This document shows positions 1 to 64,000 of a DNA stretch of 64,000 bases, piece after piece; the first letter of the stretch is position 1; the number at the start of each line of letters is the position of its first letter. The notes below the pieces were generated by a model. The model was not told where the DNA came from, did no database searches, and saw only the letters and a list, made by a program, of their open reading frames with translations. The position numbers were made by a program, and so were the translations under genes. Source of the DNA: Acidaminobacter hydrogenoformans DSM 2784 (lineage in GTDB: Bacteria; Bacillota; Clostridia; Peptostreptococcales; Acidaminobacteraceae); the NCBI RefSeq assembly GCF_900103005.1, contig NZ_FMWL01000001.1, positions 248,001 through 312,000 on the forward strand, written 5' to 3'.

Positions 1-717
1 CTGATCATACTCTACCCATCTGCGGTTCGGGCTTATGATGATTATCAAATGAATAAGCTGCTGGAATCCTTCGAGGCGGATATTGCGGCCCTTGAAGAAA
101 TTGATGACACAGAGGTCATCGAGCTCGACTACGAGGACGACTATCAAGCCCTGCTTGAAGAGCGTGGTGAGCTCGCCTCAAACGGCGACACTGAAACGAC
201 GACGCCTGAGGGTGAAGGCACAGAACCTGAAACACCGGCTGAAGCGCCAACCACTGTTGAACCAGCCCCAGCGCCAGCACAGACCGCCCCTCAACCCGCA
301 CCGAAGCCTGTCGTGAAAAAGCCAAAGACCGACACCTTTATCAAGATCCCGGCCATCAAGCTCCTGATGCCGGTGCTCCAGGGCATGACGGATGAAAATC
401 TACGCTACGCCGCAGCCACCTTTGACAACGGCGTGGTTCCGGGCGGTTCGGGCAACTATTCCCTAGCCGGTCACCGCAGCTACACTTACGGCCGCATGTT
501 CAACCGTCTGGACGAGCTGGCCCCCGGCCACCTGATTGAGATTACGGTGAAGCAGGAGACCTTCACCTACCGGGTGACGGAGTCCTTCGTCGTCAATCCG
601 GAGGATACCTGGGTACTGAAGAGCGACAGCAGCAAGAAGTCCATCACCCTGGTGACCTGTACGCCGGTGCGGACGGCGACCCAGCGACTCATTATCAAGG
701 GCGAGCTTGTACAGTGA
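1..717 (+). CDS. Sortase, probably class D, 5' end outside the window
   Basis: Cysteine transpeptidase that processes sorting-signal proteins at the cell surface. The frame is open from base 1 and reads LIILYPSAV before the first ATG at 49, so that ATG is internal and the N-terminal membrane anchor begins upstream. A roughly 50-residue Glu/Pro/Ala-rich linker follows, then the catalytic domain with His in SLAGHRSY, Cys in TLVTCTP and Arg in RTATQRLII. The TLVTC motif and the C-terminal basic residues fit class D sortases. No substrate gene is visible. Family call is firm; subclass is inference. Confidence 0.85.
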   Translation: MIILYPSAVRAYDDYQMNKLLESFEADIAALEEIDDTEVIELDYEDDYQALLEERGELASNGDTETTTPEGEGTEPETPAEAPTTVEPAPAPAQTAPQPAPKPVVKKPKTDTFIKIPAIKLLMPVLQGMTDENLRYAAATFDNGVVPGGSGNYSLAGHRSYTYGRMFNRLDELAPGHLIEITVKQETFTYRVTESFVVNPEDTWVLKSDSSKKSITLVTCTPVRTATQRLIIKGELVQ

Positions 718-732
718 ATAGAGCTTTGGCCA

Positions 733-764
733 ATGGTGACCATCGGCCAAAAGCTTTTAAAAGT
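733..764 (+). repeat. Family A dispersed repeat, copy with inverted arms
   Basis: Contains TGACCATCGGCCAAAAGC followed by TTTTAAAA. Together with the preceding GCTTTGGCCAATGG (from 723) it forms an imperfect inverted repeat centred on TGA. The same core recurs at many intergenic sites in the window. Confidence 0.6.
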
Positions 765-856
765 GAAAAAGGGGTGCCCCTTCACGCCTGAATGCGGCAC
801 CCCGATCCACCAATATTACATCTCCATGACAAATGGCCATTTTCAGACAAATGCTC

Positions 857-885
857 TTGAAATTATCTGACAATTATGCTATCAT
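857..885 (+). promoter_or_regulatory. Sigma-A promoter for riboswitch and transglutaminase-like gene
   Basis: TTGAAA at 857-862 and TATCAT at 880-885 are separated by 17 bases, with an extended TGC before the -10. This places the transcript start about 30 bases before the riboswitch. Confidence 0.7.
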
Positions 886-921
886 GAGCTCACAAATGAA
901 TATGGTGGGTTAGAATACTTT

Positions 922-997
922 CCACCGACAAAGGCAAACCAGTCGAAAGGCTGGGACGCAAAGCTAAAGGGCCTGTAAAATGGCAGCCAGCTACCGA
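922..997 (+). ncRNA. c-di-GMP-I (GEMM-I) riboswitch
   Basis: The order of conserved elements matches the GEMM-I aptamer: GGCAAACC, a stem closed by a GAAA tetraloop, GGGACGCAAAGC, then AAAGGGCCT, GGCAGCCAG and CTACCG. The 3' end runs into the AAAGGAG ribosome binding site at 997-1003, so ligand binding could act on translation initiation of the downstream gene. No clear terminator separates aptamer and gene, which favours translational control; whether the switch is ON or OFF cannot be read here. Confidence 0.88.
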
Positions 998-1011
998 AAG
1001 GAGAGTTTTTT

Positions 1012-1815
1012 GTGTTTAAAAAACTTTTATCCACACTCGTGGTGGCGGCTGTCCTGGCTGCACCGGCAGCATCCTACGCTGCACCATCCGACTGGACTGT
1101 AAATACTGCTAAAACCGCAGACGGCGTCCTCGAAATGAAGGTCAACCTCAGCACCACTTCAAAGCTGAAGGTCCTCGTTCAAAAGGGCGACACCAAATAC
1201 TACTATGATGTACAGTCCCTCGCAGATGAATCCATCCCGCTTCAAATGGGCGACGGCACTTACACCATCGCGCTGCTGAAGAACGTTTCAGGCACCAGCT
1301 ACACTCGCCTGGACACAAAAACTTTTGAAGCCACAGGCATCCAAAGCTTTGAGCCTTATATGACCGCTAACCCAATCGTTGACTTTGCTGCTGAGGATAA
1401 CGTCGTTGCCCTTGCAAAGAAACTGACCCTCACCGCTAAAACAGACGAAGAGAAGATCAAAGCGATCTATACCTACGTCTCCAAGAGCTTCAGCTACGAC
1501 TACAACCGCGCGAAAACCGTTCAAAGCGGGTACGTGCCTGACGTGGACGCGGTCCTCGCGGCTAACGCTGGCATCTGCTATGACTATTCCGCTGTCATGG
1601 CCGCCATGCTGAGAAGCGTTGGCGTCCCAGCCAAAGTCAATATGGGCTACAGCAAGCACATTGCAGAATACCACGCCTGGAATGAAGTTTACTTAAAATC
1701 CGCTGACAAGTGGATTACGCTGGACACTACATATGACAGTGCTTACCTTAAAGCCGGCAGAGTCGTCAGCATGATCAAAAACAGCGCTGACTTCACAGTC
1801 CTCAAGAGCTATTAG
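1012..1815 (+). CDS. Secreted transglutaminase-like (cysteine protease fold) protein
   Basis: GTG start at 1012 follows AAAGGAGAG. A Sec signal peptide (basic start, hydrophobic core, cleavage near SYA-AP) covers residues 1-23. A beta-rich segment follows, then a transglutaminase-like core from about residue 120 with the triad Cys in AGICYDYS, His in EYHAWNEV and Asp in TLDTTYD. Such domains cleave or crosslink cell-wall or surface proteins outside the cell. Control by c-di-GMP through the upstream riboswitch suggests a role in the switch between motility and adhesion. Its substrate is unknown; the nearby sortase is suggestive context only. Confidence 0.85.
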   Translation: MFKKLLSTLVVAAVLAAPAASYAAPSDWTVNTAKTADGVLEMKVNLSTTSKLKVLVQKGDTKYYYDVQSLADESIPLQMGDGTYTIALLKNVSGTSYTRLDTKTFEATGIQSFEPYMTANPIVDFAAEDNVVALAKKLTLTAKTDEEKIKAIYTYVSKSFSYDYNRAKTVQSGYVPDVDAVLAANAGICYDYSAVMAAMLRSVGVPAKVNMGYSKHIAEYHAWNEVYLKSADKWITLDTTYDSAYLKAGRVVSMIKNSADFTVLKSY

Positions 1816-1854
1816 TTTTTTATCTCTTGAAAGAGAGGCGAGTTTTATAGAAAG

Positions 1855-2030
1855 GGCCTGACACTGCAGAAATGATGCGATCCCCGCAGCCTCCTATGCT
1901 GAAATGCAGTGTCACTCCCGGCAATAGCGCTTCACAGAGAAAGCGCGCAGGATGTAACACCCTAAACTACGGCAATCTGGATGTTTCCTTTTTATATCTT
2001 TAGCAGCGCCTGAGAGCGCTGCATTTTTTT
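1855..2030 (+). ncRNA. Unassigned structured RNA ending in a terminator
   Basis: A 10-base perfect stem pairs 1859-1868 (TGACACTGCA) with 1905-1914 and encloses a smaller hairpin region. A second stem pairs 1927-1932 (GCGCTT) with 1941-1946. A rho-independent terminator at 2002-2030 (GCAGCGC/GCGCTGC then seven T) closes the element. It lies between two plus-strand genes and could be an independent RNA or the 3' UTR of the transglutaminase gene. I could not match it to a riboswitch or housekeeping RNA consensus. Confidence 0.45.
2002..2030 (+). terminator. Rho-independent terminator
   Basis: Stem GCAGCGC/GCGCTGC with a short loop, followed by ATTTTTTT. It separates the upstream unit from the YaiI/GrpB genes. 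Confidence 0.8.
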
Positions 2031-2082
2031 ACCCTTTTGTGGGTATTATGCCCCTATAGACTCCGTGAAATGAGGTGCATCC

Positions 2083-2583
2083 ATGAAGCTTTGGATTGAC
2101 GGCGACGCCTGCCCCGTGGTAGACGCCATTGTGCGCGCAGGAAAGGCCAGGCAGCTGCCCATCATTCTCGTCAAAAATATCCATCACCATTACGACCGGT
2201 CTGACCTGGAAGTCCAAACGGTTTCAGGTGGGCCGGACAGTGTGGACTTCCATATTATCAACCAGCTCCAGCCCGGGGACGTCGTGATCACTCAGGATAC
2301 AGGGCTTGCGGCGCTGGTCATGGCCCGGAAAGCCTACGCCATTCACCCCATGGGCCGGGAGTTTACGGAGGACAACATTGACCTCCTCATGGACCGCCGC
2401 TTCACCGGCCAGCTGCTGCGGCGCAAGCACGGCATCTATCCCAAGGGCCACAAGGCCAGGAAAGCCCCGGATACCGTCTTTGAAACCGCATTTGAGGAGA
2501 TGCTGGACCGGCTTTTAGCCAGTGCAGAAAAGGCACCTGAAGGTGACCCACCACCACCATTTGGGGAGAATTCCAATGAATGA
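2083..2583 (+). CDS. YaiI/YqxD (UPF0178, DUF188) family protein
   Basis: The 166 residues match the family from MKLWIDGDACPV onward, with the PIN-like acidic motif DGDACP, the SGGPDSVDFHI segment, DVVITQDTGLA and the C-terminal LLRRKHG region. DUF188 proteins resemble PIN nucleases in fold, but no reaction is established. ATG at 2083 is preceded by GAGGTGCATCC. The stop overlaps the start of the GrpB gene by eight bases, so the two are probably translationally coupled. Confidence 0.88.
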   Translation: MKLWIDGDACPVVDAIVRAGKARQLPIILVKNIHHHYDRSDLEVQTVSGGPDSVDFHIINQLQPGDVVITQDTGLAALVMARKAYAIHPMGREFTEDNIDLLMDRRFTGQLLRRKHGIYPKGHKARKAPDTVFETAFEEMLDRLLASAEKAPEGDPPPPFGENSNE

Positions 2584-3124
2584 AATGAAAAAGCACAGAA
2601 CTATTGTTGTCATACCTTATAATCCAGAATGGCCATCACAGTTTGAAGCAGAAGCAGCAGCGCTACGTCCTTTCTTTGGAGACAACCTCATTGCGCTGCA
2701 CCATATTGGCAGCACTTCTGTACCAAGACTTGCTGCAAAACCTACGCTGGATCTCCTGGGCGTGGTAAAATCTCTCGCCCTCGTGACTGAAACACGCTCA
2801 AACTTTGAAGCACTCGAATACAAATCTCGGGGAGCCTTCGGCATTGAAGGCAGGGAATTTTTTGTGAAAGGCTCGCCTAATCCGACCCATCATTTACATG
2901 TGTTCGAGGAAGGCAGTGCAGAAATCCTGAGACACCTTGCTTTCAGGGATTATCTCCGCGCACATTCTAAAGCTGCGCAGGAGTACGCAGCGCTGAAAAC
3001 GAAGCTCGCCGCGCTCTACAAACTGGATCCCCTGCGTTATCAGGAAGGTAAGTCTGACTGGATCAAGCGGGTAGAGCGACAGGCTTTGGAATGGGCTGCT
3101 CATGGAAATTACACTTCTAAGTAA
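2576..3124 (+). CDS. GrpB family (UPF0157) nucleotidyltransferase-fold protein
   Basis: Start chosen at ATG 2576, six bases after GGGGAGAA and inside the YaiI stop region; an earlier in-frame start at 2522 lacks a binding site. The 182-residue product has the family motifs HIGSTSVP, KPTLDLLGVV and SPNPTHHLHVF, and a C-terminal Lys/Tyr-rich helix. The family shares the nucleotidyltransferase fold; its physiological substrate is not known. Length is typical for the family. Confidence 0.85.
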   Translation: MNEMKKHRTIVVIPYNPEWPSQFEAEAAALRPFFGDNLIALHHIGSTSVPRLAAKPTLDLLGVVKSLALVTETRSNFEALEYKSRGAFGIEGREFFVKGSPNPTHHLHVFEEGSAEILRHLAFRDYLRAHSKAAQEYAALKTKLAALYKLDPLRYQEGKSDWIKRVERQALEWAAHGNYTSK

Positions 3125-3176
3125 ATAGCACGAAAGAACTCCCGCCAGAGGAAATGTACGTCACGCCCTGCCAAAT

Positions 3177-3228
3177 AAAAAGACACGTCATCATGCCTGA
3201 AATTCAAGGCGTGAAGAACGTGTCTTTT
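3177..3228. terminator. Bidirectional terminator
   Basis: AAAAGACACGT and ACGTGTCTTTT enclose a smaller GCCT/AGGC hairpin. It has A and T runs on both flanks, so it can end GrpB on the plus strand and the nitroreductase remnant on the minus strand. Confidence 0.75.
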
Positions 3229-3321
3229 GCTGTTTTACAGCTTTCGAAGTGTTTCATAGTAGGTAACGACGTCTTTTAGCCACTCATGACCTCTTCAGAA
3301 ACACTTTTATATCACGGACGC

Positions 3322-3574
3322 TTACACCTCCATCACTACCTCATCATACCCGCGGCGCTTGGCCCGGCCATAAAGGGTTTTGGACTCATCCCGGTAGCCC
3401 AGGGCAATCAGGATCACAGGCTCTTTACCTTCCGGCAGCTCAAAGGCTTCCTTGACCGCAGCGAAGTCCATGCCGCTCATAGGATGGGAGTCCACGCCGT
3501 AATATTTTGCGGCGTACAGGATGGACATGGCGATCAGACCCGCATTGCTCTCCGCGAACTTGATCTAAAGTCAT
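3322..3574 (-). pseudogene. Nitroreductase remnant with internal deletion and frameshift
   Basis: Only the C-terminal third of an NfsA/NfnB-type flavin nitroreductase remains (ESNAGLIAMS, YGVDSHPMSGMDF, LIALGYRDE). An apparently original start (AAAAGGAGCG then ATG at 3574, reading M-T-L) is joined to this tail one base out of frame, so a central deletion of roughly 100 codons removed the FMN-binding core. A further short open tail ending at 3235 (WLKDVVTYYETLRKL) may be another gene fragment. The adjacent MarR gene is the usual partner of such reductases. The remnant cannot make an active enzyme. Confidence 0.75.
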
Positions 3575-3639
3575 GGTTAGCGCTCCTTTTGTCTGTAAAT
3601 TATATAATGTATTTTCCTGAAATCAGATGCTGTTGCACC

Positions 3640-4101
3640 TTATGCATCAATTCTGCTCAGCTTTTTCATCAGCGCAATCAGCGACTGCTTTTCTTCATCC
3701 TCCAGAGCACTGAAGATCTCGACTATGTTCTCGAGATGCGCCGGAAAGATGCTTTCCATCTTCTCCTGGCCTTGTTCCGTCAAAGAAATGATGGACGCAC
3801 GGGCATCCGCTGGATCCTGTTCACGCCGGACCAGTCCCTCCCTGACGAGGTTGTCTATGACCACAGTCATATTGCCGCCGCTGGACAGGGTCTTTTCAAT
3901 GATCGCGCGAATGTTCTGCGGACCCTTGTGATAGAGGATCTCCAGTACCGCGAATTGTGATACCGTCAGCCCACCCTCCTTGATGGTCCGGTATTCCCGC
4001 CGGTGCATGGAGGTCGCCCCCCTGGTCAGTGCCACGAGTGCCCTGAGACTCAAGGTCTCCTGTGGGCTGTAGGTTTTAATTTTTCTATTTTTGTCGTCCA
4101 T
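3640..4101 (-). CDS. MarR family transcriptional regulator
   Basis: 153-residue winged-helix repressor with the MarR core: a DNA-recognition region around GGLTVSQFAVLEIL and ...SSGGNMTVVIDNLVREGLV, and a beta wing RREQDPADARASII. A C-terminal dimerisation helix follows. A palindrome in its own promoter spacer suggests autorepression, and the neighbouring nitroreductase was probably its target before it was deleted. ATG 4101 lies only seven bases from the -10 box, so the mRNA may be leaderless; no ribosome binding site precedes it. Confidence 0.88.
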   Translation of the reverse strand: MDDKNRKIKTYSPQETLSLRALVALTRGATSMHRREYRTIKEGGLTVSQFAVLEILYHKGPQNIRAIIEKTLSSGGNMTVVIDNLVREGLVRREQDPADARASIISLTEQGQEKMESIFPAHLENIVEIFSALEDEEKQSLIALMKKLSRIDA

Positions 4102-4107
4102 GATGTC

Positions 4108-4136
4108 ATTTTAATACTAATTAGTACAATTGTCAA
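4108..4136 (-). promoter_or_regulatory. marR promoter with palindromic operator in the spacer
   Basis: On the minus strand TTGACA (4131-4136), a 17-base spacer and TAAAAT (4108-4113) form a near-consensus Sigma-A promoter. The spacer contains the perfect 12-bp palindrome TACTAATTAGTA (4115-4126), the expected size of a MarR operator half-site pair. Binding there would block RNA polymerase. Confidence 0.8.
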
Positions 4137-4194
4137 GAATTTGCGCTCTGTAATACTTCAGGTTTGAGGCTGCGAAGTGTGCACGGTTTTGTGT

Positions 4195-4222
4195 GGTTGG
4201 GGACAGGTGACCATTGGCAAAG
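4195..4222 (+). repeat. Family B core directly joined to a family A core
   Basis: GGTTGGGGACAGG (4195-4207) runs straight into TGACCATTGGCAAAGC (4208 onward). This is the only place where both repeat families abut. Confidence 0.6.
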
Positions 4223-4254
4223 CTTTTATTTGCAACATGGATGAAAAAATAACC

Positions 4255-4293
4255 ATGAAAAAACCGGAAGCGCCATACTGCCCTCTTCCGGCT
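4255..4293 (-). terminator. Terminator of the desulfhydrase operon
   Basis: On the minus strand AGCCGGAAG pairs with CTTCCGGTT and is followed by a run of T. It lies just downstream of the C_GCAxxG_C_C gene. Confidence 0.75.
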
Positions 4294-4315
4294 TTATAAC
4301 CTTTTCGTTTTGAAG

Positions 4316-4729
4316 CTAAGCCCGCGGATTCGCCTCAATAACAGCGGCGAGCACCTCCGCACCACGGATGATAAAGTCTGTGCAGCCGGTCTCTTCGTTC
4401 CGGTAAGCGGCTTTCAGATCGACGCACTGGGAGGTCGCGAATTTCTCCTTGAAGGCGCTGATGAAAGCCCGCGTGACTTCCGTCATCTGCGCGCTGTCGT
4501 GAGCGACGCTTTTGGTATACAGCATTCCAATCACCGCAAGGCCCCCGGTCAGGATGCCGCAGACGTCTTCCGTCTGGAGCCCACCGCCGAAGGGTGCCAT
4601 GGCTCTGATCACCTGTGGGGGGAGATTGAGCTCAAAGGCTTTGTCCGCCGCGGCCACCATGGTTTCCGAGCAGCTGTAATCATATTTTTCTTTGTCTCTG
4701 AAGTGCCTGACGGCTTCGATATAGGTCAT
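4316..4729 (-). CDS. C_GCAxxG_C_C family protein
   Basis: 137-residue protein with the spaced cysteines that define the family: Cys in YSCSETM, Cys-Gly in EDVCGILTGG, and two late cysteines in SQCVDLKAA and TGCTDFI. The family is thought to bind a metal or Fe-S centre through these residues; the function is not established. Its start overlaps the desulfhydrase stop by four bases (ATGA), so it is translated with that PLP enzyme, hinting at a role in cysteine or sulfide handling. Confidence 0.8.
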   Translation of the reverse strand: MTYIEAVRHFRDKEKYDYSCSETMVAAADKAFELNLPPQVIRAMAPFGGGLQTEDVCGILTGGLAVIGMLYTKSVAHDSAQMTEVTRAFISAFKEKFATSQCVDLKAAYRNEETGCTDFIIRGAEVLAAVIEANPRA

Positions 4730-5772
4730 TCAACAGTGTCCTCGCTTTCTGGAAGATTAGTCATTTCATTGCTTTCCACAAACCAGTCCTGGTGCTCAAA
4801 CAGCGCTGGTGAACCGCCGGTATGGATAAACAGCACCTTGTCCTCGGGCTTAAAGAAGCCATTTCTGATCAGCGCGATCAACCCAGCGAAGGCTTTGCCA
4901 GTGTAGGTGGGATCCAGGAGAATGCCCTCTTTCTCCGCCAAAAGCTTGACGGCTTCGCGCATTTCGTCCGTTGGGAGAGCGTAACCTTCGCCGAGACCCT
5001 CATCAAAGCACTGGACGTCTTCTTCCACGGCAGAAGCGCCTATTTTGTGAAGGTCTGCAATTTGCTGAACTAGCTGCCAGATCCGCGGCTCCTGGGTCAC
5101 TTTTTTCATGAGGACGTTGATGCCCAGGACTTTGGCCTTGCTGCCCGCTTCACGGAGCCCGGCAATCAGGCCCGCCATGGTACCTCCGCTCCCTACGGGG
5201 ACGACAATGTAGTCAAATTCTTCTTTGATGGAAATTTCATGGGCCGCTATCTCAAGGGCACAGTCCACGTAACCCAAACAGCCCAGCACGCTGGAGCCGC
5301 CAAGGGTTATGGCGTAAGGCTTGAGGCCGGCGTCTGTGCAGGCATCGACTTCGTCATCCAGAGCCTGAAAGAGGTCGGTATCTTTGGGCTTCAGAATGAT
5401 TTTATCCGCACCCAGCAACCGGTCGAGAAAGAGATTGCCGCTGGCCTCAGCCGCGCCACGGCCATGGCCTGTAGGATCAGAAAGCACCAAATGACATTTC
5501 AAGCCTTCTCTCTTCGCCGCTGCCAGCGTCAGTCTGGCGTGATTGGACTGATAGGCCCCACAGGTGACGAGGGTATCTGCGCCTTTTCTAAGGGCGTCTG
5601 CCACCAGGTATTCCAGCTTGCGGGATTTGTTGCCGCCGCCAGCGAGGAGGGAAAGGTCATCTCGCTTAATGAAGAGTTCTGGGCCTTTTAGAAGTGCCGA
5701 CGTACGCTTCAGCGGCTCAATGGGCGTCGTGCCCAGCATATATTTTCTTTTAATAGGTCTTTTAAAAGTCAT
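4726..5772 (-). CDS. D-cysteine desulfhydrase / ACC deaminase family PLP enzyme
   Basis: 348-residue fold-type II PLP enzyme. The PLP lysine is in GGGNKSRKLEYL, followed by GAYQSNHARLTAAA-like residues, the phosphate-binding loop VPVGSGGTMAGL and a C-terminal FIHTGGSPALF motif. These place it in the DcyD/ACC deaminase group, which releases H2S and ammonia from D-cysteine or opens aminocyclopropane carboxylate. Substrate specificity is inferred. It overlaps both neighbours by four bases in a lipoprotein-desulfhydrase-C_GCAxxG operon. Confidence 0.82.
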   Translation of the reverse strand: MTFKRPIKRKYMLGTTPIEPLKRTSALLKGPELFIKRDDLSLLAGGGNKSRKLEYLVADALRKGADTLVTCGAYQSNHARLTLAAAKREGLKCHLVLSDPTGHGRGAAEASGNLFLDRLLGADKIILKPKDTDLFQALDDEVDACTDAGLKPYAITLGGSSVLGCLGYVDCALEIAAHEISIKEEFDYIVVPVGSGGTMAGLIAGLREAGSKAKVLGINVLMKKVTQEPRIWQLVQQIADLHKIGASAVEEDVQCFDEGLGEGYALPTDEMREAVKLLAEKEGILLDPTYTGKAFAGLIALIRNGFFKPEDKVLFIHTGGSPALFEHQDWFVESNEMTNLPESEDTVE

Positions 5773-6323
5773 TGTTCTTCGCCCCCTTCAGGCAGCTCAA
5801 GCATCAGGCTGACCGCTTCAGTCTTGCCGCCGGCGGCGTCATAATACAGCCTGAGAATGAGGTTCTCATAATCATAATCCTTGTACCCTGATCCGGGATG
5901 ACTGTCAACAGACTTTCCATAAATCTCATCAAAGACCTGCTCGCTGTCCCCAATTCTGGCACCGTGGAAGTCCACTTCTTTTGAAACAATCATGACGTGT
6001 ACCGCGCGGCCATGGTCTTTGTCAAACCAGACTTTCACACCAGCTTCTTTGAACTCAATGCCTTCCTCTTTTATTTCAGAAGAAGTCTCATCAAACATGG
6101 CTTCGATCCCAGACTGCTTGAGACCAATCAATATGCTGTACTTTTCAACATTTTCAGACATGGACGAGAAAAAAGACGCAGCTTCACTCTTTTGCGGAGC
6201 CGGCGCTGGCGGCGTCTCCGCAGGCGCCCCAGGTTTTACAGGCTGCGCGCCGCAGGCGGACACAACCGCGATCAAAAGAATGCCCGCGATCGATAATTTT
6301 AGTCCACTGATAATGCCACGCAT
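5769..6323 (-). CDS. Putative lipoprotein of unknown function
   Basis: Start chosen at ATG 6323 after GGTGAGG. A hydrophobic signal with lipobox VVSAC gives a mature N-terminal cysteine, followed by a Pro/Ala-rich tether. The globular part, about 140 residues, contains no motif I recognise; it is rich in Glu, Asp and Tyr. First gene of the desulfhydrase operon. Confidence 0.7.
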   Translation of the reverse strand: MRGIISGLKLSIAGILLIAVVSACGAQPVKPGAPAETPPAPAPQKSEAASFFSSMSENVEKYSILIGLKQSGIEAMFDETSSEIKEEGIEFKEAGVKVWFDKDHGRAVHVMIVSKEVDFHGARIGDSEQVFDEIYGKSVDSHPGSGYKDYDYENLILRLYYDAAGGKTEAVSLMLELPEGGEEQ

Positions 6324-6443
6324 ACCCTCACCACCCAAATCCGTCAATTTTACGCATGATGTTTGTGATGCATATATACCCCATCCAGCTTTCCAATTAC
6401 ACCCTGAATTGTTATTAATGAGACGAAATGAAGGAAAAGTTTT

Positions 6444-6460
6444 GGTTGGGGACAGGCACC
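6444..6460 (+). repeat. Family B dispersed repeat, single copy
   Basis: GGTTGGGGACAGGCACC, about 120 bases upstream of the lipoprotein start codon. Confidence 0.55.
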
Positions 6461-6471
6461 CACCGGATTAG

Positions 6472-6497
6472 AAAAAAGAGACCGCGTTTGCGGTCTC
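6472..6497 (-). terminator. Terminator of the M20 peptidase gene
   Basis: GAGACCGC/GCGGTCTC stem with a four-base loop and, on the minus strand, a following run of six T. Confidence 0.85.
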
Positions 6498-6555
6498 TCC
6501 ATCAAAAGATCTATTTTCTTTTTATTTCCCTCTATCTCACTTCACAATCAAACCC

Positions 6556-7671
6556 TTACTTCACGGACTGAACAACACCCAATACCAGCCTCGCTGTATT
6601 CACCAGGTCTTCAATCCGCAGATGTTCTTCCAGCGTGTGGGGCTTTCGCTCGCCAATCCCTAAGTTTACCGCCTTGATGCCGTTCGCGTTGAACACGTTG
6701 GTGTCGCTGCCGCCGCCGGTGGACCCCGTAAAGGCCTTCAGCCCAATCATGCCGCAGGCCTCTTTGACAATCTGGACGACCTCATCGTCCTCAGAGATCA
6801 CAAACGGGTCATACATCCGCTCGACCTCGACCTCCGCCTTTGCCCCAAAGCGCGCCGCCGCCCTTTCAAAGCAGTCTGCCATGTGCCTGGACTGCGCTTC
6901 CAGCTTCTCCTTCTTGAGGCTTCGCGCCTCCGCCTTGATCAGCACCTCCGGGCAAACAATATTTGTGGCCACGCCGCCCTCAATATTGCCAATGTTGGCC
7001 GTGGTCTCCTCATCAATTCGAAGCAGCTTCATCTCGTTGATGGCCGCCGCCGCCACCTGAATGGCGCTGATGCCTTCCTCAGGGCTGACCCCGGCATGAG
7101 CGGGCTTACCTATGATCTTCGCCGTGATTTTGTCCTGAGCCGGCCCTTGAATGATGATCTGCCCCGGATCTCCACCGCTGTCGAGGACAAAGCCAATTTT
7201 AGAGCGCAGCTTCGAATAATCCAGGTACTTCGCCCCAAACAAACCGCCTTCCTCGTAAATGCTGAAAGACACCTCAATGTCCCCGTGGGCGACGCCCTCT
7301 TCCTTCAGGACCCGCACCGCTTCCACGACTGCCGCGATCCCGGCCTTGTTGTCGCCGCCGAGCACCGTCGTGCCATCACTGTAAATCACGCCGTCACGAA
7401 TCACCGGCTTAATGCCCACCCCCGGCGACACCGTATCCATATGACAGCTGAACAGCACCGGCTGCACCGGCTTTGCGCCCTTTAAAACACCAATGACATT
7501 GCCCGTATCCGACCCGGCCTTTTCCCCGGCGTCGTCCACATAGACCTCGAAGCCGAGCGACCTCAGCTCCTCCGCGATAAACGCCGCGAACTGCCCCTCG
7601 CTCTTGGTCGGGCTGTCAATTCTGACATAGTCCATAAAAGCATTGACGATTCGATCCTGATTGATCCCCAC
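6556..7671 (-). CDS. M20 family metallopeptidase, tripeptidase (PepT-like)
   Basis: Two-zinc aminoacylase-fold peptidase expected to release amino acids from small peptides in the cytoplasm. Metal ligands are visible in FSCHMDTV, LGGDNKAG (bridging Asp), the EEGG catalytic/ligand pair and a C-terminal GERKPHTLEE. The lid domain carries GPAQDKITAKIIGKPAHAG. GTG 7671 is chosen because AGAAGGAGG lies just upstream; an ATG 36 codons earlier would read through a family A repeat and has no binding site. Its partner AbgT gene follows on the same strand. Confidence 0.85.
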   Translation of the reverse strand: MGINQDRIVNAFMDYVRIDSPTKSEGQFAAFIAEELRSLGFEVYVDDAGEKAGSDTGNVIGVLKGAKPVQPVLFSCHMDTVSPGVGIKPVIRDGVIYSDGTTVLGGDNKAGIAAVVEAVRVLKEEGVAHGDIEVSFSIYEEGGLFGAKYLDYSKLRSKIGFVLDSGGDPGQIIIQGPAQDKITAKIIGKPAHAGVSPEEGISAIQVAAAAINEMKLLRIDEETTANIGNIEGGVATNIVCPEVLIKAEARSLKKEKLEAQSRHMADCFERAAARFGAKAEVEVERMYDPFVISEDDEVVQIVKEACGMIGLKAFTGSTGGGSDTNVFNANGIKAVNLGIGERKPHTLEEHLRIEDLVNTARLVLGVVQSVK

Positions 7672-7764
7672 GCAATTTCCTCCTTCTGCATTTAGCTCTT
7701 CCTTTATTATACAAAAACTCGCCAAGAGAAACCATCCGGAATCTTTTGGCGAGGTGGTGGGGAG

Positions 7765-7814
7765 GGTGACCATCGGCAAAAGCCTTAGCTTTTAAGAGCT
7801 CTGCCGATGGTCCC
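7765..7814. repeat. Family A repeat, complete inverted-repeat copy
   Basis: GACCATCGGCA (7768-7778) and TGCCGATGGTC (7802-7812) are inverted arms around AAAGCCTTAGCTTTTAAGAG. This is one of the clearest full-length copies and sits between the AbgT stop and the peptidase start. Confidence 0.75.
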
Positions 7815-7825
7815 CCGCCCCCAAA

Positions 7826-9406
7826 CTATTTCATAAAGATGAACGCGTCCGGTCCAATTGGCCAGCCCGCCGCGTACCACACGATCATGAGGATCGTCCA
7901 GAAGAGCAGGAACGCCAGGGAGTACGGCAGCATGGTGGAGATGATGGTGCCAATGCCCATTTTCTTGTCATACTTCTCCGCGAAGGCCACAATGACCGCG
8001 AAGTAGGACATGAGCGGGGAAATGATGTTGGTGGTGGAGTCGCCAATGCGGTAAGCGACCTGGGTGAATTCCGGAGAAAAGCCCAGGGCCATGAACATAG
8101 GGACAAAGACCGGTGCCATGATGGCCCATTTCGCCGAGGCGGAGCCTATAAACAGGTTGATGAACGCTGAGACCACAATGAAGCCAAGGATCAGCGGGAG
8201 GCCTACCATGCCGGTGGACTCCAAGAACGCTGCGCCTTTGACGGCGAGGATGGTGCCCAGGTTGGTGTAGCTGAAGTAAGCGACGAACTGCGCTGCGACG
8301 AAGGCAAGCACCAGGTAGCCGCCCATGGTGCTCATGGCTTTGCCCATGGCGTGGGCGACGTCTTTATCGCTCTTGATGGTCTTGGAGCCGAGGCCGTAAG
8401 CGAGGCCCGGAATGAAGAAGAAGAGTGCAATGACGAGGACAATGCTGTTCATGAATGGAGAGTGGCCAAGGATTTCGCCCGTCGCCTGGTCTCTGAGAAT
8501 ACCGGAAGCCGGTCCTACGAGAGCCACCATGCCGGCAATGAACAGGAGCATGGCAATGCCAGCGAAACGAAGGCCGCGCTTTTCAGCGTCATCAATGTCA
8601 TGGAGCTGTGCTTTTTCGCCGCCCTTGTACTCGCCCAGGCGTGGCTCGACAATGCGCTCGGTGACCCAGGAGCCTACAATCATGATGATGAACGTAGAGA
8701 CAATCATAAAGTACCAGTTCGCCGTAGCGGAAACCGCGTAGCTTGGGTCGAGGAGTTTTGCCGCCTCGGTGCTGATGCCGCCGAGGAGCGGATCAATGGT
8801 GCCAATCAGCAGGTTGGCGCTGAAGCCGCCGGATACGCCCGCGAAGGCTGCCGCGAGGCCTGCCAGCGGGTGACGGCCAAAGCTCAGGAACACAATAGCG
8901 CCGAGTGGCACGAGGACGACGTAGCCCGCGTCAGAAGCGACGTTGGACATGATGCCCGCGAAGACGACCACTAAAGTGATGAGGCGCTTTGGCGTGCTGA
9001 TGACGAGCTTGCGGAGCAGTGCCTGGATCAGGCCGGTGCCTTCCGCGACGCCAACGCCCAGCATGGCCACGAGCACCGTGCCCAATGGCGCGAAGCCCGT
9101 GAAGTTTCTGACCGCGCTCTCGAACATGTAGCGAATGCCGTCTGCGCTGAGCAGGCTGACCGCGGTGACGTTGGTGACAGCCGTCTCAAAAGTCTTGTTG
9201 TCGATCTTCGTGAATTCGACGGACAGACCGGCGTTCGCTGCAAGTGCGGACGCAACAACGACCAATGCACTGAAAATAAGGAAAATAGTGACCGGGTGCG
9301 GAAGCTTGTTGCCGACGACTTCGACGCCGTCAAGAAACTTCATGAAAAGTCCCTTTTTGTTCTCGTTGGATTTTGCTTTCTGTTTGATACTCAACTCTGC
9401 GCTCAT
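7826..9406 (-). CDS. AbgT family transporter
   Basis: 526-residue integral membrane protein of the p-aminobenzoyl-glutamate transporter family, with about 11-13 hydrophobic segments. Conserved features include NKLPHPVTIFL near the N-terminus, the ...GTVLVAMLGVGVAEGTGL region, SNVASDAGYVVLVPL, GGFSANLLIGTIDPLLGG and SASAKWAIMAPVFVPM. Members take up PABA-glutamate or export antimetabolites using the proton gradient. Pairing with an M20 peptidase is like abgT with abgAB, supporting peptide or aminoacyl-glutamate use. ATG 9406 follows AGGAGG. Confidence 0.9.
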   Translation of the reverse strand: MSAELSIKQKAKSNENKKGLFMKFLDGVEVVGNKLPHPVTIFLIFSALVVVASALAANAGLSVEFTKIDNKTFETAVTNVTAVSLLSADGIRYMFESAVRNFTGFAPLGTVLVAMLGVGVAEGTGLIQALLRKLVISTPKRLITLVVVFAGIMSNVASDAGYVVLVPLGAIVFLSFGRHPLAGLAAAFAGVSGGFSANLLIGTIDPLLGGISTEAAKLLDPSYAVSATANWYFMIVSTFIIMIVGSWVTERIVEPRLGEYKGGEKAQLHDIDDAEKRGLRFAGIAMLLFIAGMVALVGPASGILRDQATGEILGHSPFMNSIVLVIALFFFIPGLAYGLGSKTIKSDKDVAHAMGKAMSTMGGYLVLAFVAAQFVAYFSYTNLGTILAVKGAAFLESTGMVGLPLILGFIVVSAFINLFIGSASAKWAIMAPVFVPMFMALGFSPEFTQVAYRIGDSTTNIISPLMSYFAVIVAFAEKYDKKMGIGTIISTMLPYSLAFLLFWTILMIVWYAAGWPIGPDAFIFMK

Positions 9407-9664
9407 GATTTCCTCCTATAAATATGATGGGGGGATATGAAAGACACTCTCATCTTAACCAGCACTTATAGGACCGTCAACGGCGCAGAGGAATTTGGTC
9501 GAATTCTTAAGAATTGTGTGATCGCAAGGGTTTGGAGTTGTTAAGCTGCGTTAATAATCCCTATGGTTTTCCAATTTTCGTTGAAGCCCTGTTTGAGTTT
9601 TTCAAATTTGGTTATAACATAGGATGTGGGCGCTGTTGGCGATTTTAAGGCATTTATTATAAAA

Positions 9665-9685
9665 TTTTTTTGCCGATGGTTGCCA
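9665..9685 (-). repeat. Family A dispersed repeat, single arm
   Basis: TTTTTTGCCGATGGTTGCC, in the space between the fnr-like gene and abgT. Confidence 0.6.
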
Positions 9686-9718
9686 GAATATTATGTCAAC
9701 ATCTATGACATTTTCGTA

Positions 9719-9761
9719 AAAAAAGCACCCCGTCTGCCTGTTTGTTCGGCTAAGAGGTGCA
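9719..9761 (-). terminator. Terminator of the fnr-like gene
   Basis: On the minus strand TGCACCTC and GGGGTGC pair and are followed by seven T. Confidence 0.8.
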
Positions 9762-9858
9762 CATTCGCGTCATATTTTCTTAATAGTTTGGTTGAAACGG
9801 TTATATTTTCTGAATTTTGTAGCGTTTTTAACTATTGAAGTCCGTCAGCTGCCGCGGT

Positions 9859-10596
9859 TCAATTCCGCCCAATGGCATCGTAGTCCGACAGCCGGCTTAA
9901 ATCTTTGATGATCAGGTGCTTGTTGTCCTTGAAGTAGAGGATCCCAGCGCTGGCGAACTGACCGAGCTTTCGGCTGACGGTCTCGCGGGTGAGGCCGAGG
10001 TAGCGCCCCATATCTTCCCGGCTGATGGTGAGGGTCACTTCAATGCCCTCTTCTGTTTCTTTTCCGGAGGACTCCGCCAGGGAGATCAGCAGTGAGGCTA
10101 ACCGGGCGTCCGCGTCGTTGGTGGTGAGGGTCTGGACCAGCTCCTCCAGGTCAAGGATTCTGTCGTGGGCGTAGGCCAGGAGCTTGATGGCAATTTCAGG
10201 CCGCTCCAGGATCAGGCGGTCGAAGTCCCTTTTGTGGATGATGCACAAGTGGGTTTCTTCCAGGGCCATGGCTTCATAGTCGAAGGTGCCACTTTTCAGG
10301 AGGTGGACGTCCCCCAGAAATTCGCCTTCTTTTAAGAAGTACAGGATTTGTTCCCGGCCTTCCCGGTTCAGGACATAGACCTTCAGGCTGCCCCGGTTGA
10401 CAATGTAGAGGCTCTCGGAGGGGTCGCCTATGGTGAAGACGGTTTCGCCTTTTAACACCCGGCGCCTTGTGACCAGGCTGATAACCTGGTCGAGGTCTTC
10501 CTCGCTGAGGTTTGAAAATAGCGAGACCTTCTTGGCGCAGTGCTTGTGGCCGCAGGTGAGACATTGGTTTTGGCTGATAATAAATTTGGGATCCAT
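9859..10596 (-). CDS. CRP/FNR family regulator, FNR-like with Fe-S cysteines
   Basis: 245-residue activator. The N-terminus has cysteines in CLTCGHKHC (residues 12, 15, 20), and a fourth occurs near residue 118 in HLCIIHKRD, the pattern of an oxygen- or NO-sensing 4Fe-4S FNR. A cyclic-nucleotide-fold domain with GDPSESLYIV and EGEFLGDVHLL, a long dimer helix, and a C-terminal helix-turn-helix (SREDMGRYLGLTRETVSRKLGQ) follow. The Glu and Arg of the recognition helix (ETVSR) match FNR/CRP proteins that bind TTGAT-N4-ATCAA. It faces ric across a shared FNR box. Confidence 0.88.
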   Translation of the reverse strand: MDPKFIISQNQCLTCGHKHCAKKVSLFSNLSEEDLDQVISLVTRRRVLKGETVFTIGDPSESLYIVNRGSLKVYVLNREGREQILYFLKEGEFLGDVHLLKSGTFDYEAMALEETHLCIIHKRDFDRLILERPEIAIKLLAYAHDRILDLEELVQTLTTNDADARLASLLISLAESSGKETEEGIEVTLTISREDMGRYLGLTRETVSRKLGQFASAGILYFKDNKHLIIKDLSRLSDYDAIGRN

Positions 10597-10699
10597 GGGG
10601 TCACCTCTGTTGTGATGGAGGGGAGGGGTGTCAGCAGCTTTGAGCTTTTGTGCTTTATTTGCTTTATGTGCTTATTTCGAAGTTGCAAACTTTTTTATG

Positions 10700-10705
10700 A
10701 GTATA
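10700..10705 (-). promoter_or_regulatory. Putative -10 box for the fnr-like gene
   Basis: TATACT on the minus strand, about 104 bases before the start codon. The FNR box would be centred around -38 to -41, suggesting autoregulation. No good -35 is seen, as expected for an activated promoter. Confidence 0.45.
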
Positions 10706-10724
10706 GTGTTATTTTACTAAAAAT

Positions 10725-10738
10725 TTGATTCAAATCAC
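10725..10738. promoter_or_regulatory. FNR box shared by divergent fnr-like and ric genes
   Basis: TTGATTCAAATCAC matches the FNR consensus TTGATNNNNATCAA in 9 of 10 defined positions. Its centre (10731.5) is 41.5 bases from the start predicted from the ric -10 box TATGAT at 10761-10766, the class II activator position. Confidence 0.8.
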
Positions 10739-10807
10739 ATTCTTATTTTGTGACCTGTCGTATGATGGATACAAGACAAGCGCAGATGAGCGCTGGGGGA
10801 GAGGCCC

Positions 10808-10850
10808 TGGTGACCATCGGCAAGCTCTTGAAGCTTTTGAAGCTTTTAAA
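10808..10850 (+). repeat. Family A dispersed repeat in the ric leader
   Basis: GGTGACCATCGGCAAG followed by tandem GAAGCTTTT units; it lies within the predicted 5' UTR of ric. Confidence 0.65.
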
Positions 10851-10886
10851 TTAAACCATCATACATTTTGACAGGAGGATATACTC

Positions 10887-11582
10887 ATGAATACACAATT
10901 TAAACTGACAGATAGTCTTGGCGACGTTGTCGCGCGTTTCCCACTTGCTGCGGATACCTTCATCACGAATCAGATTGATTTCTGCTGCGGCGGCGACCGG
11001 ACTCTGGAGGCTGGCATCCTTGAGGCGGGGGCTGATCCCCAGGGGATTCTGGCGGCGCTGGAAAAATCGTTCAAGGAGAGCCAGGAAAGGGATGCGGCTT
11101 GGACGGACTGGGTCAAGGAATCCCCGGTGAAGCTGGTGAACCACATAGTGCTGACGCACCACCGCTTCCTCAAGGAGACGCTTCCTATGATCTCCGAGCT
11201 GATGTTCAAGATCCTCAGGGTACATGGCGTTCACCATCCGGAGCTGTTTGAGGTTCATAGAAAGTTCAGCCTGCTGAGGATGGAGCTGGAAGGGCATCTG
11301 GTCAAGGAAGAAGAGATCCTCTTCCCGGCCATCAAGAGCGCGGAGAGCTTTGAGGCCCTTGGCCAGGAGAAGTATAAGGCGCTGATCACGGAGCTCGAGG
11401 CAGAGCATGACGGCGCCGGCGACCTCTTAAAAGCCCTGCGGGAAATCACCGACCACTATACTGTGCCTGCGGACGGCTGCAGCACGTATGCCGTCACTTA
11501 TAAGAAGCTCGCGGAGCTCGAGGTGGATACCTTCCACCACGTGCATTTGGAGAATAATATTCTGTTTAAGCATGCGCGATAG
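10887..11582 (+). CDS. ric: Iron-sulfur cluster repair di-iron protein (RIC/ScdA/YtfE)
   Basis: 231-residue cytoplasmic di-iron protein that restores Fe-S clusters damaged by nitric oxide or oxidants. The ScdA_N domain carries the conserved double cysteine in IDFCCGG, and the hemerythrin-like four-helix domain supplies metal ligands in NHIVLTHHRFLK, VHHPEL, EGHLVKEEEILFP, EHDGAG and FHHVHLENNILF. ATG follows ACAGGAGGA. An FNR box at -41.5 suggests activation by the divergent FNR-like protein. It precedes fprA on the same strand. Confidence 0.93.
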   Translation: MNTQFKLTDSLGDVVARFPLAADTFITNQIDFCCGGDRTLEAGILEAGADPQGILAALEKSFKESQERDAAWTDWVKESPVKLVNHIVLTHHRFLKETLPMISELMFKILRVHGVHHPELFEVHRKFSLLRMELEGHLVKEEEILFPAIKSAESFEALGQEKYKALITELEAEHDGAGDLLKALREITDHYTVPADGCSTYAVTYKKLAELEVDTFHHVHLENNILFKHAR

Positions 11583-11619
11583 CAATTAATTCAGAACCGT
11601 TGCAAAACCTGACACCTTT

Positions 11620-11691
11620 GGTTGGGGACAGTCCCCGACCAACAAAGCGCTGGTTGGGGACTGTCCCCAACCAGAATTCCCCCAACCAACC
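11620..11691. repeat. Two adjacent family B palindromes
   Basis: GGTTGGGGACAGTCCCCGACC (11620-11640; palindromic, one mismatch pair) and TGGTTGGGGACT (11651) with its exact complement to 11673. A third half copy CCCCCAACCAACC ends at 11691, ten bases before the fprA ribosome binding site. Confidence 0.8.
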
Positions 11692-11714
11692 ACCATTTCG
11701 AAAGGAGCGTCTTT

Positions 11715-12899
11715 ATGTCATTCAAAGTTACAGATCTCGTCACCTGGGTAGGCAAAATTGATTGGGAGCTACGCAAATTCCACGGCGAGGAATACTCGAC
11801 CCACCGCGGCTCCTCCTACAACTCCTACCTGGTCCGCGACGAAAAAACCGTCCTGATTGACACCGTCTGGATGCCATTCGCGAAGGAATTCGTCGCCAAG
11901 CTCGAAAACGAAATCGACCTGAACTCGATTGACTACATCATAGCCAACCACGCGGAAGTCGACCACAGCGGCGCCCTGCCGGAGCTGATGAAGAAGATCC
12001 CGAACACGCCAATCTACTGCACGAAGAACGGCGTCAAGTCCCTGAAGGGCCACTACCATCAGGACTGGAACTTCGTCGAAGTCAAGACCGGCGACACCCT
12101 GGATATTGGAAAAGGCAAGCTCATCTTCGTCGAGGCCCCTATGCTCCACTGGCCGGACAGCATGTTCACGTACTATACCGCGGACAGCATCCTCTTCAGC
12201 AACGACGCCTTTGGCCAGCACTACGCCTCAGAGCTCATGTTCAACGACAAGGTCGACCAGGCTGAGCTCTATCAGGAAGCCCTCAAATACTACGCCAACA
12301 TCCTGACCCCGTTCAGCCCGCTCGTCACCAAGAAAATCGAGCAGGTCCTCAGCTTCAATCTCCCGGTCAATATGATCTGTACCTCCCACGGCATCATCTG
12401 GCGGGACAACCCGACCCAGATCGTCGAGCAGTACATGAAGTGGGCGGACAACTACCAGGAGAACCAGATCACCCTCATGTACGACACCATGTGGGATGCC
12501 ACCAAGCGCATGGCAGAGGCTATTGCCGATGGTATCAAGTCCGTCAACCCGGACGTCACCATCAAACTCTTCAACGTCGGACGTTCTGACAAAAACGACG
12601 TGGTCGCGGAGGTCTTCAAATCCCGCATGGTCCTCGCCGGCTCCTCCACCATCAACAAGAGCATCCTCTCCGGCATGGCCGGCGTCCTCGACATAGTTAA
12701 GGGCCTGGGCTTCAAGAACAAGAAAGCGGCCGCCTTTGGCAGCTACGGCTGGAGCGGGGAGTCCGTTGGCATTCTTAACGAAGAGCTTAAGAAAGCCGGC
12801 TTTGAGCTGGTGGACGACGGCATGAAGGCCCTCTGGAACCCGGATGAAGATGCCATCAAGGCCTGCTTCGAGATGGGGCAGAAGCTGGGTGCGCTGTAG
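11715..12899 (+). CDS. fprA: A-type flavoprotein FprA (flavodiiron protein)
   Basis: 394-residue soluble flavodiiron protein that reduces O2 to water or NO to N2O. The beta-lactamase-like domain has the di-iron motif HAEVDHSG, a further ligand in [10 protein letters not shown], an Asp in FSNDAFGQH and His in TSHGIIWR. The flavodoxin domain starts near residue 250 ([19 protein letters not shown]) and includes [14 protein letters not shown] 11715 with AAAGGAG is the start; an upstream ATG would read through family B repeats. With ric and an FNR-like regulator it forms an NO/O2 defence group. Confidence 0.92.
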
Positions 12900-12939
12900 A
12901 AACTAATTTTCATTGTTTATAAACAATAAAAATCAAAAA

Positions 12940-12984
12940 GCGCCGACTTTAGAGCTTATAACCTCCAAAGTCGGCGTTTTCATA
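12940..12984 (+). terminator. fprA terminator, copy 1 of a duplicated element
   Basis: CGCCGACTTT and AAAGTCGGCG pair around AGAGCTTATAACCTCC, followed by TTTT. A near copy lies at 14125-14166. Confidence 0.85.
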
Positions 12985-13042
12985 TTTTGCTAAAGGAATA
13001 AAGGTATCGAAGGTATCGTTTGTGGAAAAATGTTGTCTCCCA

Positions 13043-13062
13043 GCGACCATCGGCAAAAATCT
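13043..13062 (+). repeat. Family A dispersed repeat
   Basis: GCGACCATCGGCAAAAATCT, about 120 bases upstream of the DMT gene. Confidence 0.6.
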
Positions 13063-13177
13063 TTAAAAAACTTGACTGCATTATTATACAACCCTGCAAA
13101 AAGTGTTCTCTTGTGGTAGACTGAGGTGATTGGAAATCTTACTAATTATGAAGTATTTCACAGGAGGCCACCCTATC

Positions 13178-14056
13178 ATGTTCCGACGCAGCTATCACCT
13201 CTATGCCATGATCACCATCCTTTGCTGGGCCATGGCGTTCGTCTATACAAAGCTGGCCATTGCGTGGTTCAGCCCCCTTTCCCTGGGCTTCCTGCGATTT
13301 CTTGTGGCTTCTTTCTTTTTAATTTTCGTGAACCTCTTTCTGAAGATCAAGCCACCGAAGCTCAAAGATCTGCCATGGTTTGCCCTGTCTGGCGCGGTAG
13401 GCTTTTATTTTCATATGCTCTTCTTCAACATTGGAACCGGGTATGTCACGTCTGCCACCAGCAGCGTGATCATCTCGACCATCCCCATCATAACTGCTCT
13501 GATGGCTGTCGTCATCTATCGTGAATGGCTGCGCCCTTATCAGTGGGCGGCGGTTGCGATAGAATTCTCCGGCATTCTGTTTCTCACCCTGATGGAAGGC
13601 AGCCTGTCCGCCAATACAGGCGTCCTTTGGCTCCTGGCTACGGCGCTGGTCGTTAGTCTGTATAATTTGATTCAGCGCAAGTTGACCCAGCACTACAGCG
13701 CCCTTCAGGTCTCCTCTTACAGCATCTTCATAGGCACTGCCATGCTGGCGCTGTCCGCTCCGGAGGCCCTCGTTGAAGTTCAAACCGCGCCATTGTCTCA
13801 GCTGTTTAACCTTTTCATGCTGGGCGTCTTTTCGAGCACCATTGCCTACGTTTCATGGACAAAAGCTTTTTCGCTGGCGGAGAAAACTTCTCAGGTCAGC
13901 AATTACATGTTCGCGACGCCGCTGGCAACAACCGCGCTGGCCTTCATGATTTCAGGCGAAATCCCGGGCTGGTCCACTGTCCTTGGCGGGGTCATTATAA
14001 TCTCTGGCCTGGCGCTGTTCAACAAAGATATGATCTTTTCCGTAAAATATGAGTGA
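13178..14056 (+). CDS. EamA/DMT superfamily transporter
   Basis: 292-residue membrane protein with ten predicted helices in two EamA repeats (first half from ITILCWAMAFVYTKLAI, second from LLATALVVSLYNLIQRK). Conserved signatures are the N-terminal W-G-less FCWA pattern, GYVTSATSSVIISTIPIITA and the second-half IAYVSWTKAFSLAEKTSQVSNYM. Members export amino acids or metabolites; the substrate cannot be inferred. ATG 13178 is chosen for AGGAGG at 13162. The gene is flanked by two copies of the same terminator-bearing repeat. Confidence 0.88.
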   Translation: MFRRSYHLYAMITILCWAMAFVYTKLAIAWFSPLSLGFLRFLVASFFLIFVNLFLKIKPPKLKDLPWFALSGAVGFYFHMLFFNIGTGYVTSATSSVIISTIPIITALMAVVIYREWLRPYQWAAVAIEFSGILFLTLMEGSLSANTGVLWLLATALVVSLYNLIQRKLTQHYSALQVSSYSIFIGTAMLALSAPEALVEVQTAPLSQLFNLFMLGVFSSTIAYVSWTKAFSLAEKTSQVSNYMFATPLATTALAFMISGEIPGWSTVLGGVIIISGLALFNKDMIFSVKYE

Positions 14057-14096
14057 TTCTGTGTGGTTTGAGTGCTTAGCGCAGGGTTAATCTCTT

Positions 14097-14166
14097 GCTT
14101 GTAAACAACAAAAACGAAGAAACGCTGACTTTAGAGTTTATAACCTCCAAAGTCGGCGTTTTCATT
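14097..14166 (+). terminator. DMT gene terminator, copy 2 of a duplicated element
   Basis: About 70 bases resemble 12915-12984, including an identical TATAACCTCCAAAGTCGG stretch and the TTTTCAT tail. The stem is GCTGACTTT/AAAGTCGGC. Confidence 0.8.
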
Positions 14167-14202
14167 TTGGCACCACCATGGCTGCAGTTTTCTATTCGGC
14201 CA

Positions 14203-14937
14203 CTACTGTCCCATCAGCCACCTGTAAGCCTCCAAGAGCATTTCAGCATGGTCAAAGGCAAGGCTTCCTTTGCTTATAGGCACAGCTTCGACCTTTTTGC
14301 CCTTCCTGACGCTGAGATCCACCCAGCGCTCTGTAACCTCCAGTGACTGCTCAGCCACGTCATCCCCGTTTCGCAGGACGATCTTGCAATATCTCTTTGT
14401 CACCGACTTCGTTTTATCCCCCGCTGTGGTGTTCGTGTCTGACACCTTCTCCAGCGCCTTTTCAGACATCTCGAGCCACAGCACCTCCAGGTCCATCCAA
14501 ATGGCATCAGCGGCGTCATCACCGCCAACCGGCACTGCGTCAAAGTCCTCCGGCATCACCGCCGCGAAAAGCTGCGACACAATCCGGTCCCGGGGATCCC
14601 GGCCCATCCGGCTGTAGACGCCAAGAGGGAACACCGTCCCGGCCGCGAGGCCCGTCTCCTCCCAGAGCTCCCGTACTGCGCAGGCCTCCAGAGTCTCGTC
14701 GGTTTTGACATCGAAAAAGCCGCCGGGCAGGGCCCACTGGTCTATGCAGGGGTGGTTGCCCCGCTTCACGGCCAGAACTTGCCAGCGAGGTGACGTCTCA
14801 GACGCGCTATCGTTGCTGACGCGTCTGAAAACCGCCAGATCCGCCGTCAGCGCGGGCTTTGGATAAGCGTGTGGCTTAGCGTGATATTCCAGCAAAAACT
14901 CCCTCAGGGTCTGACCCCGGCTGTTCAGTTTTTCCAT
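14203..14937 (-). CDS. NUDIX hydrolase
   Basis: 244-residue protein with a Nudix box built as GGFFDVKTDE followed by TLEACAVRELWEETGL. The catalytic REL-x-EE-x-G part is intact; the loop between Gly and the first Glu is two residues longer than the classical spacing. Nudix enzymes cleave nucleoside diphosphates linked to another moiety; the substrate is not predictable here. ATG 14937 follows GGAGGGG; earlier starts would translate a family B palindrome. The C-terminal 100 residues are not recognised. Confidence 0.82.
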   Translation of the reverse strand: MEKLNSRGQTLREFLLEYHAKPHAYPKPALTADLAVFRRVSNDSASETSPRWQVLAVKRGNHPCIDQWALPGGFFDVKTDETLEACAVRELWEETGLAAGTVFPLGVYSRMGRDPRDRIVSQLFAAVMPEDFDAVPVGGDDAADAIWMDLEVLWLEMSEKALEKVSDTNTTAGDKTKSVTKRYCKIVLRNGDDVAEQSLEVTERWVDLSVRKGKKVEAVPISKGSLAFDHAEMLLEAYRWLMGQ

Positions 14938-14970
14938 TAGACACCCCTCCACTTGGTGAATTGTAAGTTG

Positions 14971-15026
14971 TTTGGTTGGGGACAGGGACATACCACTCAA
15001 GTGGTATGTCCCTGTCCCCAACCAAA
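14971..15026. repeat. Family B perfect 27-bp palindrome
   Basis: Arms 14971-14997 and 15000-15026 are exact complements with a two-base centre (CA). The arm reads TTTGGTTGGGGACAGGGACA and continues TACCACT. It fills the gap between mutY and the NUDIX gene. Confidence 0.92.
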
Positions 15027-15031
15027 CGCAC

Positions 15032-16219
15032 TTAGTCCCCCAAACCCGCGGCCTTTAACAGCTTCTTGAAAGCTGTGGGCAGCGCATAATCCTTGAGCTC
15101 GGACGGCCGCACCCACCGGGTCTCCGGCAGCTCAGTCGCCACGGGCTTTTCCGCTTCAAGGGCCACCAGCTTCATCCGCCATACCTTGTGGGTAAACACG
15201 TGGGTTGCTGTCCCCAAAATCGCATAATCTGCATCTGCCTCCGCTCCTGTGCCCCGCACAAGCGCCAGACCATAGTCCGACTCCAGCAGCACTGTCAAGG
15301 CTGACACAGCAGCCGCGCCATCCGCAGTCACAGACGCGTCCGCAGCACCCACAGCATGCGAATCCCCCACTGAAGCCTCCACCACCGGAAACCCCCAAAG
15401 GCTCCCAAGCAGTGCCTCCGGCGGCCGCTTCTCAATCATTACTAAATCCCCGCAGGTGATGTAAGCCACGGCCTGCTCCGATTCCACCTTGGCCTTCGCC
15501 TTTGACTTATACGGCAAGACGCCAACCAGCCCCAGCCTTAAAGCCTCACAGTCCCCCGCCACCGGACACACCCCGCAGGCGGGGTTCTTTGGCGTGCAGA
15601 CGCAGGCCCCAAGCTCCATCAGTGCCTGATTGAAGTGCCGGGCGTCCTCCGGCATCTCCGCCATCAAACGTTCCTCAATGGCCTTATGTGCCGCCGGCAA
15701 CCGTATGTCCGTTTCCAGGGCATACCACCGGGAAGCCACCCTCAGAACATTGCCATCAATGGCTGGCACTCGCTGGTTGTAAGCAATGCTCAGCACCGCC
15801 CCAGCCGTGTAGGGCCCTACCCCCGGCAGCTTCAGCAGCGCATCAAGAGACTCAGGAAAGATCCCGCCATGGCGCTCCACCACCGCACGGGCACAGGGAA
15901 TCAGCCTGCGCGCCCGGGAATAATAGCCCAGACCCTCCCAAAGCTTGAGAACCTCTTCCTCATCCGCCGCCGCGAGTGCCTGAACCGTAGGAAACCGCGC
16001 CACAAAGCGCAGGAAATAGGCAATCACTGTCACCACCTGAGTCTGCTGCAGCATCACCTCAGACAACCATATTCTATAGGGATCATGACTTTCCCGCCAT
16101 GGCAGGTCCCGGGCATTCGCAAAATACCAATTCAACAATCGCTGTGCACGGCTCACGGCCCCCGGCCCTGCAACCAGCCCCGAAACATCCGCCAACTTGT
16201 CATCCCTCTCCAAAACCAT
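15032..16219 (-). CDS. mutY: A/G-specific adenine glycosylase MutY
   Basis: Removes adenine mispaired with 8-oxoguanine. The helix-hairpin-helix LPGVGPYTAGAV with catalytic Asp in PAIDGNVLRV, the 4Fe-4S cysteines C-x6-C-x2-C-x5-C (CTPKNPACGVCPVAGDC) and a C-terminal NUDIX-like 8-oxoG recognition domain (GSLWGFPVVEA, ATHVFTHKVWRM) are all present. An Ala/Asp-rich insertion of about 35 residues lies inside the C-terminal domain. The start is uncertain: ATG 16219 is used, but GTG 16246 is also in frame. Confidence 0.9.
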   Translation of the reverse strand: MVLERDDKLADVSGLVAGPGAVSRAQRLLNWYFANARDLPWRESHDPYRIWLSEVMLQQTQVVTVIAYFLRFVARFPTVQALAAADEEEVLKLWEGLGYYSRARRLIPCARAVVERHGGIFPESLDALLKLPGVGPYTAGAVLSIAYNQRVPAIDGNVLRVASRWYALETDIRLPAAHKAIEERLMAEMPEDARHFNQALMELGACVCTPKNPACGVCPVAGDCEALRLGLVGVLPYKSKAKAKVESEQAVAYITCGDLVMIEKRPPEALLGSLWGFPVVEASVGDSHAVGAADASVTADGAAAVSALTVLLESDYGLALVRGTGAEADADYAILGTATHVFTHKVWRMKLVALEAEKPVATELPETRWVRPSELKDYALPTAFKKLLKAAGLGD

Positions 16220-16276
16220 CACCTCATTTATAAGCGCCAAAGCCACGAAATTGCGGCAAACCCCGGCACTTTATAA

Positions 16277-16356
16277 TAAGTCCCTGTCCCGCACCATAAG
16301 CCCCTGTCCCGCACCAGAAGTCCCTGTCCCACACCAGAAGTCCCTGTCCCACACCA
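16277..16356 (+). repeat. Family B tandem array, four 20-nt units
   Basis: The unit TCCCTGTCCCGCACCATAAG recurs at exactly 20-base spacing four times, with one to three differences per unit. It lies upstream of mutY (minus strand) and downstream of msrAB. Confidence 0.85.
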
Positions 16357-16380
16357 AAAAAAGGCAGCCCACAGGCTGCC
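16356..16380 (-). terminator. msrAB terminator
   Basis: GGCAGCC/GGCTGCC stem with a following T run on the minus strand. Confidence 0.85.
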
Positions 16381-16445
16381 TACCATTCAACAAAACGCGA
16401 AACCCTCCAGCAAACCGCCTCACCCTCATAGTAGCACGTTCCGCG

Positions 16446-17642
16446 CTATTCGAAAAGCGTCAGAAGATTGCCATAGCCCTCCGCTTCCATCTCTTCCACA
16501 GGCACAAACCTCAGTGACGCGGAGTTGATGCAGTACCGGAGTCCCGTCGGGTCCGGCCCATCCTCAAACACGTGGCCGAGATGCGAATCCCCCAGCCGGC
16601 TTCTAACCTCAACCCGGGCCATGCCCAGGGTCAAATCCGCAAACTCCCTGACCGCTCCGGTTTCAATAGGCCTTGTAAAGCTCGGCCAGCCCGTCCCGGA
16701 GTCAAACTTGTCCAGCGAGCTGAACAGCGGCTCTCCGGACACCGCGTCCACGTAAATCCCGTCATCCTTAAGATCATAATATGGATTGTCAAACGCCCGC
16801 TCCGTGCTGTCTTCCTGGGTCACCGCACAAACCAGCGGATCCAGCGCCGCCACCCGGCTCTCAAAGTGATAGAACCCATCTACAACCCGGTCCCCCCAGA
16901 CCTCCGCCAGCCACTCGTCCCGGCCCGTCGCCGTCCGGTAAGCCTCATAATTCGCCTTGCTCACATCACAAAAGTCCTGATGATAGTCCTCAGCCAGGTA
17001 AAACCCTGTCAAGTCCCGAACCTCGGTCACCACAGGCTCATCGAAAACCCCCGTGGCGTCCAGCCGCGCGACCAGATCCTCCGCCACCGCCCGCTCCTCA
17101 GCGTTCGCGACAAAAATCGCCGTCCGGTACTGCGGCCCCCGGTCGTAAAACTGCCCACCGTCATCCGTTGGGTCAATATGCGTCAGAAAATACCGCACCA
17201 GTTGCTCGTAGTCCACCCGCGACGCGTCATAAAACACCTTGACCGCCTCGTAATGGGCCGTCTCCTTGCTGGACACTGCCTCGTACGTCGCATCCCCCTC
17301 GGCGCCGCCAGAATACCCGGACACGACCTCCACGACCCCCCGGAGCTTCTGGAAGTCCGACTCGGTACACCAGAAGCAGCCCCCCGCGAACACCGCGGAA
17401 TCGTACGCCTCCAGCGCCGCAAGGTCCAGCGCAGGCTTCGCGGTAGGCAGCTCAGCCGCACCCGCAGTCTTAACCTCCCCTGCCTCGCAGCCTCCTAAAG
17501 CGAACGCGGCCGCCAGGGCCACCACTGCCAAAGCCCCAAAGCCTCTTTTTTGCCGATGGTCCCCGCCACCAGCACCCCCATCCTTCTTACCATGCTTCCC
17601 AGACTGACGCAGCACAAAAATTTCACTTAAAAGGTTTCTCAT
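16446..17642 (-). CDS. msrAB: Lipid-anchored fused methionine sulfoxide reductase MsrA-MsrB
   Basis: Repairs oxidised methionine in surface proteins. Start ATG 17642 follows AGGAGG. A hydrophobic segment ends in lipobox LGGC, so the protein is probably a lipoprotein. MsrA has the catalytic GGCFWCTE and the YHQDF region; MsrB has [15 protein letters not shown] and catalytic [11 protein letters not shown]. The MsrB part has Ser where zinc-type enzymes have Cys (SGEPLF), so it is a zinc-free form. The n-region before the signal helix is about 35 residues long and includes a family A repeat (GGDHRQK), unusual for a signal peptide. Confidence 0.9.
17545..17566 (-). repeat. Family A repeat inside the msrAB signal-peptide coding region
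   Basis: TTTTTTGCCGATGGTCCCCGCC on the plus strand is translated on the minus strand in the n-region of the signal peptide. Confidence 0.6.
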
Positions 17643-17803
17643 AGCCCTATACCTCCTGATCTCCATCAAGAACGAGACCGATCACACAGCACGAAGTGAC
17701 ATTGATACTCAATTTCACTTTAATTTTATACCCTTTTTGTGATTGTTACAATCGGCAAAGCACTCGCACTTAATCCTTTTTTGGGCATAACTCACCCTTC
17801 AAA

Positions 17804-17832
17804 TTTCACCCCTGATAAGTTCGTGCTATACT
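17804..17832 (+). promoter_or_regulatory. Extended -10 promoter for the MATE gene
   Basis: TGCTATACT (-10 at 17827-17832) with a weak TTTCAC 17 bases upstream; start codon 37 bases downstream. Confidence 0.5.
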
Positions 17833-17868
17833 GAAAGAAAGACATCCGGACGAAGGGAGGCTCCCGCC

Positions 17869-19227
17869 ATGACCCACGCTGATCTCACCACCGGCGACAT
17901 CAAGGCCCATATCAAGCGCCTGACCATACCCGCCAGCATAGGATGGTTCTTCAACACCATGTTCAACGTGGTGGACACCTTCTACGCCGGCAAAATAAGC
18001 ACCACTGCCCTGGCCGGACTCTCCATGTCGTTTCCCATCTTTTTCATGGTAATCGCCTTCAGCTCGGGCCTGGGTACCGGGTCGACCGCGCTGATCTCAA
18101 ACGCCCTCGGTCGCAAATCCCGGGAGGATTACCACCGCTTGGGGCTGAACGCCCTGGTGCTGGCCTGGATCCTGGGACTATCCCTGATGGCCGTTGGGCT
18201 TGGTGTCGGCGGGCAGCTGTTTCAGCTCATGGGGGCCAAGGGTGAGTCACTGGGCCACGGCGTTCGCTACATAGACGTCATCTTTTTTGGCGCGGTCTTT
18301 TTCATTTCCAACCACATTTTGAACGCAATGCTGGCATCCCAGGGGGATACCCGGTCCAACCGGAATTTCCTGTTTGTGGCCTTTGTGCTCAATATCATCC
18401 TGGATCCCATTTTCATGTTTGGGTGGTTGGGCTTTCCTGCCATGGGCACCGCGGGGGTCGCCCTGGCAACCATCCTGGTACAGCTCTACGGCAATGTCTA
18501 TCTGGCGCGGAAAGTTATCAAGAGCCCGGCGTTCAACCTGGAAATGCTGAAAAGCGCACAGCTTTCCTTTAAAACCATGCTGGAAATCCTCCACCAGGGA
18601 CTCCCGGCCAGCCTCAATATGATGACCACCTCGATTGGCTTTTTCATCCTGAACACCTATGCCATGCGCTATGGCGGGGATGTGGTCGTCGCCGCCTACG
18701 GTGCCACCCTCCGGATTGAGCAGCTGACCACTCTGCCAGCCCTTGGCCTCAACATGGCCGCCCTGACCATAGGCGGCCAAAACTTTGGCGCAGGCCATCT
18801 GGAGCGGGTGCGTGAGGTTTACCGGCAGTGCCTTCGCTACGGCTTTATCCTCATGACCTCCGGCATGGTGGTCATCTTCCTTCTGGCGCGGATCCTGATC
18901 ACAGCCTTCAATGATGATCCTGCCGTTGTCGCCGCAGGCGTCACCGCCATCCGCATAGTCGTCCTGGTCTTCAACGCCTACATGCTGACCAATATCTCCG
19001 TCGCCATTATGCAGGCCCTAAAGCACCCTTATGTAGCCATGGGCGTAGGCTTTCTAAGACAGATCGCGCTGCCATCCTTCATGTTTTACTTCCTGGGGAC
19101 AACCCTGGAGCTTGGCGTCAGGGGGATTTGGATGGGCGTCGTCATAGACAACTGGATCGCCGCGGTGGTGGTGCTGTTTGTTGCCCGCAGGACTCTAAGG
19201 CGGCAGGAGGAGAAAAGACACGGTTAG
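17869..19227 (+). CDS. MATE family efflux transporter
   Basis: 452 residues, twelve predicted helices in two six-helix halves. Family signatures: IPASIGWFFNTMFNVVDTFYAG at the start, FMVIAFSSGLGTGSTALISNALG, DPIFMFGWLGFPAMGTAGVALAT in the first half, and GLPASLNMMTTSIGFF with GLNMAALTIGGQNFGAG in the second. MATE pumps extrude drugs or cationic metabolites with Na+ or H+. ATG follows AAGGGAGG. The IS element is inserted just past its stop codon. Confidence 0.92.
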   Translation: MTHADLTTGDIKAHIKRLTIPASIGWFFNTMFNVVDTFYAGKISTTALAGLSMSFPIFFMVIAFSSGLGTGSTALISNALGRKSREDYHRLGLNALVLAWILGLSLMAVGLGVGGQLFQLMGAKGESLGHGVRYIDVIFFGAVFFISNHILNAMLASQGDTRSNRNFLFVAFVLNIILDPIFMFGWLGFPAMGTAGVALATILVQLYGNVYLARKVIKSPAFNLEMLKSAQLSFKTMLEILHQGLPASLNMMTTSIGFFILNTYAMRYGGDVVVAAYGATLRIEQLTTLPALGLNMAALTIGGQNFGAGHLERVREVYRQCLRYGFILMTSGMVVIFLLARILITAFNDDPAVVAAGVTAIRIVVLVFNAYMLTNISVAIMQALKHPYVAMGVGFLRQIALPSFMFYFLGTTLELGVRGIWMGVVIDNWIAAVVVLFVARRTLRRQEEKRHG

Positions 19228-19239
19228 GTTTGTTGAAAA

Positions 19240-19343
19240 TCCTTGAACTACCCATGACTGAAGTCACGGGATTCTTGGGTCCTCGCATCCAGCGATGCGA
19301 AATATACCAAGCTATCCCCACAGTTCCTGCGGTTCTTGTGACG
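19240..19343 (-). ncRNA. Putative TnpB guide RNA (reRNA/omega RNA) and right end
   Basis: Between the tnpB stop and the right-end hairpin lies a conserved-looking structure, including CGCATCGCTGGATGCG. In this family the 3' region of the element is the TnpB RNA scaffold and the flank beyond it is the guide, here starting near 19240 and reading leftward into the MATE 3' end. Position is inferred from family organisation. Confidence 0.5.
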
Positions 19344-20561
19344 TTAACTTACGATTCTTAATCCTTCTCTTAAAATGTTGATGGCCGCGTTGAAATCCCT
19401 GTCGATCTCTAATCCACATTCCTCGCACTGATACTGCCTTACGCTTAGATCCTTTGTCTGTTCACTTTGATGACCACATTCAGAGCAAATTTGACTGGAC
19501 GCATAAAACCTGTCTACTTTGCGAACCAGCTTATAATTCCATTTACCCTTGTACTCCAGTTGCCTGACGAAATCTGAAAAGCCCGCGTCAGCAATGCTCT
19601 TTGCCAGTCTTCTGCTTCTCATCATACCTTTCACATTTAGATCTTCAATGAAGAGCTGATCGTACCGATGGATCAGCGAAGTGCTCAGCCTGTGAATGAA
19701 ATCCTTTCGACAATTTCTAACCCGCTTATGCCAACGGCTCACTTTGACACGCTGTCGGTTTCGATTCTTTCCGCCCTTTTGACGACGGCTCAGCTTTCTC
19801 TGCTCTTTGATCATGCGTTTTTCGTATTTTCGGTAATATTTTGGATTTTCCGCGACTTCCTTGTCGGAGGTGTAATAGAACGCTTTCAAGCCCATGTCGA
19901 TCCCAACGTTTGCACCCGTCGCAGCAGTTGGTTCATGCTCTATTTCAATACAGCACAGACTGATGTAATACTTTCCATCTGATTCTTTGGTGACAAATGC
20001 AGAGACCATTCTACCCTGATAAGGTCTCGAATAGGCAATTTTGACATCTTTTACTTTGGGTAGTTTGATTTTGCAGTTTTGCTTTCTATACTTGCCGGAG
20101 GAGGTATACTGAATTTCCTTCTCTTTAACCTCAATATTGTTCCCAGTCCAGCTCATTTTGCAGGACTGGACTAAATCCCTGCAGGATTTGAATTTCGGAT
20201 GTCCTTCCTGATCGTAAAAGGTAAGCGCTTTGCCTGTGCGCGCCGCTTTTTCCAGAGTTTTCTTTGAGTATTTCTTTGGTCCTTTATTAAAGCGTGAATA
20301 AGCACCCGCTAAGTCTTTAAGTGTGTTCTGTAAAATAGATTTTTCACACTGATAGAGCCATGGATGATTTGCTTTAAGCTCGGTGAGCAGCTTCGACATC
20401 TTGTTGTAGGTCAAGAGGTGTTCCTTTTTTTCATACCGCTCCATGTTTAGTTTCAGAAAATGATTCCAGACAAAGCGCTTTGCTGAGAACATAGTCTCAA
20501 ATTGTTCCTGCTGAGTTTTATTGGGTTGTATTCGGTACTTATAGCCCTTTTCAATCCGCAT
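19344..20561 (-). CDS. tnpB: RNA-guided endonuclease TnpB
   Basis: 405 residues. RuvC acidic residues are in VGIDMGLKAF, LFIEDLNVKG and the final IDRDFNAAINI, with a zinc ribbon CSECG...CEEC between the last two. The N-terminal helical/WED-like part and the basic stretch KEQRKLSRRQKGGKNRNR are typical. No frameshift or missing catalytic residue is visible, so it should be active. It cuts DNA next to the TAM when guided by RNA from its own 3' end and helps the element persist. Confidence 0.93.
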   Translation of the reverse strand: MRIEKGYKYRIQPNKTQQEQFETMFSAKRFVWNHFLKLNMERYEKKEHLLTYNKMSKLLTELKANHPWLYQCEKSILQNTLKDLAGAYSRFNKGPKKYSKKTLEKAARTGKALTFYDQEGHPKFKSCRDLVQSCKMSWTGNNIEVKEKEIQYTSSGKYRKQNCKIKLPKVKDVKIAYSRPYQGRMVSAFVTKESDGKYYISLCCIEIEHEPTAATGANVGIDMGLKAFYYTSDKEVAENPKYYRKYEKRMIKEQRKLSRRQKGGKNRNRQRVKVSRWHKRVRNCRKDFIHRLSTSLIHRYDQLFIEDLNVKGMMRSRRLAKSIADAGFSDFVRQLEYKGKWNYKLVRKVDRFYASSQICSECGHQSEQTKDLSVRQYQCEECGLEIDRDFNAAINILREGLRIVS

Positions 20562-20576
20562 ACCCTCAGCACCGCC

Positions 20577-20978
20577 CTATTTTTCTTTTTGTGATTGTAT
20601 GTAGTCTCTTACCTGAGCTTCTGTGTTCTCAGACACCGTCGCAACAAAGTAACTTGGGTTCCATAAGTGACCGCCACAGAGGCTGTCTTTAAGCCACGGA
20701 CATTCTTTAAATATAAATCTGCCGCTGACACCTTTGAGCGCTTTAATGAAGTTGGGGATATAATGCTGAGGTTTACAATCGATCAGCAAATGAACGTGAT
20801 CTTGATCACAGTTAAATTCTTCGATTGTAAATCCATTTTCATCCGCTATTTTAAAAAGAATTTCTCTAAGTTTTTCTTCAACAACACTGGTCAAAACTTT
20901 GCGTCGATACTTGACGCACCAAACAATATGATACTGAATGGAGTAGACATAACCTCGACCTTTTTTTACTGTTGACAC
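20577..20978 (-). CDS. tnpA: IS200-type Y1 transposase TnpA
   Basis: HUH single-strand transposase of 133 residues. The metal-binding HVHLLID and the nucleophile Tyr in the terminal helix (VRDYIQSQ) are intact, as are the VWCVKYRRKVL and NPSYFVATV segments. GTG 20978 is chosen because the family starts at STVKKGRGYVYS and GAGGTGG lies upstream. It ends 15 bases before tnpB. Confidence 0.92.
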   Translation of the reverse strand: MSTVKKGRGYVYSIQYHIVWCVKYRRKVLTSVVEEKLREILFKIADENGFTIEEFNCDQDHVHLLIDCKPQHYIPNFIKALKGVSGRFIFKECPWLKDSLCGGHLWNPSYFVATVSENTEAQVRDYIQSQKEK

Positions 20979-21107
20979 TTGGGACCACCTCAATACTATT
21001 ATAACATATGGCAATTCTATAACAAAGTGTTTTTAAGGCTTACATCCCAATTCATAACTATACATAAGTTGCCGCTAACCCACGACTGAAGTCACGGGTG
21101 TGCGCGG

Positions 21108-22304
21108 TTATTTAATCAACAAAAAATCAATAATATTTAAATGCTTGATGCCCTCCCTGGAAAAATCAAATCTGTCCATTGAAAGCACATATTTTGGAAA
21201 ATTGTCCTTTACGCCGTCATAAGCACCAAACTCTCTTTTGACAACATCCTCATCAGAAAGCAGATAAGCGATTTGATAATAGTGCCTTTCATCACCATTC
21301 ATCGCTATGAAGTCAACTTCACCAGTACGAGTTTTTCCAACATAGACCTCATAGCCTCTAAATATCAACTCATTAAATATCACATTCTCAATAAGTGCAC
21401 CAATTTCAGTTTTATATCCGGTGTTGTTAATTTTCGCAAATCCTAAGTCTGTCAGATAATACTTGTCGGATCTGGTCAATATTCTTTTACCTCGAATATC
21501 ATATCTCACAGCTTTATTTAAAATGAGTGATGACGTGATATGATCAAGATATTGGTATATTGTATCTGTTGAAATACTTCTGTTTACACTTTTAAAATAG
21601 TTGGATATGGATGTCGCCGAAAAAGTTTGGGATGTATTCAAGACCATGTATTCAATGATTCTGTTTAAAATATCAACATCCTTGATATTACCTCGTTGCA
21701 TGATATCCTTTAAAACAATGGAATTGTAAAGGTCTCTCAAATAAACCTTTGTCTCTTCTTCAGACTTCATTAAGAATCGCTGAGGCATCCCGCCATAATT
21801 CAAATAATCCAAAAAATCAGTTTCACGTACCGAATCTTTGGTGATCCCTCGGACTTCACACATTTCACTGAACGAAAATGGTAAAACTTTAAAGCTGACA
21901 TATCGACCTGATAAGTATGTCGCCAATTCTCCGGATAACAATTTTCCATTGGAGCCTGTAATAAAGATGCTGCAGTTCAATGTAGCTCTAAATGAATTAA
22001 TAGCTTTTTCAAATTTATCCACATTTTGAATTTCATCAAAAAACAAGTAGTATTTCTCATCACTGTTTATTTTTTCTTTGACAAAATTATGTAGATCCAT
22101 CTCATTTTCGATAAATGAATACTCAAGGTCTTCAAAATTAATATAGATGATCTTGCTGAGATCTACCCCTTTATTTTTTAGTTCGTCCATGATTTGATTC
22201 ATCAAAACTGACTTTCCTGAACGTCTTATGCCAATCAGAACTTTTATAAGGTCAGAGTCATAAAAAGGTCTTAGTTTTTTCAAATAATGCTCTCTGATAA
22301 TCAT
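21108..22304 (-). CDS. AAA ATPase with DUF4143 domain
   Basis: 398-residue protein: Walker A GIRRSGKS (residues 24-31), Walker B YYLFFDEIQN, sensor-like IFITGSNGKLLSGE, then a winged helix and a C-terminal DUF4143 domain with the PD-(D/E)XK-like RTGEVDFIA. Function of the family is not established. The gene is clearly richer in A+T than its neighbours and reads like transferred DNA. Its final codons and stop (ATTAAATAA) coincide with the left end of the IS element. ATG follows GGAGGTGG. Confidence 0.85.
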   Translation of the reverse strand: MIIREHYLKKLRPFYDSDLIKVLIGIRRSGKSVLMNQIMDELKNKGVDLSKIIYINFEDLEYSFIENEMDLHNFVKEKINSDEKYYLFFDEIQNVDKFEKAINSFRATLNCSIFITGSNGKLLSGELATYLSGRYVSFKVLPFSFSEMCEVRGITKDSVRETDFLDYLNYGGMPQRFLMKSEEETKVYLRDLYNSIVLKDIMQRGNIKDVDILNRIIEYMVLNTSQTFSATSISNYFKSVNRSISTDTIYQYLDHITSSLILNKAVRYDIRGKRILTRSDKYYLTDLGFAKINNTGYKTEIGALIENVIFNELIFRGYEVYVGKTRTGEVDFIAMNGDERHYYQIAYLLSDEDVVKREFGAYDGVKDNFPKYVLSMDRFDFSREGIKHLNIIDFLLIK

Positions 22305-22437
22305 GGCCCACCTCCGTGTAACCTTATTCTAACAAAATATTTGCACAAAACAAGCATTTATTTTGTTGAAACGAAATATATGTTTGTTTTGTGCACTTAT
22401 TTCAATATTGCGTAATAGAAAATGATGCCAGAAAAAT

Positions 22438-22498
22438 AACCATCGGCCAAAGCCCTTTAAGCCTTTCAAACGCTCAAAGAGATTTGCCGATGGTCACC
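22438..22498. repeat. Family A repeat, complete inverted-repeat copy
   Basis: AACCATCGGCCAAAGCC and its counterpart ATTTGCCGATGGTCACC flank CTTTAAGCCTTTCAAACGCTC-like DNA. It lies between the OsmC pseudogene and the ATPase. Confidence 0.75.
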
Positions 22499-22543
22499 CT
22501 TATGACACCCAAATTTAGTTGTACAGTTTTTCAGTCGTTTCGT

Positions 22544-22951
22544 CTACGCCTCGTCCTTGTAAGACGTCGTGATGTCAAAGTGCGGCGGCTGGTGCATGTG
22601 CATCTTGACGGCGCACAGGTCCATGGAGCGAAGGATTGCTTCGCGTTATTTCTCCGGGAAGCCCTCCGGCAGCACCAGGTTCATGCTGACCTTGCCAATC
22701 ATGCCCGTCGTGCGGTTCATCTCAAGGTCCATGGTCAGGTCCATGCCCTCTGTAGAAAGGCCTTTGTTCTTGCAGAAGCTGAGGGCGTAGATGCCGGCAC
22801 AGGTTGCCAGGGAACCCAGGAACAGCTCAAACGGCGACGGCGCGCTGCCTTCTCCGCCTGCCCCGACAGGCTGGTCTGTTTTAATGACGTGGTTTTTAAG
22901 TCGGGCATCTACTCTGAGCCCGCCTGGGAATTCAACATTTAAAAATGACAT
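22544..22951 (-). pseudogene. OsmC family protein interrupted by an in-frame stop
   Basis: Codons 1-101 encode an OsmC/Ohr-like thiol peroxidase domain with the first redox cysteine in SLATCAGIYAL. A TAA at 22646-22648 then stops translation, but the same frame continues REAILRSMDLCAVKMHMH (second conserved cysteine) and ends normally at 22544, giving the family's usual length of about 135. A Tyr codon probably became TAA. The truncated product lacks the second catalytic cysteine. It is TAA, so selenocysteine is excluded. Confidence 0.85.
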
Positions 22952-23061
22952 TAGATCACTCCATTTAGTTTAATCTTTCGCTGGACTTATTATACACCCC
23001 TACCCGGAGGGGGTAAAGGATTTTTTTATTTTTTTTGGAAAGGAAAAGGGGGCTGACCTTC

Positions 23062-23709
23062 ATGAACTGTACCATCTGTGGCGCTATGACCCGAGCATTG
23101 ATCCAACCCGCGACAGGACATTGTTATTACCGCTGCGACCATTGTGATTTTATTTTTAAGGCCGAGGAACATGTCGTTTCGGCGGAGGAAGAGCGCCGGG
23201 AGTATGACCTTCATGTGAATTCCATTGATGATCCGCGCTATGTGGCATATTTTAAGCGGTTTGTTGAGGCCGCGGTGGTGGGACATGTGACCATCGGCAA
23301 AAACGGGCTTGATTTTGGGAGCGGGCCGGAGCCGGTGCTGGCAGAGATCCTTGAGCGGGACTACGGGTACCGCATGGACATTTACGACCTGTTTTACGCG
23401 CCGGAGAAGGTATTCGCGGGGCGGCGCTACGACCTGATCACCTGCACGGAGGTGGCGGAGCATCTCAGGGATCCCCTGGCGTTTTTCAGGCTCGCCCGGG
23501 AGCTGTTGCAGGAAGACGGGCTGCTGGCGGTCATGACACAGTTTCATCCGGAAGGTGACGAGGCGGCGCTGAAAGCCCATTATCTCAGAGATCAAACGCA
23601 CATTTCGTTTTTTTCTTTCAAGACTATGGAAACGGTCGCGGCGCTGACGGGACTTGAGGTGGTTTATACGGATCACAAGCGGTATACGGCGTTTAGGCGG
23701 CGGGGGTAA
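23062..23709 (+). CDS. Class I SAM-dependent methyltransferase with N-terminal zinc ribbon
   Basis: 215 residues. A four-cysteine motif (CTICG...CDHC) begins the protein, followed by a methyltransferase core with GLDFGSGPEP as the SAM loop, ITCTEVAEHLRDPL and the ELLQEDGLLAVMTQ strand. Substrate unknown; the CxxC start resembles small methyltransferases acting on glycans or lipids. ATG 23062 follows GGGGG. Codons for VTIGKNG coincide with a family A-like sequence (23288-23303). Confidence 0.78.
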   Translation: MNCTICGAMTRALIQPATGHCYYRCDHCDFIFKAEEHVVSAEEERREYDLHVNSIDDPRYVAYFKRFVEAAVVGHVTIGKNGLDFGSGPEPVLAEILERDYGYRMDIYDLFYAPEKVFAGRRYDLITCTEVAEHLRDPLAFFRLARELLQEDGLLAVMTQFHPEGDEAALKAHYLRDQTHISFFSFKTMETVAALTGLEVVYTDHKRYTAFRRRG

Positions 23710-23735
23710 AAACAAAGCATTATAACACTGCAAAG

Positions 23736-23776
23736 AAGTCGGTGCCCAAGGCTAATTAGCCTGTTGGCACCGACTT
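23736..23776. terminator. Bidirectional terminator
   Basis: AAGTCGGTGCC and GGCACCGACTT enclose a smaller GGCTAATTAGCC hairpin, between the convergent methyltransferase and ABC genes. Confidence 0.85.
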
Positions 23777-23783
23777 CATTGTT

Positions 23784-24827
23784 TTATTCCAAAATTACCA
23801 GCGCATCATTGTCAAAATCTACTTTGACAGAGTCGCCTATCCGGTCATGCCTTGTTGACAAAGTGTTGACACGATCTACAAGAAGCTCTGAGCCTTGACA
23901 TTCCATGGTGTATCTGATAACGGAGCCTAAATGCTCCATCCACTGGATCGTCGCTGGAATTCCGTTCTCAGAAAAACGAATTGCTTCAGGTCGGATCATC
24001 AGTTCGATGATGTCACCATCGGAAAAACGTTTTTCACTTTTAAGGAAACGTTCACGTCCTTGAAGCAGAACCTTGCAGCTGCCGGATTCGCAGCTGAGCA
24101 CCTTGCCTTTAATGATATTGGCATGCCCAACAAAGTCAGCTACAAACGCGCTTCTCGGGGTGTTATAGATTTCATGTGGCAGCCCAATTTGCTGGATCAC
24201 ACCATGATTCATGACTGCGATCCTGTCCGAAATGGCCATGGCTTCCTGTTGATCATGAGTGACGTAGAGGGTTGTTATGCCGAGCTCCTGCTGAAGGGCC
24301 CGTATGTTTCTGCGCATGCCTTGTCTTAACTTTTCATCCAAATTGCTGAGGGGTTCATCCAGAAGCAGAACGTCTGGTTCAACCGCAAGGGCTCTGGCCA
24401 GTGCCACCCGCTGCTTTTGGCCACCGCTGAGCTCATCCATGCGCCGATTGCCTAACGCAGCCAAATCTACGCGTTCAAGGGCACGATCCACTTTATGGTG
24501 AATTTCATCTTTTGATTTGCCTGCAGCTTTTAGGCCAAAGGCGACATTTTCTCTTACGTTTAGATTGGGAAAAAGCGCATAGTGCTGAAAGACCATGGCA
24601 GCTTTTCGTTCCTGAGCAGAAGCCCGAGTCATTTCTTTATCTCCAAAAAATAATTGGCCGCCATCTGGCATCAACAAACCAGCTACCATCCGCAGCAGGG
24701 TGGTTTTCCCACAGCCACTGGGTCCGAGGAGCGTGATCAGTTCGCCATCCTTGATCTCCAAACTGCATGCGTTGACAGCAGGAAGCTCACCATAGCGTTT
24801 CGTCATATTATGCAGAACGACGTTCAT
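23784..24827 (-). CDS. ABC transporter ATPase, Fe3+/putrescine type
   Basis: 347 residues: Walker A GPSGCGKTT, Q-loop FQHYALFPNL, signature LSGGQKQR, Walker B VLLLDEPLSNLDE, H-loop YVTHDQQEAMA, and a C-terminal TOBE-like domain. This is the FbpC/PotA/ThiQ group. ATG 24827 follows GAGGGGTGG and overlaps the permease stop by 20 bases. Third gene of the minus-strand importer with a Fur-like box upstream. Confidence 0.9.
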   Translation of the reverse strand: MNVVLHNMTKRYGELPAVNACSLEIKDGELITLLGPSGCGKTTLLRMVAGLLMPDGGQLFFGDKEMTRASAQERKAAMVFQHYALFPNLNVRENVAFGLKAAGKSKDEIHHKVDRALERVDLAALGNRRMDELSGGQKQRVALARALAVEPDVLLLDEPLSNLDEKLRQGMRRNIRALQQELGITTLYVTHDQQEAMAISDRIAVMNHGVIQQIGLPHEIYNTPRSAFVADFVGHANIIKGKVLSCESGSCKVLLQGRERFLKSEKRFSDGDIIELMIRPEAIRFSENGIPATIQWMEHLGSVIRYTMECQGSELLVDRVNTLSTRHDRIGDSVKVDFDNDALVILE

Positions 24828-26487
24828 GGAACCACCCCTCAATATGCTCATAATACTGCTTGCTGTAAAACAGCACATGGAACAGCACCAACAAAGTAAC
24901 ATTAGTCAGCGAAATCAACAAGGCCATGGCCGCAGCGCCTCCAATGGAGCTGCTCACCAGAGTTTGAAACAGCAGTTGGATGGCGACTTTATTTGAAGGC
25001 AAGATCAGTAAGATTATTGCACCCAACGTTGTCATTGTCGTAGATAAATTCTTGAAAAAAGCAGAAAAAAACGCGTCCTTGAGTGCTGGCATCATCACAA
25101 GAGTAAAGGTGAAATACCAGGAAGCCCCCAAGGTAAATGCCGCATTTTCAAGATCAGGATCCAGATGCTCCAGGGTTGCGTAACCCGCTCTGGTCCCCAC
25201 ATTGATGAAACGGGCAATACAGATGATATAGATGATCAATTTTGTCCCTAAGAGAATGACCCTGGGGGCGTCTTCAAAGATGAACCGTCCAACACCAAAC
25301 AGTGGATAGCGGAAGACCACCAGATATCCAATGCCAAACAAAATGCCCGGAATGGCCGCTGGAAACAACGCTAAAAAGTCCACGACCTTTGGCAAAACGG
25401 TTTTTTGTGTCCTGACCAAATAAGCAATGAGAATGCCAAGCAGCGATGCGATTACAGCTACCGTGACCGCCAGGCGAATCGTATTGATAAAGGGTGAAAA
25501 GTCCTTGGCCAGAACGACTTTGAAATGATCAAGAGAAAAGGCGTAATCATGTCCCCAGTGACGGGTGAATGCGCCTATCAGGATAAATACATTTTTTGTT
25601 AAAATCATCACTGAAATCGCACTTGATAAAGCGATCAGACCCACGCGAACAGCAGGGTGTACCACCCGGAAGTGGATTTGTCCACTATCATTGTAATCGC
25701 TGGCATAGCCTGCACGGCTCAGTCTGTAACGGTGAACCAAAAAGGCTGCCACACAGGGCAACAAAAGCGCGGCACCTGTCAAAGAAGCTATCTTCATGTT
25801 GTAAACACCTGTAATCTGTATATATATGCTGGAAGCGAGGGTTTGAAAAGCCCCGCCAATAATTAACGGTGTCGTAAAATCCGCCAGGGACATGAGGAAA
25901 ATAAGAAGCGCTGTGTTGGCGATTTCAGGGATCATCATAGGCAGGGTCACCTTAAAAAAGATGCCGAGTTCCGATAAGCCCAAGTTTCGAGCGGCATCCT
26001 CAAGACTCAGGTCAATTTTTCTAATGGCGCTTGAAATCAAAAGATACGCTATTGAAGAAAGACTAAGCACCTGCAAAAGCACGATGCCATGCCACCCATA
26101 GGGACTGGAGTCAAGCCCCAACAAGTATCTGGTGATCAGGCCGTTTCGGCCAAACAACATGATAAAAGCAATACTGCCCACAAAAGGTGGATCAATCAGC
26201 GGAATCAATCCAATAAGTCTGAAATAGCGGGCAGATCTGGTAGGTAGTCTGTAAGCTGTCAATGAAAGAGCAATGCCAAAAACGACAGAAAGTACCGTTG
26301 CCGGCACAGAGACTATCATGCTGTTTTTCAGAAACCCCATGACCTTGGCGAGGTCCTGAAGCGTAAGTGCCTTCTGATCATCAAAAAAGCCATAAATCAG
26401 GACACCCGCAATAGGCAGAAGAATAAAGTAAACCAGGCAAAGAATCAGGAAACCCTGTGACAGCTTGGATAACCAGGATTGTCGCAT
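24808..26487 (-). CDS. ABC transporter permease, two fused membrane domains (FbpB/ThiP type)
   Basis: 559 residues with about 12 helices. Two BPD_transp_1 domains each carry an EAA loop (first: DAARNLGLSELGIFFKVTLPMM; second: LENAAFTLGASWYFTFTLVMMP). Such fused permeases serve Fe3+, thiamine or aminoethylphosphonate importers. The Fur-like site upstream favours iron. ATG follows GGAGGTGAAGC. Confidence 0.88.
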   Translation of the reverse strand: MRQSWLSKLSQGFLILCLVYFILLPIAGVLIYGFFDDQKALTLQDLAKVMGFLKNSMIVSVPATVLSVVFGIALSLTAYRLPTRSARYFRLIGLIPLIDPPFVGSIAFIMLFGRNGLITRYLLGLDSSPYGWHGIVLLQVLSLSSIAYLLISSAIRKIDLSLEDAARNLGLSELGIFFKVTLPMMIPEIANTALLIFLMSLADFTTPLIIGGAFQTLASSIYIQITGVYNMKIASLTGAALLLPCVAAFLVHRYRLSRAGYASDYNDSGQIHFRVVHPAVRVGLIALSSAISVMILTKNVFILIGAFTRHWGHDYAFSLDHFKVVLAKDFSPFINTIRLAVTVAVIASLLGILIAYLVRTQKTVLPKVVDFLALFPAAIPGILFGIGYLVVFRYPLFGVGRFIFEDAPRVILLGTKLIIYIICIARFINVGTRAGYATLEHLDPDLENAAFTLGASWYFTFTLVMMPALKDAFFSAFFKNLSTTMTTLGAIILLILPSNKVAIQLLFQTLVSSSIGGAAAMALLISLTNVTLLVLFHVLFYSKQYYEHIEGWFHERRSA

Positions 26488-26520
26488 GCTTCACCTCCAT
26501 TTTTTCTGTATATCGAAACA

Positions 26521-26547
26521 GCAGGTCGGAAGTATTGCCCGACCTGC
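26521..26547 (-). terminator. Intra-operon hairpin after the binding-protein gene
   Basis: GCAGGTCGG and CCGACCTGC pair across a short loop; the following T run is weak, so it is more likely a partial terminator or mRNA-stabilising stem that leaves more transcript for the binding protein. Confidence 0.6.
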
Positions 26548-26663
26548 CCGTTTCGAATAATTAGCGCACAGATGAGTGATTTGTTGGGGGATTACTCACA
26601 CCAATACCATGCTTCAAATTAATTCAGGTTGTAAAAACTAAGTTGCTATAACCACGTTTGTTT

Positions 26664-27761
26664 CTATTTCACGCGCTTTTGCCATTCTTCCAGGATCGCA
26701 TCACGTTTCTCTGCGTTGGCTTGGAAATCTGTATCAAAAAGCTTGATGGTATTAATATCGACAATGCCTTCCGGACGCTCAACGTCAAGACGTGCCACTG
26801 CGGCATTTCGAACTTCTGCCATGACTGCCATGCCGCGTTTTGATAGAATCCAGTCGATAAAGACTTTTGAAGCGTCAAGGTTTTTGGTGCCTTCGATAAT
26901 CGCGACTGGCTGTGGCCACCAACCTGTACCGTCAGAAGGATAGACCAGTTTGATATGCGGATTGTTGACTTCAAGGTCCCTGTCGCCGTTGCTTGCGTTG
27001 ATTCCAACAATGGCTTCGCCATTGACAACCATATTGGCTGGGTCACTGCCGCGCGGTGTAAAGAACGGTACTTGAGGAATCAATTTATCGAGGTATGCCC
27101 AGCCCTCCGTCTCGCCTCTGATCTCCAACACTGAGCTGACGACATTGAACGCGGTACCGGAAGATGCCGGATCGGGCATAGACACTTGGCCGGTCAGGCC
27201 TGGATCGAGGAGGTCATCCCAAACTTCAGGCATTTTAAGGCCTTTTTCTTCAATGAGCTTGGTGTTGACGACCCAGTTGACAAGGGTGAGAGAAGTGCCG
27301 TGCCAGTAACCATCGGCATCCTTCATCTTTGCATCCAAAACTTCTGCTTCTGGTGATACATAGGCGGTGAGAAGGCCTTTTTGCGCGCCATCTATGAAAG
27401 TATCCGCGCCGCCGGTAAACCAGAGATCAGCAATTGCGACGCCCGCTTCTTTTTCACTGGCAAGCCGCTGGAGAATTTCACCGTTTTTAAGTGTGAGATT
27501 TTCAACCACAATGCCTGTATCCTCCGAAAAGACGTCAAGGATGCCGCGGACATTGTCTGTAACAGCATACATATTCAAAGTGACGCCTTTCATGGCCTCA
27601 GCATCAAAATACTCCGAGCTCCAGCCAAGGTCTTCCGCAGGCGCTTCAGTTGGCGTCTCCGCCGGTGCCGGCTCTGCAGCTGGCGTTTCTGCGGGTGTTG
27701 AACAGCCAACAGCCGAGATGATCATCATCATGATCAACAAAACAGATAGAAATTTTTTCAT
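26664..27761 (-). CDS. ABC substrate-binding lipoprotein, Fe3+ type
   Basis: Start ATG 27761 after GGGAGTG. Lipobox AVGC ends a 20-residue signal, then an Ala/Pro/Glu tether. The mature part has the class of FbpA/IdiA-type binding proteins: IADLWFTGGADTF, WVVNTKLI, DLLDPGLTGQVSMPDP, and the late TKNLDASKVFIDWILSKRG. Ligand identity (ferric iron) is inferred from operon structure and the Fur-like box. Confidence 0.87.
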   Translation of the reverse strand: MKKFLSVLLIMMMIISAVGCSTPAETPAAEPAPAETPTEAPAEDLGWSSEYFDAEAMKGVTLNMYAVTDNVRGILDVFSEDTGIVVENLTLKNGEILQRLASEKEAGVAIADLWFTGGADTFIDGAQKGLLTAYVSPEAEVLDAKMKDADGYWHGTSLTLVNWVVNTKLIEEKGLKMPEVWDDLLDPGLTGQVSMPDPASSGTAFNVVSSVLEIRGETEGWAYLDKLIPQVPFFTPRGSDPANMVVNGEAIVGINASNGDRDLEVNNPHIKLVYPSDGTGWWPQPVAIIEGTKNLDASKVFIDWILSKRGMAVMAEVRNAAVARLDVERPEGIVDINTIKLFDTDFQANAEKRDAILEEWQKRVK

Positions 27762-27932
27762 CGTTTTCACTCCCATTTTCTCTTTCCTGATCAATCTTGA
27801 TTCTCCCCACTGGTTTCATTTGACTTCATTTTTCTGAGCCATGAAAGCGATTGTCAGGGTTTATTTTTATAAAATCATTGCATAAAGATAATACTTCAGC
27901 TTCTGGATTATGTAAAATTCAGGATGCTGATG

Positions 27933-27945
27933 GATAATCATTATC
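27933..27945. promoter_or_regulatory. Fur-like box upstream of the minus-strand iron-type importer
   Basis: GATAATCATTATC is a perfect 6-1-6 inverted repeat matching the core of the Fur consensus TGATAATNATTATCA. It lies about 170 bases before the binding-protein start codon, downstream of the TudS-like gene. Confidence 0.7.
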
Positions 27946-27983
27946 ATTCAATATTTTTAATATGGCTCATTGAAATTACCCAG

Positions 27984-28490
27984 CTATTTTACCTCGAACT
28001 CGGCGATCAGATTTCTGAGGCTGCTGAGATAGCGTTCATAATTCTCTCCATCCAGCACCTCAGGCAAGTCCAGCTTATCAGCGGCCTCGAAGCTCCCTGA
28101 TTTTAAAGCGTTCATGGTAACGCGCAGTGCTTTCATAAAAACACCACGACTATTGTTAATGTCACAGGAAGGGCTCTCCTCAATCCCGAGGATCCCCAGG
28201 ATCTCATAGTCATGGTTCAGGTAATGCCTCAGCTGCATCGAAAAAGGCTTCAGCATGTGAATACAATGCACTTTGTACTCAAAGGTATTGTATTCCTCAA
28301 AAGTCATTGGCGGCCGCTCAAGTCCCAGATATGCCAGCTCAGGACAGGGCAACTGCAGAATTGAGACCTGATGCTCTGAGAGGAGGCTCAGAAGCTCAGG
28401 GAAGGGACCTGGCGCACGCTCCCATCCCAATAAGGTCGAGTTTTGGTTGAGCAGGCAATGCGCGAGTATAATCAGCTTCTTGTTACGCAT
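27984..28490 (-). CDS. TudS-related putative desulfidase, CD3072-like
   Basis: 168-residue DUF523-like protein. Cysteines in AHCLLNQN, LPCPELA and SPSCDINNSRG match the positions that bind a 4Fe-4S cluster in thiouracil desulfidase TudS. It overlaps the ECF S-component gene by eight bases. The pairing with that transporter suggests salvage of a thiolated compound. ATG 28490 is used; GTG 28508 is an in-frame alternative. Confidence 0.78.
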   Translation of the reverse strand: MRNKKLIILAHCLLNQNSTLLGWERAPGPFPELLSLLSEHQVSILQLPCPELAYLGLERPPMTFEEYNTFEYKVHCIHMLKPFSMQLRHYLNHDYEILGILGIEESPSCDINNSRGVFMKALRVTMNALKSGSFEAADKLDLPEVLDGENYERYLSSLRNLIAEFEVK

Positions 28491-29046
28491 TTTGATTAGA
28501 TTTAACACCTAATGTGGACGCTGGCAGTCGTGTCAGCAAAAATGCCACAAGCAGGGCGCTCGCAATTTTGTCCACAAAATTCCCTGTGATTCTTGGAATA
28601 AAGGCCGCTGTAAAAATCTTATGCCCAGCAGCCAGCATCCAGGCGACCAGAAAGTCCGTTCCACCTCCGGTAAGTCCACCATAGAGCCACACGGCAATAG
28701 GTGTTCCAATAAGCGGTGCTGCGACAGACAGGATCAATCCTGTGATGAGCGCAGTCTTATAACTGAAACCAAACTTTTTTGCGATCAGACCTGTGACGAT
28801 CCCCACGACAATATTGACAAGGGCAAACGGGATGTCAGCAGGATTCGTAATTATGCCTTGAATGACATTGGTCAACCCGCCGGTAATGGCGCCCATGAGT
28901 GGACCAAAAAGAGCAGCCACAAAGATGGTGCCGATGGTATCCAAAAACAAAAGCGGGATTTTTAACATTGAGACCGTAGTGCCAAGGACGAGGTTGAGCG
29001 CGATGCCAAAAGCACCGATCAGCATCATACGCGACGTGATTTTCAT
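28483..29046 (-). CDS. ECF transporter S component, CD3073-like
   Basis: 187 residues with about six hydrophobic helices. ATG 29046 follows GGAGG. The AxxxN-like helix (IGAFGIALNLVLGTTVSM) and LDTIGTIFVAALFGPLMGAITGG are typical of S components, which bind a vitamin or nucleobase-like substrate and use a shared energising module coded elsewhere. Genetic coupling to the TudS-like gene points to a sulfur-containing base or cofactor precursor. Confidence 0.8.
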   Translation of the reverse strand: MKITSRMMLIGAFGIALNLVLGTTVSMLKIPLLFLDTIGTIFVAALFGPLMGAITGGLTNVIQGIITNPADIPFALVNIVVGIVTGLIAKKFGFSYKTALITGLILSVAAPLIGTPIAVWLYGGLTGGGTDFLVAWMLAAGHKIFTAAFIPRITGNFVDKIASALLVAFLLTRLPASTLGVKSNQNA

Positions 29047-29394
29047 AGTGATACCTCCAGGATCTTTAGTATTTTGATTTATGGCCTCACTATAATTGTT
29101 TTTATTCAACTAATCCAATCGAGAAATTGAATTGAATTACAATCGCTATTATAAAATTTTATTTGATCACATTTAACTTAAAAACATTCAACAGCATTAT
29201 GACTAAATTGATAACCTATCAATATTTTCTATCGTTTCGCACCGGCTATAATATTAATTAATAAATATGGCATATGTCGGATTAGATGCTATTATTACAA
29301 TGAGCTCGATTTGTTTTCATTTTGATCATCGATCATCATTGTATCCATTCATTATTGAGCCTAAATCACCGCTAATACAAGGAGATGACATGTT
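29047..29394. other. A+T-rich divergent control region
   Basis: Serves the ECF/TudS unit to the left and the second ABC importer to the right. It contains TATAAT at 29247-29252 and a 15-bp palindrome TTGATAACCTATCAA at 29208-29222, a possible operator. No gene is seen. Confidence 0.5.
29208..29222. promoter_or_regulatory. 15-bp palindrome, possible operator
   Basis: TTGATA and TATCAA flank ACC. Similar to an FNR/CRP site but with one extra centre base; lies about 25 bases upstream of a TATAAT box. Confidence 0.4.
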
Positions 29395-30483
29395 ATGAGA
29401 CTAAAGAAGTACACAAGTTTACTGCTAATTTTAATGCTGATGTTTTCCTTCGCCGCCTGCACCAAAGAAGAGCCTCAAGCCGAAGCACCCGCACCAGCCC
29501 CAGCGGAGCAGCCTGAAGCGCCGCAGCTGGAGGATAAGGTCGTCATTTACTCTACCCACAGCGAAGACCTTTTGGAACTTGTCGCCACTGAATTTACGAA
29601 AGAAACTGGTGTTGCCGTCGACTACATAAACCTTAAGGGTGAACTGGCAGAGCGCGTCGCTGCTGAGAAAAGCAATCCCCAAGCGGACGTTATGTTCGGC
29701 GGCGCCTCCAACCTGTTTATGGATCTGAAAGCACAGGATGCCTTCGAGCCATATCAGGCAACCTGGGACGCTTCTATAGATCCACTCTTTAAAGATGCAG
29801 AGCACTATTGGTACGGCACTATCCAAACGCCCGTCATCCTCTTCTACAATACGGAGCTCGTAAACCCAGAAGATCTGCCTGGGGACTGGGCCGACCTGGC
29901 GGATCCAAAATACGCAGGACAGCTGGTATTCAGAAACGCGCTCTCCTCTTCTGCCAGAGTCATGTACTCAGCGCTGCTTCAGCAGTTTGAGCAAAACGCG
30001 ACTTTGGACGAAGGCTGGGCATTCATGACAGCCATGGACCAAAACACAAAACAGTATTTTGACAGCGGCTCCCTGATGATGCAGGCTATTGGCAGAAAAG
30101 AAGCTTCTATCAGCTTCTCTGTCCTCAATGACATCATGGACAACAAAATCAACAACAATCTTCCAATCGAAATCGTGGACCTGGAAAGCGGCTCCCCGGT
30201 CATTACAGACGGTATTGCGGTCATAAAGAACGCGCCACACCCTGAAGCGGCCAAAGCGTTTGTCGAGTTTGCCGGCAGCGCAAAAGTCCAAAGCCTCCTG
30301 GCGAATGCGTTCAACCGCATGCCTACTCAGCCTGAAGCTCTTGAAGGCGCGCCTGCCTGGATGAGCGAAGTTACGTTCAAGGTTATGGATGTAGATTGGG
30401 TCGATCTTTCTGCGAAGCAATCCGAGTGGATGCAAAAGTGGGACACGGAAATTAAGAGCTCCGACAAAGACGTAAAAAAATAA
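29395..30483 (+). CDS. ABC substrate-binding lipoprotein, Fe3+/phosphonate type
   Basis: 362 residues. Lipobox FAAC after a hydrophobic signal, then an Ala/Pro/Glu-rich tether. The mature domain has VVIYSTHSEDLLELV, PQADVMFGGASNLFMDL, TPVILFYNTELV and DLADPKYAGQLVFRN, the pattern of FbpA-like binding proteins. ATG follows AAGGAGATGAC. Its paralogue lies in the divergent operon at 26.7 kb; no clear Fur box is seen here, so the ligand may differ. Confidence 0.88.
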   Translation: MRLKKYTSLLLILMLMFSFAACTKEEPQAEAPAPAPAEQPEAPQLEDKVVIYSTHSEDLLELVATEFTKETGVAVDYINLKGELAERVAAEKSNPQADVMFGGASNLFMDLKAQDAFEPYQATWDASIDPLFKDAEHYWYGTIQTPVILFYNTELVNPEDLPGDWADLADPKYAGQLVFRNALSSSARVMYSALLQQFEQNATLDEGWAFMTAMDQNTKQYFDSGSLMMQAIGRKEASISFSVLNDIMDNKINNNLPIEIVDLESGSPVITDGIAVIKNAPHPEAAKAFVEFAGSAKVQSLLANAFNRMPTQPEALEGAPAWMSEVTFKVMDVDWVDLSAKQSEWMQKWDTEIKSSDKDVKK

Positions 30484-30493
30484 GGAGATCCTT

Positions 30494-32116
30494 ATGAAGC
30501 ATGGACTTAAAATCAGCTTAATCCTGATTTTAGGCGTTTTCATACTATATCCCGCGCTCAGGACGCTCATGGTCAGTTTTCAGACTGACCATGGCGTCTC
30601 TTTTGCCAACTATGCGTATTTGTTTGAAACGCCGGGATCGCTTACCGCCATAAAAAATACCTTGATACTGGGCATCCTCACGGTCTTGATCTGCGGCATG
30701 ATTGGGACTTTTTTAGCATTTTTTGTCCATTTTTTTGACGTGCCTTTCAATCGCTTATTGGACAAGGCCTTAATGCTGCCCCTCGTAGTGCCGGGTCTTA
30801 TTATTGTGTTTTCCTTCATGCAGCTCTACGGCGAAAGCGGCCTGATCACCAAAACACTGGAAAGCCTCTTCAGGCTCGACGGGCCACCCTATAGCTTTGG
30901 CGGTCTCAGCGGGATCCTGTTAGTCCACGCCTATACACAGTACATCTACTTCTATATGAATGTCACCGTCGCCATCAAGCAGCTGGACCGCTCCGTCATT
31001 GAAGCCAGCATGAACCTGGGAGCATCTCCCTGGAAAGTCTTTGGGACCATTATTTATCCTTTCATTAAGCCGGCTCTGATCAGCTCGAGTATATTGACCT
31101 TTATGACAGGCATTGGATCATTTTCTGCTCCAAACATCATAGGCGGGGGCTTCAAGGTTCTCACCACCCAGATCCTCCTGTCAAAAGCCAATATGTATCT
31201 CGATCTGGCCGCTGCTCAAGTCGTCATTCTCTCAGTATTTGCCATGAGCTACCTTGGACTTGCGCGACGCTATGAAAGAAAAGCCTCTTTCGTCTCCTCA
31301 GTCCGTGAATCCGTACTTCAGCCCGTTAAAGTCGAAAATAAGCTGCTGAGGGCCCTTATGATTGGAATCGCAGCCACCTTAGTCTTCATGATTTTCCTTC
31401 CCATTTTGACCATAGTCGTGCTGTCCTTTGTCAAGCCCGGTACCTGGATGATTGAGATTTACCCGAAAGAATTCAGCTTGGATAATTATATCAATATTTT
31501 TACTAAGCCGAGAAGCCTGGCGCCCTTTGCCAACAGTGTCAAGATGGCGCTGGTCGCGTCCCTGTCGGCAGCGGCGGTCTCTGTACCTGCGGCCTATGTC
31601 CTCACGAAGACGACCTCCCGGACCCGCCCCCTGATCGAGTTCATGGTTATGCTTCCCTTTGCCATGCCGGCGAGCGCCATTGCCATCAACATGATCAACG
31701 GCTTTAGCCAGACCCTCCTTGGCACCTGGGTCCTGCTGCCGCTCGCTTATTTCGTCAGCCTTTTGCCGATGGCTGTCCGGTCCATCTCCCTCTCCTACCA
31801 GCGCCTCAAGAACGAATACGCAGAAGCCTCGAAGACCTTAGGCGCCGGCACTTCGACAACCTTCCTGAAAATTACCCTTCCACTAATCGCCCCAGGCATC
31901 TGGGCAGGCCTCCTCCTCGTCTTCATCAGGAGCCTGGGGGAATACACCATTTCTGCGTTCTTATACACGGCTTCCAACCGGCCCATTTCAATTGCCATGG
32001 TCAACAGCATCTTCGAATTTGACATTGGCCTGGCCATGGCCTACGGTGCCTTGGTTCTCGCCATGACGTTCATAGGCGCGGCCCTGATCAGAAAATTACA
32101 AAGTTTAACGGAATAG
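30494..32116 (+). CDS. ABC transporter permease, two fused membrane domains
   Basis: 540 residues, about 12 helices. EAA loops are ASMNLGASPWKVFGTIIYP and ASKTLGAGTSTTFLKITLP. Belongs with the flanking binding protein and ATPase. Start ten bases after the binding-protein stop, with AAGGAG. Confidence 0.88.
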   Translation: MKHGLKISLILILGVFILYPALRTLMVSFQTDHGVSFANYAYLFETPGSLTAIKNTLILGILTVLICGMIGTFLAFFVHFFDVPFNRLLDKALMLPLVVPGLIIVFSFMQLYGESGLITKTLESLFRLDGPPYSFGGLSGILLVHAYTQYIYFYMNVTVAIKQLDRSVIEASMNLGASPWKVFGTIIYPFIKPALISSSILTFMTGIGSFSAPNIIGGGFKVLTTQILLSKANMYLDLAAAQVVILSVFAMSYLGLARRYERKASFVSSVRESVLQPVKVENKLLRALMIGIAATLVFMIFLPILTIVVLSFVKPGTWMIEIYPKEFSLDNYINIFTKPRSLAPFANSVKMALVASLSAAAVSVPAAYVLTKTTSRTRPLIEFMVMLPFAMPASAIAINMINGFSQTLLGTWVLLPLAYFVSLLPMAVRSISLSYQRLKNEYAEASKTLGAGTSTTFLKITLPLIAPGIWAGLLLVFIRSLGEYTISAFLYTASNRPISIAMVNSIFEFDIGLAMAYGALVLAMTFIGAALIRKLQSLTE

Positions 32117-32129
32117 TGAGGTAGACAGT

Positions 32130-32993
32130 ATGAAAACCACCGCTTTTACCCATAGCGTCAAAACCTCAAATGAGGATATCTACGGCGTTACCTGCCATGG
32201 CGCTTTTGTCATGGATGGCGCCTCCGCTTTGGTCGACACCTGCTACACCCCTGCTGAAAACGACGTTGTCTGGATGGTCCACTGGTGGCATGATTATTTG
32301 ATGACCCATCTGGATCAGCTGGACAAGACCCTTCACGAGATCCTGGAAGCAGGCGTTCTCGCTTTCAACGCCGCCTTTTCGACCTTCAAGCCTGTCGAAA
32401 GCCTCTCGAGCCTCGAGCAGGTCTCCTCGGCCTTGGCGGTAGTCCGAAAAGTCGGTACACAGCTGGAATGCTTTGTGCTGGGGGACGCGGAGATATCCTT
32501 GAAAGATAAGAGTGGCATGGTGCGGATCATCACCGACGACAGTCTGAAACACCTGGATGCCAAAGTGATTGCGATGATGAATGGCAATCACCATCGGCAA
32601 AACTTCTGTGTTTTTAAGGATTTTACCGCCGAGGAGCTGGCTTTGCTGCGTGAGCACCGCATGCTGATGAACACCGAGGGCGGCTACTATATCCTGGCCC
32701 ATGATCCGGTAGCGATTCAGAATGGGATTTATCACTCCGAGCCGCTGGATACCCTGGACACCTGCCTGCTCACCACTGACGGCATCAGTCCACTCGATCA
32801 GTTTTATCAGCGGGGCGCGCTCATTGAAGCCTTTCGCGCCAAGGGCCTTGAGCCATTGGTCGAGGAGCTGCGCCGTCACGAGAAAGAAGACGCAGCGAAG
32901 GTCAAGCTCCAACGGCTGAAGACTCACGATGACGCGACCGTTGTCCTGATTGAGTTCGAAGAGCGGGGTGATTCAGATCGACATTCGGCTTAA
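32130..32993 (+). CDS. PP2C-like protein phosphatase in an ABC operon
   Basis: 287 residues with a degenerate PP2C order of motifs: NEDIYGV, FVMDGASAL (metal Asp), CFVLGDAEISL and LLTTDGISPL near the C-terminus, then a DDATVVLIEF-type end. PP2C enzymes remove phosphate from Ser/Thr; some members in transporter operons may act on small phosphoesters. It lies between permease and ATPase genes, overlapping the latter, so it is part of the importer unit. Codons near NHHRQN coincide with a family A-like core (32589-32603). Confidence 0.75.
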   Translation: MKTTAFTHSVKTSNEDIYGVTCHGAFVMDGASALVDTCYTPAENDVVWMVHWWHDYLMTHLDQLDKTLHEILEAGVLAFNAAFSTFKPVESLSSLEQVSSALAVVRKVGTQLECFVLGDAEISLKDKSGMVRIITDDSLKHLDAKVIAMMNGNHHRQNFCVFKDFTAEELALLREHRMLMNTEGGYYILAHDPVAIQNGIYHSEPLDTLDTCLLTTDGISPLDQFYQRGALIEAFRAKGLEPLVEELRRHEKEDAAKVKLQRLKTHDDATVVLIEFEERGDSDRHSA

Positions 32994-33945
32994 AGGCATT
33001 TCCCATTCTTATGGCACGCACAAGGCCCTCGACGGCATCCATCTCGAGGTATCTCAAGGCGAACTCGTGGCGCTGCTTGGCCCCTCAGGATGCGGGAAAA
33101 CGACGCTTCTGCGGATTATAGCGGGTTTGATTCCCCTTGATCCTGGTCACGGGCAGATTTATTTTGGCAGCGAAGAGGTCAGCACCTGGGCGCCGCAGAA
33201 GAGAAACGCCGCCATGGTCTTTCAGAGCTACGCGCTTTTCCCGCATATGACGGTCACCGAGAACATTGAATACGGTCTTCTTATGCGAAAAAAAGACGCT
33301 GCTTCGAGGCAGCGGCAAGTGTCGCAGATCATGGAAAAAGTTCAGCTGACAAGCTTGGGCACTCGAAAGATTCAAGAGCTCAGCGGCGGCCAGCAGCAGA
33401 GGGTAGCCCTCGCACGCAGCCTGGTGGTCAATCCGGATGTGCTTCTGTTTGACGAGCCCCTCAGCAACCTGGATGAAAAGCTCAGAGTTGCCATGCGCCA
33501 GGAAATCAGAAGCATTCAGAAGGAATCCGGGATCACGAGTGTCTACGTCACCCATGACCAGGAGGAAGCCATGGCCATTGCGGACCGGATTGTCATCATG
33601 AGGGATGGCCAAATCCTCCAGACAGGCACGCCCAGGGAAGTCTATGAAGCACCCGTAAATCGTTTCGTGGCCAGTTTTATGGGCGAGTGCAATTTTTTTG
33701 AAGATGCGCACAGCGTAACGATGTGCCGTCCAGATACGATCCGGCTATCCGCTGAAGGTACGGAGGAAGGTACGGTGACATGGATTGAATACCTTGGAAG
33801 CATTCAGAAGGTGAAGCTGGTTTGGCACGGGCGGGAGCTCATTGCAGAGGCGTTTACCAAGCAAGTTAAGGATTATCCGTTTGCGGTGGGTGATTCGATT
33901 CGTTTTGATTTTAATGTCTCTGAGCATATTCGGCTGCAGCAGTGA
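32968..33945 (+). CDS. ABC transporter ATPase, Fe3+/putrescine type
   Basis: 325 residues: Walker A GPSGCGKTT, FQSYALFPHM, LSGGQQQR, VLLFDEPLSNLDE, VYVTHDQEEAMA and a short TOBE-like C-terminus. GTG 32968 is chosen over TTG 32950; both lie inside the phosphatase gene, implying coupled translation. Paralogue of the ATPase at 23.8 kb. Confidence 0.88.
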   Translation: MIQIDIRLKGISHSYGTHKALDGIHLEVSQGELVALLGPSGCGKTTLLRIIAGLIPLDPGHGQIYFGSEEVSTWAPQKRNAAMVFQSYALFPHMTVTENIEYGLLMRKKDAASRQRQVSQIMEKVQLTSLGTRKIQELSGGQQQRVALARSLVVNPDVLLFDEPLSNLDEKLRVAMRQEIRSIQKESGITSVYVTHDQEEAMAIADRIVIMRDGQILQTGTPREVYEAPVNRFVASFMGECNFFEDAHSVTMCRPDTIRLSAEGTEEGTVTWIEYLGSIQKVKLVWHGRELIAEAFTKQVKDYPFAVGDSIRFDFNVSEHIRLQQ

Positions 33946-34003
33946 AATTAGCGTGCTTGATATATGGTCGGAAAATACTGAGCATGCGTTATAAAGACAA
34001 AAT

Positions 34004-34051
34004 AAAAGGGTGAAGCTGGCGCCAGATTGTACGCGGCAGCTTCACCCTTTT
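34004..34051. terminator. Bidirectional terminator
   Basis: AAAAGGGTGAAGCTG and CAGCTTCACCCTTTT pair; convergent ABC and agmatinase genes end here. Confidence 0.88.
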
Positions 34052-34064
34052 GATTTTTCTTTGC

Positions 34065-34991
34065 TTAATCCCACTTCCTCAGCGCGTGCCCCCAACACTC
34101 CGTAATGATTTTTCTCGCGGCGAAGACCGACGTCCAGGCTGGATCCAGCCCCGGCGCCACCTCGACCACGTCAAAGCCTATGACCGGCAGATCAAACAGT
34201 CCTTCAAGGAGATCCAGCAGCTCTCTGGCCGTCAGTCCGCCGAGCTGTGGCGTACCCGTCCCCGGCGCGTAAGCCGGATCCAGTGCGTCAATATCCACGG
34301 TGATATAGACCGCGTCCAGGTGGGCCAGGGCGGCTTTGGCTTTTTCTATGACCGCCTGTGTGCCCATTCTCGAATAGTCCCGGGCGCTGACCACCGGCAC
34401 GGGGATTGGCGAATTATTGATGAAGTCAAGCTCCTGTGGCTCTATGGAACGGATGCCTATGAAAAAGAGGTTCTCCGGCCCTGCAATGTTGTTCAGCTCA
34501 AGTGCCCGCCGCTCCGTGCAGCCGTGGGACAGGGTATCCCCGCTGAGCGCGTCGCAGAGGTCAAAGTGAGCGTCAATGTGAATGATCCCAAAGGATTTGC
34601 CGATGGCTTTATCAATGCCCTTCAGCACCGGAATAGTCACTGAATGGTCGCCGCCAATCATGGTAAAAAGCTTGTTCTCCTTGACGAGGTTCGCTACGGT
34701 ATCCTCTACCTGCTTGAAGACCTCGTCCCGGTCCGGGCCGCTGAAATCGCCAAGGTCTTTGACCTTGAGCGCCTCAAGGGATTCGAATCTTTCTGTCGTA
34801 GGTGCCACGGTGTAGGTTATGGACCTCAGGGCACCCGGCGCTTCCTTAGCGCCGGCTCTGAAGCTGACGGAGCCGTCCCAGGGAATGCCGAAGACTGCGA
34901 TATCCGCTTCTGAAGTTGTAAGGTCCGGGCGGTTGAGGCCACCCCAAATTTCTGTGCTTTGGATCATGTTTTCTGTGGACTGTTGTTCCAT
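34065..34991 (-). CDS. speB: Agmatinase family protein (ureohydrolase)
   Basis: 308 residues. Mn-binding motifs are GGDHSV, DAHFDLCD and DIDALDPAYAPGTGTP. The family splits agmatine to putrescine and urea; related guanidinobutyrase or arginase activity cannot be excluded. ATG 34991 follows AGGAGG. Single-gene unit. Confidence 0.87.
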   Translation of the reverse strand: MEQQSTENMIQSTEIWGGLNRPDLTTSEADIAVFGIPWDGSVSFRAGAKEAPGALRSITYTVAPTTERFESLEALKVKDLGDFSGPDRDEVFKQVEDTVANLVKENKLFTMIGGDHSVTIPVLKGIDKAIGKSFGIIHIDAHFDLCDALSGDTLSHGCTERRALELNNIAGPENLFFIGIRSIEPQELDFINNSPIPVPVVSARDYSRMGTQAVIEKAKAALAHLDAVYITVDIDALDPAYAPGTGTPQLGGLTARELLDLLEGLFDLPVIGFDVVEVAPGLDPAWTSVFAARKIITECWGHALRKWD

Positions 34992-35094
34992 GTGTTTTCC
35001 TCCTAAATAAGCGCACCGCGGATGATCGCCAACGCGGTGATTGTCGGTCAAAGCCTACTTTATATATTCTATCAAGAATTTTCTAAAATTGTAA

Positions 35095-35117
35095 TACGTT
35101 TGCCGATGGTTGCCATA
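35095..35117 (-). repeat. Family A dispersed repeat
   Basis: ACGTTTGCCGATGGTTGCC in the divergent space between the agmatinase and radical SAM genes. Confidence 0.6.
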
Positions 35118-35169
35118 ACATTGAAGTTGCGGTATAATCGAAACAGAACATATGTTTCTTTTTGTGTCT

Positions 35170-35187
35170 GGTCGGGGACAGGCACTC
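35170..35187 (+). repeat. Family B dispersed repeat, single copy
   Basis: GGTCGGGGACAGGCACTC, about 35 bases upstream of the radical SAM start codon. Confidence 0.55.
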
Positions 35188-35223
35188 CCTGCAAAAAGTC
35201 CTTTTTATCAAGGAGGTTTCTTC

Positions 35224-36522
35224 ATGGAATGGCAGAAAAAGCTTGAAATTCTCGCAGACAGCGCGAAATATGACGTCTCTTGCTCCTCCAGCGGAGCCTC
35301 CAGGGGAAAGAGCCAGGGGCTCCTGGGGACCGCTGCTGCCGCAGGGATCTGCCACAGCTGGTCAGAGGATGGCCGCTGCATTTCGCTGCTCAAAATATTG
35401 ATGACCAACGTCTGCATCTACGACTGCGCCTACTGCGTCAACCGGGTGTCCAGCGATGTACCCCGGGCTACCTTGACGCCTTCTGAGATTGTGGATCTGA
35501 CGCTCAATTTTTACCGACGAAATTATATAGAAGGCCTGTTCCTCAGCAGTGCGGTCCTCGTGAGTCCCGACTATACCATGGAGCGGATGGTTGAGGTCGT
35601 AAGGCGCCTCAGGACCGAAGGGCGCTTCAACGGTTATGTTCATCTGAAAGCAATCCCGGGGGCAGATCCCCGCTTGATCGCAGAAGCCGGCCGCTATGCG
35701 GACCGGATGAGCCTCAACATTGAGCTGCCCACTAAAAGGAGTCTGAATCTGCTGGCACCGGACAAAAATCCTGATACCATCACGGCACCTATGGCTCAAA
35801 TTCGTAATACTATCCTGGAAACACGTTCAGACCAAAACAGATTCAAGAGCGCGCCCTCTTTCGTACCCGCCGGTCAAACTACTCAGATGATTGTTGGCGC
35901 TACAGGGGAAACAGACCACCTTTTGTTGAATCTCACCGAAAAGCTCTACCAGCGTTATGCGCTGAAACGCGTTTACTTCTCTGCCTACGTCCCCGTGGTT
36001 CAGAATCACCCAGTGCTTCCCGGCCAGGTAGCGCATCCCATGCTGAGAGAGCATAGACTTTACCAGGCAGACTGGCTGCTGCGGTTTTACGGCTATACCG
36101 CTGGTGAGCTGCTGGACGACCTAAACCCACAGCTGGACCTGGAGCTGGATCCCAAGTGCCAGTGGGCGCTGAGACATCCTGAGCAGTTTCCAGTGGAAAT
36201 CAACAAAGCAGATCTCATGACACTGTTGAGAGTGCCCGGAATAGGCCCTGTCTCTGCCAGACGCATCCTCAAATCCAGGCGCTTCAGCGCGCTCAGGGCA
36301 GAGGATCTGAAAGGACTTGGCGTCGTCATGAAGCGCGCCAAATACTTTATTCAGTGCAGCGGCAAACGCGTTGAAACCTTAAACTATGAAACCCGGATCC
36401 TGCGGCCCCTTTTGGTCCGGGAAGAGCCACTGAAGCTCCAAGTCCCCTCTTCCCAGATTTCTTTTTTCGACATTAATCCAGGTCTTTGGATTCCTCCTGC
36501 AAAAGAGGTGATTGTCACATGA
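35224..36522 (+). CDS. Putative DNA modification/repair radical SAM protein (TIGR03916 type)
   Basis: 432 residues. Start ATG 35224 after AAGGAGG. The radical SAM cluster is CIYDCAYC, preceded by SCSSSGASRGKSQG-like residues; a helix-hairpin-helix VPGIGPVSARRIL near residue 345 suggests DNA binding. The family is always paired with the DUF4130 protein that follows, with which it overlaps by ATGA. The damage or modification it acts on is not known. Confidence 0.87.
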   Translation: MEWQKKLEILADSAKYDVSCSSSGASRGKSQGLLGTAAAAGICHSWSEDGRCISLLKILMTNVCIYDCAYCVNRVSSDVPRATLTPSEIVDLTLNFYRRNYIEGLFLSSAVLVSPDYTMERMVEVVRRLRTEGRFNGYVHLKAIPGADPRLIAEAGRYADRMSLNIELPTKRSLNLLAPDKNPDTITAPMAQIRNTILETRSDQNRFKSAPSFVPAGQTTQMIVGATGETDHLLLNLTEKLYQRYALKRVYFSAYVPVVQNHPVLPGQVAHPMLREHRLYQADWLLRFYGYTAGELLDDLNPQLDLELDPKCQWALRHPEQFPVEINKADLMTLLRVPGIGPVSARRILKSRRFSALRAEDLKGLGVVMKRAKYFIQCSGKRVETLNYETRILRPLLVREEPLKLQVPSSQISFFDINPGLWIPPAKEVIVT

Positions 36523-37256
36523 TGCAGCTGTTTCTTTACGACGGCAGCTTTGAGGGATTGATGTGCGCCATTGCGGCCGCATACAAGGTCAAAGGCGACG
36601 TTGCTGTACACAAAAAAGATGACCCCGTGCCTTTGCTCCTCGCCCAGGTGCAGGAAGTCCAAACGGACAGCACTCAGGCAGGCAAAGTCATAGAAGCCAT
36701 AGTTCAAAAACTTGGCATGGAAACCTTCAAGAGAGTTTCCTACGCCTATTTCAGCGAAGCTCCGGAGATTGGCACCGGGCTGCTTCATTTCTTGAGATAT
36801 GCATTCAAAACCGGGCCTTCAGCTGTAGATCATTTGGCCCATCCTATAGTAAAACCTGTCTTTGAAGCTGCCAGACGCGTCACCCGGGAAGTCCACCTGA
36901 TGACGGGGCTATTGCGCTTTTCTGAAACGCGCTCAGGCATCTTCTACGGCGCCTATGAGCCAACCTATGACATTACGACCCTCCTCGCGCCTCACTTCGC
37001 AAGCCGGCTTGGAGATCAGACCTGGGTGCTGCATGACGTCAAGAGACACCTCGCTGCCTTTTACGACCAAAAAACCTGGTGGCTGGCAGAGCTCGAGCCC
37101 ACAGCGCAGTCCTATTCTGATGCCGAGGATTTCTATCGATCCCTGTGGCAGACCTATTTCACGCATATAGCCATTCAAAGCAGAATCAGCGCGCGGCGTC
37201 AGCAGCAGCACATGCCTAAGAAATACTGGAAGTATTTGGTGGAGATAAAGGCTTAG
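36519..37256 (+). CDS. TIGR03915 family putative DNA repair protein (DUF4130)
   Basis: 245 residues. Family features: FLYDGSFEGLMCAI at the start, VDHLAHPIV, REVHLMTGLLRF and MPKKYWKYLVE at the C-terminus. Partner of the radical SAM protein; it has a uracil-DNA-glycosylase-like relative in eukaryotic-type fusions, but its own reaction is unproven. Start at ATG 36519 (or ATG 36522), with AAAGAGGTG upstream. Confidence 0.85.
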   Translation: MMQLFLYDGSFEGLMCAIAAAYKVKGDVAVHKKDDPVPLLLAQVQEVQTDSTQAGKVIEAIVQKLGMETFKRVSYAYFSEAPEIGTGLLHFLRYAFKTGPSAVDHLAHPIVKPVFEAARRVTREVHLMTGLLRFSETRSGIFYGAYEPTYDITTLLAPHFASRLGDQTWVLHDVKRHLAAFYDQKTWWLAELEPTAQSYSDAEDFYRSLWQTYFTHIAIQSRISARRQQQHMPKKYWKYLVEIKA

Positions 37257-37261
37257 GTAGA

Positions 37262-37282
37262 AATGACCATCGGCAAAAACAA
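37262..37282 (+). repeat. Family A dispersed repeat
   Basis: AATGACCATCGGCAAAAACA in the 47-base gap between convergent genes. Confidence 0.6.
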
Positions 37283-37303
37283 AAATCAAACCCTTGAACA
37301 GGC

Positions 37304-37768
37304 TCACGCCCTCGAAAAGGCAATCATATGGCCATCTGGATCAAGGCCATAGGCGACCTCTTCACCCCAGTCCATGTGCTTCAGTGGCTGAATCAACTTG
37401 CCCCCTGCAGCCTCAAACAAAACGAGACAGGCTTCCGGATCCTGGTGCTTCAGGCTGATCTCACAAGCCGGCATGCAGCCTTCCGGCCGGTGACGCACGG
37501 CGAGATTCAGCGTATGTACTATGCCCTTCAGCGGCACCAGCCCCAGACGGACACTGGGCATCAATTGAAATTCAATTTGTCCTGGGGTGTCTACCACAGG
37601 ACTTTGATCCAGGACGGTAGAATAGAACTGCTTCGAAGCTTCGAGATTCTCTACATAAAAAACCGTTTTGATCGAAATAGGCTCAGCCAGGCAGGAAGAC
37701 TGAAAAGCAAGGTCAATAGGGACTTCCTGACTCTGTAGGGTTGTCGCCTTCTCGCTACTTATCATCAT
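37304..37768 (-). CDS. VOC (glyoxalase-like) family protein
   Basis: 154 residues. After a 30-residue leader the betaalphabetabetabeta fold begins (IKTVFYVENLEASKQFYSTVL) and ends with GEEVAYGLDPDGHMIAFS, the typical C-terminal metal Glu/His region. Could be a lyase, dioxygenase or resistance protein; no specific call. ATG 37768 after GGAGAGGAG. Confidence 0.8.
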   Translation of the reverse strand: MMISSEKATTLQSQEVPIDLAFQSSCLAEPISIKTVFYVENLEASKQFYSTVLDQSPVVDTPGQIEFQLMPSVRLGLVPLKGIVHTLNLAVRHRPEGCMPACEISLKHQDPEACLVLFEAAGGKLIQPLKHMDWGEEVAYGLDPDGHMIAFSRA

Positions 37769-38127
37769 TAGGACTTGCTCCTCTCCGGATTGGTGGCAAG
37801 AGCACTGCAAATTGGCGCCTGCACCTTGGAAGAATGGATGTTTTCCATTGTCATTCTTTTGTTACAATTATATTATACCGCGTTCCAATTAAACATAGCT
37901 GAAATTACTGAAATTTGTGTCAATTTCTTATCTATTCACTGATGTTTGAATATTCTTCCACCCATGAGGACTTTTCATTGTAAATCGGTCTTTCATTCTA
38001 CACCTCCCCGGCTGTAGCCTTACATTCAAACGACGCTCAAGCCCTTTAAAAATCTCAGCTCCGCCTTGTTGTGACCCCTCCGGCGTGCTATAATCGCATC
38101 GACAACAAAAAGGAGCTGAGCTGCAAC
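37769..38127. other. Divergent intergenic region
   Basis: Apart from the promoter at 38066-38094 nothing recognisable is seen; no dispersed repeat copies were found here. Confidence 0.5.
38066..38094 (+). promoter_or_regulatory. Promoter for the SLC13-type permease
   Basis: TTGTTG (38066-38071), 17-base spacer and extended TGCTATAAT (-10 at 38089-38094). Confidence 0.7.
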
Positions 38128-39267
38128 ATGGAAACCCGCACTAATCCTCTTTGGAACAAGTTTACAAACTGGGTCCGCAGGGATCTGGTTTTATCTATAA
38201 CCGCTTCTATTGCTGCACTGCTCAGCTTATTCAAGCTGCCTTCCACAGCCGACCTCGACTTTAAAGTGCTGATCACACTCTTTAACCTCATGATTGTGTT
38301 GAAAGCCTTCGAGCGCCTGAACCTACTGGATGCTGTAGCTATCAGGCTACTGAGAAGGCTGCGCTCTGAGCGCCGCGTTGCCATTGGCCTTGTGACCCTC
38401 AGCTTCTTCAGCGCCATGCTCATCACTAATGATGTCGCGCTGCTGATGCTGATCCCACTTTCCCTGATCATAGGCCACCGGGGGCACTACTGCGTCATAC
38501 GCACCATAGTGCTGGCCACCCTGGCCGCAAATATAGGCAGCAGCCTGACCCCTATGGGGAATCCGCAAAACCTCTACATCCTCACGCGTTACGACCTCTC
38601 CGCCGCCAGCTTCTTTTCGGTCGTTGCGCCATTTTCAGCTCTGGGCGGTGCTTGGCTCATCTGGCTGTCATCAAGACTGCCGGTCCGCCGGCTGTCTCTG
38701 GACCTCGCCAGCCCCAACCACCCACATCCACTCCAGCTCCTGCCTTGGCTCGCGCTATTCTCCCTCATTATCCTCTCCGTCTTTAACCTGATCAGCGACC
38801 GCCTCACCTTAGGCGTCGTCCTGGGCGTCACTTTGCTGCTCCGCCCAAAGCTGTTTATGGCTATTGACTATGGGCTGCTGGCTACCTTTGTGGGCTTCTT
38901 TATCATTGTGGCGAGGCTCTCGGAAATCCCTGCTGTGATCAGTCTGATGTCTGCCCTGCTGGCGTCGCCCATCTCCGTTTATGTCAGCGGTCTTCTGCTC
39001 AGCCAGGTGATTTCCAACGTGCCTGGTGCCATTTTGCTTTCGGAGTTCACTGAAAGCTGGCGACCGCTGCTCCTGGGTGTCAACGTAGGCGGCATGGGCA
39101 CCCTGATCGCTTCCCTGGCCAGCGTGATCTCCTACCGAATCTTTCTCAAGGACCATCCGGGTGAGGCTAAGGCCTACCTGAAGTCTTTCATTTTGTACAA
39201 CGCCGCGGGACTGCTGCTGTTTGGGGTCCTGGGCGCAGTGTTTGTTTTGCTGCAGCCGCCTGTTTAG
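38128..39267 (+). CDS. SLC13/ArsB-type ion transporter family permease
   Basis: 379 residues with about ten helices. The two hairpin motifs are visible: TNDVALLMLIPL with GNPQNLYI in the first half, and SNVPGAILLSEF with GVNVGGMGTLIASLAS in the second. Such carriers move dicarboxylates, citrate or oxyanions. It is shorter than most SLC13 members and lacks a soluble domain. ATG 38128 with AAGGAG. Confidence 0.82.
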   Translation: METRTNPLWNKFTNWVRRDLVLSITASIAALLSLFKLPSTADLDFKVLITLFNLMIVLKAFERLNLLDAVAIRLLRRLRSERRVAIGLVTLSFFSAMLITNDVALLMLIPLSLIIGHRGHYCVIRTIVLATLAANIGSSLTPMGNPQNLYILTRYDLSAASFFSVVAPFSALGGAWLIWLSSRLPVRRLSLDLASPNHPHPLQLLPWLALFSLIILSVFNLISDRLTLGVVLGVTLLLRPKLFMAIDYGLLATFVGFFIIVARLSEIPAVISLMSALLASPISVYVSGLLLSQVISNVPGAILLSEFTESWRPLLLGVNVGGMGTLIASLASVISYRIFLKDHPGEAKAYLKSFILYNAAGLLLFGVLGAVFVLLQPPV

Positions 39268-39295
39268 GCTTTGGTTTTTCGTCTGACTATATTTT

Positions 39296-39344
39296 GGTTG
39301 GCCCCAGTCCCGCACTGAGTTTTGGTCGGGCCCAGTCCCGCCCT
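39296..39344 (+). repeat. Family B variant, two copies
   Basis: GGTTGGCCCCAGTCCCGCA and GGTCGGGCCCAGTCCCGCC, 28 bases apart. The complementary form recurs at 44786-44827. Confidence 0.65.
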
Positions 39345-39409
39345 AAAAGGAACATCCCATGCCCTCCGAGCAGGTCGATCTGCTTGGCTTGCATGGGATG
39401 TTCCCTTTT
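39345..39409. terminator. Bidirectional terminator with long stem
   Basis: AAAAGGAACATCCCATGC and GCATGGGATGTTCCCTTTT pair; ends the permease (+) and ykvI (-) transcripts. Confidence 0.85.
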
Positions 39410-39439
39410 GCGTGATTTATTTTTTTAGAACTTGGTGAC

Positions 39440-40549
39440 TTATTCAGTTTCCACAGCACTCTTACTGGCTTTGCCGGCCATGATTCTGCGGGCAGATCTG
39501 ACGAGCATGATCGCGAGCAAGAAAATACCGACATAACCATTGATGACATAGATAATATTGACGAGTCTGTCAAACGGTACTCTCAGGCCTACGAAAACGC
39601 CAACAGCTGCTAAAATGCCTGTCATAATTGTAAAGCGCTTGGTCTTCTCCTCTGAGAATCTGGCAATAACTGACCAGAGAAGAGGGACAGATGTCGTATA
39701 AATTCCCGCGATAACCGTCAGGGAGAAGATGATGGCAAGTGTCGGATGGATATTACCCGCGAGGATCAAGGAAGGTACTTGAGTGCCTGCAACCTGATCG
39801 ACGTTAGCCATGAGGCCCAGCGCCATGATGATGACGGCAAGTGAGAAGCCTACTGCGCCAAAGATAGCGCCCATGCTGGCTTCCTTGCGGCTCTTAGCCG
39901 AAGCGCCCATAGAAGCCATAAACGCTGCCAGCCACAACATACAGAAGCCTACATAGGAGCCTGCTGCGTAAACCCAGTTGCTTGACGCCTTCAGAAGATT
40001 CATGGAAGGGATCGCCGCAGAGGCTTTAGCAAGGCCGCCCGGATTCTGAATGATGGCTGCGAGACCCAGGAAGATCGCCATGACCGTGATGACCGGCCCA
40101 ATCTTTCCAATGACATCCACAATGCCCTTAAGGCCAAAGACCACTGTAGTCGCCGCCAAAATGCCGAGGCCAATGCCGCCGACTTCAATTGGAAGGCCAT
40201 ACTGCTGGTTGAGCGTCGCACCAGCACCGCCTACCATAACTATAAAAGACATATAAATGAACGCAATAGAAAAGTAATCGAAGAACTTGCCTATGTATTT
40301 TCCGCAGTAATGCTCGTATATCTCACTGCCTTTATGGAACTTTTGGTCAAACCCTGTGGTGATGAAGCTGATTCCAACGTAGAGGAACAAAAGAAAGACT
40401 ACAATTGCACCCAAAATGCCTTTGAATCCATAGGCTACAAAGTACTGCATGATTTCTTGTCCGGTAGCGAAGCCAGATCCAATCAGGAACGCTATGAACG
40501 CGCCGGCGTAAATCGTAATCGTTTTAATGCTGAGCTTTTGCTCTGACAT
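39440..40549 (-). CDS. YkvI family membrane transporter
   Basis: 369 residues, about ten helices, APC/BCCT-like start (IYAGAFIAFLIGSGFATGQEIMQYF). The family lacks a proven substrate. It follows the component B genes on the same strand with no terminator between, so it is probably the importer for the substrate of that reductase (betaine, sarcosine or a related amine). ATG after GGAGGTG. Confidence 0.82.
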   Translation of the reverse strand: MSEQKLSIKTITIYAGAFIAFLIGSGFATGQEIMQYFVAYGFKGILGAIVVFLLFLYVGISFITTGFDQKFHKGSEIYEHYCGKYIGKFFDYFSIAFIYMSFIVMVGGAGATLNQQYGLPIEVGGIGLGILAATTVVFGLKGIVDVIGKIGPVITVMAIFLGLAAIIQNPGGLAKASAAIPSMNLLKASSNWVYAAGSYVGFCMLWLAAFMASMGASAKSRKEASMGAIFGAVGFSLAVIIMALGLMANVDQVAGTQVPSLILAGNIHPTLAIIFSLTVIAGIYTTSVPLLWSVIARFSEEKTKRFTIMTGILAAVGVFVGLRVPFDRLVNIIYVINGYVGIFLLAIMLVRSARRIMAGKASKSAVETE

Positions 40550-40595
40550 AGCTTACACCTCCTATGCACCATCTCTTATAAGCAGCTGCCGCCGG

Positions 40596-40612
40596 CACTG
40601 CCGATGGTCACA
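40596..40612 (-). repeat. Family A dispersed repeat
   Basis: CACTGCCGATGGTCACA in the 113-base gap between the selenoprotein gene and ykvI. Confidence 0.55.
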
Positions 40613-40662
40613 TCAGCAGCACCCCGGCAGCAGCGGCCGCAAAGCGCGGTGGGTTCACTTTA

Positions 40663-41970
40663 CTATTCGAATATAGTGATATCTTCGACAGACGTACCAA
40701 GTGCCTTGACGGCACGTACGACGAGTTCTCTTCTAAGCGCTTCTTCGCCAGGACCTGCAATACTAGGATTGCCAACCGGGTAAGGAATAGCAATTGTAGG
40801 GACGATACGATTCGCGCCTACCGCTTGAGAAATAGTTGTGATTGTGGACATATGGATTATTGGAATGCCAAAGCGTTCAATTTCTTTAACCATCGTTGCA
40901 CCGCAACGAGTACAGGTGCCTCACGTCGAGGTGAGGATAACGCCATCCACGCCGGCAGCTTTCAATTCCGCGCCAATCTCTTTACCAAAAGTCAAGGCGT
41001 TGCCAACGGAAGTTCCCGTTCCGGTTGTCGTATAGAAGTAGTCATAAACCTTGCCAATGGCGCCTTCCTTCTCAAGAGTTTTGAGAACGTCCAGAGGTGC
41101 GACGCGGTCAGGAATTTCATTCGCGTACACAGGGTCGTAACCGCCGTGGATCGTATAATAATCGCCTACAAGGGCTGAAGCAGTTGAAATGTCATATTTG
41201 CCCCACTTCTGAGCACTTGCAGATTGAATTCTGTCCGGATTGCCGTTTGGCACGATCCCGCCGCTGGTAACGAGCGCGATCGTCGCCTTGGAAAGATCTT
41301 TGATAGCCAAAGCTGGATCGACGCGGTCAAATTGCGGCATAGGAAGCTCTGTCTCGAAAGGCTGGTCATTCAAGCGAGCGAGGAGCATTTCAACTGCTCT
41401 CTTGGAGCCGCGCTTGTCAGAAAAGACCGTAAGACGGCGTCCCTGAGGAATGTACCCTTCAACTTCAGGGGCATCGAGTTCTTCGCCTTTAACGAGCTTG
41501 CGCGCGATTTTCGCCATAGTTGGAAGCGCGGTTCTCATACCAGCTGCTGAGTCAGGGGTACTGACAACGATGACTTTGCTAAGGCAAGTATCAAGACCCG
41601 GGTTCTCGATATACATACCAGTAAGGGTAGGAATTCCGAGTTCCTCTGTGACTTTGGCAGCAATTTCGCCGCAAGCCATGCCGTAACGGCCAGCGTTGAA
41701 CGCAGGGCCTGTAACAACAAGGTCAGGCTGTACTTTCTTGATGGTATCCATGATGAAAGCAAATGCTTCCGCATTGTGCTCGTTGAAATAGTTGTCGCCG
41801 CAAACCAGGGTTCCTACGACAGTGCCCTCGCCCTCCAGCAGGCCTTCGAAGCCGCCGGCAGGACCAATTTTTTCTTCTTTATAGAATGGCTCAATGCCGG
41901 CTTTTTCTTCGCCGCCGACTTGTCCAAAGAATTGGTTGACATAGTATAGTACTTTAAATGGACTGGACAT
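40663..41970 (-). CDS. Glycine/sarcosine/betaine reductase component B, selenoprotein subunit
   Basis: The reading frame runs through an in-frame TGA at 40923-40921, which encodes selenocysteine in the motif U-GT-C-TR-C (UxxCxxC). Total length is 435 residues, as in GrdB/GrdF/GrdI. Residues before it include NYFNEHNAEAFAF, TGPAFNAGRYGMACG and DYFYTTTGTGTSVGNAL. With the pyruvoyl subunit it binds the substrate amine and transfers a carboxymethyl group to the GrdA selenocysteine. ATG after AGAGGAGG. grdA, grdC and grdD are absent here. Its pairing directly behind the alpha/beta gene is like grdGF or grdHI, so sarcosine or betaine is likelier than glycine. Confidence 0.93.
40894..40923 (-). promoter_or_regulatory. 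UGA selenocysteine codon and bacterial SECIS hairpin
   Basis: Twelve bases after UGA comes CGTTGC-GGT-GCAACG, a six-base-pair hairpin whose apical loop starts with GG and lies 18 bases from UGA, within the bSECIS consensus. Confidence 0.85.
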
Positions 41971-41991
41971 GTGACATCCTCCTCTCGCGTC

Positions 41992-43278
41992 TTAGTAAAG
42001 TTTAACGGTGCAGTTGTGGTAGCCAATCTCAGAAGTCGCGCCAATAACAGCGTTCAGTTCACACTTGATGGCGCCGTCCTCAGAGAGGGATCCTTCCCAG
42101 CCGCCAGCAAGCGTTGAGATTGCTTTAGCGCTGCCAATGACCTTGTCAGCTGGCTCGAGCGTGACGACGTGGCTGACGTTGCCCGCGGATACGACGGCGA
42201 CTGCCTCCTTCGTCGTGTCTGCAAGAGGCTGAGACATGCCATCCCAACCGGAGCATTCATCTGTGATCAGGACCGTCTTGATGCCGTCTTTTTCGAGACG
42301 CTTACAAATCATCAGGAGGTCGGAGTCCGGGTTGCCGTAGCCTTCCTCGGAGACGATGACACCATTGGCACCCATCATTTTACAAAGCTTTGCAGTATAG
42401 TCGCAAGTTCTGAACTTGCCTTCGAGTGTCGTCAGCTCTGGTGTGAGGATGACGCCCAGGAAGTTGATCGTCTTGCCGTGCTCTGCGTAGAGGTCGAGGA
42501 TTGCGGAGTTGTTTTGGTGCTGGTATGTAGTGATTTTGTCACAAGCCGCAACGCAGTTGCCACTGATGACCGCGCCGTCGAGCTCTTCGTTTGCGTGGAT
42601 GAGCGTAGGCAGGATCTTCTGGCTGTTAACGCCATAAATGTAACCGTCGTGGAGAAGGCCTTGGGAGATCAGCATCTCGACGTAGAGAACTTTAGGGAGG
42701 TTAGGGTACTTCGCGCTTTCTTCAGCGTGGTTGCCCATTTCGAAGACTTCGACTTTATCAGGCTCTGCATTGCGTCCGGCCTCGCCAATAATTTCTGCAG
42801 CCTTAAGGCCAGCGAGTCGGACTGTTTCTTCGTGGACGTGTGGCTCAAGGCCTTCATTAGGAATGATATCCACAACAATGTTGAATGTCTTGGAGAACGG
42901 TGTCCACTTGGCGCCTTCGCCCCACATGTCCACAACGCCTTCCTGGAAACCGACAATGTCCCCAATTGTTACAACAGCTGCGCCGTCAAGAACATTGACT
43001 TTGCCGTCGCCCAGCTGAACCATTTTGCCAGTGACGCCCGGGAAGCCTTTGCCTTCCCCTTCGATCTTGACGCGAGGCTCAATGACGTCCTTGACCGGGA
43101 TAATTCTGGTCTTTTCGCCTGGCTTCGCAAGGTCGATTTTGATTTCCTTGACTCTGTGGTCTTCCATGAGTTTTGCAACAACTTGATCCTTGTTGATGGT
43201 CAGAACGCCACCGTTGACTTCCATTTTTTCGCCGAATACGACATCTTTGATTTGGATTTTTCTAAGCTCGAGTTTCAA
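41992..43278 (-). CDS. Glycine/sarcosine/betaine reductase component B, alpha/beta proprotein
   Basis: 428 residues. The start TTG 43278 is chosen because GGAGG lies eight bases before it and the family begins MKLEL; a GTG three codons earlier sits too close to the binding site. The proprotein is cut before Cys242 (SGN-CVAACD), which becomes a pyruvoyl group that captures the amine substrate as a Schiff base. Numbering from the TTG start puts this cysteine at 242, as in GrdE. Overlaps grdX by 17 bases and precedes the selenoprotein gene by 21. Confidence 0.9.
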   Translation of the reverse strand: MKLELRKIQIKDVVFGEKMEVNGGVLTINKDQVVAKLMEDHRVKEIKIDLAKPGEKTRIIPVKDVIEPRVKIEGEGKGFPGVTGKMVQLGDGKVNVLDGAAVVTIGDIVGFQEGVVDMWGEGAKWTPFSKTFNIVVDIIPNEGLEPHVHEETVRLAGLKAAEIIGEAGRNAEPDKVEVFEMGNHAEESAKYPNLPKVLYVEMLISQGLLHDGYIYGVNSQKILPTLIHANEELDGAVISGNCVAACDKITTYQHQNNSAILDLYAEHGKTINFLGVILTPELTTLEGKFRTCDYTAKLCKMMGANGVIVSEEGYGNPDSDLLMICKRLEKDGIKTVLITDECSGWDGMSQPLADTTKEAVAVVSAGNVSHVVTLEPADKVIGSAKAISTLAGGWEGSLSEDGAIKCELNAVIGATSEIGYHNCTVKLY

Positions 43279-43681
43279 GAAATTCACCTCCGGTAAATTG
43301 TGAATAGTTCTGTAGCCTTATATCTTCATAAGCCTGGATAGAGGCTTTTAGAAGCTCTTTGTCCACCACCGCGTAATCCTTTTCGTGCTGTGGCTCGGCA
43401 TTTCGCCGGTCAGTAAGGGTTCTGTAGTTCAGGATGCTCTGCTCAATGAGCAGGATTTGGTCTGTATTCATATGGCCCGGCTCTGTGCCGACCAGGATGG
43501 ATCTGTAAGGTGAAAGCAACATTCTGATACTGGCGCCAAGTGGGCTGTCAATCAGTTCAATGCCGGCATGGACCAGGTCTCTTACTTTAATAAGGACATC
43601 CTCATAGCTTCCCTCGATAAATATAACGTTGTCATAGCTGTCTCTTACCAAAGGATTGTTCGTAACGATGCGGTGGGACAT
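43262..43681 (-). CDS. grdX: GrdX family protein
   Basis: 139 residues. Starts with the family motif IVTNNPLV and has VIFIEGSYEDVLIKVRDLVHAGIELIDSPL and SIRMLLSPYRSILV. GrdX is found at the start of reductase operons in Stickland clostridia; its role is unknown. ATG after AGAGGAGG. Heads the grdX, alpha/beta, selenoprotein, ykvI unit. Confidence 0.9.
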   Translation of the reverse strand: MSHRIVTNNPLVRDSYDNVIFIEGSYEDVLIKVRDLVHAGIELIDSPLGASIRMLLSPYRSILVGTEPGHMNTDQILLIEQSILNYRTLTDRRNAEPQHEKDYAVVDKELLKASIQAYEDIRLQNYSQFTGGEFLETRA

Positions 43682-44024
43682 GTTGCTTGCCTCCTCTTTT
43701 GATCAGGGGGTGATTTCTGTTTTTTTATTTGATTTTCTTGTGTATTTCTTATCTGTTTTATTAAAATACTTTATGTATTCTCAAAGTACCACAAAAGTTC
43801 TGAATAGTCAAATGATTGACAATCTTTTTGTTTTTATACAGAAACAATTGACCAAATTGCGACCAACCGATTTACAAATTAATTAAGCCCTTGATTTTAC
43901 TTGTCTTCAGCCTTCTCCAAGATGGATTTTTCCTGCAAAAACAAAAATAAACACCTGCTTACCTTCTTTATTTGAAGGTGAGCAGGTGTAGACTCTCCAC
44001 AGCACTTTGTGAGATTTTTATCGT
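43682..44024. other. Control region of the reductase operon
   Basis: A+T-rich. On the minus strand it contains a candidate promoter, TTGACT (43806-43811), 17 bases, TACTTT (43783-43788). The GntR terminator lies at 43950-43990. A direct repeat of TTGGTC in the same stretch could be a regulator site. No gene is seen. Confidence 0.5.
43950..43990 (-). terminator. GntR gene terminator
   Basis: ACACCTGCT and AGCAGGTGT with an inner ACCTTC/GAAGGT stem, then TTTATTTTTG on the minus strand. Confidence 0.85.
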
Positions 44025-44663
44025 TTAGAGCATCTCTTTTTTGATTTTTTCTACAAATTCATCAATATGTTGTCGAGAACTGCGCTCCGCTTTTTCAAAA
44101 TCACGCTCTTTCAAGGCTTCCAGCATTTCTCCAAGAGTATCTGTGAAAATGTTGATGCTGTCGATATATTGCTCGGAATAATGCCACATTCTCTCAGTCT
44201 GCATGTGCAGCTTTGAGAGGATTTCCGCAAGGGCAGGGTTCCCGCTGCTCTCGAGGACGGTTTTGTGAAAAATCTCGTCGTCATCAATGGCCTTTTGATA
44301 GTCCTCGGGAATCTTATAGGTTTGGAGCCGCCCCATAATCTCTTCGAGTTTCGCAATTTGATACGGCTGAATACGCTCCACAGCGAGGCGTGCAGCGAAT
44401 GGATCCAGCTGACGTGTCACCTCAAAGATAGATTTCATTTTTCTGAAGTCTACAGCGGTGACTTGTGCGCCGTAACGTGGAATGATGTTTAGAAGGTTGT
44501 CCGCGTTCAGCTGCTGGAATACCTTGCGAATGGGTGTACGGCTAACCCCAAATTCTTCAGCAAGTTCTTCCTCGTTCAGGACTAACCCAGGTTCATATTC
44601 GAGATGAATGACCCGGTCCCTCAGGATTTCATAGATATCTTCGGCTTTGTAGGACTTCTCCAT
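44025..44663 (-). CDS. GntR family regulator, FCD (FadR-type) domain
   Basis: 212 residues. Winged helix LNEEELAEEFGVSRTPIRKVFQQL, followed by an all-helical FCD domain with metal-ligand candidates FDPFAARLAV, DDEIFHKTVLE and SRQHIDEF. FCD regulators sense small carboxylates or amino acids. The adjacent, co-oriented reductase operon is the obvious target, but this is inference. Confidence 0.88.
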   Translation of the reverse strand: MEKSYKAEDIYEILRDRVIHLEYEPGLVLNEEELAEEFGVSRTPIRKVFQQLNADNLLNIIPRYGAQVTAVDFRKMKSIFEVTRQLDPFAARLAVERIQPYQIAKLEEIMGRLQTYKIPEDYQKAIDDDEIFHKTVLESSGNPALAEILSKLHMQTERMWHYSEQYIDSINIFTDTLGEMLEALKERDFEKAERSSRQHIDEFVEKIKKEML

Positions 44664-44732
44664 AAGCGTTTCCTTTCAAACAGATTTGAGTGTTGCTGCT
44701 GTAAAAAAACAATGTGTATTTCACCCAAGTTT

Positions 44733-44761
44733 ATTATACGTGTTTATGGAAGGCTGTGCAA
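44733..44761 (-). promoter_or_regulatory. Promoter of the GntR gene
   Basis: TTGCAC (44756-44761), exactly 17 bases, TATAAT (44733-44738) on the minus strand. Confidence 0.8.
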
Positions 44762-44785
44762 TTTTTTTTGAATAAACAATGATTT

Positions 44786-44827
44786 GGTGCGGGACAGGGA
44801 CACGTGGCGCGGGACTGGGCCCAACCA
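44786..44827 (+). repeat. Family B variant, two copies
   Basis: GGTGCGGGACAGGGACAC followed by GCGCGGGACTGGGCCCAACC. The second half is the complement of the variant at 39296. Confidence 0.65.
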
Positions 44828-44850
44828 AAAACACAGCCTTTTCCGCGTGT

Positions 44851-45381
44851 TCACTTGATCAACCCAGCCACGACAAACGCCGCCCGCCAGGCTTCAAGCT
44901 TTTCCTCAAAGGCAACCGCATGAGCGGGACTTGTGGACGGCAGACGCATCAACTGAAGCTGACGAGGAAGCCCTTGCCCATCCCTTGATCCCAAAATATA
45001 CTTATTATACAGCTGATACGATTTCGAACCATTGCACAAAACAGTCTCCAGCCTGGGATGCCCCATAATAAAACTTTGAAAATCATTTGGCACCTCATCT
45101 CTAATGGCCGTATCCGCGCTTCCCTCACGCCTGCAGGACTCGAGGACATCCCATAAAGCAATGCCATTCTCCACCAAAATAGCACACCTTTCAGAATATG
45201 CCACAGGACAAGTCCCATGCAGAAGATGACAGACGATCTTCCAAAACTGATTTCTGGGATGCGCATAATACGCCTGCTGCTTCAAGGATTCCTGACTCGG
45301 CATGGACCCCAGAATGAGAACCCGCGCGTCAGCAGCTTCGATAGGCGCGAACGCAGTCAAACGCTGATTGTTTGATGCCAT
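44851..45381 (-). CDS. DNA-deoxyinosine glycosylase (UDG family 6, HDG)
   Basis: 176 residues. Family motifs are VLILGSMPSQESL, YYAHPRNQFW and the late RLPSTSPAHA. These enzymes excise hypoxanthine left in DNA after adenine deamination. ATG after GGGGGTGA. Single gene. Confidence 0.88.
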   Translation of the reverse strand: MASNNQRLTAFAPIEAADARVLILGSMPSQESLKQQAYYAHPRNQFWKIVCHLLHGTCPVAYSERCAILVENGIALWDVLESCRREGSADTAIRDEVPNDFQSFIMGHPRLETVLCNGSKSYQLYNKYILGSRDGQGLPRQLQLMRLPSTSPAHAVAFEEKLEAWRAAFVVAGLIK

Positions 45382-45545
45382 TTACCGTCACCCCCTTCGC
45401 AAAGGTCGAAAAATATTGGCGCCTATATCCTGTTTTTCCTCAAGCCTTTGATACCCCCATAGCGACATCCACTTCCAAATATGTTTGCCTTAAAAGGAAT
45501 TTGTTCCATAAACAGAGAATCTATACCTACCTCTATAGGCTCAGG

Positions 45546-45560
45546 CTCTGCCGATGGTCC
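45546..45560 (-). repeat. Family A dispersed repeat
   Basis: CTCTGCCGATGGTCC, upstream of the SDR gene. Confidence 0.55.
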
Positions 45561-45618
45561 CTTTCCCCCACCCCTCCCCCCAACTCTACACCTCTGACCA
45601 GTCCCCAAACTCTCATTA

Positions 45619-45698
45619 TGTCCCTGTCCCGCACCACATGTCCCTGTCCCCCACCACATGTCCCTGTCCCCCACCACATGTCCCTGTCCCCCACCAAC
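45619..45698 (+). repeat. Family B tandem array, four 20-nt units
   Basis: TCCCTGTCCCCCACCACATG recurs four times at exactly 20-base spacing. Unit length and core match the array at 16277-16356. It ends 26 bases before the SDR start codon. Confidence 0.9.
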
Positions 45699-45724
45699 AC
45701 TCCTTAAAAAGCGAGGTCATGACC

Positions 45725-46507
45725 ATGAACCCAATTCAAAATAATCCCCGGAGCAACCGTGTCATTTTCATCACCGGAGGCGGCCAGGGCATTGGCAGGG
45801 GCCTCGTGCTCCACTTCCTGAACCTCGGCTACGCCGTCGCCACCATGGAAATTGACAATGAAGCCCGGGAAGAGCTAAAGCTGCTCACCAAAGACAAGGG
45901 CCCTTGCCTCATCCTTGAAGGCGACGTCCGAAGCGAAAATGACATTCAAAACGCCCTTGCCCAAACCCTAAAAGCATACGGCAAGCTCAACGCCGCCATC
46001 CACAACGCCGCCATTTCAGCGAACCAACCTGTCGAAAGCCTAACCCTTGACCTCTGGAACGACGTCCTTGCCGTCAATCTGACCGCCGGATTCCTCATAG
46101 CCAAACACGCGACCCCCCACCTCAAAAATTCAGAAGGCGGTGGCGCGCTGCTCCTCCTCGCATCCACACGCGCCATAATGTCAGAAGCCAGCACCGAAGC
46201 TTACTCCGCTACCAAAGGCGGCATTGTCGCCCTGACCCACGCCCTGTCTGTCAGCCTGGGGCCTGAGATCCGCGTCAACTGCATCAGCCCGGGCTGGATC
46301 GAGACCCGGGACTGGCAAAAGTCCTCTAAAGCGACCCCGCCCATTCACAGTGACGAAGACAAGTCCCAGCACCCTGTCGGCCGTGTCGGCATCCCTGACG
46401 ACATTGCCCGGACAGCGGCCTTTCTGGTGGACCCGCAAAACGGGTTCATTACCGGGCAGAATGTAGTTGTGGACGGGGGTATGACGAAAAAAATGATCTA
46501 CGTCTGA
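45725..46507 (+). CDS. SDR family oxidoreductase
   Basis: 260 residues. Rossmann motif TGGGQGIG (residues near 20), NAAIS, Ser and catalytic YSATKGG, and the C-terminal GFITGQNVVVDGGM. Classical NAD(P)-dependent SDR; substrate unknown. ATG 45725 is chosen with GAGG eight bases upstream; ATG 45719 is too close. A family B array directly precedes it. Confidence 0.85.
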   Translation: MNPIQNNPRSNRVIFITGGGQGIGRGLVLHFLNLGYAVATMEIDNEAREELKLLTKDKGPCLILEGDVRSENDIQNALAQTLKAYGKLNAAIHNAAISANQPVESLTLDLWNDVLAVNLTAGFLIAKHATPHLKNSEGGGALLLLASTRAIMSEASTEAYSATKGGIVALTHALSVSLGPEIRVNCISPGWIETRDWQKSSKATPPIHSDEDKSQHPVGRVGIPDDIARTAAFLVDPQNGFITGQNVVVDGGMTKKMIYV

Positions 46508-46523
46508 TAATGCGTCCAAGGAA

Positions 46524-46574
46524 AAAGCCCTTTCCAGTCGGTTGCCCATGGCAACCGGCCGGAAAGGGCTTTCC
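46524..46574. terminator. Bidirectional terminator
   Basis: AAAGCCCTTTCC and GGAAAGGGCTTT enclose a CGGTTGCC/GGCAACCG hairpin, just past the SDR stop. Confidence 0.8.
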
Positions 46575-46638
46575 TGGTTTTTGGGAGCAGTACCTCAAAA
46601 ACCACTCACCTTCCACACACGACAACCTTCATCAAACC

Positions 46639-47955
46639 CTACAACCCAACCTCTTCCCTGCTGCCACCCGTCTCACGCGCCAACTTCCCCCAGTCCTTCA
46701 GCAGTGTTACAAGATAAAACACACCGCCCGCCAGCGTCAATACCCCGGCAGGCACACGCCCCACCAGAACACCGGCACCGAGCAGTGCCACTGGCAGCAC
46801 CAGCTTCGCCAGACTCATGATCACACTGAGAACCCGTCCCTTCATATGCTCCGGTACCGCCACTTGGAAGTAATACAACAGCGGCAAATCAATCCAGGCA
46901 ATGCCAATGCCCAGCAGCAGCATGCCAGGGATTAGTCCCATCCAGGCATAAGCGCCCACAGCACCCGCAGCAGTCACACCCTGCCACGCCATCACGCCCA
47001 TAAGCCCCCCAAGGATCATAAAGCTCACCACCAAAACCACCCCCGCCGCCTTCATAGCTCGATCAACGCCCCATTTGAGCCGCCCAATCAAAACCGCCCC
47101 AAGAATCACGCCCACCGGCGACGCGCCCTGAACCAGACCCAGGACTTTCTCGCCCCCTTCGAGGGAACGGTGCAGCACATAAGGCAGCGGTACCGAGACA
47201 CAAAACCCTATGAAAAAGTTGATCGCCATCAATCGCCAAGCCAGCGACCGCATGCCGGAATCGCTCCAAACCAACCTAAGCCCCTCTGAAAACTCACCTC
47301 TCAAACTGCACCAAATACCTGCATCGCCAGCCACTTCAGCTCCCGCTGCCACTTGCGCATCCTCATCCGCCTTCACGCCCGCTCCCTCATACCGCATCCA
47401 GCTTTCCGACACCGCGGACAGCAAAAAAGAGATCCCGTTGATCCACAAAAAAGCCTCCACCCCAATCCAGGCATAGACCAAACCGCCAAACACCGGCCCC
47501 GCTACCGACACCATAGACTCCACCACGCGACTCGACGCGTTCAGCGACATCAGCCGCCCCTCGGACACCAACGCCAGCTTGGACGCCTCGAGACTCACCG
47601 AAAACAGCGTCGTCAGCACCGTGGTCACCACCGCCGTCACGTAAATCGCCCCAAGAGACAATCCATAAAACGCTGCATAAATCGCCATCCCCAAAAACCA
47701 GAAACCATTCAGCGCGTCCATTCCCACCACCATCCGTTTGCGGTTGAGACGGTCTGCCAGGATACCGGCGAGGGGCATGACCAGGACCATCGGCAAAATC
47801 CCAAGGGCCAGCGTCAGCCCAAAAGTCGCCGCGCTCCCCGTCTGCGCCAGCACATACCACCCGGCCGCAAACGTATACAGCGCCGACCCACTCTGGCTCA
47901 CGGCCTTCCCCGCCAAAAACAGCCCAACATTCCTGCGTTCCACCCATGCGTTCAT
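46639..47955 (-). CDS. MFS transporter (EntS-like MFS_3 type)
   Basis: 438 residues, 12 helices. N-terminal NVGLFLAGKAVSQSGSALYTFAAGWYVL, the motif A loop GILADRLNRKRMVVGMD, and a second-half FIGFCVSVPLPYVLHRSL support an exporter of the MFS_3 group, which moves siderophores or antibiotics. A central Ala/Asp/Glu-rich loop of about 25 residues is lineage-specific. Codons for ILPMVL overlap a family A core (47787-47794). ATG after AAGGAGGGAG. Confidence 0.87.
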   Translation of the reverse strand: MNAWVERRNVGLFLAGKAVSQSGSALYTFAAGWYVLAQTGSAATFGLTLALGILPMVLVMPLAGILADRLNRKRMVVGMDALNGFWFLGMAIYAAFYGLSLGAIYVTAVVTTVLTTLFSVSLEASKLALVSEGRLMSLNASSRVVESMVSVAGPVFGGLVYAWIGVEAFLWINGISFLLSAVSESWMRYEGAGVKADEDAQVAAGAEVAGDAGIWCSLRGEFSEGLRLVWSDSGMRSLAWRLMAINFFIGFCVSVPLPYVLHRSLEGGEKVLGLVQGASPVGVILGAVLIGRLKWGVDRAMKAAGVVLVVSFMILGGLMGVMAWQGVTAAGAVGAYAWMGLIPGMLLLGIGIAWIDLPLLYYFQVAVPEHMKGRVLSVIMSLAKLVLPVALLGAGVLVGRVPAGVLTLAGGVFYLVTLLKDWGKLARETGGSREEVGL

Positions 47956-48054
47956 TTTACTCCCTCCTTACCCTCATTAAACACCCCGGGCCTGACCCCA
48001 CGTCAACGGGCCTTTGGGCCAACTTCCACGCAAATTTCAAGCCAAAAACAAAAA

Positions 48055-48094
48055 AAGATGGCCTTAACCCCATGCTTCCCGGGCTTGCCATCTT
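48055..48094 (-). terminator. Terminator of the MerR-methyltransferase gene
   Basis: AAGATGGC/GCCATCTT stem followed by a T run on the minus strand. Confidence 0.75.
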
Positions 48095-48128
48095 CCTTCA
48101 TTTCCTCTAAATCACTTCATCTCTGTTT

Positions 48129-48145
48129 TTTTTGCCGATGGTCAC
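48129..48145 (-). repeat. Family A dispersed repeat
   Basis: TTTTTGCCGATGGTCACC, just downstream of the MerR-methyltransferase stop. Confidence 0.6.
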
Positions 48146-48176
48146 CTCATCCCCCACCATCACCAAAACAGCAAAT

Positions 48177-49493
48177 TCAAACACAGCCTACCTCATCTGA
48201 GCCTCTCGCGCCCACCGCCACAACAGTCCTGACCCTCTCGTCCGCCTCAAAATAGTCCTCAAATACCCCACCTTGACTGACGACCGCTGTCCTGTAAGTC
48301 TCATTCAGCTTATACCCCAGCCCCGCGAGACCCTCAAGCACACCCGCCTCCGTAAACCACAGCCGCCGGTCCGCTGGAATCCGGGTGTTTATGCCAAACC
48401 TTTCAAAGACAATATACGAACCAAAGAGCCTGGCCTTCTCACGCATCAGTGGATTCACAATGTCAGGCAAAAACCCGTCATTGTCAAAACTGTAGTTGCT
48501 GGTGCCGGTAAAATCCATGAGCACATCAAAGCTGTCTGCCTTCAGCGGCAAGGACTGAAAGTCCGCGCAGAGCAGCACGAGCTTCCTTGGCTGAGCCGCG
48601 CCTTCCAGGATCGTTTTCAAAAAACGGTGGCGCTCCGGATCGTGATCAACCGCAACATAAATCATAGTCTCCGGCAGCTGATCATAAACCGTACGTAGGT
48701 AAAAGCCATGGCCGCTGCCCAGCTCAAGGGCTGCACGGCAGCCTGTAAAGTCCGCTCTGCTCCGCACCCAGCTGAGGCCTTCGTAAATTCTGTCCAGATA
48801 GGCCGGATCCGTAGACATCAGATAAGCTTCCAGGAAGCCAGCTGTGCCGTCACCCACCTCTGAGGCATTTCCACTGGCTTCAATGGCCTTACGCCGGACT
48901 TCAAACTCAGAGCGCTGTGCCTCCCAGAGCTCCGGCACATAGACTATGCCCGCCTCAACTACAAGACCGCCCGCCTCCCCACAGCCACCGCTGCAGATCA
49001 GCTTGCCCTGAAGGACCCTGCCCTCCAGGATCTCCCCTTCATGCAGCGAAAGGTCGCCGCCGCAGCGTCTGCATGCCAGCAGCGGCAAAGCTTCCAGTGG
49101 CAGCCCTACGGCCTGTCGCGGTACGTCGCCCTTAACCTCTGACGACGCCACCAGCGCCCCTGTGGCCTCTTCCAGCGCAGCCAGCGCCTTCTGACGCGCT
49201 TCAATCTCCAGGCGGACGGCATGGATGCGCTCAGAAAACAGGCTGCAGTAATAGACGTCCTTCTGATAATCCGTCATGGCCCCCAGACGCTCAAATTGAA
49301 AGAGCCTTTTGACTTCAGCCAGCGAAAAACCCATCTCCTTGAGCTGTAAAATTCGCTCCAGGTCCTTTTGAACGTGCTCGTCAAAATCATACTGGCCGCC
49401 GCGCTTCTCAACCACGAGAAGGCCCAGTTCCATATAGTGGCGCAGGGTATCCACCGTAACACCGGTGCGGGTTGAAAATTCGCCAATCCTCAA
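48177..49493 (-). CDS. MerR regulator fused to a zinc ribbon and SAM methyltransferase
   Basis: 438 residues in one frame. Residues 1-75 form a MerR helix-turn-helix and wing (MRIGEFSTRTGVTVDTLRHY, LERILQLKEMGFSLAEV), followed by a coiled coil. A four-cysteine ribbon (CRRCGG...CSGGCG) is near residues 140-172. The rest is a class I methyltransferase with ALELGSGHG as SAM loop, VAVDHDPERHRF and LMDFTGTSNYSF. The fusion could sense a ligand and methylate it or the DNA-bound partner; the substrate is unknown. TTG start 49493 after GGGGGCGAG. Confidence 0.8.
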   Translation of the reverse strand: MRIGEFSTRTGVTVDTLRHYMELGLLVVEKRGGQYDFDEHVQKDLERILQLKEMGFSLAEVKRLFQFERLGAMTDYQKDVYYCSLFSERIHAVRLEIEARQKALAALEEATGALVASSEVKGDVPRQAVGLPLEALPLLACRRCGGDLSLHEGEILEGRVLQGKLICSGGCGEAGGLVVEAGIVYVPELWEAQRSEFEVRRKAIEASGNASEVGDGTAGFLEAYLMSTDPAYLDRIYEGLSWVRSRADFTGCRAALELGSGHGFYLRTVYDQLPETMIYVAVDHDPERHRFLKTILEGAAQPRKLVLLCADFQSLPLKADSFDVLMDFTGTSNYSFDNDGFLPDIVNPLMREKARLFGSYIVFERFGINTRIPADRRLWFTEAGVLEGLAGLGYKLNETYRTAVVSQGGVFEDYFEADERVRTVVAVGARGSDEVGCV

Positions 49494-49550
49494 ATTGCTC
49501 GCCCCCTATGGTGGTGCAAATAGAATGTGATGAACGTGATCCCGAGTCAG

Positions 49551-51542
49551 CTAACCCCGCCACTTCAGCCGGTCAGAACGACCTAAGCGGGAGAGGGGGC
49601 TGCGGCGACCATCGGCAGTGCTTTGAACGCTTTGGGTGCTTTGGTTCTGTCCTTGTTCTCTATAAGTCCCTGTCCCCGACCGGGAACCCCGTGCCTGTGC
49701 CTCCGCCAGATACCGGGTCAGGTCCACGCGCTCCGTCTTCGAAGCCACATGGCGCCGAAAGCCTGGCCCCCACAGATAAGCATTGAGGCCCAGGGAAACC
49801 GCCAGCAGCACCAATGTCCCGTAGGGCAGCAGCGTCGCGCCATAGTGAAGCCCGCCGAGGGCCCCAACGCCAAAGGTCAGCGGGAACATTTTCCCCGCCT
49901 CCGCATTGCGTCCGGCCACAAAGGGCTCAGAGAACGGCAGCCGCTTGCCCAGCACCCTGAAGCAGAGTATCAAGAACAAAAGCGTATTGAAAAATGCCAC
50001 CACCAGGTCCAGGACAATCCGGCTCCCAAAAATGATCAGAAACACCGCCGAAAGGAGCAAAAATACCGGCACCAGCAGCCGGAGCACCATGGCTTTCAGC
50101 GTGCCCCTATAAAGGGCTGCCAGGTCCCGCACCGGCGTCGCCGCATAGATCCAGGCCCCCTGGTGACTGGCGGAATACTTCATCATGAGAAGGACTGTGG
50201 GCATCATCATGGCCGAGAAATAGATGAACAGATAAGATTTCCCAGCGGTAACCTCTGTCCAGGTGCTGCCCTGCATGCTGTTGAAGATGAAGATAAACGG
50301 GAAAATCAACGAAAACCCAAGGGATGGGTACACCCTGAGCTTGAAATCCCGTTCGGTCTTGACCATGTTGAGGGCGAAGCGGAAAAACAATGCCTCCTCC
50401 TGGGACCGGCACATCCAGCCGGAAACCCTGTGTCCCAGGCCAAGTCTCGCGCTGCCTTTGGACCCGCGCCGCTCCAGTTTTTCCAGGCTGCGCTCAAAAG
50501 TCTGCATACCCCGGGCGTAAAAGAGCACCGCCAGTACCGGCACCCCAGCCGCCATGGCCGCCATAGCTACAAAAAACGGCTCCTGGCTGCCGTTCATGAG
50601 TACCTCGAACAGGGCCCCAAACCAAACCGGCGGCAGCAGAAAATGCCACCAGGCCGCCTCAAACGCAATCTCCATATTGACAAACTGAAACGCCCTCCCC
50701 ACAAACTGGTACCCCACCGCCATGGCAATGGAGAGCGCAATCTGCACATAGTTGATGACATCCCTGAGCTTCTCCCCGTCAAAGAACCTGAGCACCAATA
50801 AATACAGCATGGCGGTCATGACGATCACCAGGAGATCCATCCATAAAATCACCCACATGTAAAGAAAGCCAAAGCCTACGCCGTGACGGATGAACCCTGC
50901 GATCACACTGGGTCCGGTCAGCGCCCCCGTGATCATGAGCAGATACCCCAGTACGTGGATGGACTTCGCCGCCGTCAGCGTCCGCCCCTCCACCGGCCGC
51001 GTCAGAACAATACTCCGGTCCCGCAGGTCCAGCAGCACCGACGAAAAGTCCGAAATCAGCGACGTCATGACCATAAACAGCACAATCCCCATGGCTGCGC
51101 TGATCTGAAACATAAAGTTGCGCCCCATCAAAATCATGGGAATCAGAATGATCCCCATCAGGCCATAGACCCACAGGGACTTCAGGAACTGATTCCCGCT
51201 TTTCCCCGCCGACCTGTTCTGGCCACCGGCCACGCTGGGCGCCCGCCGCCCGTCCATGAGAAATTTAATTTCGAGGATCCGCCGCATGACCGGGTAATCG
51301 ACGCCAGCCTTCGTGAACAAGCCCGCGAACCGGTCCAGCAGGATCAGCGGGCTGAAGCTTTTTTTCTTTGCCCTTGGAGCTTCGCTTTCGCCGGGATTTG
51401 CGTCTCTCCCCGCACTATTCTCGAGGACTTCTGCCGATGGTCCCATTTCCCCACCCGCTTCCAAGCTTTCACTCTTCTGAACGTCCTCTCCTGCGTCCGC
51501 TCTTACGTCCTCTCTTGCCGCTTCTCTTGCCTCATCACTCAT
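49551..51542 (-). CDS. ABC-2 type exporter permease
   Basis: 663 residues with about 14 helices in the middle 500. The start overlaps the ATPase stop by eight bases. The hydrophilic N-terminal 55 residues contain a family A repeat (MGPSAEV region), and the C-terminal 50 are translated from a family B copy (SRSGTGTY) and a family A copy (STADGRR), so both ends look extended by repeats. Function: export of a drug, lantibiotic or lipid with the ATPase. No other partner is seen. Confidence 0.82.
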   Translation of the reverse strand: MSDEAREAAREDVRADAGEDVQKSESLEAGGEMGPSAEVLENSAGRDANPGESEAPRAKKKSFSPLILLDRFAGLFTKAGVDYPVMRRILEIKFLMDGRRAPSVAGGQNRSAGKSGNQFLKSLWVYGLMGIILIPMILMGRNFMFQISAAMGIVLFMVMTSLISDFSSVLLDLRDRSIVLTRPVEGRTLTAAKSIHVLGYLLMITGALTGPSVIAGFIRHGVGFGFLYMWVILWMDLLVIVMTAMLYLLVLRFFDGEKLRDVINYVQIALSIAMAVGYQFVGRAFQFVNMEIAFEAAWWHFLLPPVWFGALFEVLMNGSQEPFFVAMAAMAAGVPVLAVLFYARGMQTFERSLEKLERRGSKGSARLGLGHRVSGWMCRSQEEALFFRFALNMVKTERDFKLRVYPSLGFSLIFPFIFIFNSMQGSTWTEVTAGKSYLFIYFSAMMMPTVLLMMKYSASHQGAWIYAATPVRDLAALYRGTLKAMVLRLLVPVFLLLSAVFLIIFGSRIVLDLVVAFFNTLLFLILCFRVLGKRLPFSEPFVAGRNAEAGKMFPLTFGVGALGGLHYGATLLPYGTLVLLAVSLGLNAYLWGPGFRRHVASKTERVDLTRYLAEAQARGSRSGTGTYREQGQNQSTQSVQSTADGRRSPLSRLGRSDRLKWRG
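49604..49645 (+). repeat. Family A repeat inside the permease C-terminal coding region
   Basis: GCGACCATCGGCAGTGCTTT followed by repeated GCTTTGGG units; translated on the minus strand into the permease tail. Confidence 0.65.
49662..49683 (+). repeat. Family B repeat inside the permease C-terminal coding region
   Basis: AAGTCCCTGTCCCCGACC, on the minus strand coding for SRSGTGTY. Confidence 0.65.
51430..51447 (-). repeat. Family A repeat inside the permease N-terminal coding region
   Basis: TTCTGCCGATGGTCCCAT, translated as MGPSAE on the minus strand. Confidence 0.55.
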
Positions 51543-52425
51543 CGCGGTTCACCCCTCGAATGACCTGCAGGATCTGCCTCGCGGTCTCACTCTGGGTATC
51601 GAACCCCGTCAGCTGGTTGAATATGGCTTCCAGTGAGCCCTCGTGGTTCAGGTCTTTCAAATCTTCAAAGGTGCCATTCGCGACAATATGTCCGCCGTCC
51701 AGCAATACAATCCGGTGGCTGATCTTCTCAACCACATCCATAATGTGCGAGGAATAAAAAATGGTCTTCCCGGCTTTTGCAAGCGCCTCCAGCAGCTCCT
51801 TGACGACCATGACACTGTTGGCGTCCAGGCCGCTGAGGGGTTCGTCCAGAAATAGAATATCCGGATCGTGCAGGATACTGGCGATCAGAAGCACCTTTTG
51901 CCGCATGCCTTTGGAGAAGGAGGTCATCCTCGAATGATACACGTCCTTTATGCCAAACAGCGTCACCAGGGCCTCGGCCTTCCTGTCCGCATCTTCAAAG
52001 GACATGCCATAAAGCTCCCCTACAAAAGTCAGATACTCCCTGGGCGTCAGATTGTCATAAAGATCCGCCGTTTCAGGCACATAGCCAATATGACGCTTAT
52101 AGCTTACGCCCGAGGTCCGGATGTCCTCACCCAAGATTTCTACCGTTCCGCTGTAGCCCTCGATCAAGCCCAGCATGATCTTGACCGTTGTACTCTTTCC
52201 GGCGCCGTTTGGCCCTATGTAGCCTATGATTTCTCCGCGCCCGGCCTCAAGATCAACGCCCCGGAGGACTTCCTTGGCGCCAAAGCTCATTTTGAGGTTT
52301 TTTAAGGCAAGCACCGTTTGGGCTGAGGGTTTGGGTGTGGGCTGAGGTACATGAAGAGGGGCTGGTTGAATCGATGGTTGCTGCGCTTGATCAAGCGCTG
52401 TCTGAAGCTCCGGTTGAAGGTTCAT
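51535..52425 (-). CDS. ABC-2 exporter ATPase
   Basis: 296 residues. Walker A GPNGAGKST, FSKGMRQKVLL signature, Walker B ILFLDEPLSGLD and H-loop YSSHIMDVVEK. A 35-residue Pro/Gln-rich N-terminal extension precedes the fold. Pairs with the following permease. ATG after AGGAGG. Confidence 0.9.
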   Translation of the reverse strand: MNLQPELQTALDQAQQPSIQPAPLHVPQPTPKPSAQTVLALKNLKMSFGAKEVLRGVDLEAGRGEIIGYIGPNGAGKSTTVKIMLGLIEGYSGTVEILGEDIRTSGVSYKRHIGYVPETADLYDNLTPREYLTFVGELYGMSFEDADRKAEALVTLFGIKDVYHSRMTSFSKGMRQKVLLIASILHDPDILFLDEPLSGLDANSVMVVKELLEALAKAGKTIFYSSHIMDVVEKISHRIVLLDGGHIVANGTFEDLKDLNHEGSLEAIFNQLTGFDTQSETARQILQVIRGVNRDE

Positions 52426-52703
52426 TTGCGCATTCCTCCTGTTATGTCAATCCGTTTGTTTTTCTAATTCATCACAACAATCACGGCTGCTCAACCTTTT
52501 AAGCGGCTCGTAACTGAAGTTCTGATAAAAGTCTATCATAATGGCGTACGTAAAGTGTTAAGAAAGTCTGAAATGTAACCTAAGAGAAAAGACCTGTGAA
52601 GGTGGTGAGCACATCACCAGTTCACAGGTCTCTATTTCTGTCATCCTCATAGGTTTTTAGGTTCTCACCGGAGGATCGCTGACGACATGTCATGCGCAGC
52701 GCA
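52426..52703. other. Intergenic region with hexuronate-operon terminator
   Basis: Contains the terminator at 52590-52631; the rest is upstream DNA of the ABC-2 operon with no clear promoter consensus. Confidence 0.45.
52590..52631 (-). terminator. Terminator of the hexuronate locus
   Basis: AGACCTGTGAA/TTCACAGGTCT with an inner GGTG...CACC hairpin and TTTTC on the minus strand; ends the long minus-strand cluster. Confidence 0.8.
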
Positions 52704-53786
52704 TTACTCAAAATACGCGTCAAACGCCAGCCCGTAATGGGCGCCTATCTGCTTTATCTCTTCAAGCGTCTTCTCATTGACAGGAATTCCGCTCTCCAGG
52801 AGCTTCGCTTCCATCTCAGCTTCCTTCTCTCCGTGGGTGTAAATCCTGTCTTTACCGAGGGCTTTCGGGCTCTCCCTCATTTCCTGCAGAAGCGTGGTCA
52901 GGCGGTCTTTGATCTCCGCCTTGTTCCCAAAGATGCCGTAGTCAATGGCCCAGAAGGAAAATGAGGTATCCCCGTTGCCGCTGTTGACCACATGAGGTGA
53001 CGTTGTCCCCCCTGCAAAAATCGACGTAAAGATCTCCACGATCATGCCAAAGCCGTAACCCTTGTGGGATCCCAGCAGCTCCGTCTCTCCACCCAGAGGA
53101 AAAATCCCGCCGCCCAGCTTTCCAATAATGTTGTTCAGCACATGGTCCGCGTCTGCGCAGCCTTGGCCATTCTCATCTGCTGCCCAGCCTGCTTCCAGGG
53201 GTTTCTCCTGCTTTCTGTAAACCTCAAGCTTCCCTCGTGTCACCACAGTGGTGGAGGCATCATACCAGAAGTTAACTGGATCCGCCGGCATGCAGACCGC
53301 AATTGGGCTCGTCCCCAGCATGGCCTTGCGCCCATTGGTAGGTATCGCGATCGCCTCCGTATTGGTCATGGACACGCCAAGGAGATCCTCCGCAGCGGCC
53401 ATGGAGGTGTAATACCCCGCTATTCCGTAATGATTGGAATTTCTGACGCAAACGGTGCCCACACCAAATTTTTTGGCTTTCTCAATCGCAGTTTCCATGG
53501 CCTTTTTCGCCACGACCTGTCCCATGGTCTTAGGGGCGTCCCAAACCTCTGAGATTGGCGTTTGATGGACGACAGAGACCTCGGCCTGAGGCAGAATTGA
53601 ACCCTCCTGCATAGCCAGGAAATAACGGATTAAGCGCTGAATCCCATGAGACTCAATACCATAGAGATCAGCTTTTAAAAGGACGTCCACAATGTCGCAG
53701 CTTTCGCTTTCGCTGAAACCACTCTTGATAAAAATATCCTGACAAAAATGCCGTGTGTTCTCAACCGGTAAATAACTGTAGCTCAT
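52704..53786 (-). CDS. Malate/L-lactate dehydrogenase (Ldh/YjmC) family oxidoreductase
   Basis: 360 residues. Family motifs: DLYGIESHGIQRLIRY, VRNSNHYGIAGYYT, TPIAVCMPA-like GTSPIAVCMPAD, and GSHKGYGFGMIVEIF. NAD(P)-dependent reduction of 2-oxo acids or sugar-derived keto acids. B. subtilis yjmC sits in the equivalent hexuronate locus. ATG 53786 after AGAAAGGG. Last gene before the terminator. Confidence 0.83.
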   Translation of the reverse strand: MSYSYLPVENTRHFCQDIFIKSGFSESESCDIVDVLLKADLYGIESHGIQRLIRYFLAMQEGSILPQAEVSVVHQTPISEVWDAPKTMGQVVAKKAMETAIEKAKKFGVGTVCVRNSNHYGIAGYYTSMAAAEDLLGVSMTNTEAIAIPTNGRKAMLGTSPIAVCMPADPVNFWYDASTTVVTRGKLEVYRKQEKPLEAGWAADENGQGCADADHVLNNIIGKLGGGIFPLGGETELLGSHKGYGFGMIVEIFTSIFAGGTTSPHVVNSGNGDTSFSFWAIDYGIFGNKAEIKDRLTTLLQEMRESPKALGKDRIYTHGEKEAEMEAKLLESGIPVNEKTLEEIKQIGAHYGLAFDAYFE

Positions 53787-53907
53787 AACAGCACCCTTTC
53801 TGAAATCAACGAGAAAAGACCAGGCAGGAAAAAGGTGCCAGCGGCTGACGCCTCTCTCCACCTTTTCCCTGCCTCGTCATTTTTTAATTCTGGTACTCTT
53901 AAGCTTC

Positions 53908-54933
53908 TTAGCGCTGAACCCTGCCGGATGCATCCCCGCCAACCAAGGCCTCGACCTCTTCCACCGTCACCAGGTTGAAGTCACCAAAGATGGTGTGCTT
54001 GAGCGCGGAAGCCGCAACGCCAAACTCGAGCGCCGCTTTGTAATCCTTACCTGAGATCAAACCGTAAATCAAGCCTGAGGCAAAGGAATCCCCGCCCCCT
54101 ACACGGTCGACAATGCGCACTTCGTATTTCTTTGAGTGATAGAACTCATTGCCGTCGTAAATCAATGCAGACCAGCCGTTGTCAGAAGCAGAATAGCTCT
54201 CACGGAGGGAAGTCGCTACATATTTAAAGTTAAACTTATCCTGCATTCTGCGGAACATATCCATATAGCCTGCAAGCTCAAGCTCACCTTTTTCAACATT
54301 TGTATCACCAGGCTTGAAGCCAAGGACCTTCTCAGCGTCCTCTTCGTTTCCAATGCAGACATCGACATACTGCATCAGCGGCGTCATGACCTTTTGAGCT
54401 TGCTCCGGCGTCCAGAGCTTTTTGCGGAAGTTGAGATCCACACTGACCGTAACACCATGCTTCTTAGCCGCAATGAGCGCTGCTTCTGTCAGGGCTGCCG
54501 CTTTAGGTCCCAGCGCTGGCGTTATGCCTGTAAAATGGAACCACTCGGCATCTTTGAAAATTGCGTCAAAGTCAAAATCGCTGATCTCTGCTTCTGAAAT
54601 TGCAGAATTTGCCCGGTCATAAACAACTTTGGAAGGTCGCATGGAAGCACCTGTTTCAAGGAAGTAGATGCCCACACGGTCGCCGCCGCGGGCAACGAAA
54701 TCCGTTTTGACGTTCTGCTTTCTGAGCGCTTCGACGGCACACTGGCCAATTTCATGCTTAGGCAGCTTGCTGACAAAATAAGCATCCAGGCCATAGTTTG
54801 CAAGGGAAACCGCGACGTTTGCCTCGCCGCCGCCGTAGACAACATCAAAACTATTCGATTGGTTGAATCTCAAAAATCCTGGGGAAGAAAGCCTGAGCAT
54901 GATTTCGCCCATAGTCACAACTTTTTTAGCCAT
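53908..54933 (-). CDS. kdgK: 2-keto-3-deoxygluconate kinase (PfkB family)
   Basis: 341 residues. PfkB signatures: GGGEANVAVSLANYG, DLNFRKKLWT and the ATP/anion-hole RVGGGDSFASGLIYGL. Phosphorylates KDG to KDPG, the step before the adjacent aldolase. ATG after AGGAGG. Separated from eda by 96 bases that contain a 10-bp phased ATTTC series. Confidence 0.9.
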   Translation of the reverse strand: MAKKVVTMGEIMLRLSSPGFLRFNQSNSFDVVYGGGEANVAVSLANYGLDAYFVSKLPKHEIGQCAVEALRKQNVKTDFVARGGDRVGIYFLETGASMRPSKVVYDRANSAISEAEISDFDFDAIFKDAEWFHFTGITPALGPKAAALTEAALIAAKKHGVTVSVDLNFRKKLWTPEQAQKVMTPLMQYVDVCIGNEEDAEKVLGFKPGDTNVEKGELELAGYMDMFRRMQDKFNFKYVATSLRESYSASDNGWSALIYDGNEFYHSKKYEVRIVDRVGGGDSFASGLIYGLISGKDYKAALEFGVAASALKHTIFGDFNLVTVEEVEALVGGDASGRVQR

Positions 54934-54961
54934 TAAATGAAACCTCCTGTGATCATGTTAG

Positions 54962-55025
54962 ATTTCTTAATTTCACGTTATTTCGTTCGATTTCATACAG
55001 TTGAGCTCAATTTCGCCCTATTTCG
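54962..55025. repeat. ATTTC series with 10-bp phasing
   Basis: ATTTC begins at 54962, 54970, 54980, 54990, 55010 and 55020; the last five keep multiples of ten bases. It may be a decayed tandem repeat or a bent-DNA operator between eda and kdgK. Confidence 0.5.
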
Positions 55026-55029
55026 CGCT

Positions 55030-55668
55030 TTACCTCGCAGCCTTGACCGCTTCAACGAATTTCTTCGCCGTCTCAGTGACGAGCGCGTAATCACCGGTCT
55101 TAGCGCCCTTCGTCAGGTCGCTGCCCGTGCCTACCGCTACAGCACCGCTCTTAATCCAGTCCTTGACGTTTTCAAGGTTGACGCCGCCCGTCGGCATAAA
55201 GTTGCCCTGCGGGATAGGCCCCTTGAACGCGCCAATAATGGATGGACCAAAGGCGTTACCAGGGAAGACCTTGCAGACTTCAACGCCCAGCTCGAGGGCT
55301 TCAACCGCTTCCTTAACCGTCATGATGCCAGGCATCACTGGGATTCTGTAACGGTTGCAAAGCTTCACCGTCTCTGGGTTCAGGCTTGGGCTGACAATAT
55401 ACTCTGCGCCAGCAAGAATGCAAAGTCGTGCCGTTTCTGGATCCAGGACAGTGCCTGCGCCAATAATGACATCCTCATCTTTATAAGTCTCGGCAAGCTC
55501 TTTGATAATATCTATCGCGCCAGGTACCGTCATGGTTACCTCCAGCGCTTTGATGCCGCCATTTTTTACAGCTTCGGTAATTTTAAGGCCCTGCTCTTTG
55601 GATTCCGCGCGAATGACGGCAACGACGCCACTATCGACAATTTTTTTGATGGTTTCAAGACGTTTCAA
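55030..55668 (-). CDS. eda: KDPG/KHG aldolase
   Basis: 212 residues. Catalytic Glu in KALEVTMTVPG, Schiff-base Lys in EVCKVFPGNAFG, and the phosphate loop PTGGVNLENV are intact. Cleaves KDPG to pyruvate and glyceraldehyde-3-phosphate. TTG start 55668 after GAGGAGG. Confidence 0.93.
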   Translation of the reverse strand: MKRLETIKKIVDSGVVAVIRAESKEQGLKITEAVKNGGIKALEVTMTVPGAIDIIKELAETYKDEDVIIGAGTVLDPETARLCILAGAEYIVSPSLNPETVKLCNRYRIPVMPGIMTVKEAVEALELGVEVCKVFPGNAFGPSIIGAFKGPIPQGNFMPTGGVNLENVKDWIKSGAVAVGTGSDLTKGAKTGDYALVTETAKKFVEAVKAAR

Positions 55669-55739
55669 CGAAAAACCTCCTCATTTATCTGAATGACAGC
55701 TTCTGCCTACAACTCAGCTTTAGTTTGTGCCAGTTGAAG

Positions 55740-56753
55740 TTAAAAGACAGAAATGATTTTCAAAAACTTCTCCGGCGTATCCGATTGATCCGCAACCGAC
55801 TGCGCAAGTTCGTCAAAGGACACGTTTTTGGAAACCGTCGCCTCAACGTTGATCTTGCCGCTATAGATCAGCTCAATGGCCTCCTGGAACTCACCCGCGC
55901 TGGTACGGGACCCTCTCAGGTCCAGCTCCTTCTTGGTGATCATAGCCGTAGGCAGCTCAGTATCCGCCTTTGGCCAGCCCGTAAAGACAATTCTGCCTGC
56001 AAAGGAAGCATAGTCCAGCGTATCGCGGATCGCTCTGTTGGCCCCGGAAGCTTCAATGACCACTTGGGCCATAACGCCCCCAGTGATATCTTTAATGGCC
56101 TCTACCACGTTAGTTTCAGAAGGATTGACCGTATGCGTCACCCCAAGGGACTTTGCGTAATCCAGTCTGGCTTCCAGAATATCGATCAGGATTGGCGTCG
56201 CGCCGTATTCCAGCGCCACGAGTGCCGCCATCAGACCAATGGGGCCCGCACCTATAATTGCCACTGTCTCACCGGCCTTGACCTGGCCCCTGTGTATGGA
56301 ATGCAGCGCAATGGTCAAAGGCTCCGCAAGCGGAATCAGATCCCAGGACATATCCTCGGGAACTTTGTGAAGCAAATGGTCCGGATGGGAGAAATACTCC
56401 GCCATGCCGCCATCCACATGGACCCCCAGTACCTGAAGGTTTTCACAGCAATTCGTCCTGCCTATGGAGCAAGGATAACATTTGCCGCAGTAGATATAAG
56501 GATCGAGAATGACTTTGTCGCCCTTCTTAAGACCCTTGTCATTCGGACCGATCTCAAAAATCTCCCCCGCAACCTCGTGCCCGAGAATTCGAGGATAGGT
56601 GACAAGGACATTGTGTCCCCGGTAAGCGCCTACATCCGAGCCGCAAATGCTGGCGGACTTTACTTTGACAATGGCATGTCCTGGCTTTGACGCCGGCATT
56701 TCAATGTCTTTCATATAAATTTTACCTGGTGCTTCAAGATAAACTGCTTTCAT
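55740..56753 (-). CDS. Zinc-dependent alcohol dehydrogenase (YjmD-like)
   Basis: 337 residues. Catalytic zinc Cys-His in ASICGSDVGAYRGH and GHEVAGE, structural zinc cysteines CGKCYPCSIGRTNCC, NAD fold AIIGAGPIGLMAA. In the hexuronate locus it probably oxidises a sugar alcohol or acid. Paralogue of the gene at 58915. Confidence 0.87.
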   Translation of the reverse strand: MKAVYLEAPGKIYMKDIEMPASKPGHAIVKVKSASICGSDVGAYRGHNVLVTYPRILGHEVAGEIFEIGPNDKGLKKGDKVILDPYIYCGKCYPCSIGRTNCCENLQVLGVHVDGGMAEYFSHPDHLLHKVPEDMSWDLIPLAEPLTIALHSIHRGQVKAGETVAIIGAGPIGLMAALVALEYGATPILIDILEARLDYAKSLGVTHTVNPSETNVVEAIKDITGGVMAQVVIEASGANRAIRDTLDYASFAGRIVFTGWPKADTELPTAMITKKELDLRGSRTSAGEFQEAIELIYSGKINVEATVSKNVSFDELAQSVADQSDTPEKFLKIISVF

Positions 56754-56773
56754 CTGTTCAAGTCACATCCTCT

Positions 56774-57628
56774 CTAAACGCCCGAATAAGCCTGGAAACC
56801 GCCGTCCACCGGAACAACGACGCCGGTAACAAACCCGGAGGCTTCCTTGCTGACCAGCCAAAGCAGCGTGCCAACCAGCTCCTGTGGCTCACCGAAGCGC
56901 TCCATAGGGGTGTGGTTCAGGATCTTTTCTGATCTTGGGGTCAAGCTCCCGTCCTCATTCGTCAGAAGGGTTCTGTTCTGCTCTGTCAGGAAGAAGCCTG
57001 GTGCCAGGGCATTAACCCTGATCCCCTCTTTTGAGAGGTGCACGGCAAGCCAATAGGTGAAGTTGCTGATTGCCGCCTTAGCACCAGCATAAGCCGGAAC
57101 CTTGGTCATAGGACTATAGGCGGCCATGGAGGAAATATTGACAATGGTCGCGTCAGTCTTTCCAACCATATCCAGAGCAAAAATCTGGGATGGAATCAGG
57201 GTCCCGAGGAAATTGAGGTCAAACACATAGCCCACGCCCTCAGGATCCATATCAAAAAAGGTGGTTTTTCCTTCTGTATTCCCTAAGAGGCTTCTGTTGA
57301 AATACTCTTCAGAAGTGCTGCCTTTCGGATGGTTGCCGCCTGCGCCGTTGATCAGGATATCCACGGTGCCAAAGGCTTCGTGGATCTTGTCTCTCGCCGC
57401 TTTCACACTGTCCACTTTCAGGACATCCGCAGAAAAGGCCATAGCCGTGCCGCCTGCTGCCGCGATCTCTGCAGAAAGCTTTTCACCCTTTTCAAGAGAG
57501 CGGTTGACAATGGCGACTTTGGCGCCGCATTCCGCCAGCGCCCGGCAGAAATAACTGCCCAGGACACCCGCGCCGCCAGTTACAACGGCGACTTTGCCGG
57601 ATAAATCTATTTTAAATGGTACTGTCAT
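56774..57628 (-). CDS. SDR oxidoreductase, UxuB/YjmF-type fructuronate reductase
   Basis: 284 residues. [11 protein letters not shown] loop, [12 protein letters not shown] insert typical of the mannonate-oxidoreductase SDRs, catalytic YAGAKAA and VPVDGGF end. Probably interconverts fructuronate and mannonate, feeding UxuA. Assignment rests on the insert and on the neighbours. ATG after GGGAGG. Confidence 0.85.
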
Positions 57629-57663
57629 AATCTAATGCCTCCCATATAGAACTTCGAAAAAGT

Positions 57664-58896
57664 CTACTTCACAATGGCAGGATCTGCCCAGTGCTCCGTC
57701 ATATTAGGCAGCAGAGGGTACCAGTCCTTGCGATACGGATCCCGGTCATACGGATAGCCGCCCAGCTCCTGATAAAGCTCAGAATATTGTCCCAGCTTGT
57801 CATAGTCCAGCTCAACGCCAAGGCCAGGCGCTGTAGGGATCTTGATCTTCCCGTTTTCATAGGTCATCAGACCGCCCTTGATAATATCATCCGTCAGCTG
57901 ATGATAGTGGGCATCAATGGCAAACGGCATGCTCGGAAGCACTGCGCCCAGATGCAGCATGGTCGAGAGTTGAATACCCAGTTCGCCAGAGGAGTGCACT
58001 GCCACGCCATACTGGAAAGTCTCGCAGACCGCCGCCGCTTTGATGCAAGGCCGGATGCCGCCCCAGAAGGTTGTATCCAGAAGGATGACATCTACTGCAG
58101 GATCGAGAATATTGGCGGAAAGCTGCTCGAAGTTGACCACCACGGTATTCGTCGCCAGCGAAAGATGCGTCTTCTCCCTGACTTTGCGCATGCCGTTCAG
58201 CCCCCAGGTTGGGTCCTCGAGATAATCGTTGTTCAGGCCTTCAATGGCCTTGGCGAAGCGCACACTCTGCTCAACGCTGAGAATAGCATTTGGATCAAAC
58301 CGGTATCTGTCTTTAGGATTCGCAGCTGCAATCGCCTTATAGACCTCGAGCTCATAATCCGGATGGAAGACCCCGCCCTTGAGCTTATGGGACGTAAAGC
58401 CATACTTGGCCTTCAGCTCCGCCACATGGTCCACGACCTGCTCAATGGTTCTGACCTCGCCTGCGCCCGTTTTCTCGTTTGGATATCTGAAGAAAATGTA
58501 GCTCGCGAACTCGACCTCATCCCGCATTTTTCCGCCGAGGATCTGGTACGCCGGCACGCCAAGCTTCTTGCCAATTATATCGATACACGCAAACTCAATG
58601 GCCGCCATCAGCTGCGTCCGGTTGTTGTAAAGGCTTGCCGTTGGGTTGGAGATTTTCCAGCGCAGCGCCTCCAGCTGGAACGGGTCGTGTCCCACCAGGT
58701 AAGGCTTCAGCCCTTCAAACGCCAGCTTTGCGCTCTCGCCGCCGCCGCCCATTTCACCAAGACCTGTGATGCCTTCATCCGTCTCAACCTCGACAATAGT
58801 CCTGACAAATCTGCCCCAGTGCACCCCGTTGCTGTGTCTGAGCGGCGCCTCAAGTGGGACGGTGACCGTTGTCGCTTTTATATCCGTTATCCGCAT
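57664..58896 (-). CDS. Enolase-superfamily sugar acid dehydratase (glucarate dehydratase-like)
   Basis: 410 residues. KxK-type base in SHKLKGG, metal Asp in RFDPNAI, Glu in YLEDPTWG, Asn in ATNTVVV and His in VHSSGELG give the glucarate dehydratase subgroup order. It is about 40 residues shorter than classical GudD, so another aldarate or aldonate may be the substrate. Makes a 2-keto-3-deoxy acid. ATG after GGGGAGGA. Confidence 0.85.
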
Positions 58897-58914
58897 TTCA
58901 TGTCCTCCCCTGGA

Positions 58915-59937
58915 TCAGTCTTCAAAAATCAGCAGAACCTTCGAGGTCTTTTCTGCCTTACTTTCAATTAAATCAAAAGCTTCCTTGAACTTATCAAACG
59001 CGAAGGTATGGGAAATCATTTCCACTGGCTTCAGCCGACCCTCCTGGAAATGCTCAATGACTTCTGGAAACTTATAGGTCTGGAGCCTGGAACCCACTAC
59101 CGTCAACTCCCGGCGTGTTATCAAAAACTGTGCTATGGCCGATGGTCTTGAGTCAAACCCCATCACTACCACGCGCCCCGCAGCGGAAGCCGCCTGAATG
59201 GCTTGTTCAAAGGTCTTCGGAAGGCAGGCCGCATCTATGACCACATTGGCACCCATGCCTTCTGTGATCTCATAGACCTTCTCGACAGGATCCACCTCTG
59301 ACGACAGAATCACATGATCCGCCCCAAGGCCCTTAGCCGTATCAAGCTTGTCCTGCTCCACATCCGCCACAATACATACTGCGCCTTTCAGCTTGGCGTA
59401 CTGTAGAATACTGAGTCCCGCCGGTCCCGCGCCAATAATCCAGACCACATCCCCAGGCCTGACATCTCCCCGCCAGGTGACCTGGGCGGCTATGGTGAAC
59501 GGTTCAATCAGAACTGCTTCTTTCCAGTCCAGAGATGGACTTAAAAGATGAACCCTGTCCTGGGTGATTTTAAAATATTCCTGAAAACCGCCATCCCGGT
59601 GGACGCCTATGACTTCCAGGTTTTCGCAGACATTGGGCCGCCCGTTTCTGCAGGCATAGCAGTGTCCGCAGTAGACAATAGGCTCAACGACGACATGATC
59701 CCCCACCTTGACGCGGTCCACAGCGGTTCCAGCTTCAACGACTTCGCCCACAAACTCATGTCCAATAACCCTTGGATACGTGGCGACAGGAGACGTTCCA
59801 TGGTAAATGTGAATGTCAGAGCCGCAGATGCCTGCGGCTTTGACCTTAATCAACACTTCGTTGCTATTCTCAATAACCGGCATCTCCCGCTCCACGAGCT
59901 GAAGCTCACCCGGTATGACAACTTGTAACGCTTTCAT
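58915..59937 (-). CDS. Zinc-dependent alcohol dehydrogenase, second copy in the locus
   Basis: 340 residues. Zinc motifs AAGICGSDIHIYHG, GHEFVGEVVE and CGHCYACRNGRPNVC; NAD loop IIGAGPAGLSI. ATG 59937 is chosen with GAGGAA nine bases upstream. Similar to the paralogue at 55740 but distinct enough to expect another substrate. Confidence 0.87.
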   Translation of the reverse strand: MKALQVVIPGELQLVEREMPVIENSNEVLIKVKAAGICGSDIHIYHGTSPVATYPRVIGHEFVGEVVEAGTAVDRVKVGDHVVVEPIVYCGHCYACRNGRPNVCENLEVIGVHRDGGFQEYFKITQDRVHLLSPSLDWKEAVLIEPFTIAAQVTWRGDVRPGDVVWIIGAGPAGLSILQYAKLKGAVCIVADVEQDKLDTAKGLGADHVILSSEVDPVEKVYEITEGMGANVVIDAACLPKTFEQAIQAASAAGRVVVMGFDSRPSAIAQFLITRRELTVVGSRLQTYKFPEVIEHFQEGRLKPVEMISHTFAFDKFKEAFDLIESKAEKTSKVLLIFED

Positions 59938-59991
59938 GGCGCTCACTTCCTCAATTCAAATTTAATTGCTGAAGAGAATCAAAATGATGGC

Positions 59992-61269
59992 TTAGATCCC
60001 AAACAGGCTAGGCAGGAAAAGGCTGATCGCCGGAATGTAGCTGACCAGCATCAACACTACAAGGCTGACAGCAAGGAACGGCAGGATGGCTTTTGATGCT
60101 TGAAGCAGGGAAATTTTACTGATGCCTGCAGCGACGAAGAGACAAACGCCAACTGGCGGTGTCGTCAGACCAATAACCAGATTGAGGACTGCCATGACGC
60201 CAAACTGAAGCGGGTCCATACCAACGCCGGTGGCCACTGGAAGGAGAACCGGGAACAGGATGACCAGTGCCGCGATCGTTTCCATGAACATACCTACAAA
60301 CAAGAGCAGAATATTGATCATCAGGATGACAATAATTTTATTCGTGGAGATCGAGAGAATGGTCTCTGCGATCATCTGAGGAATCTGCTCACTGGCCATA
60401 ATCCAGGCAAAGAGGTTCGCGAAGCCAACCAAGACCATGATGGCCGCTGTCATGCGCAGTGAATCGATCATGACCTTTGGAATCTGATTGAATTGAAGCT
60501 CTTTGTAAACATATTTTCCTACGAAAATCGCATAAAGAACCGCTATAATAGATGCTTCTGTTGGTGTAAAGACGCCACCGAGGATCCCAAAGAGAATCAG
60601 GAAAGTCATAAAGATGGCCCAGAATGCGCCTCTAAAGGTCTTCCAGATAAATCCGAGCGTTTGTCTCTCACCTTTTGGATGATTACGCTTTCTGGAAATG
60701 AAGTAGGAGAGCCCCATCAAAGAAAAGCCCAAAAGCATGCCAGGCAGAGCGCCGGCAAGAAACAGCTTTCCAACGGAAAGGCCTGTCAAAGTGCCTGCAA
60801 TAATCATAGGAAGACTTGGGGGAATGATGGGACCAACTGTAGAAGAGGATGCCGTGACCGCCGCGGAGAAATCTGGCTCATAGCCCTCTTCGATCATAGC
60901 TGGAATCAAGATGCCGCCTACGCTGGCCGTATCCGCAAGGGCTGTCCCTGAGATACCAGCGAAGAGCATGGACGCCGCGACGTTGGCCATGCCAAGCCCG
61001 CCGCGAATAAAACCGAGTACGGCATTTGAAAATTCAATGATTTTTCTTGTGATCCCGCCCGTGTTCATGAGATTACCGGCGAGAACAAAGCCCGGAATAC
61101 AAATTAAAACAAAGGAGTCAATCCCTGAGAACATCTTCTGTGCTGCGATCCCAAGCGGAATGTCTGCAGCGATCAGATAGATGAAGGAGGAGATCCCCAG
61201 TGAAAACGCGACAGGTATGCCCAGGAAGATCAGGATGACGAACGAAATAAACAGTAGTAAAGTCAACAT
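59992..61269 (-). CDS. TRAP transporter large permease, DctM type
   Basis: 425 residues, about 12 helices. LGIPVAFSLGISSF at the start, FVLAGNLMNTGGITRKII, SGTALADTASVGGILIPAM and TAS-SSTVGPIIPPSLPMII are the family signatures. Imports a carboxylated sugar with Na+ or H+. Begins two bases after the dctQ stop. Confidence 0.92.
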   Translation of the reverse strand: MLTLLLFISFVILIFLGIPVAFSLGISSFIYLIAADIPLGIAAQKMFSGIDSFVLICIPGFVLAGNLMNTGGITRKIIEFSNAVLGFIRGGLGMANVAASMLFAGISGTALADTASVGGILIPAMIEEGYEPDFSAAVTASSSTVGPIIPPSLPMIIAGTLTGLSVGKLFLAGALPGMLLGFSLMGLSYFISRKRNHPKGERQTLGFIWKTFRGAFWAIFMTFLILFGILGGVFTPTEASIIAVLYAIFVGKYVYKELQFNQIPKVMIDSLRMTAAIMVLVGFANLFAWIMASEQIPQMIAETILSISTNKIIVILMINILLLFVGMFMETIAALVILFPVLLPVATGVGMDPLQFGVMAVLNLVIGLTTPPVGVCLFVAAGISKISLLQASKAILPFLAVSLVVLMLVSYIPAISLFLPSLFGI

Positions 61270-61271
61270 TT

Positions 61272-61754
61272 TTAGACCTCCCCTCCTTTAGCGAGCCGGG
61301 CAATATCCCTGACCAGATTGTATAAGCCATATAAGGCAATAAAAAAGGACATGAAGGCAATGGAGGCGTATGGGAAGACCATAGGCACGCCAATGGCCGC
61401 GGAGACGTTTCCAACCCCTAAATCAATGAACTTTAAGCCTTGAAGGAACGTTAAAATGAACAGACCTACAGAAAACGCATCCAGAATCAGCTGAATGATA
61501 GGTCTCAGCTTTGGACCCATGATGTTGAGTACAATGTCCACGTTGACGTACTCTCTGTTTTTCATGGCCAGCGGCGCCGCAAGGGCGATGCTGTAGACAA
61601 AGAGATATCTCGTCAGCTCTTCAGTCCAAACCACAGAATATTGTGGGAACGCAAAACGTGTGACGACCTGATAAGTAACAGTGGCAATTAATGCAAGAAA
61701 AGTGAGAAAAGCAGCAAATTCAAGCACCTTCTCAAGTGGATCAATGTGTTTCAT
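61272..61754 (-). CDS. TRAP transporter small permease, DctQ type
   Basis: 160 residues, four helices. VTYQVVTRFAFP, VWTEELTRYLFVYSIALAAPLAMKNREYVNVDI are typical. ATG 61754 after AGGAGTG. Works with DctM and DctP. Confidence 0.9.
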   Translation of the reverse strand: MKHIDPLEKVLEFAAFLTFLALIATVTYQVVTRFAFPQYSVVWTEELTRYLFVYSIALAAPLAMKNREYVNVDIVLNIMGPKLRPIIQLILDAFSVGLFILTFLQGLKFIDLGVGNVSAAIGVPMVFPYASIAFMSFFIALYGLYNLVRDIARLAKGGEV

Positions 61755-61786
61755 GGCTTCACTCCTAAAATTTTGTGTTAGCAAAA

Positions 61787-61850
61787 ACAAACGCCATCGC
61801 GATGTCGCATTCCAAATTTAAGAAGAAATGCTGGATCTGATGGCGTTTGT
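61787..61850 (-). terminator. Intra-operon terminator between dctP and dctQ
   Basis: Perfect 12-bp arms ACAAACGCCATC (61787-61798) and its complement (61839-61850), followed by a T run on the minus strand. A partial terminator here would give more binding protein than permease. Confidence 0.8.
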
Positions 61851-61933
61851 ATTCAACATGCGTTATAAGGTTGCTTTTGCAATAGCTAATAATCGCCGCA
61901 AAAGCTTATGAAATTGGACAGTGCTTCGTGATC

Positions 61934-62962
61934 CTATTGGAATTCAACGATACGCTGGTAAAGATCTCTTTGCTCATCAGTGAGCTTCTCGAGGACTGCA
62001 GGCTCCATTGCGGCCTGGAAGGCTGCTTTGTCAACATTTGTGTTAAATGTCATGCCTTTTTCTTCAAGCATGCTGACGAATTCAGAAGTTTGCTCCTCAA
62101 AGAGAGAGTCGCCATAAACTTGTGCTTCAGCTGCTGCTTCGAGGACTGCTGCTTTAAGCTCGTCGCTGAGGCTGTTGAACTGGTTGACGCCAACGAGAAC
62201 GTAGATCCAGCCGTTAACGTGCTCTGTGACGTTGACATAGTCCTGAACTTCGTAGAAGCCTGCGCTGTAGATCAAGTCAACAGGGTTCTCCTGGCCTTCA
62301 ATAACGCCTTGCTGAAGCGCGGTGAACACTTCGTTGAACGCCATTGCCTGAGGTGCTGCGCCAGCTGCTTTCCACGCGTCAACGAAGAGCGGCACGTTAG
62401 GCACACGCATTTTGAAGCCGTTGAGGTCAGCAGGTGTATTGATTGGTCTGTTGGAAGTCAGGTTTCTTGGCGCTCTGAGGTGATAGTAGAGCGGGATGAG
62501 ACCGACTTTTTCTTCGATTTGAGCCGCGATTTCGTCGCCGAGTTCGCTTTCAATAACCGCTTGCATGTGCGCTGTGTCGCGGAATGCGTATGGAACCGCC
62601 ATCAGAGCCGCTTTTGGTGCCCAAGTCTGCATGGACTCACCAGAGATGACCATGTCAGCAGCACCAGTCTTGATCATGTCAATGTTTTCTACTTCTTTAC
62701 CAAGAGATTCGTTTGGATAAACTTTGATCTCGATTTGGCCTTCAGTTTTTTCTGCGACTAACTCTGCAAATTTCAGAGCGGTCTTGTTCCAGATGTGCTC
62801 ATCATTGCCAAGGTGGCCGAGTTTCCAAGTGATTTTCTCAGCAGGTGCCGCAGGGGTTTCTCCGCCTGCCGCTGGCTCTTCTGCAGGCTGGCTGCAGCCG
62901 GCAAGGCTCATGACCATAAGTACTGCCACTAACATAAGTGCTAAAAATTTAGACTTTTTCAT
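61934..62962 (-). CDS. TRAP transporter substrate-binding lipoprotein, DctP type
   Basis: 342 residues. Lipobox SLAGC. The TRAP signature with ligand-binding Arg is in GFKMRVPNVPLF, preceded by WAPKAALMAVPYAF, and followed by NEVFTALQQGVIEGQENP. Expected ligand is a hexuronate or related sugar acid, from context. ATG after AAGGAGG. Confidence 0.92.
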   Translation of the reverse strand: MKKSKFLALMLVAVLMVMSLAGCSQPAEEPAAGGETPAAPAEKITWKLGHLGNDEHIWNKTALKFAELVAEKTEGQIEIKVYPNESLGKEVENIDMIKTGAADMVISGESMQTWAPKAALMAVPYAFRDTAHMQAVIESELGDEIAAQIEEKVGLIPLYYHLRAPRNLTSNRPINTPADLNGFKMRVPNVPLFVDAWKAAGAAPQAMAFNEVFTALQQGVIEGQENPVDLIYSAGFYEVQDYVNVTEHVNGWIYVLVGVNQFNSLSDELKAAVLEAAAEAQVYGDSLFEEQTSEFVSMLEEKGMTFNTNVDKAAFQAAMEPAVLEKLTDEQRDLYQRIVEFQ

Positions 62963-63048
62963 GCTTGATATCCTCCTTAGGTTTGGTGTTTTTGTTTTAA
63001 GACGGCTCAGGGCCGTAAAATCACTAATAACAATTGTTCTACATTACC

Positions 63049-64000
63049 TTACCTGGATCCAAGTTCCTTCTCTGCGGCTTCAATGAGCCCCACGAGATAG
63101 GTGGCGCCCAGTGCCCGGTCGTAAAGGCCATAGCCCGGCTTGCCGGTTTCTCCCCAGATCATTCTGCCATGGTCTGGCCGGATTGGGCCGTTATACCCCG
63201 CAGCTACTGCCGCTTTGATGACTGCGTACATATCCAGTGACCCGTTGGCCGATGGATGTGCAACCTCATCAAAGTTCTTGTCAGCATCATATTTAACGTT
63301 TCTGGCATGCAGGAAGTTAAGGCGATCCAGGGATGCGAAGTGGCCTACTATTTCAGCCATGTCATTGTCAGGAGAAACACCCAAAGACCCAGTACAGATC
63401 GCAAGGCCATTGCTTGGGCTGTCAATCAGCGAGATGACGCGCTCCAGGCTTGCCTTGTTTCGGATGATCCGCGGCAGACCAAAAATGGACCAAGGCGGAT
63501 CATCCGGATGAATGGCCATTCGAATGCCAACCGCTTCTGCAACAGGGATGATCTCTTTGAGGAAAGTGCCAAGGTTATTCCAAAGATCTTCTTCCGTCAG
63601 CGCGCCGTATGCGTCGATCAGCGACTTCATCTCTTCTGGCGTATAGTCTGTGGCCCAGCCTGGAAGGTCGAGCTCACCCTTTACAGGATCCATCTTTTCG
63701 ACATCCTGATGCACATAAGCCAGTGTCAAAGAGCCATCCGGCAGTTTCTTTGTAAGGGTCGAACGCGTCCAGTCAAAGACGGGCATAAAATTGTAGCAGA
63801 CGGTCTTAATACCTGCTTTGGAGAGATTAGTCAGAGACTGTTTGTAGTTTTCAGTATATTGCTTTGCGGTTGGTCTTCCCAACTTGATATCCTCGTGGAC
63901 TGGGACGCTTTCGATCACGTCAAAATCCATGCCGTTTGCTTCAATCATCTCTTTAATGCGCAGAATGTTCTGAAGTGGCCAGGCATCTCCCACCGGTACG
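63049..64000 (-). CDS. uxuA: Mannonate dehydratase, 5' end outside the window
   Basis: About 316 residues are present. VPVGDAWPLQNI at the window edge corresponds to a point about 30 residues into UxuA. Motifs: NYKQSLTNLSKAGIKTVCYNFMPVFDWTR, MAIHPDDPP, LHARNVK and RPDHGRMIWGE, containing the metal ligands of the family. Dehydrates D-mannonate to KDG. First seen gene of the locus feeding KdgK and Eda. Confidence 0.92.
   Translation of the reverse strand, partial: VPVGDAWPLQNILRIKEMIEANGMDFDVIESVPVHEDIKLGRPTAKQYTENYKQSLTNLSKAGIKTVCYNFMPVFDWTRSTLTKKLPDGSLTLAYVHQDVEKMDPVKGELDLPGWATDYTPEEMKSLIDAYGALTEEDLWNNLGTFLKEIIPVAEAVGIRMAIHPDDPPWSIFGLPRIIRNKASLERVISLIDSPSNGLAICTGSLGVSPDNDMAEIVGHFASLDRLNFLHARNVKYDADKNFDEVAHPSANGSLDMYAVIKAAVAAGYNGPIRPDHGRMIWGETGKPGYGLYDRALGATYLVGLIEAAEKELGSR

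Follow-up and report, generated by a model that had tools for sequence, protein, structure and literature searches.

The gene on the minus strand at positions 40663-41970 of the window, by which we mean the whole 64,000-nucleotide stretch analysed here, is with near certainty a standard bacterial selenoprotein gene. To judge from its sequence, it would provide the GrdB-type substrate-specific subunit B for a complex of the glycine reductase family, in a species of the Clostridia that is close to Acidaminobacter and ferments amino acids. GrdB has been known as a selenoprotein family since the 1990s, and because the gene belongs to it the recoding of its UGA is expected and unsurprising. The preliminary description of this DNA had proposed selenocysteine (Sec) read-through, which is almost certainly right and of an already known kind. 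The gene is an ordinary one, as both the selenoprotein GrdB and the Rfam family of its selenocysteine insertion element (SECIS) are already known. Its scientific interest lies in the substrate of the GrdB clade to which the window copy belongs.

The reading frame runs from an ATG at 41970 down to the final stop at 40663 and is interrupted by a single TGA at codon 350 (40923-40921, minus strand). These are the coordinates given earlier, to which only the strand had to be added. Under translation table 11 alone, the frame ends at this TGA and leaves an open reading frame of 349 amino acids, so that 86 residues are lost; the split foreseen for a standard gene caller is what such a caller would produce. 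Read through, the gene encodes a 435-residue beta subunit (selenoprotein B) with a full-length match to TIGR01918 (623.6 bits, cut-off 65.45), the alignment spanning residues 6-435 and thereby the C-terminus beyond the TGA. A second match, to PF07355 (522.3 bits, cut-off 22), covers residues 5-349 only. All 85 codons past the TGA are open, in keeping with the intact frame described earlier; of 20000 base shuffles of this stretch, 201 (about 1%) remain open. The selenocysteine would be the first residue of UGTCTRC at residues 350-356, an instance of the UxxCxxC pattern that had been recognized before and that is listed as the GrdB motif in a review of prokaryotic selenoproteomes from 2026 (PMC13188914).

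Could the TGA be a true stop, leaving a pseudogene or a protein of only 349 residues? Both the table 11 frame and the extent of the PF07355 match would agree with this. We nevertheless consider it very improbable, since the frame past the TGA corresponds to the conserved C-terminus of the family, which TIGR01918 follows to residue 435, since all homologues examined have the TGA as well, and since the Rfam SECIS_4 match and the complete Sec machinery described below stand against it. In an alignment of GrdB genes, this codon is TGA in 44 of 44 and a Cys codon in none. The same holds for all 30 GrdB copies from 14 genomes, which are partly the same loci as those in the alignment. The absence of Cys agrees with an earlier published statement that, among organisms using Sec, Cys homologues of GrdA and GrdB are few or lacking (PMC1794560).

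Directly after the UGA, from its very next base, lies a SECIS_4 element (Rfam RF01990; 40883-40920, minus strand). All 38 positions of the model are matched with 66.5 bits (gathering score 38), and the element follows the consensus nearly letter for letter, the single difference being a C for U at position 3. Its apical hairpin, CGUUGC-GGU-GCAACG (40894-40908, minus strand), has a stem of 6 bp and a GGU loop; 12 nt separate the UGA from the stem and 18 nt separate it from the loop. The spacing is exactly as first reported for this hairpin, which in addition to the Rfam match is backed by codon constraint and one compensatory pair. General bacterial SECIS elements have been described as having a loop of 3-9 nt with a G in the first two positions, a stem of 4-16 bp, a distance of 16-37 nt from UGA to loop and a minimum free energy no higher than -7.5 kcal/mol (PMC13188914). 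In its loop (GGU, 3 nt), its stem (6 bp) and its distance from the UGA (18 nt), the window hairpin fits this description; by itself it reaches -6.7 kcal/mol against the threshold of -7.5. For the SECIS region of 41-47 nt, the minimum free energy is -9.3 to -10.4 kcal/mol, in a structure other than the SECIS hairpin, and the 47-nt region is no more stable than its shuffles in minimum-energy folding (z = -0.42). We therefore rejected single-sequence folding as proof of the hairpin. As minimum-energy folding does not single it out, the support is comparative, and this combination of Rfam match and codon constraint is strong. We regard the hairpin as real.

The codon constraint was measured as the probability that two sequences share the same codon at conserved four-fold or six-fold degenerate residues, using the 44 GrdB genes and 90 such columns. 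The top four of these 90 columns are codons 355, 358, 359 and 357, which form hairpin stem and loop, with same-codon probabilities of 0.95, 0.95, 0.78 and 0.65, respectively; four-fold columns average 0.33 and six-fold columns 0.30. At codon 356, which is also within the stem, all 44 genes have TGC. In the GrdB gene of Pyramidobacter sp. C12-8, the hairpin reads CGAUGC-GGU-GCAUCG, a compensatory change of a U-A to an A-U pair. The GrdB of this species is divergent, carries UGSCTRC and sits on a long branch, with a symporter of the sodium:neurotransmitter symporter (NSS) family and grdX downstream. One further stem string (TGAACT-TAA-GGCTGC, 1 of 44) proved to be a misplaced pattern match and no variant hairpin.

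A search of the genome, family by family, for Sec machinery and Grd genes places selA, selB, selD and the tRNA-Sec gene in one cluster on contig C25 at about 268.9-276.5 kb, all over their curated cut-offs. The scores are 631.2 bits for selA, 380.6 for selB and 403.3 for selD, which itself contains one TGA (read-through SGUAAKIGPE) and is the only full-scoring selD match in the genome. The tRNA-Sec (selC) reaches 70.5 bits and has the anticodon TCA/UCA according to ARAGORN. A second match on contig C38 scores 47.9 bits, which is above the tRNA-Sec gathering score; it is an ordinary tRNA-Ser and was rejected. It had been predicted that the organism must encode SelA, SelB, SelC and SelD, that none of these would lie in the window, and that a genome lacking Sec machinery would overturn the read-through. 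The first two statements are borne out, the genes being on C25 and the window on contig C19, and the complete selABCD set removes the third concern. The values listed for the assembly are 99.74% completeness and 5.01% contamination. C25 exceeds 400 kb and C19 reaches at least 386 kb; with contigs of this size, an origin from a foreign fragment is unlikely.

The same genes bear on the idea that UGA is reassigned or otherwise suppressed, for example read as Trp, without any selenocysteine. We found no point in its favour. Against it, the genome holds a tRNA-Sec with a UCA anticodon and a tRNA-Trp with a CCA anticodon, residue 350 is the redox position of UxxCxxC and is followed by a SECIS, and other window genes that use TGA as stop match their family models at full length. 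Such a reassignment is so improbable that we give it hardly any weight.

Insertion of selenocysteine thus remains our reading. SelB on the SECIS_4 hairpin just past the UGA would deliver Sec-tRNA(UCA), and the ribosome would insert selenocysteine at residue 350 as the first residue of the motif. The B component, formed by the window GrdB and its co-encoded alpha subunit, would then release the amine from its substrate and hand the carboxymethyl group to selenoprotein A (GrdA), from which GrdC and GrdD would convert it to acetyl phosphate. That bacteria insert Sec by means of SelB, a SECIS and Sec-tRNA is well established, and the genome has every one of these parts. The chemistry of the B component, from substrate binding and amine release to the transfer to GrdA and the formation of acetyl phosphate by GrdC and GrdD, is likewise known for the family.

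The partners expected for a GrdB protein are encoded in the genome as well: an alpha subunit, GrdA, GrdC and GrdD, the genes of the last two being partial at contig ends. In total there are four GrdB genes, each followed by a SECIS_4 element, four alpha subunits and two GrdA genes with one TGA apiece and the motif CFVU. A gene caller unaware of Sec would consequently leave at least seven truncated genes in this genome, namely four grdB, two grdA and selD. One grdB copy lies on contig C11 within a grdE-grdA-grdB-grdC locus and satisfies the glycine model TIGR01917 (767.7 bits, cut-off 602.2). There, grdC runs off the end of the contig (C11:31246), and only the C-terminal end of grdD is found, at the start of contig C9 (C9:7-204); the glycine reductase cluster has probably been split by an assembly break between the two. 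The window system presumably relies on the GrdA, GrdC and GrdD of this cluster as well. The remaining two GrdB copies, on C26 and C33, pass the betaine model NF040795 (822.8 and 812.6 bits, cut-off 775), and the one on C33 adjoins a gene for a BCCT betaine-type transporter. The second grdA with a TGA is located on C26 at about 75.25-75.69 kb, some 30 kb from the nearest grdB of the same contig and downstream of an ABC-transporter-like gene.

The window locus is organized as an operon on the minus strand. The beta subunit gene is preceded by a grdE/grdG-type alpha subunit (41992-43287), which matches the Gly_reductase family PF09338 and holds SGNCVAACD where its C11 glycine paralogue has SGNCVSACD, and by a grdX-family gene (43262-43681; NF038093, 107.4 bits, cut-off 40). 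Upstream of the operon lies a GntR/FCD transcriptional regulator (44025-44663, minus strand) that is kept in several relatives of the clade. Downstream of grdB, a multi-pass membrane transporter (39440-40549, minus strand) had neither a Pfam nor an NCBIfam match in the profile search; we take it to be YkvI-like. The nearest relative by sequence, Acidaminobacter sp. MAG4 with 93% identity, has the same order of GntR, grdX, alpha, beta and transporter.

Which substrate does this copy serve? In length, place of the UGA, UxxCxxC motif, SECIS and presence of an alpha subunit it resembles the clostridial glycine reductase GrdB (TIGR01917/TIGR01918), for which the Clostridium litorale grdAB genes are a reference (Kreimer and Andreesen 1995, as cited in PMC13188914). 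It differs in that it stays below the glycine cut-off (588.8 against 602.2 bits), lies away from grdA and has a separate glycine copy in the same genome. Among the three substrate-specific models, the one for sarcosine reductase GrdF (NF040794) gives the window beta subunit its best score, 604.9 bits, which is under the curated cut-off of 800; the alpha subunit matches the corresponding GrdG model NF040793 at full length, also under its cut-off (541.5 against 780 bits). The C11 glycine paralogue reaches 721.7 bits on the GrdF model, more than the window copy, so that this model fails to single the latter out. The betaine reductase GrdH, whose enzyme architecture is the same, has its two cut-off-passing copies elsewhere in the genome; the window GrdB scores 523.7 bits on that model (cut-off 775), and its locus has no adjoining BCCT betaine transporter. 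None of the NCBIfam cut-offs specific for glycine, sarcosine or betaine is reached by the window GrdB. A fluoroacetate reductase was also considered and rejected (FarE, 171 bits, cut-off 675). From what is known of the family, sarcosine would be a first guess as substrate.

A broader comparison places the window GrdB in a clade of its own. In a quick tree with SH-aLRT support, it falls among 35 rows, some of which are duplicate loci, that form a clade (SH-aLRT 99) apart from both the C11 glycine clade and the clade of the betaine copies. Among the genomes searched, this clade is present in Peptostreptococcus, Parvimonas, Tissierella and syntrophs, mostly beside a normal glycine-type copy. Near the grdB genes of the clade, a YkvI-like transporter occurs at 10 of 21 loci and an NSS protein at 8 of 21, one or the other being found at 17 of 21; loci of the betaine clade mostly have BCCT. 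These observations suggest that the window copy serves a small amino-acid-like substrate other than glycine or betaine. Its clade is a third one beside those of the glycine and betaine copies and is found in diverse Clostridia. Tentatively, and at less than even odds, its operon would pair the reductase with a YkvI-like or NSS amino-acid symporter, and its substrate would differ from glycine and betaine and possibly from sarcosine as well. The recoding of the UGA would still be ordinary if this were true.

The window copy might instead be a second glycine reductase B, with the same gene and Sec mechanism and no other substrate. Its score on the glycine model falls just short of the cut-off, one relative within the clade passes that cut-off (L030, 612.5 bits), and two genomes, those of Syntrophomonas zehnderi and of an uncultured Desulfosporosinus, have a clade member as the sole GrdB found, located with grdA, grdC and grdD. 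We consider this doubtful, as at least one further GrdB-family gene is present in 12 of the 14 clade-holding genomes searched, and in these 12 one copy lies on the tree side of the C11 glycine paralogue. The genome studied here already has its glycine copy in the grdE-grdA-grdB-grdC locus, and the window clade is set apart from the glycine clade in the tree and has symporter genes adjoining.

The YkvI-like transporter accompanies this GrdB clade in diverse Clostridia (loci L027, L028, L029, L035, L037, L042-L045 and L049), and other members have an NSS symporter in its place. Elsewhere in the window, a c-di-GMP-I-GGC riboswitch (RF03167, 71.4 bits) at 924-999 on the plus strand lies directly upstream of a transglutaminase-like gene (1012-1815). 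A further plus-strand segment, 35152-37256, encodes a radical SAM protein linked to a DNA-repair-like protein with DUF4130, a known conserved pair (TIGR03916 and TIGR03915).
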